From contig WHVD01000001.1 of the NCBI GenBank assembly GCA_015178975.1, positions 2,108,001 through 2,172,000 on the forward strand: DNA of 64,000 nt. Direction: 5' to 3'. The notes under the pieces were generated by a model. It was given only the letters and a program-made list of their open reading frames with translations, was not told where the DNA came from and searched no databases. Source of the DNA: Hysterangium stoloniferum (Eukaryota; Basidiomycota; Agaricomycetes; Hysterangiales; Hysterangiaceae). Numbering within the stretch: the stretch's first letter is position 1; each line of letters starts with the position of its first letter. Of the stretch, positions 1-64,000 are shown one piece after another. A program made the position numbers and the translations under genes.

Positions 1-2
1 GC

Positions 3-361
3 ATTGGAACTATCTCAAAAATATGCTCTGAATACTGTCCTGAGGCTCCCAAGTCCTCTGGTAGTCGTCCAACTAAACTTACATCTGCCAATATCAGCTA
101 TGCTAAGCATCTCATTTGCAGGCAGAAAGCTGATAATGCAGTGCAAGTTACCAAGTCTCTTCAGGATGTCACAAATCAATCCCTCTCCTCCCAAACTGTT
201 CATCATGCCTTACGCAAAGCTGGCCTAAGGCCTGTGGTGAAGAAGAAGTGCCCTTTTCTGTGACAATCTCACAGGAGGGAGAGGCTACAGTGGGCAGAGA
301 GACATCAGGAGTACACTCTGGAGGACTGGAAGAGAGTTGTATTCTCTGAGGAGACAAGTAA
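3..361 (+). mobile_element. Tc1/mariner-like transposase, N-terminal fragment (broken)
   Basis: The reading frame from position 3 gives ISKICSEYCPEAPKSSGSRP followed by TKLT, a typical paired-type HTH and GRPxKL linker of Tc1 transposases. TVHHALRKAGL follows at about 205-240. The frame then shifts near 258, and the next conserved block (RLQWAERHQEYTLEDWK, then RVVFSEET) reads in another frame at about 270-355. That block is the entry to the catalytic domain around the first Asp, but homology stops just after it, so no DDE/D catalytic core is present. No terminal inverted repeat is visible and the left end lies outside the window. Tc1 transposases are normally about 340 residues, so this is a dead remnant of roughly one third. 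Confidence 0.75.
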
Positions 362-469
362 ATTATAATTATAGGTTCCTATAGGGGCTCTTGCTTGCCT
401 CATATAGCTGAAATCAATATGTTGCCAAATGCTAGGACCACATGTATTCCCCCTGGTGCCTTCTACACA

Positions 470-477
470 TATAAAAG
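470..477 (+). promoter_or_regulatory. TATA-like box of the DUF3632-like gene
   Basis: TATAAAAG lies 73-80 bp upstream of the ATG at 550 and is followed by a CT-rich stretch (ccctctttccaccatcatca) typical of basidiomycete core promoters. Confidence 0.5.
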
Positions 478-549
478 AACTCACTCGCAACTTGACCACC
501 TACTCACAACTCTCCCTCTTTCCACCATCATCACTACATTCTCCCCAAC

Positions 550-1426
550 ATGTCGAAGACCCTTGAAGTTGTCCAAAGCATTCTGGTGGCCCTTGGCGAC
601 TCTACCATCCCCATCGAATCACTTACCTCGACTGCTATCGCTCTTTCACTCCAATGCATAGCGAATGCCAACCACACTGATAATACACATGGACGTGATA
701 CGGTGGGTGTTGATAGTTTCTTCTGGGCACTGTGGGATGGGGTTTATAAGCTGGCAGAGGAAGGTGACAAAGGCATCCAGGAGAGGCTTGTCACCTTTTT
801 GAAGGGTGAAAAAGCTAGTGAGGTGGGGGAGCAGTGGGTTGTGAGGGGTGTGAAGGGCAGGTGGAATACCTTGCCCCTATTAGGCGACATGGCCAAGGAT
901 ATTTGGAATGGTGAGTGGGTGCTGCTTCAGTCACCGACCCTCAAATGTTGACATGTTGGTTATGAAGGGCCAAATATCCCTCCTACTGTCAGTGATACAT
1001 CCCAAATTGTTCAGGACATCCTAGCTGGCGATGTGCCCCAAGTCCTCTTCTGCACCCGATCTATTCACAGTTGTCAAAGCCTGCCAGGGATATCTCAACC
1101 TGCAATGCTTTGCAGCTTGGCTCTGGCACGAGGTCCATGTCGATTTCCCTAGAGTGCTGGCCCTCAATATCATACATATTGGTCTCAAGGTCAGCGAAGG
1201 CACCTGTGAGTTAGATCTGGATATTGGCATGGTCTCCATTCACCAAGCCAGTGATGATGAGAGCGATGACGAGGACTATAACCCCAATTATGATCTCATC
1301 AATGACCTTTCTTTGGACGTCGAGGACAACAATGACCACATCAAGACACCGTGCCCTTTGGAAGTTGAAGCTGCTGCTACTTGGATGACTCCCTGCGAAA
1401 CAGGTCTCCTTAGTGCACAGCATTGA
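550..1426 (+). CDS. DUF3632-like hypothetical protein, probably decayed
   Basis: The first exon starts at ATG 550 and reads SFFWALWDGVYKLAEEGDKG, then ERLVTFLKG and a W-x-LP-LG-x2-x-D-W segment, the pattern of fungal DUF3632 proteins (function unknown). A 57-bp intron fits 911-967 (GTGAGT to AAG, TTGAC branch-like) and keeps the frame into PNIPPTVSDTSQIVQDILAG. Further on, the C-terminal family block (YLNLQCFAAWLWHEVHVDFP) reads in a different frame from about 1085, so a second intron or a frameshift lies near 1035-1085. The C-terminus is very acidic (DDESDDEDYNPNYDL) and ends with TGA at 1424-1426. A TATA box sits upstream. The gene is probably cytosolic and possibly pseudogenised. The assignment rests on motif memory only. 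Confidence 0.5.
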
Positions 1427-2191
1427 GAGGGGTGTCTTTGCTGCTCAAAACACCATCTTTCCCATTTGGAACACCTTCACTGTGTTGAACACTGTAATGT
1501 ATTGGGGATTCTCTTAGATAGCTCAATATATGCTATAGTATCACAGAGCTTCAACAATAAAACAAGCAAAGGTCCAGTAATTTAAATACTGATAGATTAA
1601 TGAGCTGCGCTATGAAGCTTAAACAACTCAAATCAATGCTTATTTTGATTATTGAAAGGTTCAATAGAACTGTGTATGACTCTTTTAGCAAATAAAAGAA
1701 CTATTCCTTGAGAATAGGGGCTGGAAGCTGAATATATGTGCAGTAACTTGGCAGAGACTTGATATAAGAGCTTCGGATTCTTGTATGCTTATTTGTAACT
1801 ATTAATAGTTATTTAACAAGGTGTTAAATAATTTATTAATAGGGAAAATAATATGTATTGGATTATCTGAGTGCTTGTACTTGATTAATTCAATAAACTT
1901 AGGGCTGGGCCTTGAGTAATCTAGTATTGGCAGGGATTTCAGTAAGGATACTTAGATACTTATTAGGTTTATTATCTAATTAATAAGCCTAGAGGGTAGC
2001 TGTGAGGCTGGGGGAACTTAGATGATTAGCTAAGTTCAAGAGTTGCTGACAAAGATTCAAGATTCTGCAAGTGTAGGTGCTTGCAGTTAGTGTATCAGAC
2101 TAAGGCTATTATTGTCCTTAGGATGATTAGATAAGCTTCTGAGCTGTGCAGTAAAATGTGTGTGAGATAAGATGATTTTATTGGAAACTTG
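1427..2191. other. AT-rich sequence without recognisable gene
   Basis: This stretch holds the 3' flank of the DUF3632-like gene, then AT-rich DNA with short TTAATTAA-like runs. No ORF with family features is visible on either strand. Confidence 0.6.
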
Positions 2192-2914
2192 TGTTAAGAA
2201 CTAAAAACTGACTAATGTCGGTGGCCGACGGGGACCGATCGGGAGGACTTGGCTTCAGCTTATGTGCTGCGCCCTCGCAAATATCTGTAGGTCGTCCTTA
2301 AATTTCGGACAGGCGAAGACTAAATCCTAAGGAGAACCTTTCGGCGAGATACCGATCGGAACTGAAGGACAAGTCAAGTGTCGGGCCAAGGGATCAGGGC
2401 CGAGAGTGGGCGAGCGCACGCGAAGGCGGAAGGGGGATTCTTCTAGTATGAGACTGCTACAGACGTATGAGGGTATTCTGAGTCGATATTCTGATTGCCT
2501 AGTAACTACAATTACAGCGGGTTCATATACAAGTAACAGGCGTCTGGAAAATACTAATGGGGAGAAGGGCGGAACACGGTATTAACAATAAGCTTGACTA
2601 GGAACGGGAAGTTTATGATTAGTTCGGAGGCCGATGATAACCGAGAGTGGGATTACGATAAAAGGAAATGGTTCAAGGACTACAAATATAGATAGACATA
2701 TGCGAAACATAAGATTGGACGGATCAACATAATAAAGGGGACGTATCAAAGTTTGACCAGACAATACGAGTTATTTTGACGTGGGCGTAAATGGAGTTTG
2801 ATCTTCGCGAAACATTCGTCAGCTTCGGGGCCGATGGTTTCCGAGAGGATGACTTGAAACGTTGACAAGTGGCGATAACCTCGGGGCTGATAGGGTTGCG
2901 ACACGGTCGTAACA
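2192..2914 (-). repeat. Solo LTR (723 bp), Ty3-like family, TSD acttg
   Basis: On the minus strand it starts TGTTACGACCGTGTCGC and ends AGTTCTTAACA (TG...CA termini). It is flanked by perfect 5-bp duplications acttg (2187-2191 and 2915-2919). A second copy in the opposite orientation is at 51154-51875 and is highly similar along its length. It shares the block ATAAGCTGAAGCCAAGTCC with the 821-bp LTRs of the Ty3 element at 54.8-62.9 kb, which suggests a related chromovirus family. No internal sequence adjoins it, so it is a product of LTR-LTR recombination. Confidence 0.85.
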
Positions 2915-2970
2915 ACTTGGCCCTCCTTATATACATTTTGATAACTCAATGATTAGCTAATTATTTAGTT

Positions 2971-3005
2971 TATGAGGTCATTAGTTAGATCATAATGACC
3001 TCATA
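2971..3005. repeat. Perfect 13-bp inverted repeat (hairpin)
   Basis: The arms tatgaggtcatta (2971-2983) and taatgacctcata (2993-3005) are exact reverse complements around a 9-nt loop. It could be a MITE remnant or simply a hairpin; no coding context is visible. Confidence 0.7.
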
Positions 3006-4130
3006 TTCTACTCATTATTTACCTTTTATTTATCATGTGATTCCCTTCTCTGAGACAAGGGTTCTAACCTCTTGCTTGAACATGAAGGTTCAAGGCCACG
3101 GTCCCGGGACGGAAGCAAACGATGAGTCGGCGGAATCAATTAATGACTCAGGTAGTCACATCCGTGACCTGTGTGACATCCCATCGGACTGTGACTTGTG
3201 TGACATCCCGACACTGGACGCTTATCTAATAAGTCACATGACTTCAAAAATGCGCAAACAAGCTGCAGCAAGGTGCCGAAAGGTAATAACTAAGTAAATA
3301 AAATATAAATAATTAGTTACAAATTATCATAAATTAATTAAGTAATAATAGCATAATATGAGTCCATATATGCTATTATTTATGTGAAGTTAAAAGGAAT
3401 TAAGGCCTATTTTTCACAATAAACATAGTAAAAATACAATAAAAATTCAAGAAAATATTAAGTAATTCACAGAAAATTAAGAGAACATTATGAGATAAAG
3501 CTGATACCTCACAAACACCATCTTCACCATCCTAAAACATCTTCATCATTGTCCCCCATGACAACTACTCGGCACTTTTCTAATTAGAAAGGAACTGCCA
3601 CACATGTCCCTTAGGGTTTAATACTAGTCTCAGAGAGAGGCATAGCAGCTCAATGGGTCATATGTAATGTATGGGGGAACAATATAGCATATGAGGAAAT
3701 GTAAGCAAATGAAGAAGAAGATAGAATCATAGGTACCTAAAGGTAAATTAGACATAGTACACTCACCTTTGCAGGAAAATCCCAATAAAGCAAGGCAATA
3801 TTCCAAAGAGGAGTGCAGAGGGTGCACAGTGACAAGAATATAGGAATAGAACAAGCAAGAGGTAAAATAAGTGACCAGTCTAAAATAAAGATAGGTAAAC
3901 AAAGAAAAATATCAAAATCAATGTTGCAAGGTAGAAGATCATGAGTCAAGCTCACAGTGGAGTTTATCAAGCCAAACTGAGGGCAGGATGTTGTTGAGAT
4001 GAGTCAGAGGATAGTGGCAAGTATTGACACTTGATAGTTTGGATGGAGGGGTGACTGGGAAAGTCAGGATGAGGGAGATGGGGGGGTAGATGCTCACTAT
4101 TTACATGTTGAGAGGCATTGTTCTCAAAAA
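3006..4130. other. AT-rich sequence, no recognised gene
   Basis: A 100-codon open frame (2995-3297, +) contains two copies of a GACxTGTGTGACATCCC motif, giving a repeated LCDIPS/T peptide, but it has no recognisable domain or promoter. The rest is AT-rich and without coding features. The frame is probably not a gene. Confidence 0.4.
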
Positions 4131-5160
4131 GGCAATGATCATCATTGGCAGATAGAGTTTAGGGTTTATTAAGGGGTACTCTGGTTGGAGCACAAGGGGC
4201 CAGATTAATTAAGGGGGAATATCTGGTTGGAGCACAAGGCTCAGATTAATTAATCTGGTTGGAATACAAGGATCAGATTAATTAAGGGGAAATAACCTGG
4301 TTATGCCACAGCAGACAAGGGATGGTCTGTAGTGCTCAGAGAATATTTAGCAGCTAATGTGATTGCAATTAAAGGCTCGGAATACTGAATATAAGTATCA
4401 AAGAGTGTCCTAGATTATTTAGGGAATTATTCTGATTGCAAGAGAAGCTGCAGATTAATTAAGAAGGTGATGTGATGGCAGCACATGGTCCAGATCAATG
4501 AAAGGGCTGATCTGGCTGGACCACAAGGCTCATATTAATTAATAGGCTAAACTGGTTGGAACACAAGGCTCAGATTAATTAAGGGGAAATAATCTGGTTG
4601 TGCTACAGTAGACAAGGGATGGTCTGCAGTGCTCAGAAAATATTTAGCAGCTGATGTGATTGCAATGCAAGGCTCATAATAATGAATCTAAGTCTCAGAG
4701 AGCATCCTGGAATATTTACAGAATTATCCTGATTGCAAGACAAGCCCCAGATCAATTAAGAAGGTGATGTGATGGCAACACATGGCCCAGATTAATTAAG
4801 GGATTGATCTGGTTGGAACACAAGGCTCAGATTAATTAAGAAGCTAATCTGGTTGTTCCACAGCAGACAAGGGATGGTCTGCAGTGTTCAGAAAATATTT
4901 AGCAGCTGATTTGATTGCAGTGCAAGGTTTAGAATATTTTATTTGATTATCAGAGTGTGTCCTGGAATATTTACAGAATTATCCTGAGTGCGAGACAAGC
5001 CCCAGATCAATTAAGAAGGTGATGTGATAGCAACACATGGCTCAGAAGGGGCTGATCTGGTTACAACACATGGCCCAGATTAATTAAGAAGCTGATGTGA
5101 TGGTAACACATGGCTCAGATTAATGAAGAAGCTGATCTGGGTCAAGGGTTGATGTCTACT
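4131..5160. repeat. Higher-order tandem repeat, unit ~250-300 bp, about 3.5 copies
   Basis: The landmark gacaagggatggtctg recurs at 4314, 4611 and 4866. Each unit then reads on through atatttagcagctgatgtgattgca and agatcaattaagaaggtgatg. Within units a ~40-bp sub-repeat built on cagattaattaag and atctggttggaacacaagg recurs many times with drift. No ORF survives. It resembles subterminal or satellite-like repeats of a non-autonomous element, but no element ends were found. Confidence 0.8.
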
Positions 5161-6540
5161 ACCCAGGAACTGGGTGTATGATGGGAGTGATAGTGTTTGA
5201 TAGCTGTTACATATCCAGGAAACAGGATTCTGATGGGAATGATAAGATTTTGGTGTCCATTAGCCAGGATTTTGGCATTGTGTTTCCTGGGAAACTAAAA
5301 ATAGAAGGGAGAGTGATTATGTAAGGCAGATTACATAAGCCAAAGGACTATTTGTGGAATCAGAATATATTAAAATATTAAATATTGTTTGTAGTGCAAC
5401 AAAGTCTTAAGGAAACACTAACAAGGCTACCAAAACACAAAGAAAGAAGAGAGATAAGGTAAGATAGAGAGTAAAGGGATAGAATGTTCTAATGACTTGA
5501 GAATATCACACTTGTATGCAATGGAAATCCTAAGAGATTGAAACTGGGGTGTAGCTATGTACATCCTGAAGTATTTATACTAAAGGAAACACTAAGCTTT
5601 AACTTTAGCTAAACTTTAAAGAGAAAACTAAATAAGGTTTAAACTTAGTATTTTGTCATGTGTGTATTATATGACACATGAAAAAATAATAAACTAAAAT
5701 AAACACAAATTTAAACAGAGATAACAAGAAAAATATTCAGAGCCCTGACAGCCAGATTGTAAACAAATTCTGGAACGTGTGCCCTGTGCAGGAGAAGAAT
5801 CCCTGGCTGACCTTTTCGATTTTGACTAATAGGAATCCAGCATTCATTTCAAGCCAAGCTCCATGACAATTGTGATATATGGACGAGAATTATTTCCTTT
5901 GTTTCCCAATGTGAAGTAGCATAATTTTGAGGTGCTGACATGGACACTTTGTTTCTTGTCACAATTCTTGATATGAAAGTGAAGAAGTACTACTCACCGA
6001 TGCACCAGTCGGATCGTTCAACTGATCAACTACCACTGTTTTTCAAACAATTCTCTTGCTCCACACGGGGATTGCGCTTCGGACTGTGCCGCGGCGAGTG
6101 ACGGGTTGATTAATCTCGGACATTTTGGCGGTAATGGTAGGTATTTGGTTTGATTGTGTGCACACGTGTTATTGTTAAAACCTAGTGGGTGATCAGTCCA
6201 CTAGTAGAAAATATAAAAGAATACAAATTGAAGACAAAATACTCAAAAAGTGTAAGGTTCGGCTTTAAAGATAGCATAATCCTTCGGTTGGAGCTTCTTA
6301 CGAAGAGGAATGAGCAGAGTAGGAATAGGCTCCAATTCGAAATAACTACTGTAGCTAATGGGTGGCTTCCCTATTTATGCTAGCATTCGTAGACTAAACC
6401 CCCTAGTGACAGCTAATAGAAATGAAACAGTGTAATGATCGGAAAATAATCTACCCTCTCTTTACCCCTGAGACAACGGCCGTAGACCACTCCGTGCCAA
6501 GTCTGCCACCAGGTCCGCTCCCGTTACAGTATTTAATTCT
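5161..6540. other. Non-coding AT-rich stretch
   Basis: I see no gene here. A 7-bp inverted repeat ctagtgg/ccactag lies at 6182-6204, and a 64-codon frame (6189-6383, +) has no recognisable features. Confidence 0.5.
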
Positions 6541-7264
6541 TCCTGAGCATTCCTTGCTTCTTCCCAGTCATTCATCTCATTCCGAAGTGGCCATATGAAT
6601 GCAGAGCCGACCAATTTCGGTGATTGCCACTACAATGAAATTCACCGGACTGCTGAACTGATCGATATAAGATTAAATAATCAAAGATTCGTAATCCTTG
6701 TGTTTTGGCAAGTATCTAGCAAAGAGTGTAAAATTTCTTGCCATAATATTTGAAATAAAGTTGAAAATTTCAGATAAAATATATTAACTTTGTTGTTTTG
6801 CATGATCTGGCCTATTCAACAATATGTCCCATTAGAGATGCAAAGGTCCTTCTGCCGCACTCAACCTTGCAAGGTTTGAACGGGAAATATTATTTGCTTT
6901 GTCACTCACACTACAGCATGTGCGGGGCACATGACACGCAGGGTATCAGCTGTCAGCGAACAATATTTACCAACAACAAATAAATTAAATACAGTGACGC
7001 GTCTTGGCAATTTAGTATTTGGCTAGGAAGCGGTGTTTCGGTAAAGCTTTTGTATGGGGGAAATAAGGCCACCGCATTGTGAACATCTGAGCTCATAGAG
7101 TCGAACCGTTCTCAGCAGATACTACTCTACATTGTGAGACTGTAAGGTTTATTGTTTTGCGGCAAATCGAGATACATTATTCCTATCTTCTGTTCTTACT
7201 ATATATATTACGAATCATCTTATGTTTGAGTTGATTCTGGGTATTTATTAACTAGCTATTCTCA
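6541..7264. repeat. Cassette copy 1: end of Y and block R
   Basis: The start (atttaattcttcctgagc, then cttgcttcttcccagtc) matches the 3' part of gene Y at 20.93 and 36.96 kb. From about 6630 the non-coding block R follows, seen again at 10.80, 21.04 and 37.07/40.37 kb. Its landmarks are gaaattcaccggactgctg, caaaccaaacacagcgacgcg-like sequence and attaactagctattctcac. This is a decayed copy of the array unit. Confidence 0.7.
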
Positions 7265-7697
7265 CTCGGGATGTTGGAATGTACCCTTGACTGCTTGGAA
7301 TAGTGGATGGGAACGGAGCGAGAAGAAACGGGTCCAGAACTTAATCTTCGTGCTATGAGGAAAGAGGTTCAGAGCCCATATTACGGAAAACTTGGAAAAT
7401 TACATTGTCTCGTGCGTTAATGTAGCCCAAGAATTCGGCAATGCTGGCTGTTGGAATTCAAGACCCATATTATTAGGGAGTCATGGATAAGTATAACAGA
7501 CTAAGGTGACACTACAACGGGCAACTAGCTTATATACGCTGCGGGTCCAACCATCACCAGGCACCACCAGCGATATGGCGGGGGTGTCGGGTGTCTATAC
7601 CCGAGTGTTCATGATGTATACATTCCAACACAGGCATCCCTAAACATAAGTGTGATTGGACTATTTGGGTCATTTAATCAGATGTGTATCACACGTC
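7265..7697 (-). pseudogene. X2 fragment, cassette copy 1 (interrupted by a solo LTR)
   Basis: The minus strand carries remnants of the gene X exon that includes FRNPSIAAFFGYSN and VLFQVFRNPGTEP in better copies. Here it is degraded and split by the 182-bp solo LTR at 7449-7630. The piece breaks off at about 7698 in a short cttgatt overlap and continues as UBP14-like module B, an apparent microhomology junction. Confidence 0.55.
7449..7630 (-). repeat. Solo LTR related to the non-autonomous element at 37.2 kb
   Basis: It starts tgttggaattcaagaccc and ends cattccaaca, matching in both end sequences and in ggataagtataacagacta the 178-bp LTRs at 37233 and 40192. The middle is divergent. It is flanked by ctggc (7444-7448) and caggc (7631-7635), a 5-bp duplication with one mismatch. 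It interrupts the X2 fragment, so it came after the cassette duplication. Orientation is inferred from the primer-binding site of the full element. Confidence 0.75.
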
Positions 7698-7945
7698 TTG
7701 ATTTGATTGAGGGTGGATGCAATGTCGCAACTGTTTCCCAGATTCCTGAGTCCTTTCAGTCCTGGAGGGAATAGAACATTGGGCGAGTATGAGGTAGGTA
7801 CCTGAGGATGATTTGACTCTTCAAGGAATGGCCTCTCTCCTTGTCCATGACACGCGTTGAAGGGATAATAGCCACAGCTGACCACGTTTTGTAGGCACCG
7901 TCCTCAAGTGCAGAAAATTCGTCGCATATACAACAAAGATGTCAT
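7698..7945 (-). pseudogene. UBP14/USP5-like module B fragment, copy 1
   Basis: The minus strand reads GLKGLRNLGNSCDIAST at about 7770-7720, which is the catalytic Cys box of ubiquitin-specific proteases (family pattern GLxNLGNSCYxxSxLQ). The Cys is kept and the usual following Tyr is Asp. Sequence after the box is lost into X2. Known family role: cleaving ubiquitin chains. This piece is too short to act. Confidence 0.55.
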
Positions 7946-9230
7946 GGAAAGCCGCAACACGTACACGTCTGGAAACACATCCACGACCTGGTAGGTATCA
8001 GCCTATAGTACTGAGACGACACTATGAAAGACTCACGTCTGCGGTGGAACCCCTACCTCGCACCCCGGGCACGAATACTCAACCGCAGGTTACCCATCTT
8101 GTCCCCTACGCACTCACTCAGCTTCCCCCGCGCATACAATACCTCTCTAAAGCGGGATCAAATACCCACGCTCAAATCATCATGGTCGTCCACACGATAG
8201 CGCAAAACTCCTTGCACTACATACACCGTGACTCTTCCTCCACCTCAAAGCAGATGACAGTAGGCTCCGGCTCGGGGACGTGTTTAGCTTGTTGCCGCAG
8301 GGCTTTAAGAATATATATGCGAAGAACTCTTGAGAATCTTGCAGTTTCGTCATCGAGAATTTTTCGTGGACTCTTCCGATGAGGGAATTGAACATGGTGG
8401 ATTTGATGGGGTCTTGGAGTACGGGTAGTGGCGTCGAGGATGGACGAGGGGATCACCGTGGATGGCATTGGTTCCACGGCCTCACCAGAACTTCGACGGG
8501 GGTAGGGACACCGGCGGTGTGAGACGGGAAATAGCTGCGAGGGTGGGATAACCAGCCTGAACGGATTCGGTCCGCGATTTTGCGCATCTGAAAGTCAAAA
8601 CAGGATATGGGGATGACGGACCTCAGGATGACTCGACTCGTCAAGACATGACCTCGTTCATTGTCCATGACAAGCCCAATATCTCACTGTCGGCATACAC
8701 TCATAATTGTCCTTCTCCACGTCCTCGACAGTAGCAAGGTTCTTAACCGGCGGTCCGCGACTGTTCTATCACCAACGCCACCAACTCCATCATCAAAACT
8801 TCCCAGCTCATACTCAGCTGCTCACAGAAGAAAAAAAACACCCTACTCACTCGTTTCGGGTTCGGTTCCAGCATGCTCTTCACATACACGGATACCCAAG
8901 CATCCCACAATGCAGCTGCACATGCATCCGCGTCACATCGCCCCCCACACACTCTCTATCCAAGTACGGGAGGCACACGTCGATGCCTTCAAGTAGATCC
9001 TATTAGATCGCGTGCTTAGGGTGTAAGCATAATAAGTGAAATCTCATCTCCATTGGGAGAACGGAGGACATATTTCTTTGTCAAAGCATTGTAGTGTTTC
9101 TTCTCTCTGAAAATATTTTGAAAGACGAGGGCTGGGAAGGCGAGAAAGCCTAGGAGGAGGAATGAGCGCAAGACGCAGGACTCCAGCACATGTTACGCGA
9201 TGTCACACAGTTACGGCGAAGAACTACTTT
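7946..9230 (-). pseudogene. UBP14/USP5-like module A fragment, copy 1
   Basis: From high to low coordinate on the minus strand there is a Cys-rich N-terminal part (about 8950-8700), then FNSLIGRVHEKFSMTKLQDS followed by QEFF (about 8393-8320), matching the FKALIGKGHxEFSxxxQQDAQEFF block after the Cys box in USP5/UBP14. Next come PTVICFEVEEESRC and a CPGC zinc-type motif near 8070. The Cys-box region expected near 8650 is missing from this copy. Several frames are needed, so it is a pseudogene of host origin. Confidence 0.55.
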
Positions 9231-9495
9231 TTTTGTAATTATTTTTGAAAATTAACATTCACGTATTCTTACGTCTTCTGTTCACAATTGAATTATGGGA
9301 AAAGTCTGCAGAGATCCAGTAAATAAAATGTTTTAATATCTCAGAATAATATAACTAGACGTGACAAGAAAATTGTCGATGGGGTGTGATCGTGTCCGAG
9401 TTTAATCCTCCTCCCATATGCACCTAGGGAGTTGAAAATAACGTATCAGCCTTATTCAAGACGTTAATACTATTAAATAAGGAGAACATCGACGC

Positions 9496-10800
9496 TCACG
9501 GGTCTGGCTCAAATCCCGTGTCCGGCCACACAGGGTCATTTATCCAACTGGGCTCCGCATCATAAGAAGCGCGCAATTGCACATCCAAGAAAGGTCCCCC
9601 CGAGGGGTCAGAAATATAACGGGGAGAAGTATGTTCAAACAGGAATATGGTATGCGGTTCCACATCTCCGGAGTGACTAAATTACTTTGTCAGGCTCTGA
9701 CGTTGATGAAAAGGGAAGTGAAGCAAATAAATTCTGAAGGATTTCCACAACTACTTGTGTCTCCCATTCGTTTACTGTTACCACAAAGGGTTCAATATCA
9801 TTTCCAAAAGACTTCTGTGCTTACTGATCATCAACTCGTGTGGAGAGACACCTTTGATCCCATTTTTCTCTATGTAAAGCGGTGCGTATGCTCTCCATGC
9901 TTTCCGCGCTTCAAACGAGGGCCAGCAGAAATATTCGATATTGACATGCGGCCCGCAGAAATCTCCGATACTGACTTCGCCAGTATCATAGGTATATATA
10001 CGCGGCAAAAAACTGAGCAACGATTGGGTCAGTGTGTTAGCTCGAAAAATACCTTCTTATTGGTTTTCCACCTGGTATTGTTACACTCTCACGCTCGTCT
10101 AAATATCTACACACTCCCTCGTGGAGGTAAACCCAAACCTCGACTGACGGTTCTATACCGAGGGTTTCAGAGAACCACTCATGTAGATTCCCACACACTA
10201 CAAAATGGCCTGTATCTTTATCCCGATAGCCCACGTCCCACAACGCGATGGACCCCAGATCTCCATCCTCGATATCGCCCTCAATTGGTTCCAGAAACCC
10301 GAAGTCCAGTAGTTGATTGGCCAATTGATGAATGGTGTGCGAGCTTCGAAGTTGTTGATCCATTAAAGCAGTGCCGAGTCATAATAATTGTGGTTCGCGA
10401 CCGATAAGGTGCGTAACAGTTGCAAGTCCCTTCGATCGATCAAATACTGCCTCATTATGATAAACCCACGGACATGATCTTTGAGATGACGGAACGGGCG
10501 TACGCGTTCACTAATATCATTTCTTCCTCTGCCCGTGGCCGACGAAAACGAATCAAGGATGATATCGTCCATTCTGGTATCATTGACGGCGACGAGTTGA
10601 GCGACGGCTAATGACGTATCCAGCAGAATGCACATCTAAGAGCCGATATGTATCACGAACAATTTTGAGTGTCACTTTCAGTACGCACCATTGCCTCTTT
10701 CTCCGCTTCTTCCAATCGCCTTTCAAGTTTACCGATAGACGTATCTCGTTGTCGCATCCAAGACACGACGTGTGCTTTAAGACCTTTTCTTGGTGTGTAT
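9496..10800 (-). pseudogene. Gene X, cassette copy 1 (internally deleted)
   Basis: The minus strand holds the X C-terminus, ending SWINDPVWPDTVFEPDP and TGA at 9498-9496, and the segment SSHTIHQLANQLLDFGFLEP at about 10330-10270. It then jumps near 10380 directly to the exon LQLLRTLSVANHN, so the exons for LVKMYEGG through VFRNPGTEP (about 1.3 kb in other copies) are absent. Exon 4 (DTRMDDII, 10635-10420) and part of the coiled-coil exon (10800-10690) remain. Block R then replaces the N-terminal exons. This copy cannot be functional. Confidence 0.6.
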
Positions 10801-10802
10801 GA

Positions 10803-11455
10803 CCCTGATTGCCGCTACAATTAAATTCACCGGACTGCTGAACTAATTGAGATAAGATTAAATAATCAAAGATTCATGATGCTTGTGTTTTGGCAAGTAT
10901 TTAGCGAAGAGGGTGTAAAATCTCTTGCTCTAATATATGAAATAAATTTGAAAATTTCAGATAAAATATATTAACTTTGTTGTTCTGCATGATCTGGCCT
11001 ATTCACCAATATGTTCTGTTGGAGATGCAAAAGTCCTTCACTCAACAACCTTGCAAGGTTTGAACGGTAAATATCTTTTGCGTGCCCCTACAGCGTGCGC
11101 GAGGCACATGACGCAGGACCGAAAGTGCCTCGAACAATCCTAACCAACAACAAACAAACCAAACACAGCGACGCGTCCCGGCAACTTAGCATTTGATCAG
11201 GAAGCGGTGTTTCGGCAAAGCCTTCGCATGGGGGAAATACGGCCACCTCATTCGGAACATCTGAGCTCAGATAAAGTCGAACCATTCTCAACAGATACTA
11301 CTCCATATTGTGAGAGTGTGATATTTATTGGTTCATGGCAAATCGAGACGCATGGTTCCTATCTTCTGTTCTTACTATCATGTATAAATATATATCACGA
11401 ATCATCTTTATGTTTGAGTTGATTCTGGGTATTTATTAACTAGCTATTCTCACTC
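10803..11455. repeat. Block R, second copy
   Basis: It repeats the R sequence of 6.63-7.26 kb (gaaattcaccggactgctga to attaactagctattctcact). On the minus strand a 67-codon frame (11291-11088) corresponds to frames in the R copies at 21.2 and 40.4 kb, with EVAVFPPC and ETPLPDQMLSCRDASLCLVC in common. It is unclear whether that frame is ever coding. Confidence 0.7.
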
Positions 11456-12290
11456 GGGATGTTGGAATGTACCCTTGACGGCTTCGAACAGTGGCTGGGA
11501 AAGCAGCAAGAAGAAACGGGTCCGAAACTTAATCTTCGTGCTATGAGGAGGCAGGTTCAGAGCCGGGATTACGGAAAACTTGGAAAAGTACATTGTCTCG
11601 TGCGTTACTGTAGCCTAAGAACTCGGAAATGCTAGGGTCCCTGAACATGAATGTGATTGGACTACTTGGACTATTTAATCTGATGTGTTGCATTCTTACC
11701 ACACGTCTTGATAGGAAATGAGGTAGCGTGGAAACTATATCAAAAGTGTGATATGTTGCAAATAGTGTCTGAAATCCAAACAAAACAGAGCTCGTACCCT
11801 TTTGTGTCTCAAATCCCACGTGGGTCTCCCGCCTTCGTACATTTTGACCAATACTGACTTGCTGTCACTTTCAGTCTTCGCTTCACAAAGTTTGACATTC
11901 CATCGCAAGGCGACCCGATCATTTCCTGCCTTTTCATCGTCATAATAATTATGGTTCGCGATGCGTAGCAATTGCAAGTCCCTTCGATCGACCAAATACT
12001 TATTAAGACGAGCCCACGGGCATGACCTTTGCGGTGACAGAACGGGCGTACGCGTTCACTAAGATCGTTTCTTCCTCTGCCCGTGACTGACGAAAAAGAG
12101 TCAAGTATCTGTGCTAACTGACATACGGCGTTGTAGTGATAGGTCAGTTGTGCCTTCTGATCAGTTGTCTCGCCTTCCGCTGCTGCTCCCGACTTCACAC
12201 AAGCAGGCCATTCTGTCAGGTACGTTGTCTCTGACTGGAGCTTCACGATAAATATGCTGACACTTGTGGTGTAGTTTGCTGTCATTTACA
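11456..12290 (-). pseudogene. X2, short paralogue of gene X, copy 2
   Basis: On the minus strand it begins MTANYTTSVSIFIVKLQSET at 12285 and joins QILDSFSSVTGRGRNDLSER (about 12115-12055), homologous to exon 4 of X. Then follow KVTASQYWSKCTKAGDPRGI in a shifted frame (LVKMYEGGRP frame in X) and FMFRDPSISEFLGYSNARDN. It stops where block R begins and lacks the X C-terminal half. The N-terminal exon differs from that of X. Frameshifts between segments make it a likely pseudogene. Confidence 0.5.
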
Positions 12291-12930
12291 ACTCATTCAC
12301 AGGAAGTGTCAAGAGAACAGGTACCAAACTGGCCATCGGCCGTCGCTTGGGTTGACGGGGCGCATACGTATGGATTATTTTATTGATTGTTGACAACAAA
12401 ATTACTAATAAAATACAAACTAAGGCGCGCACCCGCCAAACCGATTTGTTACAACTTTGGTTCTGAACCACGGACAGAAAGTAAAAGCTTTACTGTCTGC
12501 GGATACCGGAGCCCCAATAACGAGCGAGTCCGCGGGCATCCGCCTGCTAACGCTTTTATTTTTATACCACATGGGTCAAAACCGCAACAGAAACCAAAGA
12601 CACGCGATAATATGTGATCGATGGACAAGTCGGCCGCGACCCACGCCAACATTGGCTGTATCGCAGTCGCAACGAAGGTTTGGGCACGTGTGACCGTAAA
12701 TCTTTTCCATAACTCCAAAGATGAAATTTCATCGGATAGATGGTGATATTTATTGTCCGACATCGCCATTTCGGACGAGAAAGAAGGCACCCAATGCTGC
12801 AAAATTGGCTGCCGTGAGACATCCAATGTGTCGAACTTTTGTGGTCCGCTCGATAAGGCCAGACGTAGTCCAAAAGCATTTCTAAATCTATTCGATTATC
12901 AGTCATGTAACACAAGTACGTGGCTTGTCG
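12291..12930 (-). other. Sequence unique in the window with two overlapping minus-strand frames
   Basis: Frames of 125 codons (12826-12449) and 117 codons (12915-12562) overlap. The first reads FTVTRAQTFVATAIQPMLAW and has mixed hydrophobic character. I recognise neither. A GTATAAAAATAAAAG motif occurs on the minus strand at about 12570-12556. The interval lacks cassette homology, so it is either an insertion or original flanking DNA. Confidence 0.25.
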
Positions 12931-14129
12931 TGAGGGCCTCCGTTATCTGGCGACCATGTCAAATTCAAGTTGACTTGCGAATGTTTTCTATTGTTTCATT
13001 GGAAGATTAAGAAGTATGTTTCAAGTTGCTGTCAACTATCTCATCCCTAGATTTTTTAAACCATCTCCTTTAGTCAACTTTGACTTCCATGGATTAATCA
13101 CCGATTGAGTTCAAATAGTTTTTCATTCCGTTTGCTAGAAGTTTTGAGATTGAGCTACAATATGTTGACTACGCGTTCTGGACGACCTTACCCTACAGCT
13201 GCCTTGTTCTCCCGATCCACATCGTGGATATCTTTGTACTTGTACACATCTAAATCTCATGCGGAGATCATCAACGTCCTTTAAATACTTCGCTTTTTCT
13301 GGGGCTCACCGTCATTTTGAAAATTAAAAGAATTCATGGGCAACAATGCATACGAGCAGCAATGAAGTTACATGTCAGGACTCAAATGCATTTTTATGTA
13401 AATGTCATTACCAAAGTAATGTTTACTTACTCAAGGAGCCAAATAATCAACCAGATTGTATTGTATTATAGATATGATTCTCTAGTTGAATCACCCTCAT
13501 TGCAGAATTAACAGGGTTGAATTAGTGGGTGATATGCATTTATAATGTCTCCCATTTCCAATCTCCCTGTGTTTGCAATCCTCCACAAATGCATCCCCAT
13601 ATCAATTTCAAATCTGATAAGATTAATACTCATACTTTCATATACATAGCATGGGCCAGAATTTAGTGAAGGCAGTGAACCAGACACTCAAGAATCTCAT
13701 ATTTTCCCTCTAAATAGACCAAAACCCCGACCAGCTCAGAAGCACAAAGCAGAGGGAATGTGTGAGGAAACTTTGTTTGAGAAGCAGTCTGAAAGAATAC
13801 TCAGAAAACAACCCAGGTTGAATTATAAAGAGACTTAAAGGTATAAAATATTTTAATGCAAATAAACGGAGTTTCTGTATATACATATAATTTGCATTTT
13901 AAGAGCATATTACACAATATAGAGCATCTCATATAGTATTTGACATTTTTTAGAGCCTCTGTCATCCAGAAGTAAAGTTGTTATTCAATGTGCCATAATA
14001 GAAAGGGAATGGTAGTTTTGCTATAGAGAGAAGTAAATTTAAATGCAATGTGATGTAACACCATATTCAGATTGGATTGAAAATACTATTTCTACATGTA
14101 TATATAGATAGAGGATTTATTTCCCATGT
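12931..14129. other. AT-rich stretch without clear gene
   Basis: A frame around 13650-13840 (+) reads PEFSEGSEPDTQESHIF and then RILRKQPRLNYKET before a stop. Its composition looks like a protein C-terminus, but no family was recognised. The rest is AT-rich. Confidence 0.3.
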
Positions 14130-14495
14130 TGAAATAGCATTTTTTACCATTAGTGAAAAGGCCATTTTTTCGAAGTCTTTGGAAAAGTTCACAGACCTAT
14201 TCGTGAAGAGTGGGATCTTCAGAAAATACCAGAATGTCGTCCAAATAGACTATAACACATACATCAAGCATGTCAAAAAATATGTCTTGACAAAATGCTG
14301 AAAAGCGGAAGGGGTGTTGGTAAGGCCAAATGGCATAACCAACCATTCAAAGGATCTATAACGAGTTCGAAAAGCAGTTTTCCATTCATTGCCCTCAGCA
14401 ATTCAGACCAAATGATAGGTGTGTTTAAGGTCTATTTTGGTTTAAATCCGAGCGTTCTGTGGGGCATCGAGTAAGTCGGTAACGAGATCCCGGCT
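14130..14495 (-). mobile_element. Ty3/gypsy reverse transcriptase fragment (fossil)
   Basis: The minus strand reads the palm region of a Ty3-type RT: TKIDLKHTYHLV-like residues, [20 protein letters not shown], then VYLDDILVFSE. This parallels the same stretch of the Ty3 pol at 57.99-58.25 kb but is clearly diverged, so it belongs to a different, older family. No LTR or other domain is attached. It is broken, with several breaks. Confidence 0.8.
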
Positions 14496-14659
14496 TTAGA
14501 GAGGTGTTGTATGCGCGTGGAAGCTGCGTGTGTGTGTAGGGAACAGGATTGGTAACATTTGCCCCGCGCACGCTGTGGTGTGAGTGGCGTGAAAATAATA
14601 TTCCTGTTGAAATAAGATCTTAAAGCTCGTGAATCTCAAGCAATAACGAATATAATTTC

Positions 14660-15910
14660 CGTTTGACCCTCTGTGTGGATACCCACGCTCAAATCATCAT
14701 GCTCATCCACAAGCTAGAACGCACACCCTTGCACTACATATACAGTGACTCTTGTTCCCGCTGAAAGAGAAGATGACAGTAGGCTCTGGCTTCGGGATGT
14801 GTTTTTAGCTTGTTGCCGCAGGGCTTTAGGAATATATATGCGAAGAACTCTTGAGCATCTTGCTGTTTCGCCATCGAGAATTCCTCGTGAACTCTTCCGA
14901 TAAGGGAATTGAACATGGTGGGTTTGATGGGTTCTTGGAATACGGGCAGTGGCGTCGAGGATGGAAGGTGATCACCATCGGTGGCATTGGTTCCATGGGC
15001 TCACGAGCACTTCGACGGTGGTAGGGACACCGGCGGTGTGAGAGGGGAAATGGCCGCGAGGGTGCGATAACCAGCTGAGCGGATTCAGTCCGCTATCTTG
15101 TGCATCAGAAAGTCAAAACAGGATATGGGGGGCTCTTCGGTGCAGGAACAGTCGCGGGGGAGAAAGGAGATGGTATGGTATGGTGCGGAAGGCTGGAAGT
15201 GTGAATCTCGATGTTGATGCCATGTTGCAGCTGTTTCGGAGATTGCAGTGGTCAGTCCTGCAGGGGAGACAGGCTCGAAAACATTACACGAGTACGACGG
15301 ACTTCAGGATAATTCGACTCGTCAAGAAATGACCTCGTTCCTTGTCCATGACAAGCCCAATATCTCACTGTCGGCATACACTCATAATTGTCCTTCTCCG
15401 TGTCCTCGACAGTAGCAAGGTTCTTAAGCGGCGGTCCGCGACTGTTCTATCACCAACGCCATCAACCCAATCATCAAAACTTCCCTGCTCATCCTCAGCT
15501 GCTCACAGAAGAAAGAAAACACCCTACTCACTCGTTTCGGGTTCGGTTCCAGCATGCTCTTCACATACACGGATACCCAAGCATCCCACACTGCAGCTGC
15601 ACATGCATCCGCGTCACATCGCCCCCCACACACTCTCTATCCAAGCACGGGAGGCACACGTCGATGCCTCAAGTAGATCCTATTAGATCGCATGCTTGGG
15701 GTGTAAGCATAATAAGTGAAATCTCATTTCCATTGGAAGAACGGAGGACATACTTCTTTGTCAAATCATTGTGGTGTTTCTTCTCTCTGAAAAGAGTCTG
15801 AAAGACGGGGACTGGGATGGCGAGAAAGTCTGGGAGGAAGAATGAGCGCAAGACGCAGGACTCCAGCATATGTTACGCAATGTCACACAGTTATGGCGAA
15901 GAACTACTTT
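14660..15910 (-). pseudogene. UBP14/USP5-like module A fragment, copy 2
   Basis: The minus strand reads LIGRVHEEFSMAKQQDAQEF at about 14907-14850, the best-kept QQDAQEF box in the window. A Cys box position at about 15250-15220 is degraded (Leu-Arg-Asn-Ser-Cys-Asn). The N-terminal Cys-rich part spans 15633-15424, and a further block (VLRSFFLPDFLA) lies at 15869-15800. The C-terminal CPGC segment of other copies is missing; the copy ends at about 14660. Host-derived pseudogene. Confidence 0.55.
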
Positions 15911-16173
15911 TTTTGTAATTATTTTTGAAAATTAAAATTCACGTATTCTTACATCTTCTGTTCACAATTGAATTATGGGCAGAGCTCCAGAGCTCCAGTA
16001 AATAAAGGGCTTTTATATCACAGAATGATATAGCTATACTTGACAGGAAAATGTTCGATGGGTGTCATCGTGTCCGAGTTTAATCCTCCTCCCATATGCA
16101 CCTAGGTAGCTGAAAATAACCGATCTGCCTGATTCAAGAAGTTAATACCAACAAATAAGGACAACATCGACGC

Positions 16174-19100
16174 TCACGGGTCTGGCTCAAATACCGTGTC
16201 CGGCCACACAGGGTCATTTATCCAACTGGGTTCCGCATCATAAGAAGCGCGCAACTGCACATCCAGGACAGGTCCCCCCGAGGGGCCAGAAATATAACAT
16301 GGAGAAGTAGGTTCAAACAGGAATATGGTACGCGGTTCCACTTCTCCAGAGTGACTGGATTACTCTGTCAGGCTCTCACATTGATGAAGGGGGAAGTGAA
16401 ACTAACAAATTCTGAGGCATGTCCATAACGACGTGTGTCTCCCATCCGTCTACTGTTGCCACAAAGGGGTCAATATCATTTCGAAAGACTTCTGTGCTTA
16501 CTGATCATCAACTCGTGTGGAAGGACACCCTTGATCCCATTTTCCTCTATGTAAAGTGGTGCGTATGCTCTCCACGCTTTCTGCACTTCAGATGACGGGC
16601 CTAAGTCTGCGATATAGACAATGGGCCGGCAGAAATCTTCGATGCTGCCTTCGCCAATATCATAGGTATATCTACGCGGCAGAAAACTGAGCAACGATCG
16701 GGTCAGTGTGCTAGCTCGAAAAATACCTTCTCATTGGTTTTCCACCTCGTATTGTTACACTCTCACCCTCGTCTAAAGATGTAAACTCTCCCTCGTGGAG
16801 GCAAATCCCAACCCCGACTGAGGGTTCTATACCGAGGGTTTCAGAGAACCACTCATGTAGATTCCCACACACTACAAAATCGCCTGTAACTTTATCCCGA
16901 TAGCCCACGTCCCACAGAGCGAGGGACCCCAGATCTCCATCCTCGATATCGCCCTTAATTGCTCGCAGAAACCCGAAGTCCAGTAGTTGATTGGCCAATT
17001 GATGAATGGTGTGCGAGCTTCGAAGTTGTTGATCCATTAAAGCCGTGCCGAGACACCATGATTCCACCTCGTACATGAATAAGTCTACGATGGAGTCTGC
17101 TGATGATGGATTGATCCTAGAGTCACCGGTATAAACACCGGGATACCATCTCCCATAGTACCGGGACGGGTCACCGCTGCGCAGTGTTCCGGTAAACACA
17201 AGCTTCAGATGACGGCGATTGGCAGGACAGTCTGTGACAGTCACAATTGAATCACCGGGATGTAAAAACTGAATAGACAAAGTTATCATCGACATTTGAT
17301 GTCAGTCGAATTAACGAACAAGCTCGTCCATTGCAATTTCGTTGTTTGAACAGAAATCAACTAATTCCTAATGTCACATTGTCACATCAGCATTTGCGGG
17401 AGAGAAGGTACCAAAGTACGTCACATTGTAAGAATCCCTCTAAAATATATCGCGTTAGCTTGTAAATATCGCGAGTAATGTTATTCACCATGTCCCATAG
17501 TCCCAAAATGGTTTCTCTGACACCGGCTGATCTAGTGCGTTCGAGCCATTTGCATGCGTCCTCAGGTTCCGTGCCCGGATCACGGAAAACTTGGAAAAGG
17601 ACATTGTCTTGCGTGTTACTGTAGCCAAAGAACGCAGCAATGCTAGGGTTCCTGAACATGAATGTGATTGGACTACTTGGGTTATTTAATCTGATGTGTT
17701 GCATCCTTACCACACGTCTTGATAGGAAGTGAGGTCGCGTTGGAACTATATCCAAAGTGTGATATGTTGCAAATGCTTTCTGACATCAGCCAAAACGGGA
17801 CTCGTACCTGTTTGCGTCTCAAATCCCACGTGGGTCTCCCGCCTTCGTACATTTTGACCAATACCGACTTACCGTCACTTTCAGTCTCGGTTTCTCTGAC
17901 ATTGAATGATCTACTGCGTTCGAGCCATTTGCATGCGTCCTCTGGTTCAGTGCCTGGATTACGGAAAACTTGGAAAAGTACATTGTCTTGTGCGTTACTG
18001 TAGCCAAAGAACGCAGCAATGCTAGGGTTCCTGAACATGAATGTGATTGGACTACTTGGGCTATTTAGTCTGATGTGTTGCATTCTTACCATACGTCTCG
18101 ATAGGAAGTGAGGTCGCGTTGGAACTATATCAAAAGTGTGATATGTTGCAAATGGTTTCTGAAATCCAAAGCAGCCAAAAACGGGACTCGTACCTTTTTG
18201 CGTCTCAAATCCCACGTGGGTCTCCCGCCCTCGTACATTTTAACCAAGACCCGCTTACCGTCACTTTCAGTCTTCGCTTCACAAAGTGTGACACTCCACC
18301 GCAAGGTGACTCCATGATTTCCTGCCTTTTCATAGTCATAATCGTTGTGGTTCGCGACCGATAAGGTGCGTAACAGTTGCAAGTCCCTTCGATCGACCAT
18401 ATACTGTCTCATTACGATAAAACCACGGACATGATCTTTGAGACAGAACGGGCGTACGCGTTCACTAATATCGTTTCTTCCTCTGCCCGTGACCAATGAA
18501 AACGAATCAAGGATACCGCGTAATTGACGTATGATATCGTCCATTCTGGTATCATCGATGGCTACGAGTTGAGCAATGGTTAATGATGTATCCAGCGAAA
18601 AATACATCTAAAGAGCCAATATGTATAACGAACGACTCCGATTGTCACCTTCTTTCAGCACGCACCATTGCCGCTTTCTCCGCTTCTTCCAATCGCTTTT
18701 CCAGTTTTCTGATAGACTTATCTCGTTGTCGCATCCAAGACACGACGTGTGCTTTAAGACCTCTTCTTGGTGTGTATGACCGTGCAAGCGCAAGAACATC
18801 CTCAAGTGCACTGAAAACAGTTATTTGTCTGTCAAGTCCGGTTACCCAGTGAGTCTCAAGTTCTTACTTCTGATAACCGTCCAATATAGTTTTGAAATTT
18901 CCCGGGATATTCTCCCACTTCCCCCTCAGCTGATCGTGGAAAGCGACAAGGCGACGTCCAGTGGTCTGAACAAGGTTATTCAATCTCTCGTTTTGCTCCC
19001 CGCTTGCCTGGTGATTTTGAATCATGATCCACATTAGCTCCTAAACTGGTGATGATGCAGACGACCTGCCTTTATAACGTTCATAATCTCTAAAAGAAGG

Positions 19101-19174
19101 GTTGCTGCACTTTTTAAGCCAGGTACTGGAACGGCATCGCCAGCGACTTTGATAGCAATGGTTGCAATGTCCAT
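16174..19174 (-). pseudogene. Gene X, cassette copy 2: MLKL_NTD-like N-terminus, best-preserved 5' half
   Basis: The minus strand starts at ATG 19174: exon 1 gives IKVAGDAVPVPGLKSAATLL, then LEIMNVI. An intron follows, and exon 2 (about 19003-18867) gives NNLVQTTGRRLVAFHDQLRG, then KWENIPGNF. A GTAAGA...CAG intron leads to a coiled-coil exon (VVSWMRQRDKSIRKLEKRLE), and a short intron leads to exon 4 from MYFSLDTS at 18607. The next exons carry LVKMYEGGRPTWDL and FRNPSIAAFFGYSN, faintly like a degenerate kinase-type region (weak inference). The C-terminal part (17295-16711) ends WPDTVFEPDP and TGA at 16174. The N-terminus resembles the MLKL_NTD-type helical domain common in agaricomycete proteins; in MLKL it drives membrane disruption. 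The internal exon is duplicated (17510-18272) and the C-terminal frame is broken, so the copy is probably non-functional. Confidence 0.5.
17510..18272 (-). repeat. Tandem duplication of an internal gene X segment
   Basis: Units 17510-17887 (378 bp) and 17889-18272 (384 bp) both run from ggtttctctgaca-type sequence to cactttcagtct. They cover the FRNPSIAAFFGYSN exon and the exon boundary upstream. Unit 1 equals 31968-32345 base for base by eye; unit 2 is closer to 48340-48722. Confidence 0.85.
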
Positions 19175-19760
19175 GAGCGATGGTCGATGATCTTAGTAGA
19201 TGGTGAGAGATAGTTGCTCTTTCGCACGTCGAGGCGGTGTATTTGTTATTGGCTGTGCCCTGGGATAGTGCGCCGGATTCGTAGGGGAAATGCAGTGTTG
19301 ATCCCACCAACGACACACTCATATTCAAAGGCCGTAATCACAGAGTGGACTTTGTCCGCAGTGGAACTGCTGAATATAATGGATTAGATAGATCATTCGT
19401 CATTAAAAGAAACGCCGCACGACCTTTTCAATGGTTTGTCGAGCAAAATGATAGTACAGTGATGTGCTAACTGACATATGGCATTGTAGCGATAGGTCAG
19501 TTGTGCCTTGGTTAATAAAGAATAAAGAAGTATGAGATGGTTGTAATAAAGTCGATTGGAAAAAGTAGTCTATGATTGAAATTTACTTTTCGGGAATTTG
19601 CGGTGCTGCTATCCACGCTGGCGCACTCGCTCGTCGTCACATTTGTCTCGCCAATCATGTATGACATAGCTATTTTGTATTCGAGTCCTACTAAATTACA
19701 CGGTGTGCATTATGCATAAAAAAATGTCTAAAATATATCAGTGCCCCAAAATGCGTTAAG
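19175..19760. promoter_or_regulatory. Shared upstream region of divergent genes X (-) and Y (+)
   Basis: It lies between the X start (19174, leftward) and the first Y-associated reading frame (rightward). It is kept in the cassette at 35.22-35.78 kb and partly at 53.35-53.57 kb. A short frame upstream of X (19328-19175, beginning MNMSVSLVGS on the minus strand) could be a leader ORF. No clear TATA was assigned. Confidence 0.3.
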
Positions 19761-20980
19761 TGCGCCATTCTGGAGTGGAACGATGGGACGCGAGCTCGTT
19801 GTCCTGACGGCGAGCGTGTTAGTATGGCACGGGAGGACGTTGCCAAAGGCAACGCCGCGATGACGGATTGGTGATGTGGCCGGGAAGTGACACCCGGCCT
19901 CGAGGCTGGAGCAGGGTATTAGTGAAAAGTAAGTAACACTTTGTTATCTCTATTGTATTGGTTTCCTGACCTGGAGCGTCCCATTCTCGCAGAATTAGCG
20001 GTGGAAGAGGCCTCACCACACACTGTATCAAGTTTTTCTACTATGTTGGGTCAGTTTCTCTCATTAATACAAGATCAACGTCATTCATTATGTTACCAAC
20101 TTAAAATGTTTACGCCGTTTATTGACGGAACAACAAGTTGCTTATAGTACTAACAATCGTATTAGCACTAGCGGTACTTGCAAGTTTGCTCGTGATGGGC
20201 CCGGGCCTTCATATGCCATACGGTGAGTTCTGGAATTCCATGAAAACAATATTTCCAACTTGTTGTTAATATGCGATACACCAAGGTTTGCGTTTGGAAT
20301 GCTGCCGTTGCTGATCTACGAAACAATTCTTTGCTTCCCCATCTTATCGAAGGCCATTCAGAATTACGGAAATGGATATGGGTCTTCATTTTTATCAGAA
20401 ATGGTACATGACAGGTAAGCACGGTGTCCAAAGTCTCCTTGAAAGCATGGGCTTAAAAAAAGCACCTGTCTAGTCACATTTCTCATTTTGTACACTTTTA
20501 AACTCTGTTTTTCCAGTATCTTCACCGTTCTCTGTCTTGATTTCACTCTCTACTGCGCCCCTGGGACATGTTCATCATATCGTAAGTTAAACCACTTTTG
20601 CTTATTCATGCTCGAGGCGAGAATATGTATTTAGACGATAATATACCATCCCATGCGCGATGGGATGCTGACTCCTAGTGAATACCATGGAATAGGCTGA
20701 ATTGTTGAAATCATCTCATGACACAACTGTTACGCCTATAGCCTTTTTACCATCGACAGGCTACCGGCTCATCAAAGGGAAGTGAAAATCACCACCGTAA
20801 CTCCGGCCCTGGATGAGTTCTACAGATTCCACACTGTAATCAGGGAGCAGATCGGGCAGTAGATTTGCCACACACTAGATTCGGTACTGATCCTCAGTGA
20901 CGTCACGGTAGCGGATGAATTTAATTCTTCCTGGGCGCTCCTTGCTTCTTCCCAGTCGTTCATGTCATCCCGAAGGGTGG
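19760..20980 (+). pseudogene. Gene Y, cassette copy 2: putative multi-span membrane protein
   Basis: Exon-like segments on the plus strand are separated by GTAAGT or GTGAGT donors (about 19930, 20223, 20416, 20583). The clearest, 20287-20415, reads FAFGMLPLLIYETILCFPIL, then KAIQNYGNGYGSSFLSEMVHD, like the transmembrane proteins with L-P-L-L-x-F/Y-E-T motifs seen in agaricomycetes (DUF6533-type, from memory). The next exon (about 20519-20582) is hydrophobic (SIFTVLCLDFTLYCAPGT). A final segment (20766-20920) reads PALDEFYRFHTVIREQIGQ, then a stop in this copy where the 62.9-kb copy has Ser. Exon joins were not proven. It is divergent from X. Confidence 0.35.
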
Positions 20981-21004
20981 CCTTATTTCCCCCGTACGAA
21001 TGCG

Positions 21005-21610
21005 TAGCTGACCAATTTCAATGATTGCCGCTGCAATGAAATTCACCGGACTGCTGAACTGATCAATATAAGATTAAATAATCAAAGATTCATGTGTTTT
21101 GGCAAGTATTTAGCGAAGATGTGTAAAATCTCTTGCACGAATATTTGAAATAAATTCGGATAAGATATATTAACTTTGTTGTTTTCCATGATTTGGCCGA
21201 TTCACCAATATGTCCCGTTGGGGATGCAAAAGTCCTGCCACACTCCCTCGCACCACAGCGTGCGCGGGGCACATGACGCAGGACCAAAAGTGCCTCGAAC
21301 AATGCTAACCAACAACAAACAAACCAAACACAGCGACGCGTCCCGGCAACTTAGCATTTGATCAGGAAGCGGTGTTTCGGCAGAGTCTTTGCATGGGGGA
21401 AACACGGCCACCTCATTCCGAACGTCTGAGCTCATATAGAGTCGAACCGTTCTCAACAGATACTACTCCATATTGTGAGACTGTGATGGTTATTGGTTCA
21501 TAAATCAAGACGCATGATTCGTACCTTCTGTTTTTACTATCATGTATAAATATATATTATGAATCATCTTTAAGTTTGAGTTGATTCTGGGTATTTATTA
21601 ACTAGCTATT
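21005..21610. repeat. Block R, third copy
   Basis: Same R landmarks as at 6.6 and 10.8 kb. A minus-strand frame (21456-21202, 84 codons) has TETPLPDQMLSC-like residues and continues through SIVRGTFGPASCAPRTLWCE. Confidence 0.7.
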
Positions 21611-22300
21611 CTCACTCAGAATGTCGGAATGTACCCTTGACTGCTTCGAATAGTGGGTGGGAACGGAGCAAGACGAAACGGGTCCGAAACTTAACCTTCG
21701 TGCAATGGGGAGGCAGGTTCAGAGCCCTGATTACGGAAAACTTGGAAAAGTACATTGTCTTGTGTGTTGCTGTAGCCCAAGAACGGAGAAATGCTAGGGT
21801 TCCTGAACATGAATGATTGGACTACTTGGAATATTTAATCTGATGTGTTGCATTCTTCCCACAGGTCTTGAAAATGAGGTAGCGTGGAAACTATATCAAA
21901 GTGTGATATGTTGCAAATAGTTTCTGAAATTCAAACCAGCCAAAACAGAACTCGTACCTCTTTGTGTCTCAAATCCCAAGTGGGTCTCCCGCCTCGTACA
22001 TTTTGACCAAAACCGGCGTGCCGTCACTTTCAGTCTTCGCATCACAAAGTTTAACACTCCACCGCAAGGTGACCTGATGATTTCTTGCCTTTTCATAATA
22101 TCAATCATTGTGGTTCGCGACCGATGAGGTGTGTAACAGTTGCAAGTTCTTCGGTCGATCAAATGCTGTCTCAGTACGATAAGCTCACGGGCATGATCTT
22201 TGAGATGACAGAACGCGCGTACGCGTTCACTAATATCGTTTCTGCCTCCACCCGTGACGGACGACAACGGATTAAGTACCATGACGTGCTAAGGTGGATT
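21611..22300 (-). pseudogene. X2, copy 3
   Basis: Remnants of X exons on the minus strand: VLNPLSSVTGGGRNDISERV at 22282-22223, a shifted equivalent of LVKMYEGG at about 22010, and the FGYSN exon at 21830-21730. Frames change between pieces and no C-terminal X sequence follows; block R adjoins. Confidence 0.5.
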
Positions 22301-22930
22301 AGCCATTGATCGTCTTTCTGCAGTTAGCAATAACGCTGCGTCCACCTTCCTCCTGTGTATCGCATGTAGTCCCACATAATATTAAATAATTCATCGTAGT
22401 CGGCTGTGTTGTCTTTATTTACGCTCCCTGTGGACATTCCAAATTCCCCCTAGCCTAGACAATGTAATTCATCAACATCATCATAGAATCATTACACTAT
22501 GTTGAATCTTTGGAACGAGCTCCGCATGCAAAATGTCATAGACTCTGAGGTAACCATATATCTGTTGCGCGCCGCTGCTACTCAAAGGAACCCTCATCAT
22601 TCTAGACATTTATTACCAATCTTGACAGTTAGTTGCAGGTTAGAAAATAATATCCCATCGATCCTTCTCTGATCCGAATCCTGCATGTTGCAGTGGTGCT
22701 TTATCGTGAGACGTTCATTATTATGTTCACAGCAAACACATATGTATTGCATGTATGCGTGTATGCGTGCAGTTACTCATTATATAACGTACATCCCACA
22801 TCCTCCATCATAGCTATCTACTCCACAGAGGGTTCAGACCTACTATCACTTACCGGCGCAACTTTCGACTGCACCGAAGGATTATTGCTGCCTGTAATGA
22901 CAAAGGAAAGACGGGCGAACGACGGTGTCT
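22301..22930. repeat. Cassette spacer (between X2 and module B), copy 3
   Basis: Non-coding spacer with gcatgtatgcgtgtatgcgtg microsatellite-like sequence, ttatataacgtacatccc (TATA-like) and a following AIYSTEGS-type short frame. The spacer recurs at 34.0, 41.35, 43.2 and 44.17 kb. In the 34.57-kb copy the short frame starts with ATG (MAIYSTDGAGPLSL), so it might be a truncated plus-strand gene start. Confidence 0.6.
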
Positions 22931-23400
22931 AATATCATCAATGACAAACCCGAACTTCTACATGTCCAATCAACCACAACAACCGCCTTCCCGGTAGCAA
23001 TAATGCCTTCTGACAACGACCGGGATGGAATGGCTGCGAGCGGGGAAACATTGAAGATGGGGAAGGAGGGGGCTTTTGTACGGGAGAGGCCGGAGTTAAG
23101 CCACGCAATACAGGAGCCGTTGGGTGCAGGTACAGACTTGGGTGAGAAATGATAGGGGATAGTATATGTGGAAGGCTGGAAGTGTGCATATTGATTGGAG
23201 GGTGGATGCTATGTCGCAACTGTTTCCTAGATCCCTGAGTCCTGTCAGTCCTTGAGAGAAGATATGCTCGAACCCATTGGGCGAGTATGATGTACCTTGG
23301 GATGACTCGACTCTTCGAGGACTGGCCTCCCTCCCTGTCTATGACACGTGTTGAAGAGAGAATGACCACCACTGATCACAGTTTGTGGGCACCCACCTCA
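22931..23400 (-). pseudogene. UBP14/USP5-like module B, copy 3
   Basis: Homologous to the 44.7-45.2 kb copy, in which the minus strand reads VFSQGLTSLRVLGNRGDMAS and LQSISTLPAFHIYYPVSF. Here the same nucleotides are out of frame in the Cys-box part (LLSRTDRTQGSRKQLRHSIH) and back in a shifted frame later. It probably lost coding capacity. Confidence 0.5.
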
Positions 23401-24890
23401 CGTGCAGTACATTCGTCGCATGTACAACAAAAATGTCAGGGAAAGCCGCAACACGTGCACGTCTGGAAACACATCCACGACCTGGTCGGTATCAGTCTAT
23501 AGTACTGAGACGACACTATGAAAGCTCACGTCTGCGGTGGAACCCCTGCCTCGCACCACGGGCACCAATACTCAACCGCAGGTTTACCCATCCTGTTCCC
23601 TACGCACACACGGAGCTTCCCCGCGCATACAACACCTCTCTAAAGCCGGGATCGGATACCCACGCTCAAATTATCATGCTCGTCCACAAGCTAGCGCACA
23701 CACCCTTGCAATACATACACAGTAACTCTTTTTCTACCTCAAAGCAGAGGATGACAGTAGGTTCCGGCTCCGGGACGTGTGTTTAGCGTGTTGACGCAGG
23801 ACTTTAAGAATATATATGCGAAGAACTCTTGCACGTCTTGCTGTTTCGTCATCGATATGTCCTCGTGGACTCTTCCGATGAGGGATTTGAACATGGTGGG
23901 TTTGGAAGCGTTCTTGGAATACGGACAGTGGCGTTGGGGATGAACGAGGGGATCACCGTCGATGGCATTGGTTCCGCGGCCTCACCAGCACTTCGACGAG
24001 GGTAGTGACACCGGCAGTGTGAGACGGGAAATGGCTGCGAGGGTGCGATAACCAGCCTGAACGGATTGGGTCCGCGATTTTGGGCCCTGAAAGTCAAAAC
24101 AGGATATGGGGAGCTCTTCGGTGCAGGAACAGGCGCGGGTGAGAAAGGATCAGGGATGGTATGTGCGGAAGCTGGAAGTGTGAGTATCGATGTTGATGCC
24201 ATGTAGCAGCTGTTTCCGAGAGTGCGGAGTCCGTCAGTCTTGCAGGGGAGACAGGGCTCAAAAACATTACACGAGTATGACGGACCTCAGGATGATTCGA
24301 CTCGTCAAGAAATGACCTCGTTCCTTGTCCATGACAAGCCTATATCTCACTGTCGGCAAACACTCATAATTGGTTTTCTCCGTGTCCTCGACAGTAACAA
24401 GGTTCTTAAGCGACGGTCCGCGACTGTTCTATCACCCATGCCACCACCTCAATCATCAAAACTTCCTACCTCATACCCAGCTGCTCACAGAAGAAAAGAA
24501 TCACCCTACTCACTCGTTTCGGGTTCGGTCCCAGCATGCTCTTCACATACACAGATACTCAAGCATCCCACAATGCAGCTGCACATGCATCAGCGTCACA
24601 TCGCCCCCCCACACTCTCTATCCAAGCACGGGAGGCACACGTCGATGCCTTCACGTAGATCCTATTAGATCGCGTGGTTGGGGCGTAAGCATAATAAGGG
24701 AAATCTCATTTCCATTGGAAGAACGGAGGACATACTTCTTTGTCAAAGCATTGTGGTGTTTCTTCTCTCTGAAAAGACGCTGAAACACGAGGGCTGGGAA
24801 TGCGAGAAAGTCTGGGAGGAAGAATGAGCGCAAGACGCAGGACTCCAACACATGTTACGCGATGTCACACAGTTACGGCGAAGAACTACT
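23401..24890 (-). pseudogene. UBP14/USP5-like module A, copy 3 (Cys box intact)
   Basis: Ordered as in the real family on the minus strand: Cys-rich N-terminal part (24851-24400); Cys box LGNSCYMAST at 24220-24191 with the catalytic Cys and Tyr both present; a ~340-bp linker; then the EFF/QQD box region at about 23880-23830 (degraded to RARVLRIYILKVL in one frame); and the C-terminal CPGC region near 23560. USP5 is about 850 residues, while this module would encode well under half. The frame changes at least twice, so it is a pseudogene, but its domain order proves descent from a UBP14-like gene. Confidence 0.6.
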
Positions 24891-25154
24891 TTTTTTGTAG
24901 TTATTTTTGAAAATTAACATTCACGTATTCTTACATCTTTTGTTCACAAGTGAATTATGGGCAGATCTCCAGAGCCCCAGTAAATAAAGGGCTTTTATAT
25001 CACAAAATGATATAGCTAGACATGACGGGAAGAAATGTTCGATGGGTTTGATCGTGCCCGAGTTTAATCCGCCTCCCATATGCACCTAGGTAGCTGAAAA
25101 TAACGTATCCACCTTATTAAAGACGTTAATACTATTGAAGAAGGACAACATCGA
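24891..25154. other. Intergenic sequence between module A and gene X
   Basis: Conserved spacer (catcttttgttcacaa, cagtaaataaagggctttta, cgagtttaatcc) that also occurs at 9.23-9.49, 15.9-16.17 and 46.74-46.9 kb. The copia element is inserted at its X-proximal end, just past the X stop codon. Confidence 0.6.
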
Positions 25155-25459
25155 TGTTAGAGTATGATATTACAGCTCTTACATAGTCTATGATGTTCCC
25201 TATATTTTTCTGATATTTGTAGTATTTTTCCCAGCACTGTAGGTGCAGTATTGAGTGAGTTACCTAGTAAGGTAACTGATGTGTAGGTGCTTAGGTAAGC
25301 ACCCTGTAGTATACTCCGCTGTGGGTGTGGGAAAGTCTCCTTAGTGTTTACTTTCCTCACACTCACAGGTATGTAGTTATTTCACAGTTGAATACATTTA
25401 GTGTTTACTTTCCTCACACTCACAGGGTGTTTGTCAAGAGTTATTCAACTGTTTCAACA
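25155..25459 (+). repeat. 5' LTR of the copia element
   Basis: TGTTAGAGTATG to GTTTCAACA. It contains an internal 29-bp direct repeat (25341-25369 and 25398-25426; ttagtgtttactttcctcac core) 57 bp apart. Confidence 0.95.
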
Positions 25460-25471
25460 GGTTATGGGCCC
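25460..25471 (+). other. Primer-binding site of the copia element
   Basis: ggttatgggccc lies immediately after the 5' LTR. The same 12-mer adjoins the LTR of the non-autonomous element at 40180-40191 (reverse strand), so both probably use the same tRNA primer. The tRNA was not identified. Confidence 0.7.
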
Positions 25472-26060
25472 CGGCTTCTAAACCGGTACATCCAGTTGTC
25501 ATCTGCGCAATCCATCACTTTGCACATCTTTTCTGACAACTTCTACTTGTCCAAAACACTCTACATTGCGTTTGGATTTTATTTTGGTTATATCTCATTG
25601 GATTTTGGCCTGATTTGGTCGCTTTTTGGACTCACATCTCACACCTGTGATTGTGCGCATTTTTCGCCCATTTAGGCGCCCGTGTCCATAAAAGGAAATA
25701 TATTCCCACGCTCCAAATCGCTTGTCGTCGCTCAATTTCCCTTTTTTGGGCAACTTCATTTTTATCACCCTTGTGACTCACCCTGTCACACCCTGTCACC
25801 TCTCTCTCCAGTCACACTCTTCCCTCACACCTCAAGCACTTCACAGTATCATCTGGGTCTGTGCCACGTCATTTTCCCTTTTTAACACGGTCTTTTAGAT
25901 ACATTGAACTTGAACTGTTGGCATTGTGCTCTTCAGTGGGCCTTTGTTTTTACCTTCCTTGCAATATCACGGTAACCCTGTTGAGCAAGGCGGTGTTACA
26001 ACTGCGAGTCCAATTACTTAGTTCTTTTTAAGTTAAATTCTTGGTGGATATTGACGTGTC

Positions 26061-29000
26061 ATGGCATCCAGTGATACTTACAAACGTAGTGTCATATTGG
26101 GAGAGAATAATTATGAGGATTGGAGACATGATGTAATTGGTCTTTTGCGTATGGAGAACTGTCTCTCTATTGCCACTGGCAAAGAAAAACAACCTAGTGA
26201 GACTAGTTTACAGTCTGCCTGGTTGGAGCGCTCCAATAAAGCAGCTGGTATCATATGGCGCTCTCTTGGACCTACACAGCGCACCCATGTTGACATTGAT
26301 GATGGTCCTGATGATATGTGGTCTAAAATTGACAAGGCACATAATAAACAACTCCCTGCAGTTCGTTTTAGTGCCTACAATGACCTCTTTAATATTCGGA
26401 AGGAACCTGATGAATCTCTAACTTCATTAATAAGTCGTGTTGACAAGGTTTGTGCACGTGTCCAGAACTTGCGTCCAAAGGGGTACACTCTTGCCATGCT
26501 GGATGATGAGCTTGCTGCTCTCACTTTACTTCGTTCTCTGTCTGAATCTGACTCTGTGTGGACTTCATCTTTAATGATGAATACTGCTATCACATTCTCT
26601 GATGTCAAAACACACTTTGCATCACAAGAGAGTTTGCAGTCTGCCAGAAGTTTAGAGACGGCGAACAAAATTGTGTCAAAGACTTCCAACACTTCTGGTA
26701 AAGTTCCTTGCACATTCTGCAATGGTTCCACCCACACCCAAGACAATTGTTACGAGTATGCAAATGCACAGAAACAGACAAAGGCCAAAGTTGAGCAGAA
26801 GAAAAAGGAGTATAAAGAAAGAAAGACTGCTAAGGCTGACAAAGCTAATGCGTCTGACAAGGTATCAGAGGAGAAGAAACCAGAGAGTGCTGGAAATGCA
26901 AGTGTTTCTATCCCTGACTCTACCGATCCATCTTGTGCTCTCCTTGTCAATGCTAGTTCTGACTGGACTGCTGACACAGGTGCTTCTTCGCACATGACTC
27001 CCCATCGTCATTGGTTTTCAAGTTATACCCCGTTTCAAACACCTATCCAAGTTGCAAATGGACAAATAGTTATGTCTGCAGGGATAGGAGCAGTGCGGTT
27101 TAAGCCTAAAGGGAATGGAAATGTAATAATAGAGTTTGAAAGGGTTCTCCATGTTCCCCATCTCACAAGTAACCTCCTCTCCGTCTTGTATTTGACAAAG
27201 AGAAAGAATTTCCGTGTCTCTATCTTTCATTCCACCATGTCTTTCTATTTGAGAAAGGTCTTGCGTTTCACTGCCACAGTCAATGAACATAACCAGGCCT
27301 ATTTGGATGGAATGACGGTACCTATGACGGATTATGCAGGTCTTGTTACAACCTGTCCCTTGGACTCCACACTTTGGCATCGTCGCTTTAATCATCTCAA
27401 TCATGCCGATATCCAGAAGCTCCTCAAAGGTGATTTGGTTGGTGGGATAAAGATTGACTCTCACACGTCTCCTGATCCTATTTGTGAACCTTGTTTGGCT
27501 GGAAAACAGAACAGAGTGATTAATAAAATAGCAACAACACGCTATACTAAACCACTTGCACTCATTCACAGTGATGTTCATGGTCCCTTGCCTACACAAA
27601 CTGTGGAAGGGTTTCGCTACTGGATCACTTTCATTGATGATGCCTCACGCTATGCTTCGATTGCATTACTCAAAAATAAGAGTGATGCCTTTCAGGCATT
27701 TAAGCAATATAAGGCTAAAGTGGAGAACTTGCTTGGTCAGAAGATCAAGATATTCAGAGATGACAAGGGTGGAGAATATATGTCTAAGGAGTTTGATACC
27801 TTCCTTTCCACTGCTGGCATCAGCCGGCAGCATACTGTGCGGAATGAACCACATCAGAATGGGGTTGCTGAACGCTTCAACAGAACATTGGAAGAAGGGG
27901 CTACTTCAATTATGGCTGAATCCCACCTCCCTCCCTCATTCTGGGGACATGCTGTCATTGCCATTACTCATGTGCGCAACTGCTCACCTACCACTGCTCT
28001 TAAGCATTCTGTGCCTTATACTGTTTGGCATAGTAGGAAACCAGAAGTATCACATCTTAGGGTATTTGGCTGTACTGCTTATGTGCATGTACAGAAGGAT
28101 CAACGTATTGGACTTGGCTCTCATACACAGAAATGTGTCTTTATTGGATATCCTCCAGATTATAAGGGTTGGATGTTTTACAATCCCTTGACTAAGAAGA
28201 CTATTATCAGTAATAATGCTGTCTTTGATGAGAGAGTCTTACCAGGCTTGTCTAAACCTGCCATACCTTCTACTCCTACTGCTCCTGATGTTCTTCCTGA
28301 TACTCCACAATTTATTGATTTGTTTATTCCTGGACCCTCTAGGTCTATTCAGGTGGGAGCCCAGCCTAATCAGATGGGAGCTCCACAGGAACCAAATCCA
28401 GTGGGAGATGGTCAGAATAATGCTTTGCCTCCTGGTCCTAGTTCCAACTCTGATTCTAATTCTGAACATTCTGAACGTTCACCGAGTCCTCCTCCTCAAC
28501 CACGTCGCAATCCACCCAGAAACAGAGTTCCTCCTAAGCGTTTCTGGCAAGTTGACCCTGATCACATCCACAACTATAGAGAATCTACTCCTGTAGTTGA
28601 GTCCAGTGATGAGGCAGAGGATTCTCCACTACATTCTCCTCCTCCAGTTGAGTCTGAGGAAGAAGCCCTAGCTGCCAGTGAGGGAGATCTTTACATTGGT
28701 GTGGATGAAGCCTTTGAGTTTGCCTACAAGGCCAGTGCTCATGATGATGCACCGAGAACTCTCAAAGAGGCCTTACAAAGTCCTGATGCTGACAAGTGGT
28801 ATGACGCTGCATATGCAGAAATGCAATCCCTGCTTGAAAATGGCACTTTTCGCCTTGCTAAACTACCTGAGGGTCGTAAAGCTATTGGCTCTCGTTGGGT
28901 GTTTGTGATCAAGCGTAAGAAGGATGGGTCAATTGACAAGTTCAAAGCTCGTCTTGTTGCAAAAGGCTATGCACAACGACCAGGGTTTGACTTCACTGAT

Positions 29001-30305
29001 ACCTTTGCTCCTACTGCCAAATGGGCCACTTTGCGTGCTGTCCTAGCATTGGCTGCACTGGAGGACATGGAACTTGAGAGTGTAGATATCTCCTCTGCAT
29101 TCTTGAATGGTGAACTTGAAGAGGAAGTATACTTGCAGCAGCCTGAAGGTTTTCACCAAGGTGCTCGTGATGAGTTCTTACTTCTTCTAAAAGGACTATA
29201 TGGTTTACGCCAGTCACCTCGTATCTGGCACAAGAAGTTGAATGCTGTCCTGCTCAGTTTGGGTTTCAAACAAGTGCTATGCGATCATAGCATTTGGGTC
29301 TTCCAAAAGGGTGATGTCAAAGTCATTATACCAGTATTTGTAGATGACATGACTATTGCATCTAAATCCAAGGAGGCTATCAAAAAGCTCAAAGATGATC
29401 TAAAGAGCCACTTCAAATTGCATGATCTTGGTCCTACTTCTTACTTGTTAGGTGTTGGCATTGAAAGAGACAGGACAAAGCGTACTATTACTCTATCACA
29501 GCGTCAATACATCTTGGACATGTTACAGCGTTATGGTCTTGCTGACTGCAATCCCATTGGTACACCTATGATACCTAACTCAAAATTGAGTAAAGACCAG
29601 GCTCCAGTGTCTCCTGAAGAGATTGCATACATGAAGGACATTCCATACATCCATGCTGTTGGTTCTCTTATGTATTTGGCTGTTGCCACTCGTCCAGACA
29701 TTGCCTATACTGTTGGAGTATTAGCCAGATTTAATCACAATCCAGGAAAGGCTCATTGGCTAGCAGTACAACATCTCTTTCGATATCTCAAAGGCACCCT
29801 TGACTTGGGCTTGACCTTTGGCCCTAGTAATGACAGGGAATTGTTTGTGTCTTATTCAGATGCTGACCATGGAGGTGATAAGTCAACTGGAAAATCTACT
29901 GGTGCATATGTGGTTAAGATGGGTACTGGATCCATTAGCTGGCAGAGCAAACTCCAGACTATTGTAACTCTCTCTACTACTGAAGCAGAGTATATTGCAG
30001 CAGTGTCAGCTGGTCAGGAAGTGCTATGGTTGCGAAACTTATTTGAGGAATTGGGATATCCTCAAAAGACTGCATCCACTTTGTATCTTGACAACCAATC
30101 TTCTATTGCAGTTGCCAGAGATCCTGAACATCATGGCCGTATGAAGCATCTGGATTTGAGAACATATTGGTTAAGGCAGGAAGTTGATAGTGGGAAGATC
30201 AAAGTTGTTCATCTCCCTACTTTAGAGATGCCTGCTGATTTATTGACAAAACCATTGGCTAAGCCAAAGGTAGAATACTTACGAAAACTACTGGGACTAG
30301 CATAG
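26061..30305 (+). CDS. Copia Gag-Pol polyprotein (1414 aa)
   Basis: One uninterrupted frame. In order: Gag-like region (1-210) with a UBN2/retrotran_gag_2-type start; a CCHC knuckle CTFCNGSTHTQDNC (about residue 217); protease motif DTGASSHM (about 303); a GAG-pre-integrase HHCC region with LWHRRFNHLNHADI (about 440-480); integrase core with HSDVHGP, DDKGGEY and HQNGVAERFNRTLEE; reverse transcriptase with VDISSAFLNGELEEEVYLQQ and FVDDMTIAS (about 1092); RNase H with SDADHGGD and TTEAEYIA. Order PR-IN-RT-RH is diagnostic for Ty1/copia. It would act in cytoplasmic virus-like particles and the nucleus. The length is normal for the family. Confidence 0.97.
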   Translation: MASSDTYKRSVILGENNYEDWRHDVIGLLRMENCLSIATGKEKQPSETSLQSAWLERSNKAAGIIWRSLGPTQRTHVDIDDGPDDMWSKIDKAHNKQLPAVRFSAYNDLFNIRKEPDESLTSLISRVDKVCARVQNLRPKGYTLAMLDDELAALTLLRSLSESDSVWTSSLMMNTAITFSDVKTHFASQESLQSARSLETANKIVSKTSNTSGKVPCTFCNGSTHTQDNCYEYANAQKQTKAKVEQKKKEYKERKTAKADKANASDKVSEEKKPESAGNASVSIPDSTDPSCALLVNASSDWTADTGASSHMTPHRHWFSSYTPFQTPIQVANGQIVMSAGIGAVRFKPKGNGNVIIEFERVLHVPHLTSNLLSVLYLTKRKNFRVSIFHSTMSFYLRKVLRFTATVNEHNQAYLDGMTVPMTDYAGLVTTCPLDSTLWHRRFNHLNHADIQKLLKGDLVGGIKIDSHTSPDPICEPCLAGKQNRVINKIATTRYTKPLALIHSDVHGPLPTQTVEGFRYWITFIDDASRYASIALLKNKSDAFQAFKQYKAKVENLLGQKIKIFRDDKGGEYMSKEFDTFLSTAGISRQHTVRNEPHQNGVAERFNRTLEEGATSIMAESHLPPSFWGHAVIAITHVRNCSPTTALKHSVPYTVWHSRKPEVSHLRVFGCTAYVHVQKDQRIGLGSHTQKCVFIGYPPDYKGWMFYNPLTKKTIISNNAVFDERVLPGLSKPAIPSTPTAPDVLPDTPQFIDLFIPGPSRSIQVGAQPNQMGAPQEPNPVGDGQNNALPPGPSSNSDSNSEHSERSPSPPPQPRRNPPRNRVPPKRFWQVDPDHIHNYRESTPVVESSDEAEDSPLHSPPPVESEEEALAASEGDLYIGVDEAFEFAYKASAHDDAPRTLKEALQSPDADKWYDAAYAEMQSLLENGTFRLAKLPEGRKAIGSRWVFVIKRKKDGSIDKFKARLVAKGYAQRPGFDFTDTFAPTAKWATLRAVLALAALEDMELESVDISSAFLNGELEEEVYLQQPEGFHQGARDEFLLLLKGLYGLRQSPRIWHKKLNAVLLSLGFKQVLCDHSIWVFQKGDVKVIIPVFVDDMTIASKSKEAIKKLKDDLKSHFKLHDLGPTSYLLGVGIERDRTKRTITLSQRQYILDMLQRYGLADCNPIGTPMIPNSKLSKDQAPVSPEEIAYMKDIPYIHAVGSLMYLAVATRPDIAYTVGVLARFNHNPGKAHWLAVQHLFRYLKGTLDLGLTFGPSNDRELFVSYSDADHGGDKSTGKSTGAYVVKMGTGSISWQSKLQTIVTLSTTEAEYIAAVSAGQEVLWLRNLFEELGYPQKTASTLYLDNQSSIAVARDPEHHGRMKHLDLRTYWLRQEVDSGKIKVVHLPTLEMPADLLTKPLAKPKVEYLRKLLGLA

Positions 30306-30326
30306 AGCTGTCTCATCAGGTGGGAG

Positions 30327-30631
30327 TGTTAGAGTATGATATTACAGCTCTTACATAGTCTATGATGTTCCCTATATTTTTCTGATATTTGTAGTATTTT
30401 TCCCAGCACTGTAGGTGCAGTATTGAGTGAGTTACCTAGTAAGGTAACTGATGTGTAGGTGCTTAGGTAAGCACCCTGTAGTATACTCCGCTGTGGGTGT
30501 GGGAAAGTCTCCTTAGTGTTTACTTTCCTCACACTCACAGGTATGTAGTTATTTCACAGTTGAATACATTTAGTGTTTACTTTCCTCACACTCACAGGGT
30601 GTTTGTCAAGAGTTATTCAACTGTTTCAACA
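30327..30631 (+). repeat. 3' LTR of the copia element
   Basis: Same 305 bp as the 5' LTR, preceded by the purine tract at 30318-30326 and followed by TSD atcga. Confidence 0.95.
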
Positions 30632-30639
30632 ATCGAGAC

Positions 30640-33227
30640 TCACGGGTGGTCAAATACCGTGTCCGGCCACACAGGGTCATTTATCCAACTGGGCTCCGCA
30701 TCATAAGAAGCGCGCAACTGCACATCTAGGACAGGTCCCCCCGAGGGGCCAGAGGTACAACGTGGAGAAGTAGGTCCAAACAGGAATATGGTAGGCGGTT
30801 CCACGTCTCCGGAGTGACTAGATTACTCTGTCAGGCTCTCTCATTGCTGACGGGGGAAGTGAAACAAACAAATTCTGAGGCATTTCCACAACTAATGTTG
30901 TGCTAAAGAGGTTTACTGTTGTCACAAAGGGGTCAATATCGTTCCCAAAAGACTTCTGTGCTTACTGATAATCAACTCGTGTGGAAGGACACCCATGATC
31001 CCATTTTCCTCCATGTAAAGGGGTGCGTATGCTCTCCACGCTTTCTGCCCTTCAGACGACGGGCCTGAGTCTGCCATATAGACACTGGGCCGGCAGAAAT
31101 ATTCGATGCTGCCTTCGCCAATATCATAGGTATATCTACGCGGCAGAAAACTGAGCAACGATGGGGTCAGTGTGCTAGCTCCAAAAATACCTTCTCATTG
31201 GTTTTCCACCTCGTATTGTTACACTCTCACGCTCGTCTAAATATCCAAACTCTCCCTCGTGGAGTTGAACCCAAACCCTGACTAAGGGTTCTATACCGAG
31301 GGTCTCAGAGAACCACTCATGTAGATTCCCACACACTACAAAATGGCCTGTAACTTTATCCCGATAGTCCACGTCCCACAACGCGATGGACCCCAGATCT
31401 CCATCCTCGATAGATCCCGTGATTGGTTCCAGAAACCCGAAGTCCAGTAGTTGATTGGCCAATTGATGAATGGTGTGCGAGCTTCGAAGTTCTTCATCCA
31501 TTAAAGTCGTGCCGAGACACCATGAATCCACTTCGGACACGAATAAGTCTACGATGGAGTCGGGTGATGATGGATTGATACAATAACCGGTATAAATACC
31601 GGGATACCCTCTCCCATAGTACCTTGACGGGGCACGGAGCAGTGTTCCGGTAAACACAAGCTTCAGATGACGGCGATTGGCAGGACAGTCTGTGACAGTG
31701 ACAATTGAATCACCGGGAAGATAAAACTGAATAGACAAAGTTATCATTGACATCTGATGTCAGTTGAATTAACGAACAAGCCGGTCCATAAAAATTCCGT
31801 TGTTTGAACAGAATTCAACTAATTCCTAATGTCACATTGTCATATCAGTATTTGGGGGAAAGAAGGTATCCAAGCACGTCACATTGTAAGAATCCCTCTA
31901 AAATATATCGCGTTAGCTTGTAAATACCGCGAGTAATGTTATTCACCATGTCCCATAGTCCCAAAATGGTTTCTCTGACACCGGCTGATCTAGTGCGTTC
32001 GAGCCATTTGCATGCGTCCTCAGGTTCCGTGCCCGGATCACGGAAAACTTGGAAAAGGACATTGTCTTGCGTGTTACTGTAGCCAAAGAACGCAGCAATG
32101 CTAGGGTTCCTGAACATGAATGTGATTGGACTACTTGGGTTATTTAATCTGATGTGTTGCATCCTTACCACACGTCTTGATAGGAAGTGAGGTCGCGTTG
32201 GAACTATATCCAAAGTGTGATATGTTGCAAATGCTTTCTGACATCAGCCAAAACGGGACTCGTACCTGTTTGCGTCTCAAATCCCACGTGGGTCTCCCGC
32301 CTTCGTACATTTTGACCAATACCGACTTACCGTCACTTTCAGTCTTCGCTTCACAAAGTGTGACACTCCACCGCAAGGTGACCCCATGATTTCCTGCCTT
32401 TTCATAGTCATAATCAATGTGGTTCGCGACCGATAAGGTGCGTAACAGTTGCAAGTCCCTTCGATCGATCAAATACTGCCTCATTATGATAAACCCACGG
32501 ACATGATCTTTGAAATGACAGAACGGGCGTACGCGTTCACTAATATCACTTCTTCCTTTGCCCGTGACCGATGAAAACGAATCAAGGATTATATGGTCCA
32601 TTCTGGTATCATCGACGGCTACGAGTTGAGCAACGGCTAATGAAGTACCCAGCGAAAAATACATCTAAGAGCCAATATGCATAACAGACGACTCTGAGTG
32701 TCACTTTGAGTACGCACCATTGCCTCTTTCTCCGCTTCTTCCAATCGTCTTTCCAGTTTGGCGATAGCCCTATCTCGTTGTCGCATCCAAGACACGACGT
32801 GTGCTTTCAGACCTTTTCTTGGTTTGTATGACCTTGCAAGCGCAAGAACATCCTCGAGTGCACTGAAAACAATCGATTTATTTGTCAGGTATGGTTACAC
32901 AGCGAGTTTCAAGTTCACACTTCTGATAATCGTCCAATATAGTTTTGAAATTGTCCGGGATATTCTCCCACTTTCCCCTCAGCTGATCGTGGAAAGCGAC
33001 GAGGCGACGTCCAGTGGTCTGGACAAGGTTATTCAATCTCTCGTTTTGCTCCCCGCTTGCCTAGTGATTGTGAATAATGATCCACATCAGCTCTTAAACT
33101 GGTGTTGATGCAGACGGCCTACCTTTATAACGTTCATAATCTCCAAAAGAAGGGTCGCTGCACTCTTTCAGCCAGGCAATGGAACGGCATCGCCAGCGAC
33201 TTTGATAACAATGGCTGCAATATCCAT
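30640..33227 (-). pseudogene. Gene X, cassette copy 3 (most complete overall)
   Basis: The minus strand starts at ATG 33227 (MDIAAIVIKVAGDAVPLPG), but codon 20 is TGA (33170-33168) where copy 2 has a sense codon. Exon 2 (NNLVQTTGRRLVAFHDQLRG) lies at about 33050-32925, and the coiled-coil exon (LKAHVVSWMRQRDRAIAKLE) at 32860-32715. Exon 4 runs from 32664 (MYFSLGTSLAVAQLVAVDDT). The LVKMYEGGRPTWDL and FGYSN exons cover 32340-31845. A C-terminal frame of 192 codons (31753-31175) reads SSHTIHQLANQLLDFGFLEP and NLHEWFSETLGIEP. The last part ends WPDTVFDHP and TGA at 30640. All parts are present once, in order, but there is a premature stop and at least one C-terminal frame change. Function unrecognised except for the MLKL_NTD-like N-terminus. 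Confidence 0.5.
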
Positions 33228-34640
33228 GAGCGATGGTCGATGATCTTAGTAGAAAGCTGCTCTTTAGCACGTCGAGGCGCTGTATTTGCTATTAGCTGTG
33301 CCCTGAGAATAGAGCGCCAGTTCGGTAGGGGAAATGCAGTGTTCATCTCAACAGCGATACTTATATTCAAAGGCCATAATCACGATGTGGACTTTGTCTG
33401 TAGTGGAATTCCTGGAATACAACGGATTAGATAGATCATTCGTCATTTAAAGACAAGTCGCACAATCTTATGAATGGTTTATCGAAATGGTTTATCGAGA
33501 AGGATAAACGGTACCATGAACTGAGATAGGGCATTGTAGCAATAGGTCAGTTCTGCCTTGGTTATTCCCATGATCAGTTGTCTCGCTTTGTCCTTTGCCA
33601 ATTGGTGCTAGTATTGTGTATTTCTGGGTAAAACTTAAGACATATGGATGAGATGGAACTTGTGATATTTTTGTAACTTTCAATGTGAAATCTCTCGCTT
33701 CTACAACACGACTACCGGTGTTGTGAGAGTAGGTTGGGATTACTGGTATTAGGTATATGATTAGTTCAGTAATATTGCTTGCACATAATTGGAGTGGTGC
33801 AATCTCGCGAGCCAGTGGTGACTTTTCGTGTATTGAACAGAAGCTAAGCTTGTATCTGTTAAATTTTATAGCTGAAATTCGGTATTTAAATCGTTGACTA
33901 ATAAAAAGTTTAAGAACAAGTAACTACCTAACAAAGAAGATGATAAATCCCACTCCATCATTTCTAAGTGTAAAATCCAACAAACAGTGATCTCGTTGTA
34001 AAAATATGATACTTGCGTGAAGGGGGTTAGCCATTGAGCGTCATTTCTTCAATTAGCAATACCGCTGCATCCACCTTCCTCCTCTTTGTCGCATGTAATC
34101 CCACCCAAAATTAAATAATGCATTGTAGTAACGTAGGCTTTGTTTTGCCTTTACTTACGCTCCCTGTGAAAACCGGCCTCCACAATGTAATTCATCAACA
34201 TCATCACAGAATCATTACACTGCGCTGAATCTTTGGAAAAAGCTCATGCAAAATGGCATAGACTCTGAGGGCAACCATGTCTCTTTCGCGGCGCTCCTAC
34301 TCAAAAGAAAACCTTGTATCCCCATATCATTCTAGACATTTATGACCAGTCTTGGGAGTTTGATTACTATACCTCTGTCGGTCTTGAAAGGTTGCCGGGT
34401 AGAAAATAATATCCCCTCGATCCTTCTCTGATCTAAATCTTGGATGTCGCGTAGTGATGGTTGATCGCGAGATGTTCATTATTATATTCACAGCAAACAT
34501 ATGTATTACATGTATGCATGTATGCGTGCAGTTACTCACCATATAACTTACATCCCATTTCCTCCATCATGGCTATCTACTCCACAGACGGTGCAGGCCC
34601 ACTGTCACTTGTCGCCGCACTTTTGACTGCACCGAAGGAT
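33228..34640. repeat. X upstream region and cassette spacer copy
   Basis: 33228-33660 repeats the X upstream region (degraded). 33661-34010 has no match in the window and no gene. 34011-34640 is the spacer block with catgtatgcatgtatgcgtg, an accatataacttacatccca TATA-like site and the short frame MAIYSTDGAGPLSLVAALLT from 34569. Confidence 0.5.
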
Positions 34641-35220
34641 CATCGATGCTGGTAATGACAAAAGAACGACGGGCGAACGACGGTGTCTAATATCATCAAT
34701 GCCACACCCGGAACTTTCACATGTCCAATCAACCACAACAACCGCCTTCCTGGTAGCAAATAATGCCTTCTGACAACGACTGGGAGGGAATGGCTGCGAA
34801 CGGGGCAGCATTGAAGATTCGGAGGGAGGGGGCTTAGAGGGCGCAGTTAAGCGAGGCAATACAGGACCTGAGAAGCTGTCGGGTGCAGGTACAGGTCTGG
34901 GTGAGAAAGGATAGGTGATAGTATATGTGGAAGGCTGGAAGTGTGGATATTGCTTGGAGGGTGGATGCCATGTCGCCATTGTTTCCCAGATTCCCGAGTC
35001 CTGTCAGTCCTTGAGAGAAGACAGGCTCGAACCCATTGGGCGAGTATGACGTACCTTGGGTGACTCGACTCTTCGAGGAATGGCCTCCCTCCTTGTCCAT
35101 GACACACGTTGAAGGGAGAATAACCACCGCTGACCACGTTTTGTAGGCACCCACCTCACGTACAGAACACAATGGAACGGCATCGCCAGCGACTTTGACA
35201 ACAATGGCTGCAATGTCCAT
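34641..35220 (-). pseudogene. Chimeric ORF: X exon 1 fused in frame to UBP14-like module B
   Basis: A 128-codon frame (35220-34834) starts MDIAAIVVKVAGDAVP, the N-terminus of gene X, and at about 35168 continues into module B: GAYKTWSAVVILPSTCVMDK, then NGFEPVFSQGLTGLGNLGN and LQAISTLPAFHIYY. The catalytic Cys box reads NLGNNGDMAST, so Ser-Cys-Tyr is lost. The fusion point lies where X exon 1 would continue to LKSAA. It is an in-frame recombination product of the array. It keeps the X promoter side and ends at CAL and a stop. Expression is unknown. Confidence 0.6.
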
Positions 35221-35399
35221 GAGCGATGGTCGATGATCTTAGTAGATGGTGAGAGATAGTTGCTCTTTGGCACGTCGAGGCGCTGTATTTGTTATTGGCT
35301 GTGCCCTGGGATGGTGCACCGGATTGGTAAGGGAAATGCAGTGTTGATCCCACCAACAACACACTCATATTCAAAGGTCGTAATCACAGAGTGGACTCT

Positions 35400-36975
35400 G
35401 TCCGGAGTGGAACTGCTGGCATATAATGGATTAGATACATCATTCGTCATTAAAAGAAACGCCGCACCACCTTTTCAATGGTTTGTCGAGTAAAATGATA
35501 GTACAGTGTGTGCTAATTGACATATGGTATTGGAGCGATAGGTCAGTTGTGCCTTGGTTAATAAAGAATAAAGAAGTATGAGATGGTTGTAATAAAATCG
35601 ATTGGAAAAAGTAGTTTATGATTGAAATTTACCTTTCGGGAATTTGCGGTGCTGCTATCCACGCTGGCGCACTCGCTCGTCGTCACATTTGTCTCGCCAA
35701 TCATGTATGATATAACTATTTTGTATTCGAGTCCTACTAAATTACACGGTGTGTATTATGCATAAAAAAATGTCTAAAATATATCAGTGCCCCAAAATGC
35801 GCCAAGTGCGCCATTCTGGCCTGACCAGGAACGATGGGCTCGTTGTCGCTGACGGCGAGCGCGTTAGTATGGCACGGGAGGACGTTGCCGAAGGCAGCGC
35901 CGCGATGACGGGTTGGTGATGTGGCCGGGAAGTGACACCCGGCCTCGAGACTGGAGCAGGGTATTAGTGAAAAGTAAGTAACACTTTGTTATCTCTGTTG
36001 TATTGGTTTCCTGACCTGGAGCGTCCCATTTTCGTAAAATTAGCGGTAGAAGAGGCCTCACTTCTATGTCGGGTCAGTTTCTCTCATTAATACAAGATCA
36101 CCGTCATTCATTATGTTACCAACTTAAAAGGTTTACGCCGTTTACTGACGGAACAACAAGTTGCTTATAGTACTAACAATCGTATTAGTACTAGCGGTAT
36201 TTGCAAGTTTGCTCGTGATGGGCCCGGGCCTTCATATGCCATACGGTGAGTTCTGGAATTCCATGAAAACAATATTCCAACTTGTTGTTAATATGCGATA
36301 CACCAAGGTTTGCGTTTGGAATGTTGCCGTTGCTGATCTACGAAACAATTCTTTGCTTCCCCATCTTATGGAAGGCCATTCAGAATTACGGAAATGGATG
36401 GGTCTTCATTTTTATCAGGAATGGTACATGACGGTGTCCAAAGTCTCCTTGAAAGCATGGGCTTAAAAGCACCTGTCTAGTCAAATTTACTTCGTTGGGT
36501 ATGTCCGTCGCATTTCACATTTTGTATACTTTTCAACTCTGTTTTTCCAGTATCTTCACCGTTCTCTGTCTTGACTTCACCCTCTACTGCCCCCCTGGGC
36601 ATGTTCATCATATCGTAAGTTAAACCACTTTCGCTTATTCATGCTCGAGGCGAGAATATGTATTTAGACGATAATATACCATCCCATGCGCGATGGGATG
36701 CTGACTCCTAGTGAATACCATGGAATAGGCTGAATTGTTGAAATCTTCTCATGACACAACTGTTCCGCCTATAACCTTTACCATCGACAGGCTACCGGCT
36801 CATCAAAGGGAAGTGAAAATCACCACGGTAACTCCGGCCCTGGATGAGTTCTACAGATTCCATCCACACTGTAATCAGGGAGCAGATCGGGCAGTCGATT
36901 TGCCACACTAGATTCGGTACTGATCCTCAGTGACGTCACGGTAGCGGATGAGGTATTTAATTCTTCCTGGGCGCT
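35400..36975 (+). pseudogene. Gene Y, cassette copy 3: putative membrane protein
   Basis: Parallel to copy 2. Near 35890-35970 the plus strand reads DDGLVMWPGSDTRPRDWSRV before a GTAAGT donor. The segment 36308-36400 reads FAFGMLPLLIYETILCFPIL but runs out of frame near 36395, because tatggg-type sequence present in copy 2 is short here. The later segment AHQREVKITTVTPALDEFYR (about 36800-36860) is also kept. Divergent from the chimeric X-UBP ORF. Confidence 0.35.
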
Positions 36976-37232
36976 CCTTGCTTCTTCCCAGTTGTTCATC
37001 TCGAAGTGGTGGCCTTATTTCCCCCATATGAATGCGTAGCTGACCAATTTCAATGATTGCCGCTGCAATGAAATTCACCGGACTGCTGAACTGATCAATA
37101 TAAGATTAAATAATCAAAGATTCATGTGTTTTGGCAAGTATTTAGCGAAGATGTGTAAAATCTCTTGCACTAATATTATGAAATAAACTCAGATAAGATA
37201 TATTAACTTTGTTGTGCTCCATGATTTGGCCT
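36976..37232. repeat. Block R, fourth copy, left part
   Basis: R sequence up to ccatgatttggcct, where the non-autonomous LTR element is inserted. R resumes at 40371 (attcaccaatatgtcc). Confidence 0.75.
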
Positions 37233-37410
37233 TGTTAGAATTCAAGACCCATATTAATAGGGATTCATGGATAAGTATAACAGACTAGGTGACATAGAAA
37301 CAGACTCTTAGTATTTATACAAGGTGACACGGCCCTACATCCCCGTGTGTCCACAAGTTCCGGAGAGTCATTCTAAAAATAGACACTGTTGTTCATCATG
37401 CTTTCCAACA
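37233..37410 (-). repeat. LTR (left; 3' LTR in element orientation)
   Basis: TGTTAGAATTC to CTTTCCAACA on the plus strand. A related solo copy lies at 7449-7630. Confidence 0.9.
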
Positions 37411-38094
37411 CTTCTCCTCAGCATGGACAACAGTTAAGGTAAGCTCCTCCTCATGCATGGGAGTCTTCCTTCAGACGAGTCTCCAGAATAAATTTGGGAT
37501 CAACTTTTTATCCGCCTTGTCGGGTCCCTACAGTCGTCGACCAGACAAACTTGCTGAATCACATACGGTAGGATGTAGCAGTCGTCGGCCAGACTAAAAT
37601 CTCCTCCTCGACTCGCATAGGCTTGTCTGAACCTTGACGTTCTGTTAGACAATTGTAGAAATAAAGTAGATTGTTAATCTTTAGAGTAGTTGTCAGCCAG
37701 AAAAGCTTGCTGAGTCGTATAAGGTAGGACTAAAATTCTCCTCCTCGACTTGCATAGTTTTGTATCAGGACTGACAGTCCTAAAAAAAATCTGACAAGTA
37801 CGTTGTTCCTTCCCGATTATGAATGCACCTATTAAAGTGAAGGGTCACAAGTTGCGGGGGGGGATGAAATAAGGGTTTGTAAATGTGCCATTAAGCTGGC
37901 ATAGATTGTTGCTTCCTGATTATGCATGTGCCTGTCAAAATAGAAGGATCCCATGTCGAGGAAGTAAAATATGAGTTTTATACTTAATAAATTGTGCCAT
38001 AAATTTTGTTGCCGAAATGGCCACTCAAAGGTGGGTGCGGTGGACTTGGAACAAGGGGTTCCACAAAATTTGTAATTTTTTTGTTTTTTGTTTT

Positions 38095-38335
38095 GCTCGA
38101 TATATTGCTGTAAGTTTCATTACTGGTCAGACAGAGGTGGTCACAGTCAACTTGGAACAAGCGGTTCCATAAAGAATTGAGCTATATTGCTGTAAGTTTC
38201 GTCACCGGCCAGACAAAGGTGATCGCGGTCAACTTGGAACAAGTGGTTCCATAAAAATGAGCTATATTGCCATAAGTTTTGTCACCAGCCAGACAGAGGT
38301 GGTTGCGATCAACTGGTTCCTATTGAGGAGTGGTT
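38095..38335. repeat. ~75-bp tandem repeats inside the non-autonomous element
   Basis: Three diverged units contain gctatattgctgtaagttt, cagacagaggtggtc and cttggaacaagcggttcca. Elsewhere in the interior cactcctcctcac-type motifs recur near 38780, 39080, 39395 and 39505; on the element strand these are purine tracts. Confidence 0.75.
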
Positions 38336-40191
38336 GCGGTAGACTTTGGAACAGGCAGTTCCAAGAAAATATAGCTGACAGAAAAATGACAGCGAAAATT
38401 GTGCTCAGAGGCAATGTAAGATGATGGTGTGTATTGGCACACTAAAATTTCGCACAGAGGCGATAATAAAACAACATTTATGCATTGTGATGTTGTGAGC
38501 AGTGTTTGAAATGGACGCTGTCGTGATAGCAGACGTGCTTGCATCGCCGATTGGATAGGCCAGATAAGGTGACAAAGTTGAGCACATTGAGTGCAGACGC
38601 TGTCAAAACATGTGGTGATGATGAGACAATGAAGTGGACGTGACTACGTGCCAGGCTAAGAATAGTAAGTCCATGAATGGCTCAGGCTCCATGGTATGCT
38701 GAATAGATGATTGCTGAGTGTCATAACCTAAACAAAGGGGCGCCGCTTCCTTTTATGGTGCGGTGTTCTCTTCTCAGCACTCCTCCTCACCACGCTACTC
38801 TTCCTGTTGCCACCATGGCCATGCAAAGGGACAGATAAGATAAGTGTCATGGCCATTATATGATAGGAACCAATGTGATGGAGACTGTAGAACAGTGGAG
38901 TAGATGACACAAAAGGATGGTGGTGTAAGGTAGCACCAAATAGTTTTGCTCAGAGATGACAGTGAAATGACGAGGTGATGTGGGTGGAATTTGGAAATTG
39001 GTGGACAGACGCGATTAGGGACAGTGCTGAGCCGATAAGGATGGCCAACGCGACTATGTGGTGTCTTGATGCTCAACACTCCTCCTCACACTGTCACGTG
39101 GTTTCGGAGACGTTACATATATGAGTTGTCAATCATTGAACAGCGGCATCCAGTCCTTGAATCAATGAGTTATTGAGAATGTTGAGTGCAGACGCAATAG
39201 ACGTGGTGGTGATGAGATAAAATGAAGCGGACACAATTACGCGCTAGAGTAGGTTGAGAGAGACATTGAAGGATGGCGGGTATGATGCACATGCGACGAG
39301 TGTGGTGAAGGATGGATAGACACTATTGCGCAACGAACCTAAATAAAGGAGGGGCCGCTTCTTTCCATAGTGTGGTGTTCTCTTCTCAATACTCCTCCTC
39401 ACTGCTCTAAAGAATGGAAGATATGAAGGCAGCCGCGATCAGTGCATTGAACATAAACATAGGGAGTGCCTCCTTCCTATTGTGCGGTGTCTTACTCTCA
39501 ATGCTCCCCCTCACCACTCTACTCCTCCTGTTATGTAGTTCCCTGTCGGAGACCTAAAAAAAAACCATGCAACCAAATAAATTGGGTTGACATGAGATAG
39601 GATATGATCGGTTCATTGGATGTGCAAAGGCGATTGTAAAATGGTTGCCTAGGTGACACAAAACAAAGCTCCTGCAACTTGTTGAATTAATGGCAACCTG
39701 TATAGTTGTAGAATGGTTGTAATGTCTTAATGAAATATATCCCAGGTTCATGAATCAAAGGGGGTTGCCACATTGGTCATCCAGTTCTCGAGGTCATTTA
39801 TGAAATACCATCAACATAGTCGAGACTCATAGTGATATTCAAGAGATATAGATTGTGTAATACTGCCACTTAAAAAAGCTAGTAGGGTAGACCAAAGAAA
39901 ACGAGGTTGGAGGGAAATGATGTAGTTGCATTGAATAGAATTATGATAGATGTGATCAATGTGTTTTCGAATGATTATTGTTGTGGTGGAATGGTCCCCA
40001 GGTTCAACCAAAAATAATGGGGTGATCAGTACCATTGTAAGAACAATGAGCCCTAAAGAAAATATTGCGAAGAGTATTTCGAAGATGAATACAACCTGTG
40101 CAGAAAGTGGAAGGTGGGTCTTGAGACTTGAAAACACAATTGGACAGTGTTTCGTGACTTGGTTATATGGCACGAGCCAGGGCCCATAACC

Positions 40192-40370
40192 TGTTAGAAT
40201 TCAAGACCCATATTAATAGGGATTCGTGGATAAGTATAACAGACTAGGTGACATAGTAACAGACTCTTAGTATTTATACAAGGTGACACGGCCCTACATC
40301 CCCGTGTGTCCACAAGTTCCGGAGAGTCATTCTAAAAATAGACACTGTTGTTCATGATGCTTTCCAAACA
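40192..40370 (-). repeat. LTR (right; 5' LTR in element orientation)
   Basis: Same sequence as the left LTR with four small differences; it adjoins the primer-binding site at 40180-40191. Confidence 0.9.
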
Positions 40371-40835
40371 GCCCTATTCACCAATATGTCCTGTTGGGGA
40401 TGCAAAAGTCCTGCCACACTCCCTCACACCACAGCGTGCGTGGGGCACATGACGCAGGACCAAAAGTGCCTCGAACAATGCTAACCAACAACAAACAAAC
40501 CAAACACAGCGATACGTCCCAGCAACTTAGCATTTGATCAGGAAGCGGTGTTTTGGCAAAGTCTTCGCATGGGGGAAATATGGCCACCTCATTCCGAACG
40601 TCTGAGCTCATATAGAGTCGAACCGTTCTCAACAGATACTACTCTATTTGTGAGACTGTGATGTTTATTGGTTCATGGCGAATCGAGATGCATGATTCCT
40701 ACCTTCTCTTTTTACTGTCTTGTATAAATATATATTATGAATCATCTTTATGTTTGAGTTGATTCTGGGTATTTATTAACTAGCTATTCTCACTCGGAAT
40801 GTGGAATGTACCCTTGGCTGCTTCGAATAGTGGGT
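40371..40835. repeat. Block R, fourth copy, right part
   Basis: Continues R from the insertion point to attaactagctattctcact. The minus-strand frame 40632-40378 is again open (84 codons; TPLPDQMLSCWDVSLCLVC). Confidence 0.75.
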
Positions 40836-41345
40836 GGGAACAGAGCAATGCTAGGGTCCCTGAACATGAATGATTGGACTACTTGGACTATTTAATCTGA
40901 TGTGTTGCATTCTTCCCACAGGTCTTGAAAATGAGGTAGCATGGAAACTATATCAAAGTGTGATATGTTGCAAATAGTTTCTGAAATTCAAACCAGCCAA
41001 AACAGAACTCGTACCTCTTTGTGTCTCAAATCCCAAGTCGGTTTCCCGCCTCGTACATTTTGACCAAACCTGGCTTGCCGTCACTTTCAGTCTTCGCATC
41101 ACAAAGTTTCACACTCCACCGCAAGGTGACCTGATGATTTCCTGCCTTTTCATAATGATAATCATTGTGGTTCGCGACCGATAAGGTGTGTAACAGTTGC
41201 AGGTTCTTCGGTCGATCACATACTGTCTCATTACGATAAGCTCACGGGCATGATCTTTGAGATGACAGAACGGGCATACGTGTTCACTAATATCAGTTCT
41301 GCCTCTGCCTCTGCCGTGACAGATGACAACGAATCAAATACCATG
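40836..41345 (-). pseudogene. X2, copy 4
   Basis: Short X-like remnant: the exon near 40850-40920 (ctgaacatgaatgattgg, atttaatctgatgtgttgc) and the exon near 41090-41340, both with indels compared with X copies 2 and 3. No long frame survives. Confidence 0.5.
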
Positions 41346-42010
41346 ACATGTTAAGGGGGATTAGCCATTGATCGTCTTTCTTCAGTTAGTAATATCGCTG
41401 CATCCACCTTCTTCCTCTTTATCACATTTAGTCCCACATAATATTAAATCATACATTGTAGTTACATAGGCTGTGTTGCCTTTACTTACACTCCCTGTGG
41501 ACATCCCAAATTCTCCCTCGCCTGGACAATGTAATTCATCAACATCATCATAGAATCATTACACTGTGTTGGATCTTTGGGACGAGCTCCGCATGCAAAA
41601 TGTCATGGACTCTGAGGGTAACCATATATCTCTTCCGCGCCGCTGCTACTCAAAGAAACCCTCATACCCCCATATGATTTTAGACATCTATGACCAATCT
41701 TGACAGTTAGTTGCAGGTTAGAAAATAATATCCCATTGATCCTTCTGTGATTTGAATCCTGCATTGCAGTGGTCCTTTATTGTGAGACGTTCATTATTAT
41801 GTTCACAGCAAACATATATATATTGCATGTATGTGTGTATGCATGTATGCGTGCAGTTACTCATTATATAACGTACATCCCACATCCTCCATCATAGCTA
41901 TCTACTCCACAGAGGGGTCAGGCCCACTATCACTTGCCTGCACAACTTTCGACTGCACCAAAGGATTATTGCTGCCTGTAATGACAAAAAGAAAGACAGG
42001 CGAACGAGAA
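41346..42010. repeat. Cassette spacer, copy 4
   Basis: Non-coding; same landmarks as 22.3-22.93 kb. It is cut off at about 42005, where a different GC-rich repeat starts, and resumes near 43212. Confidence 0.6.
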
Positions 42011-42280
42011 ATGGATCAAAGTATCAAGGGTGTCCACCATTGATTAGATCAAAGTATCGATGCTGTCTGCCATTGATCGGATCAAAGCATGGACAGTGTT
42101 CACACATGTGATGGTGGCAAAGCCATCCCAAAGCTGGCCCAAAGCCATGGCATGAGCCTGGGGCTCAGGCTTTTCCAAAACAAAAGCTGGGCTTTCAGCC
42201 CTCACTGAGCCGTCTAGTGGGCCCGGCCTGGCCCAGCTCAACAGGGCCTGGCTTTGACAGCTTGGGGGCTTCAGGCCAGG
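42011..42280. repeat. GC-rich repeat with imperfect GGCCTGGCCC motifs, left part
   Basis: It holds diverged tandem pieces (agatcaaagtatc, three times at 42010-42085) and a GC-rich zone with gggcccggcctggccc and ggcctggctttgacagcttg. The zone continues after the solo LTR at 42958 (ccaggcctggcacatcac). It resembles a small non-autonomous DNA element, but terminal repeats were not found. Confidence 0.45.
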
Positions 42281-42957
42281 TGTTACGACTGGAAATCCCG
42301 CCGGACTCTGGGCACTAACTTATATGCACCCATGCCCTATACACACCCATTATCAGTTTACCGGAATTCCCGCCGGACTCCGTACATCAGACTTGTCTAT
42401 GTTCGACTTCGTTACATTGCGTTTCAGTCACCGGAAAACCCACCAGACTCCATCTATGTCTATATCCAATCTCATCCCGTGCATCAGTGACCGGACCCCA
42501 CTCAGAAACCCGTCATCCCTCTAACAGAGCCCCATTCCCATTTTAGTCAAATGACCTGTCACAATTTGGACTCCGCTCCCACTCCATTTCCCATTATGGT
42601 TTATGATTTGTCACTATTCGGACTCTGCTCTGTTCTGTCCCATTCCTAACACCAATTTGGTGTTTACTATTCCTGTTTTATGTTTTGCTCATTTCATTTC
42701 ATTATTACTGGATTCGGTATGACATTCACTCCACGGTCTATTTAAACTGGCAGATGTTGTACATACAATCCAGTCAGAAAATTGGCTTAGATTCCCCTCA
42801 GTAATCTAATACATTTTCCGCTCTAATCCCTACTTGAAATCACACCGCTCACACTAGTCGGAGCCCATGGGCTCCGGCACAGCCTATAAGCTGAAGCCAA
42901 GTCCTACTGGATATCCCACGGGTTTCTCTGGAGACCCGCCCTGTACATATCCTAACA
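42281..42957 (+). repeat. Solo LTR of the Ty3 family at 54.8 kb (older copy), TSD ccagg
   Basis: It starts TGTTACGACTGG and ends CATATCCTAACA. It follows the 821-bp Ty3 LTR throughout but is shorter (677 bp) and diverged, with many C-to-T type differences and a TATA-region equivalent at about 42735. Perfect ccagg duplications lie at 42276-42280 and 42958-42962. It is inserted within the GC-rich repeat. It is clearly older than the intact element. Confidence 0.9.
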
Positions 42958-43211
42958 CCAGGCCTGGCACATCACTATGCACACTTGATAGTGAGTAATA
43001 TAATTTGTTCAAAAGGTAGTATTAGGCCTTACAACTCAGGTGATGTTTAGATACAATACATAGTATTAATTCCACCAGCGTATTTGCAAATATAGAGAGA
43101 ATTGAATGAAAGGGAACCATTGCAATGATATTTCACTGAATATTAAATAGCCTGTCATAACGGCAAATATATACAGATATACATAGATCCATACAATATC
43201 ATACACATACA

Positions 43212-43800
43212 CGCATGCAAAATGGCATGGACTCTGAGGGTAACCATATATCTGTTTCGCGCCCCTCCTACTCAAAGAAACCCTCGTACCCCCATATCAT
43301 TCTAGACATTTATGACCAATCTTGAGAGTTTGATTATTATACGTCTGTTGGTCTTGAAACTTTGCAGGTTAGAAATTAATATCCCATCGATCCGTCGTTA
43401 ATCCGAATTTTGCATGTTGCATAGTGGTGCTTTATCGTGGGATGTTCCATATTATGTTCACAGCGAACACGTGTATTGCATGTATGCGTGCATGCGTGCA
43501 GTTGCTCACTATATAACGTACACCCCACATCCTCCATCATAGCTATCTACTCCACAGACGGTTCAAGCCCACCGGGGCAACTATTGACTGCATCGAAGGA
43601 TCATCGATGCCTGTAACGACAAAAGAACGACGGGCGAACGACGGTGTCTAATATCATCAATGCCACACCCGGAAATTCCACATGTCCAATCAACCACAAC
43701 AACCGCCTTCCCGGTAGCAAATAATGCCTTCTGACAACGACCGGTAGGGAATGGCTGCGAAAGGGGCAGTATTGAAGATTGGGAGAGAGGGGGCTTTCGT
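43212..43800 (-). pseudogene. Cassette spacer plus module B stub, copy 4
   Basis: 43212-43610 is spacer (gcatgtatgcgtgcatgcgtg, tatataacgtaca). 43610-43800 is the downstream end of UBP14-like module B (minus strand: ARKAVVVVDWTCGSSGC-type residues, here interrupted). It joins X2 sequence abruptly at 43800 (ttcgtac / tttctgaaaccc). Confidence 0.5.
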
Positions 43801-44165
43801 ACTTTCTGAAACCCAAACCAGCCAAAACGGGACTCGTACCTTTTTGCGTTTCAAATCCCACGTGGGTCTCCCACCTTGACCAATACCGACTTACCGTTAC
43901 TTTCAGTCTTCGCTTCGCAAAGTGTGACACTCCACCGCAAGGTGACCCCATGATTTCCTGCCTTTTCATAGTCATAATCATTGTGGTTCGCGACCGATAA
44001 GGTGCGTAACAGTTGCAAGTCCCTTCGATCGACCAAATACTGTCTCATTATGATAAACCCACGGACAAGATCTTTGAGATTACAGAACGGGTGTATGCGT
44101 GTTCACTAAATCATTTCTGTCTCTCCCCGTGACGGACGAAAATGAATCAAGTACCATGATGTGCT
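43801..44165 (-). pseudogene. X2, copy 5
   Basis: The minus strand reads RQYLVDRRDLQLLRTLSVAN and GVTLRWSVTLCEAKTESNGK (44048-43851), then loses the LVKMYEGG codons and continues GDPRGI. Frame is kept for 65 codons only. Confidence 0.55.
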
Positions 44166-44725
44166 AAGGGGGATTAGCCATTGGTAGTCTTTCTTCAGTT
44201 AGCAGTACCGTTGCATCCACCTTCTTGCTCTTTATCGCATGCAGTCCCACATAAAATTAAATAAGTTACATAGGCTGTGATGCCTTTACTTACGCTTCTT
44301 GTACTAATAACAAATTCTATGTGAATCATTACACTGCGTTGAATCTTTGGAAAGAGCTCCCCATGCAAAATGGCATGGACCCTGATGGTAACCATATATG
44401 TGTCGCATTGCTCGAAACCCTCGTACCCATATAATTCTAGACATTTATGACCAATCTTGACAGTTAGTTGCAGGTTACAAAATAATATCCCATCGATCCT
44501 TCTCTGACCCGAATCTTGCATGTTGCAGTGGTGAGATGTTCATTATTATGTTCACAGCAAACATACATATATTGCATGTATGGATGTATGCGTGCAGTTA
44601 CTAACCATATAACGTACATTCCATATCCTCCATCAGAGCTATCTACTCCACAGGCGTTTCAGACCCACTGTCAATTGCCGCCGCAACTTTCGACCGCACG
44701 GAAGGTTCATCGAGACCTGTAATGT
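44166..44725. repeat. Cassette spacer, copy 5
   Basis: Same spacer as before, with attgcatgtatggatgtatg and accatataacgtacattcc. No gene recognised. Confidence 0.6.
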
Positions 44726-45250
44726 CAAACGAAAGACGGGCGAACGACGGTGTCTAATATCATCAATGTCACACCCGGAACTTCCACATGTCCAATCAAC
44801 CACAACAACCGCCTTCCCGGTAGCAAATAATGCCTTCTGACAACGACCGGTAGGGAATGGCTGCGAAAGGGGCAGTATTGAAGATTGGGAGAGAGGGGCT
44901 TTCGTACGGGAGAGGCCGGAGTTAAGCCAGGCAATACAGGACGCAAGGAGCTGTTGGGTGCAGGGACAGGCCTGGGTGAGAAAGGATACGGGATAGTATA
45001 TGTGGAAGGCTGGAAGTGTGGATATTGATTGGAGGGTGGATGCCATGTCGCCACGATTTCCCAGAACCCTGAGCGATGTCAGTCCTTGAGAGAAGACAAG
45101 CTCGAACCCATTGGGCAAGTATGAGGTAGGTACCTGAGGATGACTCAACTCTTCAAGGAATGGTCTCCCTCCTTGTCCATGACACGCGTTGAAGGGAGAA
45201 TAACCACCGCTGACCACCTTTTGTAGGTATCCAGCTCACGTGCAGAAAAT
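44726..45250 (-). pseudogene. UBP14/USP5-like module B, copy 5 (longest frame)
   Basis: A 192-codon minus-strand frame (45217-44639) reads GFELVFSQGLTSLRVLGNRG, then DMASTLQSISTLPAFHIYYP. It aligns with the EPVFGPGLxGLxNLGNSCYMxSxLQ segment and following helix of UBP14. The catalytic Cys is replaced by Gly-Asp context, so even if expressed it would be catalytically dead. The second half (CTQQLLASCIAWL and beyond) has Cys spacing like the family's linker, but this is weak. Confidence 0.55.
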
Positions 45251-46740
45251 TTGTCGCATGTACAACAAAGATGTCAGGGAAAGCCGCAACACGTGCACGT
45301 CCGGAAACACATCCACGACCTGGTCCGTATCAGCCTATAGTACTGAGACGACACTATGAAAGACTCACGTCTGCGGTGGAACCCCTGCCTCGCACCGCGC
45401 GCACGAATATTGAACTGCAGGTTTACCCATCCTGTCCCCCACCCACACATGCAGCTTCCGCCGCGCATACAACACCTCTAAAGCCGGGAACGGATACCCA
45501 CGCTCAAATTATCATGCTCGTCCACACGATAGCGCAAACCTCCTTGCACTACACACACCGTGACTCATCCTCCACCTCAAATCAGAATATAACAGTAGGC
45601 TCCGGCTCCGGACGTGTGTTTAGCGTGTTGACGCAGGACTTTCAGAATATATATGCGAAGAACTCTTGCGCGTCTTGCTGTTTCGTCATCGAGAATTTTT
45701 CGTGGACTCTTCCGATGAAGGATTTGAACATGGTGGGTTTGATGGGTTCTTGGAGTACGGGCAGTGGCGTCGAGGATGGACGAGGGGATCACCGTGGATG
45801 GCATTGGTTCCACGGCCTCACCAGCACTTTGACGAGGGTAGGGACACCGGCGTGTGAGACGGGAAATGGCTGCGAGGGTGTGATAACCAGCCTGAAGGGA
45901 TTCGGTTCGCGATTTTGCGCATCTGAAAGTCAAAACAAGATATGGGGAGGATATGGGGAGCTCTTCGGTGCAGGAACAGGCGCGGGTGAGAAAGGATCAG
46001 GGATGGTATGTGCGGAAGGCTGGAAGTGTGAGTATCGATGTTGATGCCATGTAGCAGCTGTTTCCGAGATTGCGGAGTCCCGTAAGTCTTGCAGGGGAGA
46101 CAGACTCGAAAACATTAGACGAGTATGACGGACCTCAGGATGATTCGACTCGTCAAGAAATGACCTGGTTCCTTGTCCATCACAAGCCCAATATCTCACT
46201 GTCGGCATGCACTCATAATTGTCCTTCTCCGAGTCCTCGACAGTAGCAAGGTTCTTCAGCAGCGGCCCGCTACTGTTCTATCACCAACGCCACAAACTCA
46301 ACCATCAAAACTTCCCAGCTCATACTCAGCTGCTCACAGAAGAAAAAAAGACACCCTACTCACTCGTTTTGGGTTCGGTGCCAACATGCTCTTCACATAC
46401 ACGGATACCCAAGCATCCCACAATGCAGCTGCACATGCATCCGCGTCACATCGCCCCCCACACAGTCTCTATCCAAGCACGGGAGGCACACGTCGATGCC
46501 TTCAAGTAGATCCTATTAGATCGCGTGTTTGGGGAGTAAGCATAATAAGTGAAATTTCATTTCCATTGGAAGAACGGAGGACATACTTCTTTGTCACAAC
46601 ATTACGGTGTTTCTTCTCTCTGATAAGAGACTGAAAGACGAGGACTGGGAATGCGAGAAAGTCTGGAAGGAAGAATGAGCGCAAGACGCAGGACTCCAGC
46701 ACATGTAACGCGATGTCACAGCTACGGCGAAAAACTACTT
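45251..46740 (-). pseudogene. UBP14/USP5-like module A, copy 4 (Cys box intact)
   Basis: The minus strand holds RNLGNSCYMAST at 46074-46039, the exact family signature with catalytic Cys. The C-terminal box (degraded QQDAQEFF) lies at about 45690-45650 in a frame with RARVLRIYILKVLRQHAKHT. The CPGC-type segment lies at about 45395. The N-terminal Cys-rich zone spans 46702-46250. At least two frame changes separate these, so it is a pseudogene. Its neighbours are module B downstream and gene X upstream on the same strand. Confidence 0.6.
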
Positions 46741-46895
46741 TTTTTGGAATTATTTTTGAAAATTAACATTCACGTATTCTCACATCTTCTGTTCACAATT
46801 GAATTATGGGCAGAGCTGCAGAGCTCCAGTAAATAAAGGGCTTTTATATCACAAAATGATATAGCTAGACATGACGGGAAGAAATGTTCGATGGG

Positions 46896-47680
46896 TGGTT
46901 CTCTCAAACCCTCGTTATAGAACCCTTAGTCAGGGTTTGGGTTCACCTCCACGAGGGAGAGTTTGGATATTGAGACGAGCGTGAGAGTGTAACAATACGA
47001 GGTGGAAAATCAATGAGAATGTATTTTTCGAGCTAGCACACTGACCCGATCGTTGCTCAGTTCCCTGCCGCGTAGATATACCTATGATATTGGCGAAGGC
47101 AGCATCGAAGATTTCTGCCGGCCCATTGTCTATATCGCAGACTTAGGCCCGTCGTCTGAAGTGCAGAAAGCGTGGAGAGCATACGCACCACTTTACATAG
47201 AGGAAAATGGGATCAAGGGTGTCCTTCCACATGAGTTGATGATCAGTAAGCACAGAAGTCTTTTGGGAATGATATTGACCCCTTTGTGACAACAGTAAAC
47301 GACTTTAAGACAACAGTAGTTGTGGAAATGCCTCAGAATTTGTTTGTTTCACTTCCCCCTTCAGCAATGTCAGTGCCTGACAGAGTAATCTAGTCACTCC
47401 GGAGAAGTGGAACCGCGTAACGTATTCCTGTTTGAACCTACTTCTCCGCGTTATATTTCTGGCCCCTCGGGGGGACTTGTCCTGGAGTTGCGCGCTTCTT
47501 ATGATGCGGAGCCCAGTTGGATAAATGACCCTGTGTGGCCGGACACGGTATTTGACCCAGGCCCGTGAGCGTCGATGTTGTCCTTCTTCAATAGTATTAA
47601 CGTCTTGAATAAGGTGGATACATTATTTTCAGCTACCTAAGTGCATATGGGAGGAGGATTAAACTCGGGCACGATCAAAC
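46896..47680 (+). pseudogene. Inverted C-terminal segment of gene X, copy 4
   Basis: The plus strand here reads what other cassettes carry on the minus strand: SSLPRRYTYDIGEGSIEDFC, then AWRAYAPLYIEENGIKGVLP (47053-47289), and DPVWPDTVFDPGP with TGA at about 47568. It then runs into the spacer that normally follows X (cgagtttaatcc inverted). The left joint is at gatgggtggttctc and the right joint at gatcaaacccatgtagattc. It is an ~785-bp inversion. Confidence 0.85.
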
Positions 47681-49118
47681 CCATGTAGATTCCCACACAC
47701 TACAAAATGGCCTGTAACTTTATCCCGATAGCCCACGTCCCACAACGCGATGGACCCCAGATCTTCATTCTTGATATAGCCCGTAATTGGTCGCAGAAAC
47801 CCGAAGTCCAGTAGTTGATTGGCCAATTGATGAATGGTGTGCGAGCTTCGAAGTTGTTGATCCATTAAAGCAGTGCCGAGACACGAATCCACGTTGTACC
47901 TGAATACGTCTACGACGGGAGTCGGGTGATGATGGATCGATCCAAGAGTCACCGGTATAGTCACCGGTATAAATACCAGGATGCCAGCCCCTGTAGTGGG
48001 CACAGCTGACCAGTGTTCCGGTGTACACAAGCTTCAGATGACGGCGATTGGCAGGACAGTCTGTGAGAGTGACAATTGAATCACCGGGAAGATAAAACTG
48101 AATAGACAAAGTTATCATTGACATCTGATGTCAGTCGAATTAACGAACAAGCTCGTCCATTTTAATTTCGTTGTTTGAACAGAAATCAACTAATTCCTAA
48201 TGTCACATTATCACATCAGCATTTGCAGGAGAAGGCATATAAGTACGTCACATTGTAAGAATCCCTCTAAAATATATCGCGTTAGCTTGTAAATATCGCG
48301 AGTCATTTCATTCACCATCTCTCATAGTCCCAAAATAGTTTCTCTCACATCGGATGATCTAGTGCGTTCGAGCCATTTGCATGCGTCCTCTGGTTCAGTG
48401 CCCGGATTACGGAAAACTTGGAAAAGTACATTGTCTTGTGCGTTACTGTAGCCAAAGAACGCAGCAATGCTAGGGTTCCTAAACATGAATGTGATTGGAC
48501 TACTTGGGCTATTTAGTCTGATGTGTTGCATTCTTACCATACGTCTCGATAGGAAGTGAGGTCGCGTTGGAACTATATCAAAAGTGTGATATGTTGCAAA
48601 TAGTTTCTGAAATCCAAACCAGCCAAAAACGGGACTCGTACCTTTTTGCGTCTCAAATCCCACGTGGGTCTCCCGCCTTCGTACATTTTGACCAATACCC
48701 GCTTACCGTCACTTTCAGTCTTCGCTTCACAAAGTGTGACACTCCACCGCAAGGTGACTCCATGATTTCCTGCCTTTTCATAGTCATAATCGTTGTGGTT
48801 CGCGACCGATAAGGTGCGTAACAGTTGCAAGTCCCTTCGATCGACCAAATACTGTCTCATTACGATAAAACCACGGACATGATCTTTGAGACAGAACGGG
48901 CGTATGCGTTCACTAATATCATTTCTTCCTCTGCCTGTGACCGATGAAAACGAATCAAGGATACCGCGTAACTGACGTATGATATCGTCCATTCTGGTAT
49001 CATCGACGGTTACGAGCTGAGCGACGGTTAATGATGTATCCAGCGAAAAATACATCTAAAGAGCCAATATGTATAACGAACGACTCCGATTGTCACCTTC
49101 TTTCAGCACGCACCATTG
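47681..49118 (-). pseudogene. Gene X, cassette copy 4 (5' exons missing)
   Basis: Minus strand: exon 4 from MYFSLDTSLTVAQLVTVDDT at 49055, VTLRWSVTLCEAKTESDGKR, the FRNPSIAAFFGYSN exon (48663-48322), then the start of the C-terminal part (SSHTIHQLANQLLDFGFLRP) down to the inversion. The coiled-coil and MLKL_NTD-like exons are absent: cassette sequence stops at about 49118 (caccattgcc) and resumes at 53347 beyond the copia relic. Confidence 0.55.
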
Positions 49119-51153
49119 CCTCAGCTCGGTTTTGTCGAGTCGAATTCAATGTGTCAAAGAGTTGTCAAATATTACCTTTGATTGTTTGTGACAAAGTTGT
49201 GACTTGTGACAGTTGTGACAAATCTACATGATGAAGCTTGCACTACAATGATAATAAATGAGCTGCATACACATATGGGACACATAGCACCAGCTGCTGC
49301 AAAGTGAATGGTCGAAAATGGGGCAATTGAAGGAATAACACTAGACCACTCAAGGCCTATCGAGTTTTGCGAAGCCTGTATCAAAGGAAAGATTATTCAA
49401 GAACCAATCCCAAAAGTCCAAAAATCAGAACGAGCCAAACTTCAAGGCCAGAAGATACACACCGATGTGTGGGGGCCATCCGAAGTTCAAACCATCGGAG
49501 GTTGTAGATGGTATATATCATTTACTGATGATTTCACAAGGGAAACAAGAACCTACCTGATGAAAACGAAGGGAGAAGCATTCCAAAAGTACAAAGCATA
49601 TGAGGCATTCTTAAATCAACACAGGGACACTACAATTAAGAAGTTACAATCAGACAATGGAGGCAAATACACATCTAATGAGTTTAAGGACTATCTATCA
49701 TCATGTGGAACCCTCCAGCAATTAACTGTTCATGATACTCCCCAACAGAATGATGTCACAGAAAGACTAAATCGAACATTAGTCGAACACACCCGATCGA
49801 TGCTCATCACTGCCAATCTGCCCAAGTTCCTATGGGGCGAGTGCATACAACATGCGGTATATCTGAAGAATAGGACTGCAACATCAGCTCTCGATGGAAA
49901 AACACCATATGAGCTAGTTCACAATAAAAAGCCGAATCTAAGGCACTTACCAGAATGGGGAGAGACTGTATATGTGAGGATGGAGCCAGAGGGAGGTAAA
50001 CTAGGGCCCAAAGCAAAAGAGGGCCACTGGGTCAGGTATAGTTTTAACAGTGAAGGACACTGCATATATTGGCCAGAAAAATGAACCATGACTGTAGAGC
50101 GAAATGTGGCATTCCCCAAGCAAGCTGGGGTTCCTATACTCGTATCAGGAAGAGATCTAGAACACAAAACATACAAGAAACTTCCTCAAATGCCCACAGA
50201 TGTACCATTACCTGAATCACCTCAAGTTAGCATTCCAGAGCTACCAGAAACCACGGAATCCTTACCTCAAGAGCAATTGAGACAAAGTTCAAGAACCAGA
50301 TTTCCATCTGATTATATGCGCCGTCTCAGACAAGGGGAAGGTACCACAGGTTCTAGTCAGATTGAATTCTCTCCGGGACTGCAAGTACCAGAAGAATTCG
50401 GAAAGGCTACATGCGTTATATTAGAAGACAAAAATGGTTTTGATGAAGACTCAATTTTATGGGAAGATAGTCCAAGTGAGCCACCAATTATGGTCAATAG
50501 AAATATCTCGTATACAGATACATATAGCCCATTGGAGTGGATGAACCTTACAGATAGGATGGACAGTGAGAGATTGGAAACAATAGGTATGGTTGCAAAC
50601 CTTCAGGAAGGAGTGCCAGCTACAGTGGAAGAGGCTATGAGAGGAGACAATTGGCCATTGTGGAAGCCGGCATTTTTAAAGGAGTTGAAGGCCTTACACG
50701 ATTTAGACACCTGGGAACTCATCGATAAACCCAAAGGAGTCAATATAGTCGGTTCTAAATGGACATTAAGAATAAAACACGATACAAATGGAAAAATTAC
50801 CCCATACAAGGCACAACTCATAGCCCAAGGCTTTACACAAGTATTCGGGATGGACTATGAAGAGACGTTTTCTCCCATTGTTCATCTAGCTTCACTGAGG
50901 CTTATAACAGGCATAGCAGCTCAGAACAGCTGGCCTATAGAGCAAATGGATGTTAACAATGCATACTTAAATGCGAAGCTTACAGAAACGGTGTATATGC
51001 ACCAACCACCGGGATTTCCTCAAGGTCCAGCATCAAAAGTCCTTAAATTGAAAAAGGCCCTATATGGTTTAAAACAATCAGGTAGAGAATGGTATAAGCT
51101 ACTCAGAAAGGTGGTGAATCAAATGGGATTTACTTGCTCACTATCTGATCCAG

Positions 51154-51875
51154 TGTTACAACCGTGTCGCAACCCTATCGGTCCCGAGGTTATCGCCACT
51201 TGTCAACGTTTCAAGTCATCCTCTCGGAAACCATCGGCCCCGAAGCTGACGAATGTTTCGCGAAGATCAAACTCCATTTACGCCCACGTCAAAATAACTC
51301 GTATTGTCTGGTCAAACTTTGATACGTCCCCTTTATTATGTTGATCCGTCCAATCTTATGTTTCGCATATGTCTAGTTATATTTGTAGTCCTTGAACTAT
51401 TTCCTTTTATCGTAATCCCGCTCTCGGCTATCATTGGCCTCCGAACTAATCATAAACTTCCCGTTCCTAGTCAAGCTTATCGTTAAATACCATGTTCCGC
51501 CCTTCTCCCCATTAGTATTTTCCAGACACCTGTTACTTGTATATGAACCCGCTGTAGTTGTAGTCACTAGGCAATCAGAATATCGACTCAGAATACCCTC
51601 ATACGCCTGTATCAGTCTCATACTAAGAATCCCCCCATCCACCTTCACGTGTGCTCGCCCACTCCCGGCCCCGACCCCTTGGCCCGACGCTCGACCTGTC
51701 CTTTGATTCCGATCGGCATCATGCCAAAAGGTACTCATTAGGATTAGTCTTCGCCTGCCCGAAATTTAAGGACATCCTACGGATATTTGCGAGGGCGCAG
51801 CACATAAGCTGAAGCCAAGTCCTTCCGATCGGTCCCTGTTGGCCACCGACATTAGTCAGTTTTCAGTTCTTAACA
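51154..51875 (+). repeat. Solo LTR (722 bp) inside the copia relic, TSD tccag
   Basis: TGTTACAACCGTGTCGC to AGTTCTTAACA, with perfect tccag duplications at 51149-51153 and 51876-51880. It is the opposite-orientation partner of 2192-2914. It lies between the two RT parts of the relic and is thus a later insertion. Confidence 0.95.
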
Positions 51876-52905
51876 TCCAGCCGTATTCTACAAACGAGTG
51901 GAACACAGTATTATCATTATTGCAGTAGCCATGGATGATCTCACCATCACTGCAAATACGAACAAAGGGATAATTCAAATAAAGGAGCAATTCAAATTGC
52001 ATTTCAAAATGAAGGATATGGGTGAATTACATTGGTTACTGAATATAGAGGTCAAATATAATATAAAAGTGCATACAATCTCATTCAGGCAAACCGCATA
52101 TATCGACTTGATTATCAAATGTTTCAATTTACAAGACGCAGCCCCAATCACACTGCCTATGGATCTCAAACCATTATTATCAAAAGAACAATGTCCTACT
52201 ACACCAAAAGAACACGAAAATATGAAGAACATTCCATATCGCAAAGCCATTGGTTCACTAATGTGGGCCACAATGGGCACCAGACCAGATATTGCCTTTG
52301 CAGTATCTATTTTATCTCAATTTATGGAGAATCCAGGACAAATACATTGGGAAGCAATGAAAAGAGTACTGAAATATTTGAAGGGAACACAAGACTTCAA
52401 CTTAACATTGGGAAGAAATGAGAGTGGAATAATAGGATATACAGATACAGATTGGGGACAACAACCAGATCAACATTCAATGTCAGGCTATTGTTTTCTA
52501 TTAAATGGTGGAGCATTCTCTTGGAGTTCAAACAAACAAAGACTCATAACTTTATCTAGCACCGAGGCCAAATTCGTTGCAGCCACATATGCCATCAAAG
52601 AGGCATGCTGGATTCGCAAATTCATGAACGAAGTCTTTCATCCATTCACTAAATCAATCACACTCCATTGCGACAATCAAGCCGCTATTATCATATTGAA
52701 GAATAATAGATTTCAAGGATGAACAAAGCACATCAACATACAATACAAATTCATATACGAAATTGTAGAGCACAGCACAATTACACTCACATATTGTCCT
52801 ACCGAAGATATGACAGCAGACATATTCACCAAAGCTTTACCTCACCCAAAACTCATCTATTGTACATCAAAACTTGGTCTTATTAACACTCAACTTGAGG
52901 GGCAG

Positions 52906-53346
52906 TGTTAGTAATCAAGTCTCCGCATAAAACATAACCGAAATATGGATCCGATGACGAGTATATGCACATATATGCACATATATTGAAGTGCCATTAA
53001 GGGGGGGGGGGGGGGGGGGGGGGGTTACTCCTAATTACAAATTTCTCCTTTATGATGCAATTGACTAGAAACTTCAAGCATCAAAAATTTCCCCTTTTTA
53101 CTCCCCTAATAACTCTCCTAAAATAATTAGAAAGTAAATAAAAAGTCGCGATATTTCGCCATATACCTCAGTGAAGTTTACTCACTCACTCACTGAGGTA
53201 TATGCACAATCATCTATTCTTATTCTATTACTTACAAAACATCTTATAGCTTTGAATTTGGGTACTATAATATATAGTGAAGTGTACTCACTCACTGAGC
53301 TTCAAATTTAGACTCTATCCTTCCGAATCTTGTCTTCTACTCAACA
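52906..53346 (+). repeat. 3' LTR of the copia relic
   Basis: TGTTAGTAATCAAG to TTCTACTCAACA, 441 bp. It contains a run of 24 G (53001-53024), a 15-bp perfect inverted repeat (53160-53174 / 53190-53204) and repeated cactcactgag. The right flank (tgccttggctaata) is cassette sequence matching 19.5 kb. Confidence 0.8.
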
Positions 53347-54775
53347 TGCCTTGGCTAATACAGAATAAAGATGTATGAGACGGCGTCGTAATAAATCGAT
53401 TGGAAAAAGTAGTCTATGATTGAGATTTACTTTTCGGGCTTTATTAATTGGAATTTGTGGTCCTGCCATCCAAGCTGGCACACTCGCTTGTCATCACATT
53501 TGTCTCACCAGTCATGTATGATATAGCCATTTTGTATTTGAGTTCTGCTAAATTACACAGTGTATTGTGGACCATGCTTTCTGAGGTTAATGCATGCCAG
53601 AACCAGTGTACACCTAAACTAGCATCCTACCTATCATGTCAGAAGGTGATTCACTAACTGACACATTGATTGACAACCAAGTACTATTATTACAAGTTTA
53701 TTACCCACTTGTATATTGTGTATTACAATAAGCCAACTCATGTTATGTTTAATAAAATGCATGAAGTGGGCCCTTCTGGGGTGGCCAGGAATGCTGGAAC
53801 GCAAGCTCGTTTCACTGACGAGGAGCGCGTTAGTATGGCACGGGAGGATGTTGCCGAGGGCAGCACTGTGATGACAGGTTGGTGATGTGGCTGAGAAGTG
53901 ACACCCGGCCTGAGACTGGAGCAGTGTATTAGTGAAAAGTAAGTAACATTTTGTTATCTCTGTTGTATTAATTTCCTTACCTGGAGCGTCCCGTGGGCTT
54001 CTCTCATTAATACAAGATCAATGTCATTCATTAAATCAATAACTTAAAAAAGGTTTGCACCGTTTATCGACGGAACAACAAGTTGCTTATAGTTCTAAAA
54101 TCGTATTAGCACTAGCGGTACTTATAACTTTGCTCGTGATAGGAACCAAGCCTTCATATGCGAGTTTTGAAATTTCACAAAAACATGATTTCCACCTTGT
54201 TGTTACATAATATCCGATAGGGTCAGCACTGCCGTTCGGATTCACCGGTTGTTTTTCTATCGATAGAATGGATGACTCTCCGTAGCCCTAGAATCTCTAA
54301 ATTCTCAGTTCTAAGTGATATTGCCAGTATGCCGATGGTTAAGCGACTACAGGGAAGCTGTCATGTCACCTTTTGAAGGTGGATGATTCGTCCTAAACAA
54401 AAAATTATGAATGAGGGTCAGGCATAATTTTTGTGAGTACCTAATTTCTCAGTGTGTCATATATTACTCCATATATCCTTTTCAGTCATTTGCTTCTGCC
54501 CTGCCCCTCTGTATCCGGTCTGCAGCTGTGACTCCTGCTTTGCTCATTGCTATACCCTTTTTGTCTTAATATTTACTGGTAGGCAAATACATTATTTAAA
54601 GTTTAGTGAAATGCGTCAAACAATTTACACAAATAGATACAAAGGTTACAAACATATAGGTTTCGAATATACCATACAATGCGTGATGGGATGCTGACTC
54701 CTACTGAATACCATGGAATGGGCTGAAGTGTCGAAATCTTCTCATGACACAATTGTTACCTACAGGCTACCAGCT
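53347..54775 (+). pseudogene. Gene Y region, cassette copy 4, left part
   Basis: Diverged Y region. A frame at 53759-53885 reads PSGVARNAGTQARF, then ERVSMAREDVAEGSTVMTGW, which has counterparts at 19.82 and 35.87 kb. The membrane-segment exon is no longer readable. About 150 bp near 53570-53750 has no counterpart in other copies. The Ty3 element is inserted at cagct (54771-54775), just before the AHQREVK segment that resumes at 62880. Confidence 0.4.
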
Positions 54776-55596
54776 TGTTACGACCCGGACAAATCCCGCC
54801 GGACTCCGGGCACTAACTCGTACGCCCCCACGCGCTACAAGCACCAATCGTCTGTTTATAGGATTTCCCGCCCGGACTCCGTTACGTCAAGACTCGTTAC
54901 GTTCGACCTCATTAAGACACATATCAGTCACCGGACTTCCCCCGGACCCCGTCTCTGTCTATGTCCGTCTTCGTCCCACGCATCAGTCACCGGACCCGCT
55001 TAGAATCCCGTCACCGCTCTAATCGAGCCCCGTTCCCGTTTTAGTCAAATGACCTGTCACGATTTAGGACTCCGCTCCCGCTCCGTTTCCCGTTATGGGT
55101 TATGCTTTGTCACGATTCGGACTCCGCTCCGTTCCGTCCCGTTCCTAACACCAATTTGGTGTTTACTATTCCCGTTTTATGTTTTGCTCGTCTCGTCTCA
55201 TTATTACTGGATTCGGTATGTCATGCATTCCACGGTCTATATAAACTGGCAGATGTTGTACATACAATCCAGTCAGAAAATTAGCTTAGATTCCCCCCAG
55301 TAATCTAATACATTTTCCTCTCTAAAAACCCTACTCTCATCAGACCGCTCGCACTAGTCGGAGCCCACGGGCTCCGGCGCATCTATCTCTCTCGACTATC
55401 TCGATTCACGACTCTCGACTCACGACCTACGACTCACGACCCACGAACCCCCGCCCGGACTCCCCGGGATTCCCGTCCGCCTGTCTGAAATTGGACAACA
55501 CGATCTAGCGAGGGCGCAGCCTATAAGCTGAAGCCAAGTCCTACCGGATATCCCGCGGGTTTCTCCGGAAACCCGGCCTGAGTGTGTATCCTAACA
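54776..55596 (+). repeat. 5' LTR of the Ty3 element
   Basis: TGTTACGACCCGGAC to GTATCCTAACA. It has a TATA box TATATAAA at 55238-55245 and the block ataagctgaagccaagtcct near 55522, shared with the other LTR families here. Confidence 0.95.
55238..55245 (+). promoter_or_regulatory. TATA box in the Ty3 5' LTR
   Basis: TATATAAA within cacggtctatataaactgg; the same site is at 62516-62523 in the 3' LTR. It probably drives the genomic transcript. Confidence 0.65.
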
Positions 55597-55632
55597 GTAT
55601 TTTCTGACTAATACTCGCAGATTGTTTTCATT

Positions 55633-56925
55633 ATGCCACCAAGAAGAAGTACACGCGCACAGTCATCAATGCCTGGACCGTCGACTCTTCATTCCCTGTT
55701 AACTCTGTATACCAGTCAGACGCTTGCGAACCAGTCGGAACCCATGGAAGAAGCCCGCATCGAAGAAATCCCGGAAGACCTGGACGAATCCGAGCGTGAG
55801 GACGATTCCGTGGCCCCCGACAAGGGCAAAGGTGTCGAAATCCCTCTTGAAAATCCTCCGCCTTTTCAACGACCAAACACGAGGGATCCTACTTCTGAGT
55901 TTTTAGCAGGTACTATAGATAAATTCATGACGCACCTGCTAGAAGAACGAAAAAGAAAGGAACAAGAACCTCCACGGTCAAAAGTCAATGCTCCGGAACC
56001 CTTCACGGGTTCCAACCCAAACAAACTCTCTACTTTCCTCATGCAATGTCGCTTCAATTTCCGCGATCGCGCCGCTGCATTCTCCACGGACTCCCGAAAA
56101 GTCAACTACGCACTTTCATATTTGTCGGGATCCGCGTTGAAATGGTTCGAACCGGCTTTTAGCGGGATTACCGAGGAAGAGCCGCTCTGGCTTGAAAATT
56201 GGGAAGCTTTTGTTGAGGAGCTTGAAACCAACTTCGGCCCGTATGACCCGACAGGAGAAGCCGAGAATAGTCTCACAAATCTTCGTATGAAGGACACGCA
56301 GCGCATCACGGACTACATCGTCCAATTCAATAATCTTGCAGCTCGTTGTCAGTGGGGCGATCCCGCTCTCCGCCACCAATTCTACGCCGGTCTGCCGTCC
56401 CGCCTTAAAGACGAAGTCTCAAAAGGAGAAGATGGCAAGCCAAAAACCCTGTCCCGTATGCGCCTCAAAGCTCAAAACGCGGACGCACGTTATTGGGAAC
56501 GTCGCGCGGAAGTTGCCCGCGAGACATCCGCGGACAAAATAAATAAGTCCAAGGACAAAAACAATAACACCAATTCGTCAACCAGCAACCAGAACTCCAC
56601 GCAATCCGACAAGAAGAACGATAAAAAGTCTTCAAACAACAACAACAACAATAAGGACAATAAGGACAACAACAAGGGTCAACAGTCCGGCAAGCAAGCC
56701 GGAAAACCCGACCTCTCAGGCAAACTCGGACCTGATGGCAAATTAACTCCACAAGAAAGACAACGTCGTATGGACAACAACCTCTGTCTCTTGTGCGGGA
56801 AACCCGGTCATCGAGTCCCGGAATGTCCGCTGGCAAAAGCAAACTCTTCAAAGGGTCGAACAGCCAAGGCCTCCACGGAAACCCCGTCGAAGGACAAACC
56901 GGCTGCCGATTCGAAAAAAGAGTAA
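55633..56925 (+). CDS. Ty3 Gag (430 aa)
   Basis: Starts at the first ATG after the LTR (MPPRRSTRAQSS). A retrotrans_gag-type capsid region spans about residues 115-280 (FRDRAAAFSTDSRKVNYALS, ALKWFEPAFSG). It is followed by a long low-complexity Asn/Ser/Lys tract (about 300-355) and a CCHC zinc knuckle CLLCGKPGHRVPEC (about 387-400). The Asn tract is unusual for Gag. The end overlaps pol by about 130 nt. Known role: forms the virus-like particle and binds the RNA. Confidence 0.95.
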   Translation: MPPRRSTRAQSSMPGPSTLHSLLTLYTSQTLANQSEPMEEARIEEIPEDLDESEREDDSVAPDKGKGVEIPLENPPPFQRPNTRDPTSEFLAGTIDKFMTHLLEERKRKEQEPPRSKVNAPEPFTGSNPNKLSTFLMQCRFNFRDRAAAFSTDSRKVNYALSYLSGSALKWFEPAFSGITEEEPLWLENWEAFVEELETNFGPYDPTGEAENSLTNLRMKDTQRITDYIVQFNNLAARCQWGDPALRHQFYAGLPSRLKDEVSKGEDGKPKTLSRMRLKAQNADARYWERRAEVARETSADKINKSKDKNNNTNSSTSNQNSTQSDKKNDKKSSNNNNNNKDNKDNNKGQQSGKQAGKPDLSGKLGPDGKLTPQERQRRMDNNLCLLCGKPGHRVPECPLAKANSSKGRTAKASTETPSKDKPAADSKKE

Positions 56926-59900
56926 GCAACCCCGCGGACTCCGCGCGGGTTAGGGGTTGCGTTGCCTCTCCGCGCATTCAAGAGTTCACTCGCCTCAACG
57001 CATCCGCTCTTTCACATTCTGATGCATTTTTCATTAAACTTATGTCTAATATGCTTCCGAAATTCGTTTTTTCAGCTCTCATAGATTCCGGCTCGACTCA
57101 TTGTTTTTTAGATACAAAATTCACGCAAAAAAATTCTTTGTCAACTTATTCGATAAATCCCGTCGCTCTCCGCCTCTTCGATGGCACAAGTAATTCGGTT
57201 GTTACCCAAGCTTGTGATTTACCCATCAGTTTCCCTTGTGGAACATCTCAATTGGTCACTTTCTATGTGACCCAGTTAGACTCAAGTTGCTCGGTGGTTC
57301 TAGGACATAACTGGCTTACCCGCTACAATCCGTTGATTGACTGGATAGCTAACAGTATAACATTCCGAACTCCCGCGGCGACCGAGGAAACTGCGCCTGT
57401 CTCGGCCTCCACGGCACCCATGGCCTTCCCGGCACCTGCAGTCTCGAGGACTCCTGTGATCCCTACGGCACCCACAGCTTCCCCGGAACCCACGGCACCT
57501 CCGTCCATTTCTCTGATTAATGCTGCAGCTTTTATTAGGGCTTCAAAAATGGATGGATCCCAGGCGTTCACTATCAACTTAAAAATTGATGAAGCAACTG
57601 GACGTTTCTCAACCCCAGTATCCGAATCTGAGCAAGCTGCTGACCTAGAAGGCGTCCCGGAGAAATACCATGACTTCGCGGATGTTTTTAGCAAGCGAAA
57701 AGCTGACCGGCTTCCGCCTCACAGAGAATACGACTTAAAAATCGATCTTGAAGATGGCGCCCAGCCACCCCTAGGACATATTTACCCGCTTTCGTCCACG
57801 GAACTATCCGCAATCCGTGATTTCCTGGATGAACATTTGTCCATAGGTTTCATTCGACCCTCAAAGTCTCCTTTTGGAGCACCTGTTTTGTTTGTCAGAA
57901 AAAAGGATGGATCCCTTCGACTATGTGTTGATTTTAGAGGACTCAATGCTGTCACCAAAAAGGACAAATATCCACTCCCACTTATATCTGACCTGCTCGA
58001 TGCTCCGCGGAATGCCCGGATTTACACCAAAATAGATCTCAAGCATGCCTATCATTTGGTCCGGATTGCCGCGGGCGATGAATGGAAAACCACTTTTAGA
58101 ACCCGCTATGGGGCTTTCGAGTGGTTGGTCATCCCTTTTGGACTCACTAATGCCCCGTCTGTTTTTCAGCGTTTTATCAACGACATTTTCTCCGACATGC
58201 TCGATGTATGCGTCATTGTTTACTTGGACGACATTCTTATCTACTCCGAGAATCCCGCGGAACACGACAAACAAGTCCGTGAGGTTCTCCGGAGGCTCAG
58301 ACAACATGGTTTATTCGCAAATGGTAAAAAATGTACTTTTGACACGGACTCCGTGGAATACCTAGGTTTCATGATGGGACCCGATGGACTCCGCATGGAC
58401 GAAACTAAAGTGCAAGTCATCAAAGACTGGCCCGAACCCCGAAAAGTTAAAGATATCCAATCCTTCCTCGGCTTTGCCAATTTTTATAGACGTTTTATCC
58501 GTGGATATTCCGACATCACGGTACCCCTTACCCGTCTTACGCGTAAGGGTACTCCGTGGAACTTTAACGATAAGTGTCAAAAAGCTTTCAATCTTTTAAA
58601 AAATTCTTTTTCCACAGCTCCTATTCTGTCGCATTGGAAACCGGACTTCCCGCTCATTGTTGAAACGGACGCCTCCGACTATGCACTTGGAGCCATTCTC
58701 TCTATCCAGGACTCCGACGGAGAAGTTCACCCCGTGGCTTTTCTGTCCCGGACTTTTACCGGAGCAGAGCTCAACTACGACGTTCATGATAAAGAACTTC
58801 TGGCAATCTTTTCAGCTTTCAAAGCGTGGCGACACTATTTGGAAGGTTCAGGAGCTCCTATTGACGTTGTAACAGATCACAAAAACCTGGAATACTTTTC
58901 TACCACAAAACTCTTGACCCGTCGGCAGGCCCGCTGGTCTGAATATCTCTCCGCCTTCAACATGATTATCCGTTTTCGACCCGGCCGTCTCGGCGGCAAA
59001 CCCGACGCTTTAACTAGACGATGGGACGTCTATCCTAAAGAGGGGAGCAACGACTATGCAACGGTAAATCCGCACAACCTGAAACCTATCTTCACGAATC
59101 AACAACTTACCGCATCGGTCCGTGCAACTTTCCTCGTCAATCCCATTGTCCGTGGAATTATCATTATGGATATCGAAAAGCTACATCAAGATATTCTATC
59201 GGCAATTCCGCTAGACCCAGTTACTAAAGCTCATCTGGACAATCCCGTGGACCCCGATCAACCTCGGTGGTCTCTTGATCAACATGGTTTCATTAGACTT
59301 GACGATAGGATCTATGTACCGGACTCCGACGGCCTCCGCCTCAGGATCCTTCAATACAAACATGATCATCCACTCTCAGGACACTTCGGGTACAACAAGA
59401 CTCTATCATTAATAAGAAGAGAATATACTTGGCCCGGACTCCGTGGATTCGTTAAGCACTATTGTAAATCTTGCACTACTTGTCCCCGCTCGAAATCTCA
59501 GCGACACAAGCCATACGGCCTTTTGAAACAACTCCCGGTACCGGAACACCCGTGGAATTCTATATCTATGGATTTCATTGAACACCTGCCGGATTCCGAA
59601 GGCTTTTCCGCTATCCTAGTCGTTGTTGACAGATTCTCAAAACAAGGTATATTCATCCCTACTTATGATACAATTACGTCCGTGCAGTTAGCGGAACTTT
59701 TTATTATCCACGTATTTTCCAAGCACGGAGTTCCGTCCCACGTGACTTCCGATCGAGGATCAGAGTTCGTGTCTCACTTCTTTAGATCCCTCGGAAAATC
59801 CTTGGACATGACATTACATTTCACGTCCGGACATCACCCGGAAGGTGACGGACAAACCGAACGCGTCAACCAGACATTGGAACAATACCTCCGCGTATAT

Positions 59901-60650
59901 TGCAACTATCAACAGGACAATTGGAAAACCTTGTTACCACTTGCAGAATTTGCTTACAACAATGCACCCTCGGCCACTACTGGCGTTTCCCCGTTCTTTG
60001 CAAATAAAGGATATAATCCAAATATTACAGTACATCCAGAACGAAATCTCGCCTCTGTTCGTGCTCAAGAGTTCACCACGGACCTCCACGAGCTCCACGA
60101 GGAACTCCGGACTGCAATATTGTCCGCCCAAGAGCAATACCAACATTCAGCGGACAAACACCGGATCCCGCCACCAAACTTCAAGATTGGCGACCGTGTT
60201 TATGTCAAAGCTCAATTCTTCCGGACTACCCGTCCATCAAAGAAGCTTGCTGAAAAATATTTAGGTCCTTTTGAAATTATCGCACAAGTAGGTTCAGTTT
60301 CTTGGACTCTACGGCTTCCGGATAGCATGCGCGCGGTACACCCGGTATTTCATGTCTCTATGCTAGAACCTTGTACTGCTAACACTATCCCGGATCGCGT
60401 GCAATCTCCGCCTCCTCCTGTCGTCATTGACGGAGAACCCGAGTTTGAAATCTCTCAGATTTTAGATTCAAAAATTGACAAGCGTCGACGCACTTGTAAA
60501 CTGCTTTACTTGGTCAAGTGGGCGGGTTACGAGGGCACCGATGAAGAAACCTCATGGATTTTGGCCACGGAACTTGGTAATGCCACGGAAATTGTTACTG
60601 ACTTTCATACAGCTTACCCACTCAAACCTGGACCATTATCGTCTCTCTGA
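56793..60650 (+). CDS. Ty3 Pol with chromodomain (open frame of 1285 codons)
   Basis: Overlaps the gag end in the -1 frame, so expression by programmed -1 frameshift is likely, as is known in the family; an A6 run lies just before the gag stop. Domains: protease with LIDSGSTHCFLD (about residue 96), RT with VYLDDILIYSEN (about 477), RNase H with TDASDYALGA (about 625), integrase zinc region HDHPLSGHFGYNK (about 857) and core with TSDRGSEFVS and HHPEGDGQTERVNQTLEQYL. A C-terminal chromodomain (about 1217-1268) reads VKWAGYEGTDEETSWI. Order PR-RT-RH-IN-chromodomain defines chromoviruses; the chromodomain targets heterochromatin in known members. Confidence 0.96.
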   Translation: MRETRSSSPGMSAGKSKLFKGSNSQGLHGNPVEGQTGCRFEKRVSNPADSARVRGCVASPRIQEFTRLNASALSHSDAFFIKLMSNMLPKFVFSALIDSGSTHCFLDTKFTQKNSLSTYSINPVALRLFDGTSNSVVTQACDLPISFPCGTSQLVTFYVTQLDSSCSVVLGHNWLTRYNPLIDWIANSITFRTPAATEETAPVSASTAPMAFPAPAVSRTPVIPTAPTASPEPTAPPSISLINAAAFIRASKMDGSQAFTINLKIDEATGRFSTPVSESEQAADLEGVPEKYHDFADVFSKRKADRLPPHREYDLKIDLEDGAQPPLGHIYPLSSTELSAIRDFLDEHLSIGFIRPSKSPFGAPVLFVRKKDGSLRLCVDFRGLNAVTKKDKYPLPLISDLLDAPRNARIYTKIDLKHAYHLVRIAAGDEWKTTFRTRYGAFEWLVIPFGLTNAPSVFQRFINDIFSDMLDVCVIVYLDDILIYSENPAEHDKQVREVLRRLRQHGLFANGKKCTFDTDSVEYLGFMMGPDGLRMDETKVQVIKDWPEPRKVKDIQSFLGFANFYRRFIRGYSDITVPLTRLTRKGTPWNFNDKCQKAFNLLKNSFSTAPILSHWKPDFPLIVETDASDYALGAILSIQDSDGEVHPVAFLSRTFTGAELNYDVHDKELLAIFSAFKAWRHYLEGSGAPIDVVTDHKNLEYFSTTKLLTRRQARWSEYLSAFNMIIRFRPGRLGGKPDALTRRWDVYPKEGSNDYATVNPHNLKPIFTNQQLTASVRATFLVNPIVRGIIIMDIEKLHQDILSAIPLDPVTKAHLDNPVDPDQPRWSLDQHGFIRLDDRIYVPDSDGLRLRILQYKHDHPLSGHFGYNKTLSLIRREYTWPGLRGFVKHYCKSCTTCPRSKSQRHKPYGLLKQLPVPEHPWNSISMDFIEHLPDSEGFSAILVVVDRFSKQGIFIPTYDTITSVQLAELFIIHVFSKHGVPSHVTSDRGSEFVSHFFRSLGKSLDMTLHFTSGHHPEGDGQTERVNQTLEQYLRVYCNYQQDNWKTLLPLAEFAYNNAPSATTGVSPFFANKGYNPNITVHPERNLASVRAQEFTTDLHELHEELRTAILSAQEQYQHSADKHRIPPPNFKIGDRVYVKAQFFRTTRPSKKLAEKYLGPFEIIAQVGSVSWTLRLPDSMRAVHPVFHVSMLEPCTANTIPDRVQSPPPPVVIDGEPEFEISQILDSKIDKRRRTCKLLYLVKWAGYEGTDEETSWILATELGNATEIVTDFHTAYPLKPGPLSSL

Positions 60651-60860
60651 CCGCACTCCGCGGACCCCGTGTTACGTTTGGACTCATTTTCACTATTCCC
60701 TGTCGCCCTATGTCTCTCTTTGCTTTTACAGGTTCTGACATGTCTTGTCAAGTCTTTAAGCGGATTCCCCGCGGACTTTGGCTTTGACTTTTAATTTTTA
60801 TGTTTTTCTTTCACGCTTTGCTTTTATAATTCAAATTATTTTTTATTCTACACTACTTTT

Positions 60861-61843
60861 TCAGTCTACATTTATGGGACTGTTCTTTTTCCCTGCTTCC
60901 TCAGCTATCTCCTCTGGGAGCTCCGCGACTTCCGCGGCAACCCCGTCCTCATCCGATCCGGCATCCTCGGAACTCCCAACTTGCGGCTCTTCAAAGACAT
61001 AGCCGCCATACTCCGCCAGGAACTTCCAAAACTCCTCGCGGAGTCCGGACAGCTCCTTTGCCACCACAATTTGGACCTTGTTGCTCTTCCGGAGCAACTC
61101 GTTTTGGGCCTCGATGCCCTCGGCGATCCGTCCAAGGACCTCGTCCAACCCGGACAACCCGTCCGTCCCGCTTATGTCTCGCGCCCCGGATCCCGTGGCC
61201 TGCTCGTGCACAAGCGAGCACCTCGCCTTGAGGTGCGCGCATTGATAACATCCCGGCCCCCGGCCGGCCTTTCGGTTGCATTCCGTGTTCCGGTCGTTGC
61301 AACCGGAACACCGCGGCTCGTTCCGCGTCGGAAGACGGACTGGCGCCGCCTTCCTTGCCTTCTGTTGAGTTGGTCAGTCTCCGCGGGTATTCCATGGACG
61401 TGAGGCCTACCTTTTGGGGGCTCTCTGGCTCCCCCTCGGACTCGGACTCCACCTCTGTCGCTTTGCGCTGAAGATCACAAGTCAGTAAACAATCGACAAG
61501 TGAATTTGGGACTTACTTTTCCCGCAACAATGGCGGCCCTCTCCGCGGCCAACCGGGCTTTCTCCGCAGCCACCCGGGCGGTCTCCGCGGCCACTCGCGC
61601 AGCCTCCTCCGCCTCACGTTCCCTCTCCTTTGCGGCCTCTTCCTCCGCGGCCAATGCTTCCTGGTACTCCTTGTCCAGGGCCTCCTCAGCCTCCCTCGCC
61701 TCTCTCTCTGCTGCTTCACGAAGCTGGCGCTGCTCTTCTCGCCGCGCCAACAATTGGGCCGCCGTCCACGGCGCCCGATATGGAGTGCCCGTGGAGGGCC
61801 CTGCTGTCGGCATTGGTTTGCGTGGTGTTGGTTTTGGTCCCAT
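60861..61843 (-). CDS. Antisense accessory gene of the Ty3 element: coiled-coil, Zn2Cys6-type protein, 3 exons
   Basis: Minus strand between pol and the 3' LTR. Exon 1 (61843-61517) starts MGPKPTPRKPMP and forms a long Ala/Glu/Arg coiled coil (REEQRQLREAAEREAREAEE). Intron 1 (61516-61468, 49 bp) has GTAAGT, TACTGAC-like branch and CAG. Exon 2 is 61467-61411. Intron 2 (61410-61362, 49 bp) has GTAGGC, CTGAC and CAG. Exon 3 (61361-60861) carries CSGCNDRNTEC and GCYQCAHLKARC, i.e. C-x2-C-x6-C-x9-C-x2-C-x6-C, the Gal4 Zn2Cys6 spacing (residues ~146-176). A second helical segment (ELLRKSNKVQIVVAKELSGL) and an acidic tail follow. All three joins are phase 0 and the frame stays open for 294 codons, strong evidence for a real gene. 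Function unknown; it could bind DNA or regulate the element (inference). Confidence 0.75.
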
Positions 61844-62040
61844 AGTGACGAAGATGGGGGTAATAAAGAAGAAGAAATTTCTATTTTTTCAATTTTTTAT
61901 ATAGGCTCGTCGCGTTTGAACCTTACCTTCCAGATCACATGACTCTTTGACACATACGTGTAACCGACATGACTTTTGACACATGCGCGTAGCCGACAAG
62001 AACCTTATTTAGGTCTAGAGCCTCTTTGGGACTTCGGCAT

Positions 62041-62050
62041 AAAGGGAGGA
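62041..62050 (+). other. Polypurine tract of the Ty3 element
   Basis: aaagggagga, three bases before the 3' LTR; likely plus-strand primer. Confidence 0.7.
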
Positions 62051-62053
62051 TAC

Positions 62054-62874
62054 TGTTACGACCCGGACAAATCCCGCCGGACTCCGGGCACTAACTCGTA
62101 CGCCCCCACGCGCTACAAGCACCAATCGTCTGTTTATAGGATTTCCCGCCCGGACTCCGTTACGTCAAGACTCGTTACGTTCGACCTCATTAAGACACAT
62201 ATCAGTCACCGGACTTCCCCCGGACCCCGTCTCTGTCTATGTCCGTCTTCGTCCCACGCATCAGTCACCGGACCCGCTTAGAATCCCGTCACCGCTCTAA
62301 TCGAGCCCCGTTCCCGTTTTAGTCAAATGACCTGTCACGATTTAGGACTCCGCTCCCGCTCCGTTTCCCGTTATGGGTTATGCTTTGTCACGATTCGGAC
62401 TCCGCTCCGTTCCGTCCCGTTCCTAACACCAATTTGGTGTTTACTATTCCCGTTTTATGTTTTGCTCGTCTCGTCTCATTATTACTGGATTCGGTATGTC
62501 ATGCATTCCACGGTCTATATAAACTGGCAGATGTTGTACATACAATCCAGTCAGAAAATTAGCTTAGATTCCCCCCAGTAATCTAATACATTTTCCTCTC
62601 TAAAAACCCTACTCTCATCAGACCGCTCGCACTAGTCGGAGCCCACGGGCTCCGGCGCATCTATCTCTCTCGACTATCTCGATTCACGACTCTCGACTCA
62701 CGACCTACGACTCACGACCCACGAACCCCCGCCCGGACTCCCCGGGATTCCCGTCCGCCTGTCTGAAATTGGACAACACGATCTAGCGAGGGCGCAGCCT
62801 ATAAGCTGAAGCCAAGTCCTACCGGATATCCCGCGGGTTTCTCCGGAAACCCGGCCTGAGTGTGTATCCTAACA
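62054..62874 (+). repeat. 3' LTR of the Ty3 element
   Basis: Same 821 bp as the 5' LTR; followed by TSD cagct. Confidence 0.95.
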
Positions 62875-62879
62875 CAGCT

Positions 62880-63130
62880 CATCAAAGGGAAGTGAAAAGC
62901 ACCATCATAACTCCAGCCCTGGATGAGTTCTACAGATTCCACCGTGTAATCAGGGAGCAGATCAGGCAGTCGATTTGCCACACACTAGATTCGGTACTGA
63001 TTCTCAGTGACATCACGGTAGCGGATGAGGCACTCAATTATTCCTGAGCGCTCTTTACATCTTCCCAGTCGTTCATCTCATTCCATTGGGTGGCCTTATT
63101 TGGAATCGCCACAAGTCATAGCACCCTATT
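62880..63130 (+). pseudogene. Gene Y region, cassette copy 4, right part
   Basis: Continues Y after the Ty3 insertion: AHQREVKSTIITPALDEFYR, then IREQIRQSICHTLDSVLILS and DITVADE. Compared with copy 2 the internal stop is absent here. Beyond 63100 the sequence leaves the cassette: block R is not found, so this is the right edge of the array within the window. Confidence 0.45.
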
Positions 63131-63660
63131 CTCTTTTTGAACTGTATTTGCACCGGTTTATGAAGTGCATTGGTGTCAACCGTATCGAGACTAACAAGAT
63201 GAGCTATTGGCCAGTCAATTTGTAATCGAATGGATCTGAATTGAAGGAAAGGTAGGTGTTTCCCAGGGGTTGATATAATAACTTCACTGACACCTCAGGC
63301 TAACTCCGGGAGACTTCGACAAGGAAGGAACTGAGACTTGATTTGACTTGGTATAAAGTTCATCGTATTTTGGCTGCTGTTTATTCAATGGACCAAGTTA
63401 CAGCCGGTGGGCCATGTGAGAGTTATGACGATGTAAGCCACCACCGTGACACCACTGCGAAATTCAAGGATCCGACACTTGGACTTCCGTATAATGCATT
63501 TCCCGGTTCTTCTAAGAAGTTACGTCGATTGTGTTTGTATTGTTGTGAGGGAGGCACCAGGTACGGAAGGCTGCCTGTGAACGTTCTCGGAGCCAGCGTC
63601 TTGCGATGATTTTCAAACCCTACGTCATCTTGTTGACCAATCTGATACTATCTGATAGTT
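63131..63660. other. Flanking sequence with one unassigned 88-codon frame
   Basis: A plus-strand frame (63343-63609) begins MTWYKVHRILAAVYSMDQVT and contains LRRLCLYCCEGG. No family recognised and no promoter or introns assigned. Confidence 0.25.
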
Positions 63661-63663
63661 CTT

Positions 63664-64000
63664 GGCTGGGCTATACATTAAATTCAGTACTTCGAACATC
63701 TACACATTTGGAATGCGTTATATTTGTTAAGTCAAGAGTGTTAATACACAGTAGTGTATAAGCAAATGGAATCGTATACCTCATGAATATCAGGATCTTT
63801 TGGTCCGCTAATTCAATATGTATTTTATTTTGATTACATTTATTGCAAATGTGCTAAATAGTATGAAGTGGTGACCCTGACTGAATTCAGTGGCTGGACT
63901 ATATATTAAATTCGCGATTGTTCATAAGTCAGAGTGTTAATACACAGTAATGTATTTGCAGACCGAATCTTATACCTCATGAATATCAGGGACTTTCAGT
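63664..64000. repeat. Direct repeat ~227 bp apart at the window end
   Basis: Unit 1 begins ggctgggctatacattaaat (about 63665) and unit 2 ggctggactatatattaaat (about 63892). Both continue with gagtgttaatacacagta and tatacctcatgaatatcagg. Unit 2 runs off the window. Function unknown. Confidence 0.8.

What the first reader, a model, noticed from the sequence alone, without database searches (positions are those of the whole stretch)
60861..61843. Antisense, intron-containing Zn2Cys6/coiled-coil gene carried by a young Ty3 chromovirus
Seen: three minus-strand exons with two 49-bp GT-AG introns, all phase 0, an open frame of 294 codons, a long coiled coil and an exact C-x2-C-x6-C-x9-C-x2-C-x6-C pattern. 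Known: Gal4-type Zn2Cys6 clusters are fungal DNA-binding domains, and antisense extra ORFs near the 3' LTR are rare in Ty3 elements. Inference: the element encodes a DNA-binding regulator, perhaps of its own LTRs or of host silencing. Introns in an antisense gene are compatible with retrotransposition, because they are not removed from the sense genomic RNA.
Basis: partly seen in the sequence, partly recalled or inferred. Interest (0 to 1): 0.88.

Follow-up and report, generated by a model that had tools for sequence, protein, structure and literature searches.

The report
Fungal retrotransposon's selected, intron-bearing antisense gene
A jumping element of the Ty3 kind in a fungal genome carries, on the strand opposite to its own genes, an extra intron-containing gene that evolution has kept as a working protein, probably a nuclear DNA-binding regulator, much as some retroviruses and plant retrotransposons do.

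Summary
The window has a complete Ty3 chromovirus (identical 821-bp LTRs, 5-bp target duplication) with a three-exon antisense gene (294 codons) between pol and the 3' LTR. It is not chance: across 80 copies, GT is kept in 159 and AG in 160 of 160 introns while intron letters and lengths drift; codon position 3 carries most changes; median dN/dS is 0.21 over 350 pairs of intact-frame copies. Twenty more diverged relatives keep the gene, 18 with the same block beside it. Of the 150 best pol hits, 130 have the gene downstream on the other strand, none on the same strand. The 210-bp block between gene and LTR, with a TATA box, is better conserved than introns or LTRs. 'Gal4-type' is only partly right: Pfam Zn_clus stays below cut-off, and weak matches place the cluster's first half on the second half of the profile (8 of 9), as if halves were swapped. 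I read it as an accessory gene for a nuclear zinc protein that regulates the element; regulation is inferred. Precedents are plant Grande/Retand antisense ORFs and HTLV-1 HBZ; my searches listed no fungal one.

The parts
54776..55596 (+). 5' LTR (821 bp, TGTTACG...CTAACA); TATATAA at 55238
   Evidence: 100% identical to the 3' LTR; CAGCT at 54771-54775 and 62875-62879
62054..62874 (+). 3' LTR (821 bp)
55633..56925 (+). gag (430 aa)
   Evidence: Retrotrans_gag 2.9e-14, Ty3_capsid 3.5e-08
56793..60650 (+). pol frame (protease, RT, RNase H, integrase, Tf2-1-like SH3, chromodomain)
   Evidence: RVT_1 1.4e-36, rve 2.5e-10, SH3_Tf2-1 1.4e-20, Chromo 2.6e-06
61517..61843 (-). antisense gene exon 1 (109 codons; Ala/Glu/Arg-rich stretch at residues 29-108)
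61468..61516 (-). intron 1, 49 bp, GTAAGT..CTGAC..CAG
61411..61467 (-). exon 2 (19 codons); with the exon 1 end and exon 3 start forms K-R-K-x(16)-K-K-A-R-K, a bipartite nuclear-localisation-like stretch (my reading, no predictor run)
61362..61410 (-). intron 2, 49 bp, GTAGGC..CTGACC..CAG
60861..61361 (-). exon 3 (166 codons + stop): six-Cys cluster, stretch with many invariant positions, acidic tail ending SPINVD
61218..61310 (-). six-cysteine cluster C-x2-C-x6-C-x9-C-x2-C-x6-C
   Evidence: sub-threshold Zn_clus matches
61844..62053 (-). strongly conserved block between gene and 3' LTR: putative antisense promoter plus the purine-rich stretch next to the LTR
   Evidence: median 94.6% identity in 22 diverged copies against 79.6% and 75.5% for the introns (25 copies)
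61895..61903 (-). TATATAAAA, TATA-like box about 50-60 bp upstream of the antisense ATG
61946..62001 (.). two direct repeats of 27 bp, 85% alike, start-to-start 29 bp, inside the conserved block; candidate binding sites
62078..62404 (.). three CGGACTCCG (CGG-N3-CCG) palindromes in the 3' LTR at 62078, 62151 and 62396, before its TATATAA at 62516; the same at 54800, 54873 and 55118 in the 5' LTR; candidate sites of a zinc-cluster protein

Best explanation
A fungal Ty3 chromovirus family carries an accessory gene in antisense orientation between pol and the 3' LTR. The gene has its own TATA promoter in the conserved block between its ATG and the LTR, is spliced twice, and makes a protein of about 294 residues: a charged alpha-helical N-terminus, a bipartite nuclear-localisation-like stretch, a six-cysteine zinc cluster resembling Zn2Cys6 with its halves in swapped order, a second helical stretch and an acidic tail. 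Most likely the protein enters the nucleus, binds DNA (candidate sites: the repeats of the conserved block and the CGG-N3-CCG palindromes in U3) and adjusts transcription of the element, as HBZ does from the antisense strand of HTLV-1. Shown by comparison of copies within this genome: a protein-coding, intron-bearing, selected gene that belongs to this element family. Inferred: transcription and splicing themselves, nuclear entry, zinc and DNA binding, regulation.
For: Gene: exact splice anatomy; splice sites kept while introns drift; dN/dS median 0.21, exon 3 0.20, zinc region 0.11, and 365 of 632 (exon 1) and 630 of 1031 (exon 3) differences at codon position 3; Cys in 479 of 480 codons; intact spliced frame in 57 of 80 copies, 37 of 40 close and 20 of 40 diverged. 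Part of the element: 130 of the 150 best pol hits have the gene 3' of pol on the other strand, 0 on the same strand; 20 of 20 more distant relatives match the gene, 18 with the block beside it and 17 with an LTR piece; pol was in reach in 6, of which 5 show the usual arrangement. Own promoter: conserved TATA block. DNA-binding regulator: six-Cys spacing; sub-threshold Zn_clus matches in 21 of 26 exon-3 proteins; CGGACTCCG/CGGAGTCCG 8 times per element counted with one LTR, against a mean of 0.72 and a maximum of 4 in 200 order-3 simulations, and 3 times per LTR against 0.22, maximum 2 in 500 (the word was chosen after seeing the sequence); in six LTRs about 75% identical, 1 of 108 site cells differ other than by CpG transition, against 219 of 1020 flanking cells. 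Precedent: PMC11963269, PMC7264820, PMC10186651 (passages and one section).
Against: No transcript, splice junction, protein or binding data. Zn_clus stays below its cut-off, the solved-structure searches found no zinc-cluster relative, and the single-sequence fold is unusable (pLDDT 53). CGGACTCCG also occurs 4 times in the pol region and its reverse complement once in the antisense gene, so the excess is not confined to promoters; it is absent from the conserved block; and CGG-N5-CCG (26) is nearly as frequent in the element as CGG-N3-CCG (28), so part of the excess may be word usage. 20 of 185 and 33 of 185 nine-base LTR windows are as conserved as the two tested sites. By ten-residue windows the first part of the cluster is about average (0.918 for residues 141-160, mean 0.93); the best kept are residues 111-130 and 171-180. 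No other species could be examined.
Confidence: 0.5

Rival explanations
1. The protein is a nuclear accessory factor of the transposition step, not of transcription: it escorts or tethers the pre-integration complex (the basic NLS-like stretch for import, the zinc cluster for target DNA or chromatin).
For: NLS-like stretch and zinc cluster; a role in import or in the retrotransposition process has been suggested for plant antisense ORFs (PMC7264820, passages).
Against: A factor needed in stoichiometric amounts would be expected on the sense strand with gag-pol; the separate conserved block with a TATA box suggests separate control. The pol already carries a chromodomain, the usual targeting device of this clade (recalled).
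Confidence: 0.2
2. The protein counters host silencing (RNAi, DNA methylation, heterochromatin) in trans, for example by sequestering host factors through its charged helices.
For: Older copies show many CpG-type changes (R to Q/W/H/C, TGA stops), so the host seems to methylate or mutate the family; the protein is kept while copies decay.
Against: No family match above cut-off to any known protein was found; five of the six Cys are invariant and the sixth nearly so in 26 exon-3 proteins, which suits metal and DNA binding better.
Confidence: 0.14
3. What matters is the antisense RNA: it forms double strands with the 3' part of the genomic RNA and limits copy number; the frame is a by-product.
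For: Antisense RNA control is discussed for LTR elements (PMC7264820, section read); the promoter block is the best conserved of the segments compared.
Against: An RNA role does not explain dN/dS 0.21, codon-position bias, exon-1 indels in multiples of three (23 of 31) or the 479 of 480 Cys codons. Both roles may coexist.
Confidence: 0.08
4. A captured host gene that hitch-hikes without use.
For: Introns are typical of a genomic, not processed, capture.
Against: Kept beside the same block in 18 of 20 relatives that are only 55-77% identical in exon 3 where measured (13 of 20), and under purifying selection.
Confidence: 0.04
5. Chance open frame, for instance the mirror of a sense-strand gene.
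For: Sense-strand frames of 134 and 140 aa lie opposite; one mirror frame shows a low apparent dN/dS (0.32 and 0.26).
Against: That mirror frame has 2-5 stops per copy over exon 3, and the other two sense frames give 1.25-1.43; splice sites are kept in the antisense reading.
Confidence: 0.01

Closest known systems
Plant antisense additional ORFs (aORF-3R): maize Grande gene23, rice RIRE2, Silene Retand TRP28
   Same: Antisense, between pol and 3' LTR, conserved in most copies; own promoter and nuclear protein reported for Grande; predicted DNA binding for TRP28 (PMC11963269, PMC7264820: passages and one section).
   Different: Retand is a non-chromovirus plant lineage. The main text of the review PMC7264820 does not contain the word intron. 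The protein here has no TRP28 match but a six-Cys cluster, and the gene has two short introns.
HBZ of HTLV-1 (and APH proteins)
   Same: Antisense gene at the 3' end of an LTR element, spliced form known, encoding a nuclear protein; APH-3 and APH-4 suppress 5' LTR transcription and HBZ turns off CREB-dependent activation (PMC10186651, passages; PMC3736048, start of abstract in the listing).
   Different: HBZ is a bZIP protein of a retrovirus transcribed from the LTR itself; here the putative promoter lies next to the LTR and the domain is zinc-cluster-like. No homology is claimed.
Gal4-type Zn2Cys6 regulators (Pfam PF00172)
   Same: Six Cys with compatible spacing; fungal; basic residues in one half; CGG palindromes in the LTR.
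   Different: Below the Pfam cut-off; halves appear swapped; loop of nine residues; none of the 76 PF00172 hits in the genome lies within 2 kb of a place of this gene that I compared.
Tf1/sushi-type self-priming fungal chromoviruses
   Same: Chromodomain, Tf2-1-like SH3 domain, and an 11-base complement between the stretch after the 5' LTR and the LTR.
   Different: Tf1 and sushi elements carry no antisense gene (recalled).

Membership tests
Ty3 chromovirus | Protease-RT-RNase H-integrase order with a C-terminal chromodomain | tested here: met
Ty3 chromovirus | Two LTRs and short target duplication | tested here: met
   821-bp identical LTRs, CAGCT on both sides; 5 of the 7 other copies with two measured LTRs have matching 5-bp flanks (3 of 10 long stretches had no full pair)
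Zn2Cys6 (PF00172) | C-x2-C-x6-C-x5-12-C-x2-C-x6-8-C | tested here: met
   (range of spacings recalled)
Zn2Cys6 (PF00172) | Score above Pfam's gathering cut-off | tested here: not met
   7.3-12.8 bits where bits are shown, cut-off 21; best E 0.03 among 26 members (bits not shown)
Zn2Cys6 (PF00172) | Basic, DNA-contacting half first (CxxCRxxKxKC), then the second half | tested here: not met
   of 10 proteins 9 have a weak match, 8 of these put our first half on profile positions 16-34 and 1 is colinear; swapped order fits GAL4 better in 25 of 25 and LAC9 in 23 of 25
Zn2Cys6 (PF00172) | Binds zinc and CGG-containing DNA | not testable with these tools
   only circumstantial:
Antisense accessory ORF (aORF-3R) of LTR retrotransposons | Antisense ORF between pol and 3' LTR in most copies | tested here: met
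   130 of 150 best pol hits
Antisense accessory ORF (aORF-3R) of LTR retrotransposons | Own antisense transcription | tested here: inconclusive
   conserved TATA block; no RNA data
Retand TRP28 proteins | Transposase_28 domain PF04195 | tested here: not met
   not among the matches up to E 10
HBZ-like | bZIP domain | tested here: not met
   no bZIP family among the matches up to E 10

The most novel reading that the evidence does not exclude
A fungal chromovirus lineage has evolved its own HBZ: a spliced antisense regulator built on a half-swapped Zn2Cys6 cluster, which recognises CGG-N3-CCG palindromes in the U3 of its LTRs and the repeats of its own promoter block, giving the element a feedback switch in trans over more than a hundred copies.
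Probability: 0.22. Interest if true: 0.85.

Novelty: new variant of a known kind. Interest (0 to 1): 0.66.

Why it matters
Antisense accessory genes near the 3' LTR are known in retroviruses and in plant Retand elements; a third case in a fungal chromovirus, with introns that mark its strand unmistakably and with a strong record of selection, would show that LTR elements repeatedly evolve the same arrangement. It also turns an open question, what plant-type antisense ORFs are for, into one testable in fungi that grow in the laboratory, and it supplies candidate target sites.

Tried and rejected
Chance or mirror frame: rejected by sense-frame controls. Processed, intronless copies: none among 80 aligned copies. 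Three rows that read from exon 2 into exon 3 in one frame with a stop were fetched (L088-L090); exon 2 is found separately in another frame upstream, so an intron is there. Relatives in IMG/VR: 8 stretches matched a pattern, none encoded a relative. Solved structures: no hit for the zinc fragment; the exon-3 profile gives 6 weak hits, mostly talin-type helices, E 0.08 or worse. Pfam on isolated halves: nothing (too short to judge). Pfam AvrD and other sub-threshold matches (AvrD best E 0.0027, 17.6 bits against a cut-off of 25) taken as chance. Fold of exon 3 from one sequence: pLDDT 53, not used. A script step meant to print the introns of L088-L107 printed nothing (pattern missed); their introns were read only. 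Literature searches answered: ten; (passages of PMC12477816) showed an opposite-strand accessory gene in a DNA transposon of a brown alga, not a parallel in an LTR element.

Full report
What is there. Window 54776-62874 is a complete LTR retrotransposon: two LTRs of 821 bp, 100% identical, flanked by the duplication CAGCT. It has gag (55633-56925) and a pol frame (56793-60650) with protease, RT, RNase H, integrase, Tf2-1-like SH3 and chromodomain matches, hence a Ty3 chromovirus. Between pol and the 3' LTR, on the minus strand, lies the finding: three exons, two 49-bp introns with GT, a CTGAC branch-like site and CAG, all phase 0, 294 codons. The genome has 111 Mb in 554 contigs; 40 scored copies of the gene region are 97-100% identical, out of 733 candidates of the first look. 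That it is a fungus fits the Zn_clus hits (76 listed in the genome) and the intron style; 'basidiomycete' is inference.

Is the gene real? I aligned the window and 79 fetched loci (L009-L087; 80 sequences). GT is kept in 159 of 160 introns (one GC) and AG in 160 of 160; a [CT]TGAC site lies 8-25 bases before the 3' end in 80 of 80 first introns and 73 of 80 second introns. Meanwhile, in the 25 diverged copies L048-L072, median identities to the window are 79.6% and 75.5% for introns 1 and 2, 82.6 (n = 23), 93.0 and 87.6% for exons 1-3, and 94.6% (n = 22) for the block between gene and LTR. Over the 80 copies intron 1 varies from 48 to 72 bp and intron 2 from 47 to 52. Length changes are multiples of three in 23 of 31 cases in exon 1, 0 of 2 in exon 2 and 12 of 55 in exon 3. 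Of the 43 exon-3 changes that are not, 38 lie in the last 9 bp, at the stop codon, and 5 elsewhere; the former move the stop by a residue or two (endings SPINVD, SPIEVDE and SPIEIDE).

Selection. Of the 80 sequences, 55 passed a filter for no internal stop and no frameshift (25 dropped). Thirty of these, the window and 29 with dS above 0.05 to it, form 435 pairs; the 350 pairs with dS above 0.1 give a median dN/dS of 0.21 (0.13-0.46). Exon 3 alone gives 0.20 (374 pairs) and the zinc region 0.11 (336 pairs). Differences to the window at codon positions 1/2/3 are 108/159/365 in exon 1, 5/14/34 in exon 2 and 196/205/630 in exon 3. As a control, sense-strand frames give 1.25-1.43 in two of three registers. 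The third, the mirror register, gives 0.32 and 0.26, but carries 2-5 stops per copy over exon 3. The filter favours intact frames and so may lower the ratio a little; without it, codon positions 1/2/3 in all 25 copies L048-L072 are 91.9/91.3/76.3% identical. A complete spliced frame is present in 57 of 80 copies: 37 of 40 close and 20 of 40 diverged. Cysteine stands in 479 of 480 aligned codons of the cluster; the full protein pattern reads through in 71 of 80, the other nine being eight frame-disrupted copies and L051 with one Cys to Arg.

Is it fixed in the element? A search with exon 3 listed 150 hits, the cap, at 81-100% identity, with 1079 candidates. A search with a 151-residue pol end also listed 150, of 3135 candidates. 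Combining the places, 130 of 150 pol hits have the gene 3' of pol on the other strand within 2 kb (633-811 bp for the places), 0 on the same strand; 20 have none listed, which the cap, contig ends or deletions could explain; conversely 115 of the 150 gene hits have a listed pol beside them. All twenty more distant relatives fetched (L088-L107) match the gene; 18 show the block and 17 an LTR piece; the stretches reach pol in 6, with 5 in the usual arrangement and one, L097, with a pol piece on the other side. Thirteen of them were put in the exon-3 alignment and are 55-77% identical to the window there. In L088-L090, L094, L100, L101 and L104 the LTR piece is about 90-94% identical although the exon-3 protein is only about 55-74% identical, which suggests that gene and LTR have been reshuffled by recombination. 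The antisense protein changes faster than the pol end: at five places compared the pol end is 94-99% identical where exon 3 is 83-91% (C224, C68, C290, C125, C57).

What the protein looks like. Residues 29-108 are a proline-free Ala/Glu/Arg-rich stretch whose heptad pattern is weak: coiled coil or single charged helix. The end of exon 1, exon 2 and the start of exon 3 read KRK...KKARK, like a bipartite nuclear localisation signal (my reading; no predictor was run). The six-Cys cluster follows, then a stretch with many invariant positions (exon-3 positions 76-117), then an acidic tail that ends SPINVD in 51 of 57 intact copies. Pfam Zn_clus is matched below cut-off by 21 of 26 exon-3 proteins, best E 0.03. 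Of ten proteins scanned singly nine show a match; eight put our first half on the second half of the profile and one is colinear. Against GAL4 and LAC9, swapped halves fit better than colinear ones in 25 of 25 and 23 of 25 (one of 26 rows, L051, lacked the motif). The scores are low, so this is a lead: a Zn2Cys6-like cluster with its two pseudo-symmetric halves in reverse order. By ten-residue windows the first part of the cluster region is only about average in conservation, the best kept windows being residues 111-130 and 171-180. Structure prediction from one sequence failed (pLDDT 53).

How it may work. The 210-bp block (61844-62053) holds a TATA-like box, a 27-bp direct repeat and the purine-rich stretch next to the LTR, and is better conserved than the introns, third codon positions and the LTR pieces of the more diverged relatives, so the antisense gene probably has its own promoter, as Grande gene23 does (PMC7264820, section read). 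CGGACTCCG or its complement, a CGG-N3-CCG palindrome, occurs 8 times in the element counted with one LTR (order-3 simulations: mean 0.72, maximum 4 of 200) and 3 times in each LTR (mean 0.22, maximum 2 of 500), and 2 times in the other 54.8 kb of the window. The word was picked after reading the sequence, so these figures are descriptive. In six LTR starts about 75% identical to the window, the two covered sites differ, other than by CpG transition, in 1 of 108 cells against 219 of 1020 around them; but 20 and 33 of 185 windows are as conserved, the word is also frequent in pol, and CGG-N5-CCG (26) is nearly as common in the element as CGG-N3-CCG (28). I therefore propose, as inference, a nuclear protein that binds such sites and adjusts transcription of the element; rivals are an integration or import factor, an anti-silencing factor, and a purely RNA-based role.

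Known or new. [quoted passage not shown] PMC7264820, passages and one section). HTLV-1 HBZ has a spliced antisense transcript and a nuclear product, and HTLV antisense proteins act on LTR transcription (PMC10186651, passages). A survey of fungal LTR elements has no occurrence of 'antisense', 'zinc' or 'zn2' in its main text (PMC3248453, find result). The listings showed me no fungal case (titles and starts of abstracts only), and one search found no paper; the library holds only open-licence papers, and protein databases could not be searched, so an unpublished or differently named case may exist. I rate it a new variant of a known kind: a fungal chromovirus version, with introns and a zinc-cluster-like protein.

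Noticed in passing
55599-55609 and 55271-55281 (62549-62559): ATTTTCTGACT just after the 5' LTR is the exact complement of AGTCAGAAAAT inside the LTR, 33 bases after the start of the TATATAA box: looks like Tf1/sushi-type self-priming of reverse transcription (interpretation recalled).
   Followed up: partly
56793-56925: gag and pol frames overlap by 133 bp in different registers (pol in the -1 frame relative to gag by arithmetic), suggesting ribosomal frameshifting.
   Followed up: no
42281-42957: A relic LTR of the same family, about 84-87% identical to this element's LTR, in two pieces; two shorter LTR-like pieces of 76 bp, about 80%, at 2240-2315 and 51752-51827.
   Followed up: no
26061-30305: A 1414-aa intact frame that reads like a Ty1/Copia polyprotein (my reading, not scanned), and a second, broken Copia-like one at 49308-52722.
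   Followed up: no
G000 contigs C56, C115, C85, C37, C309, C550: Places with two or more Zn_clus matches about 105-126 bp apart, repeated along C56 in particular: a separate family of multi-cluster proteins.
   Followed up: no
copies L048-L107: Older copies carry many Arg to Gln/Trp/His/Cys changes and TGA stops, the mark of CpG transitions, so the host seems to methylate or mutate the family.
   Followed up: partly
L088-L090, L094, L100, L101, L104: LTR pieces about 90-94% and promoter block 92-97% identical to the window although the antisense protein is much more diverged: recombinant, mosaic elements.
   Followed up: partly
G000 contig ends: Several contigs begin or end inside or close to this element, so the assembly seems to break at it and copy counts are lower bounds.
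   Followed up: no
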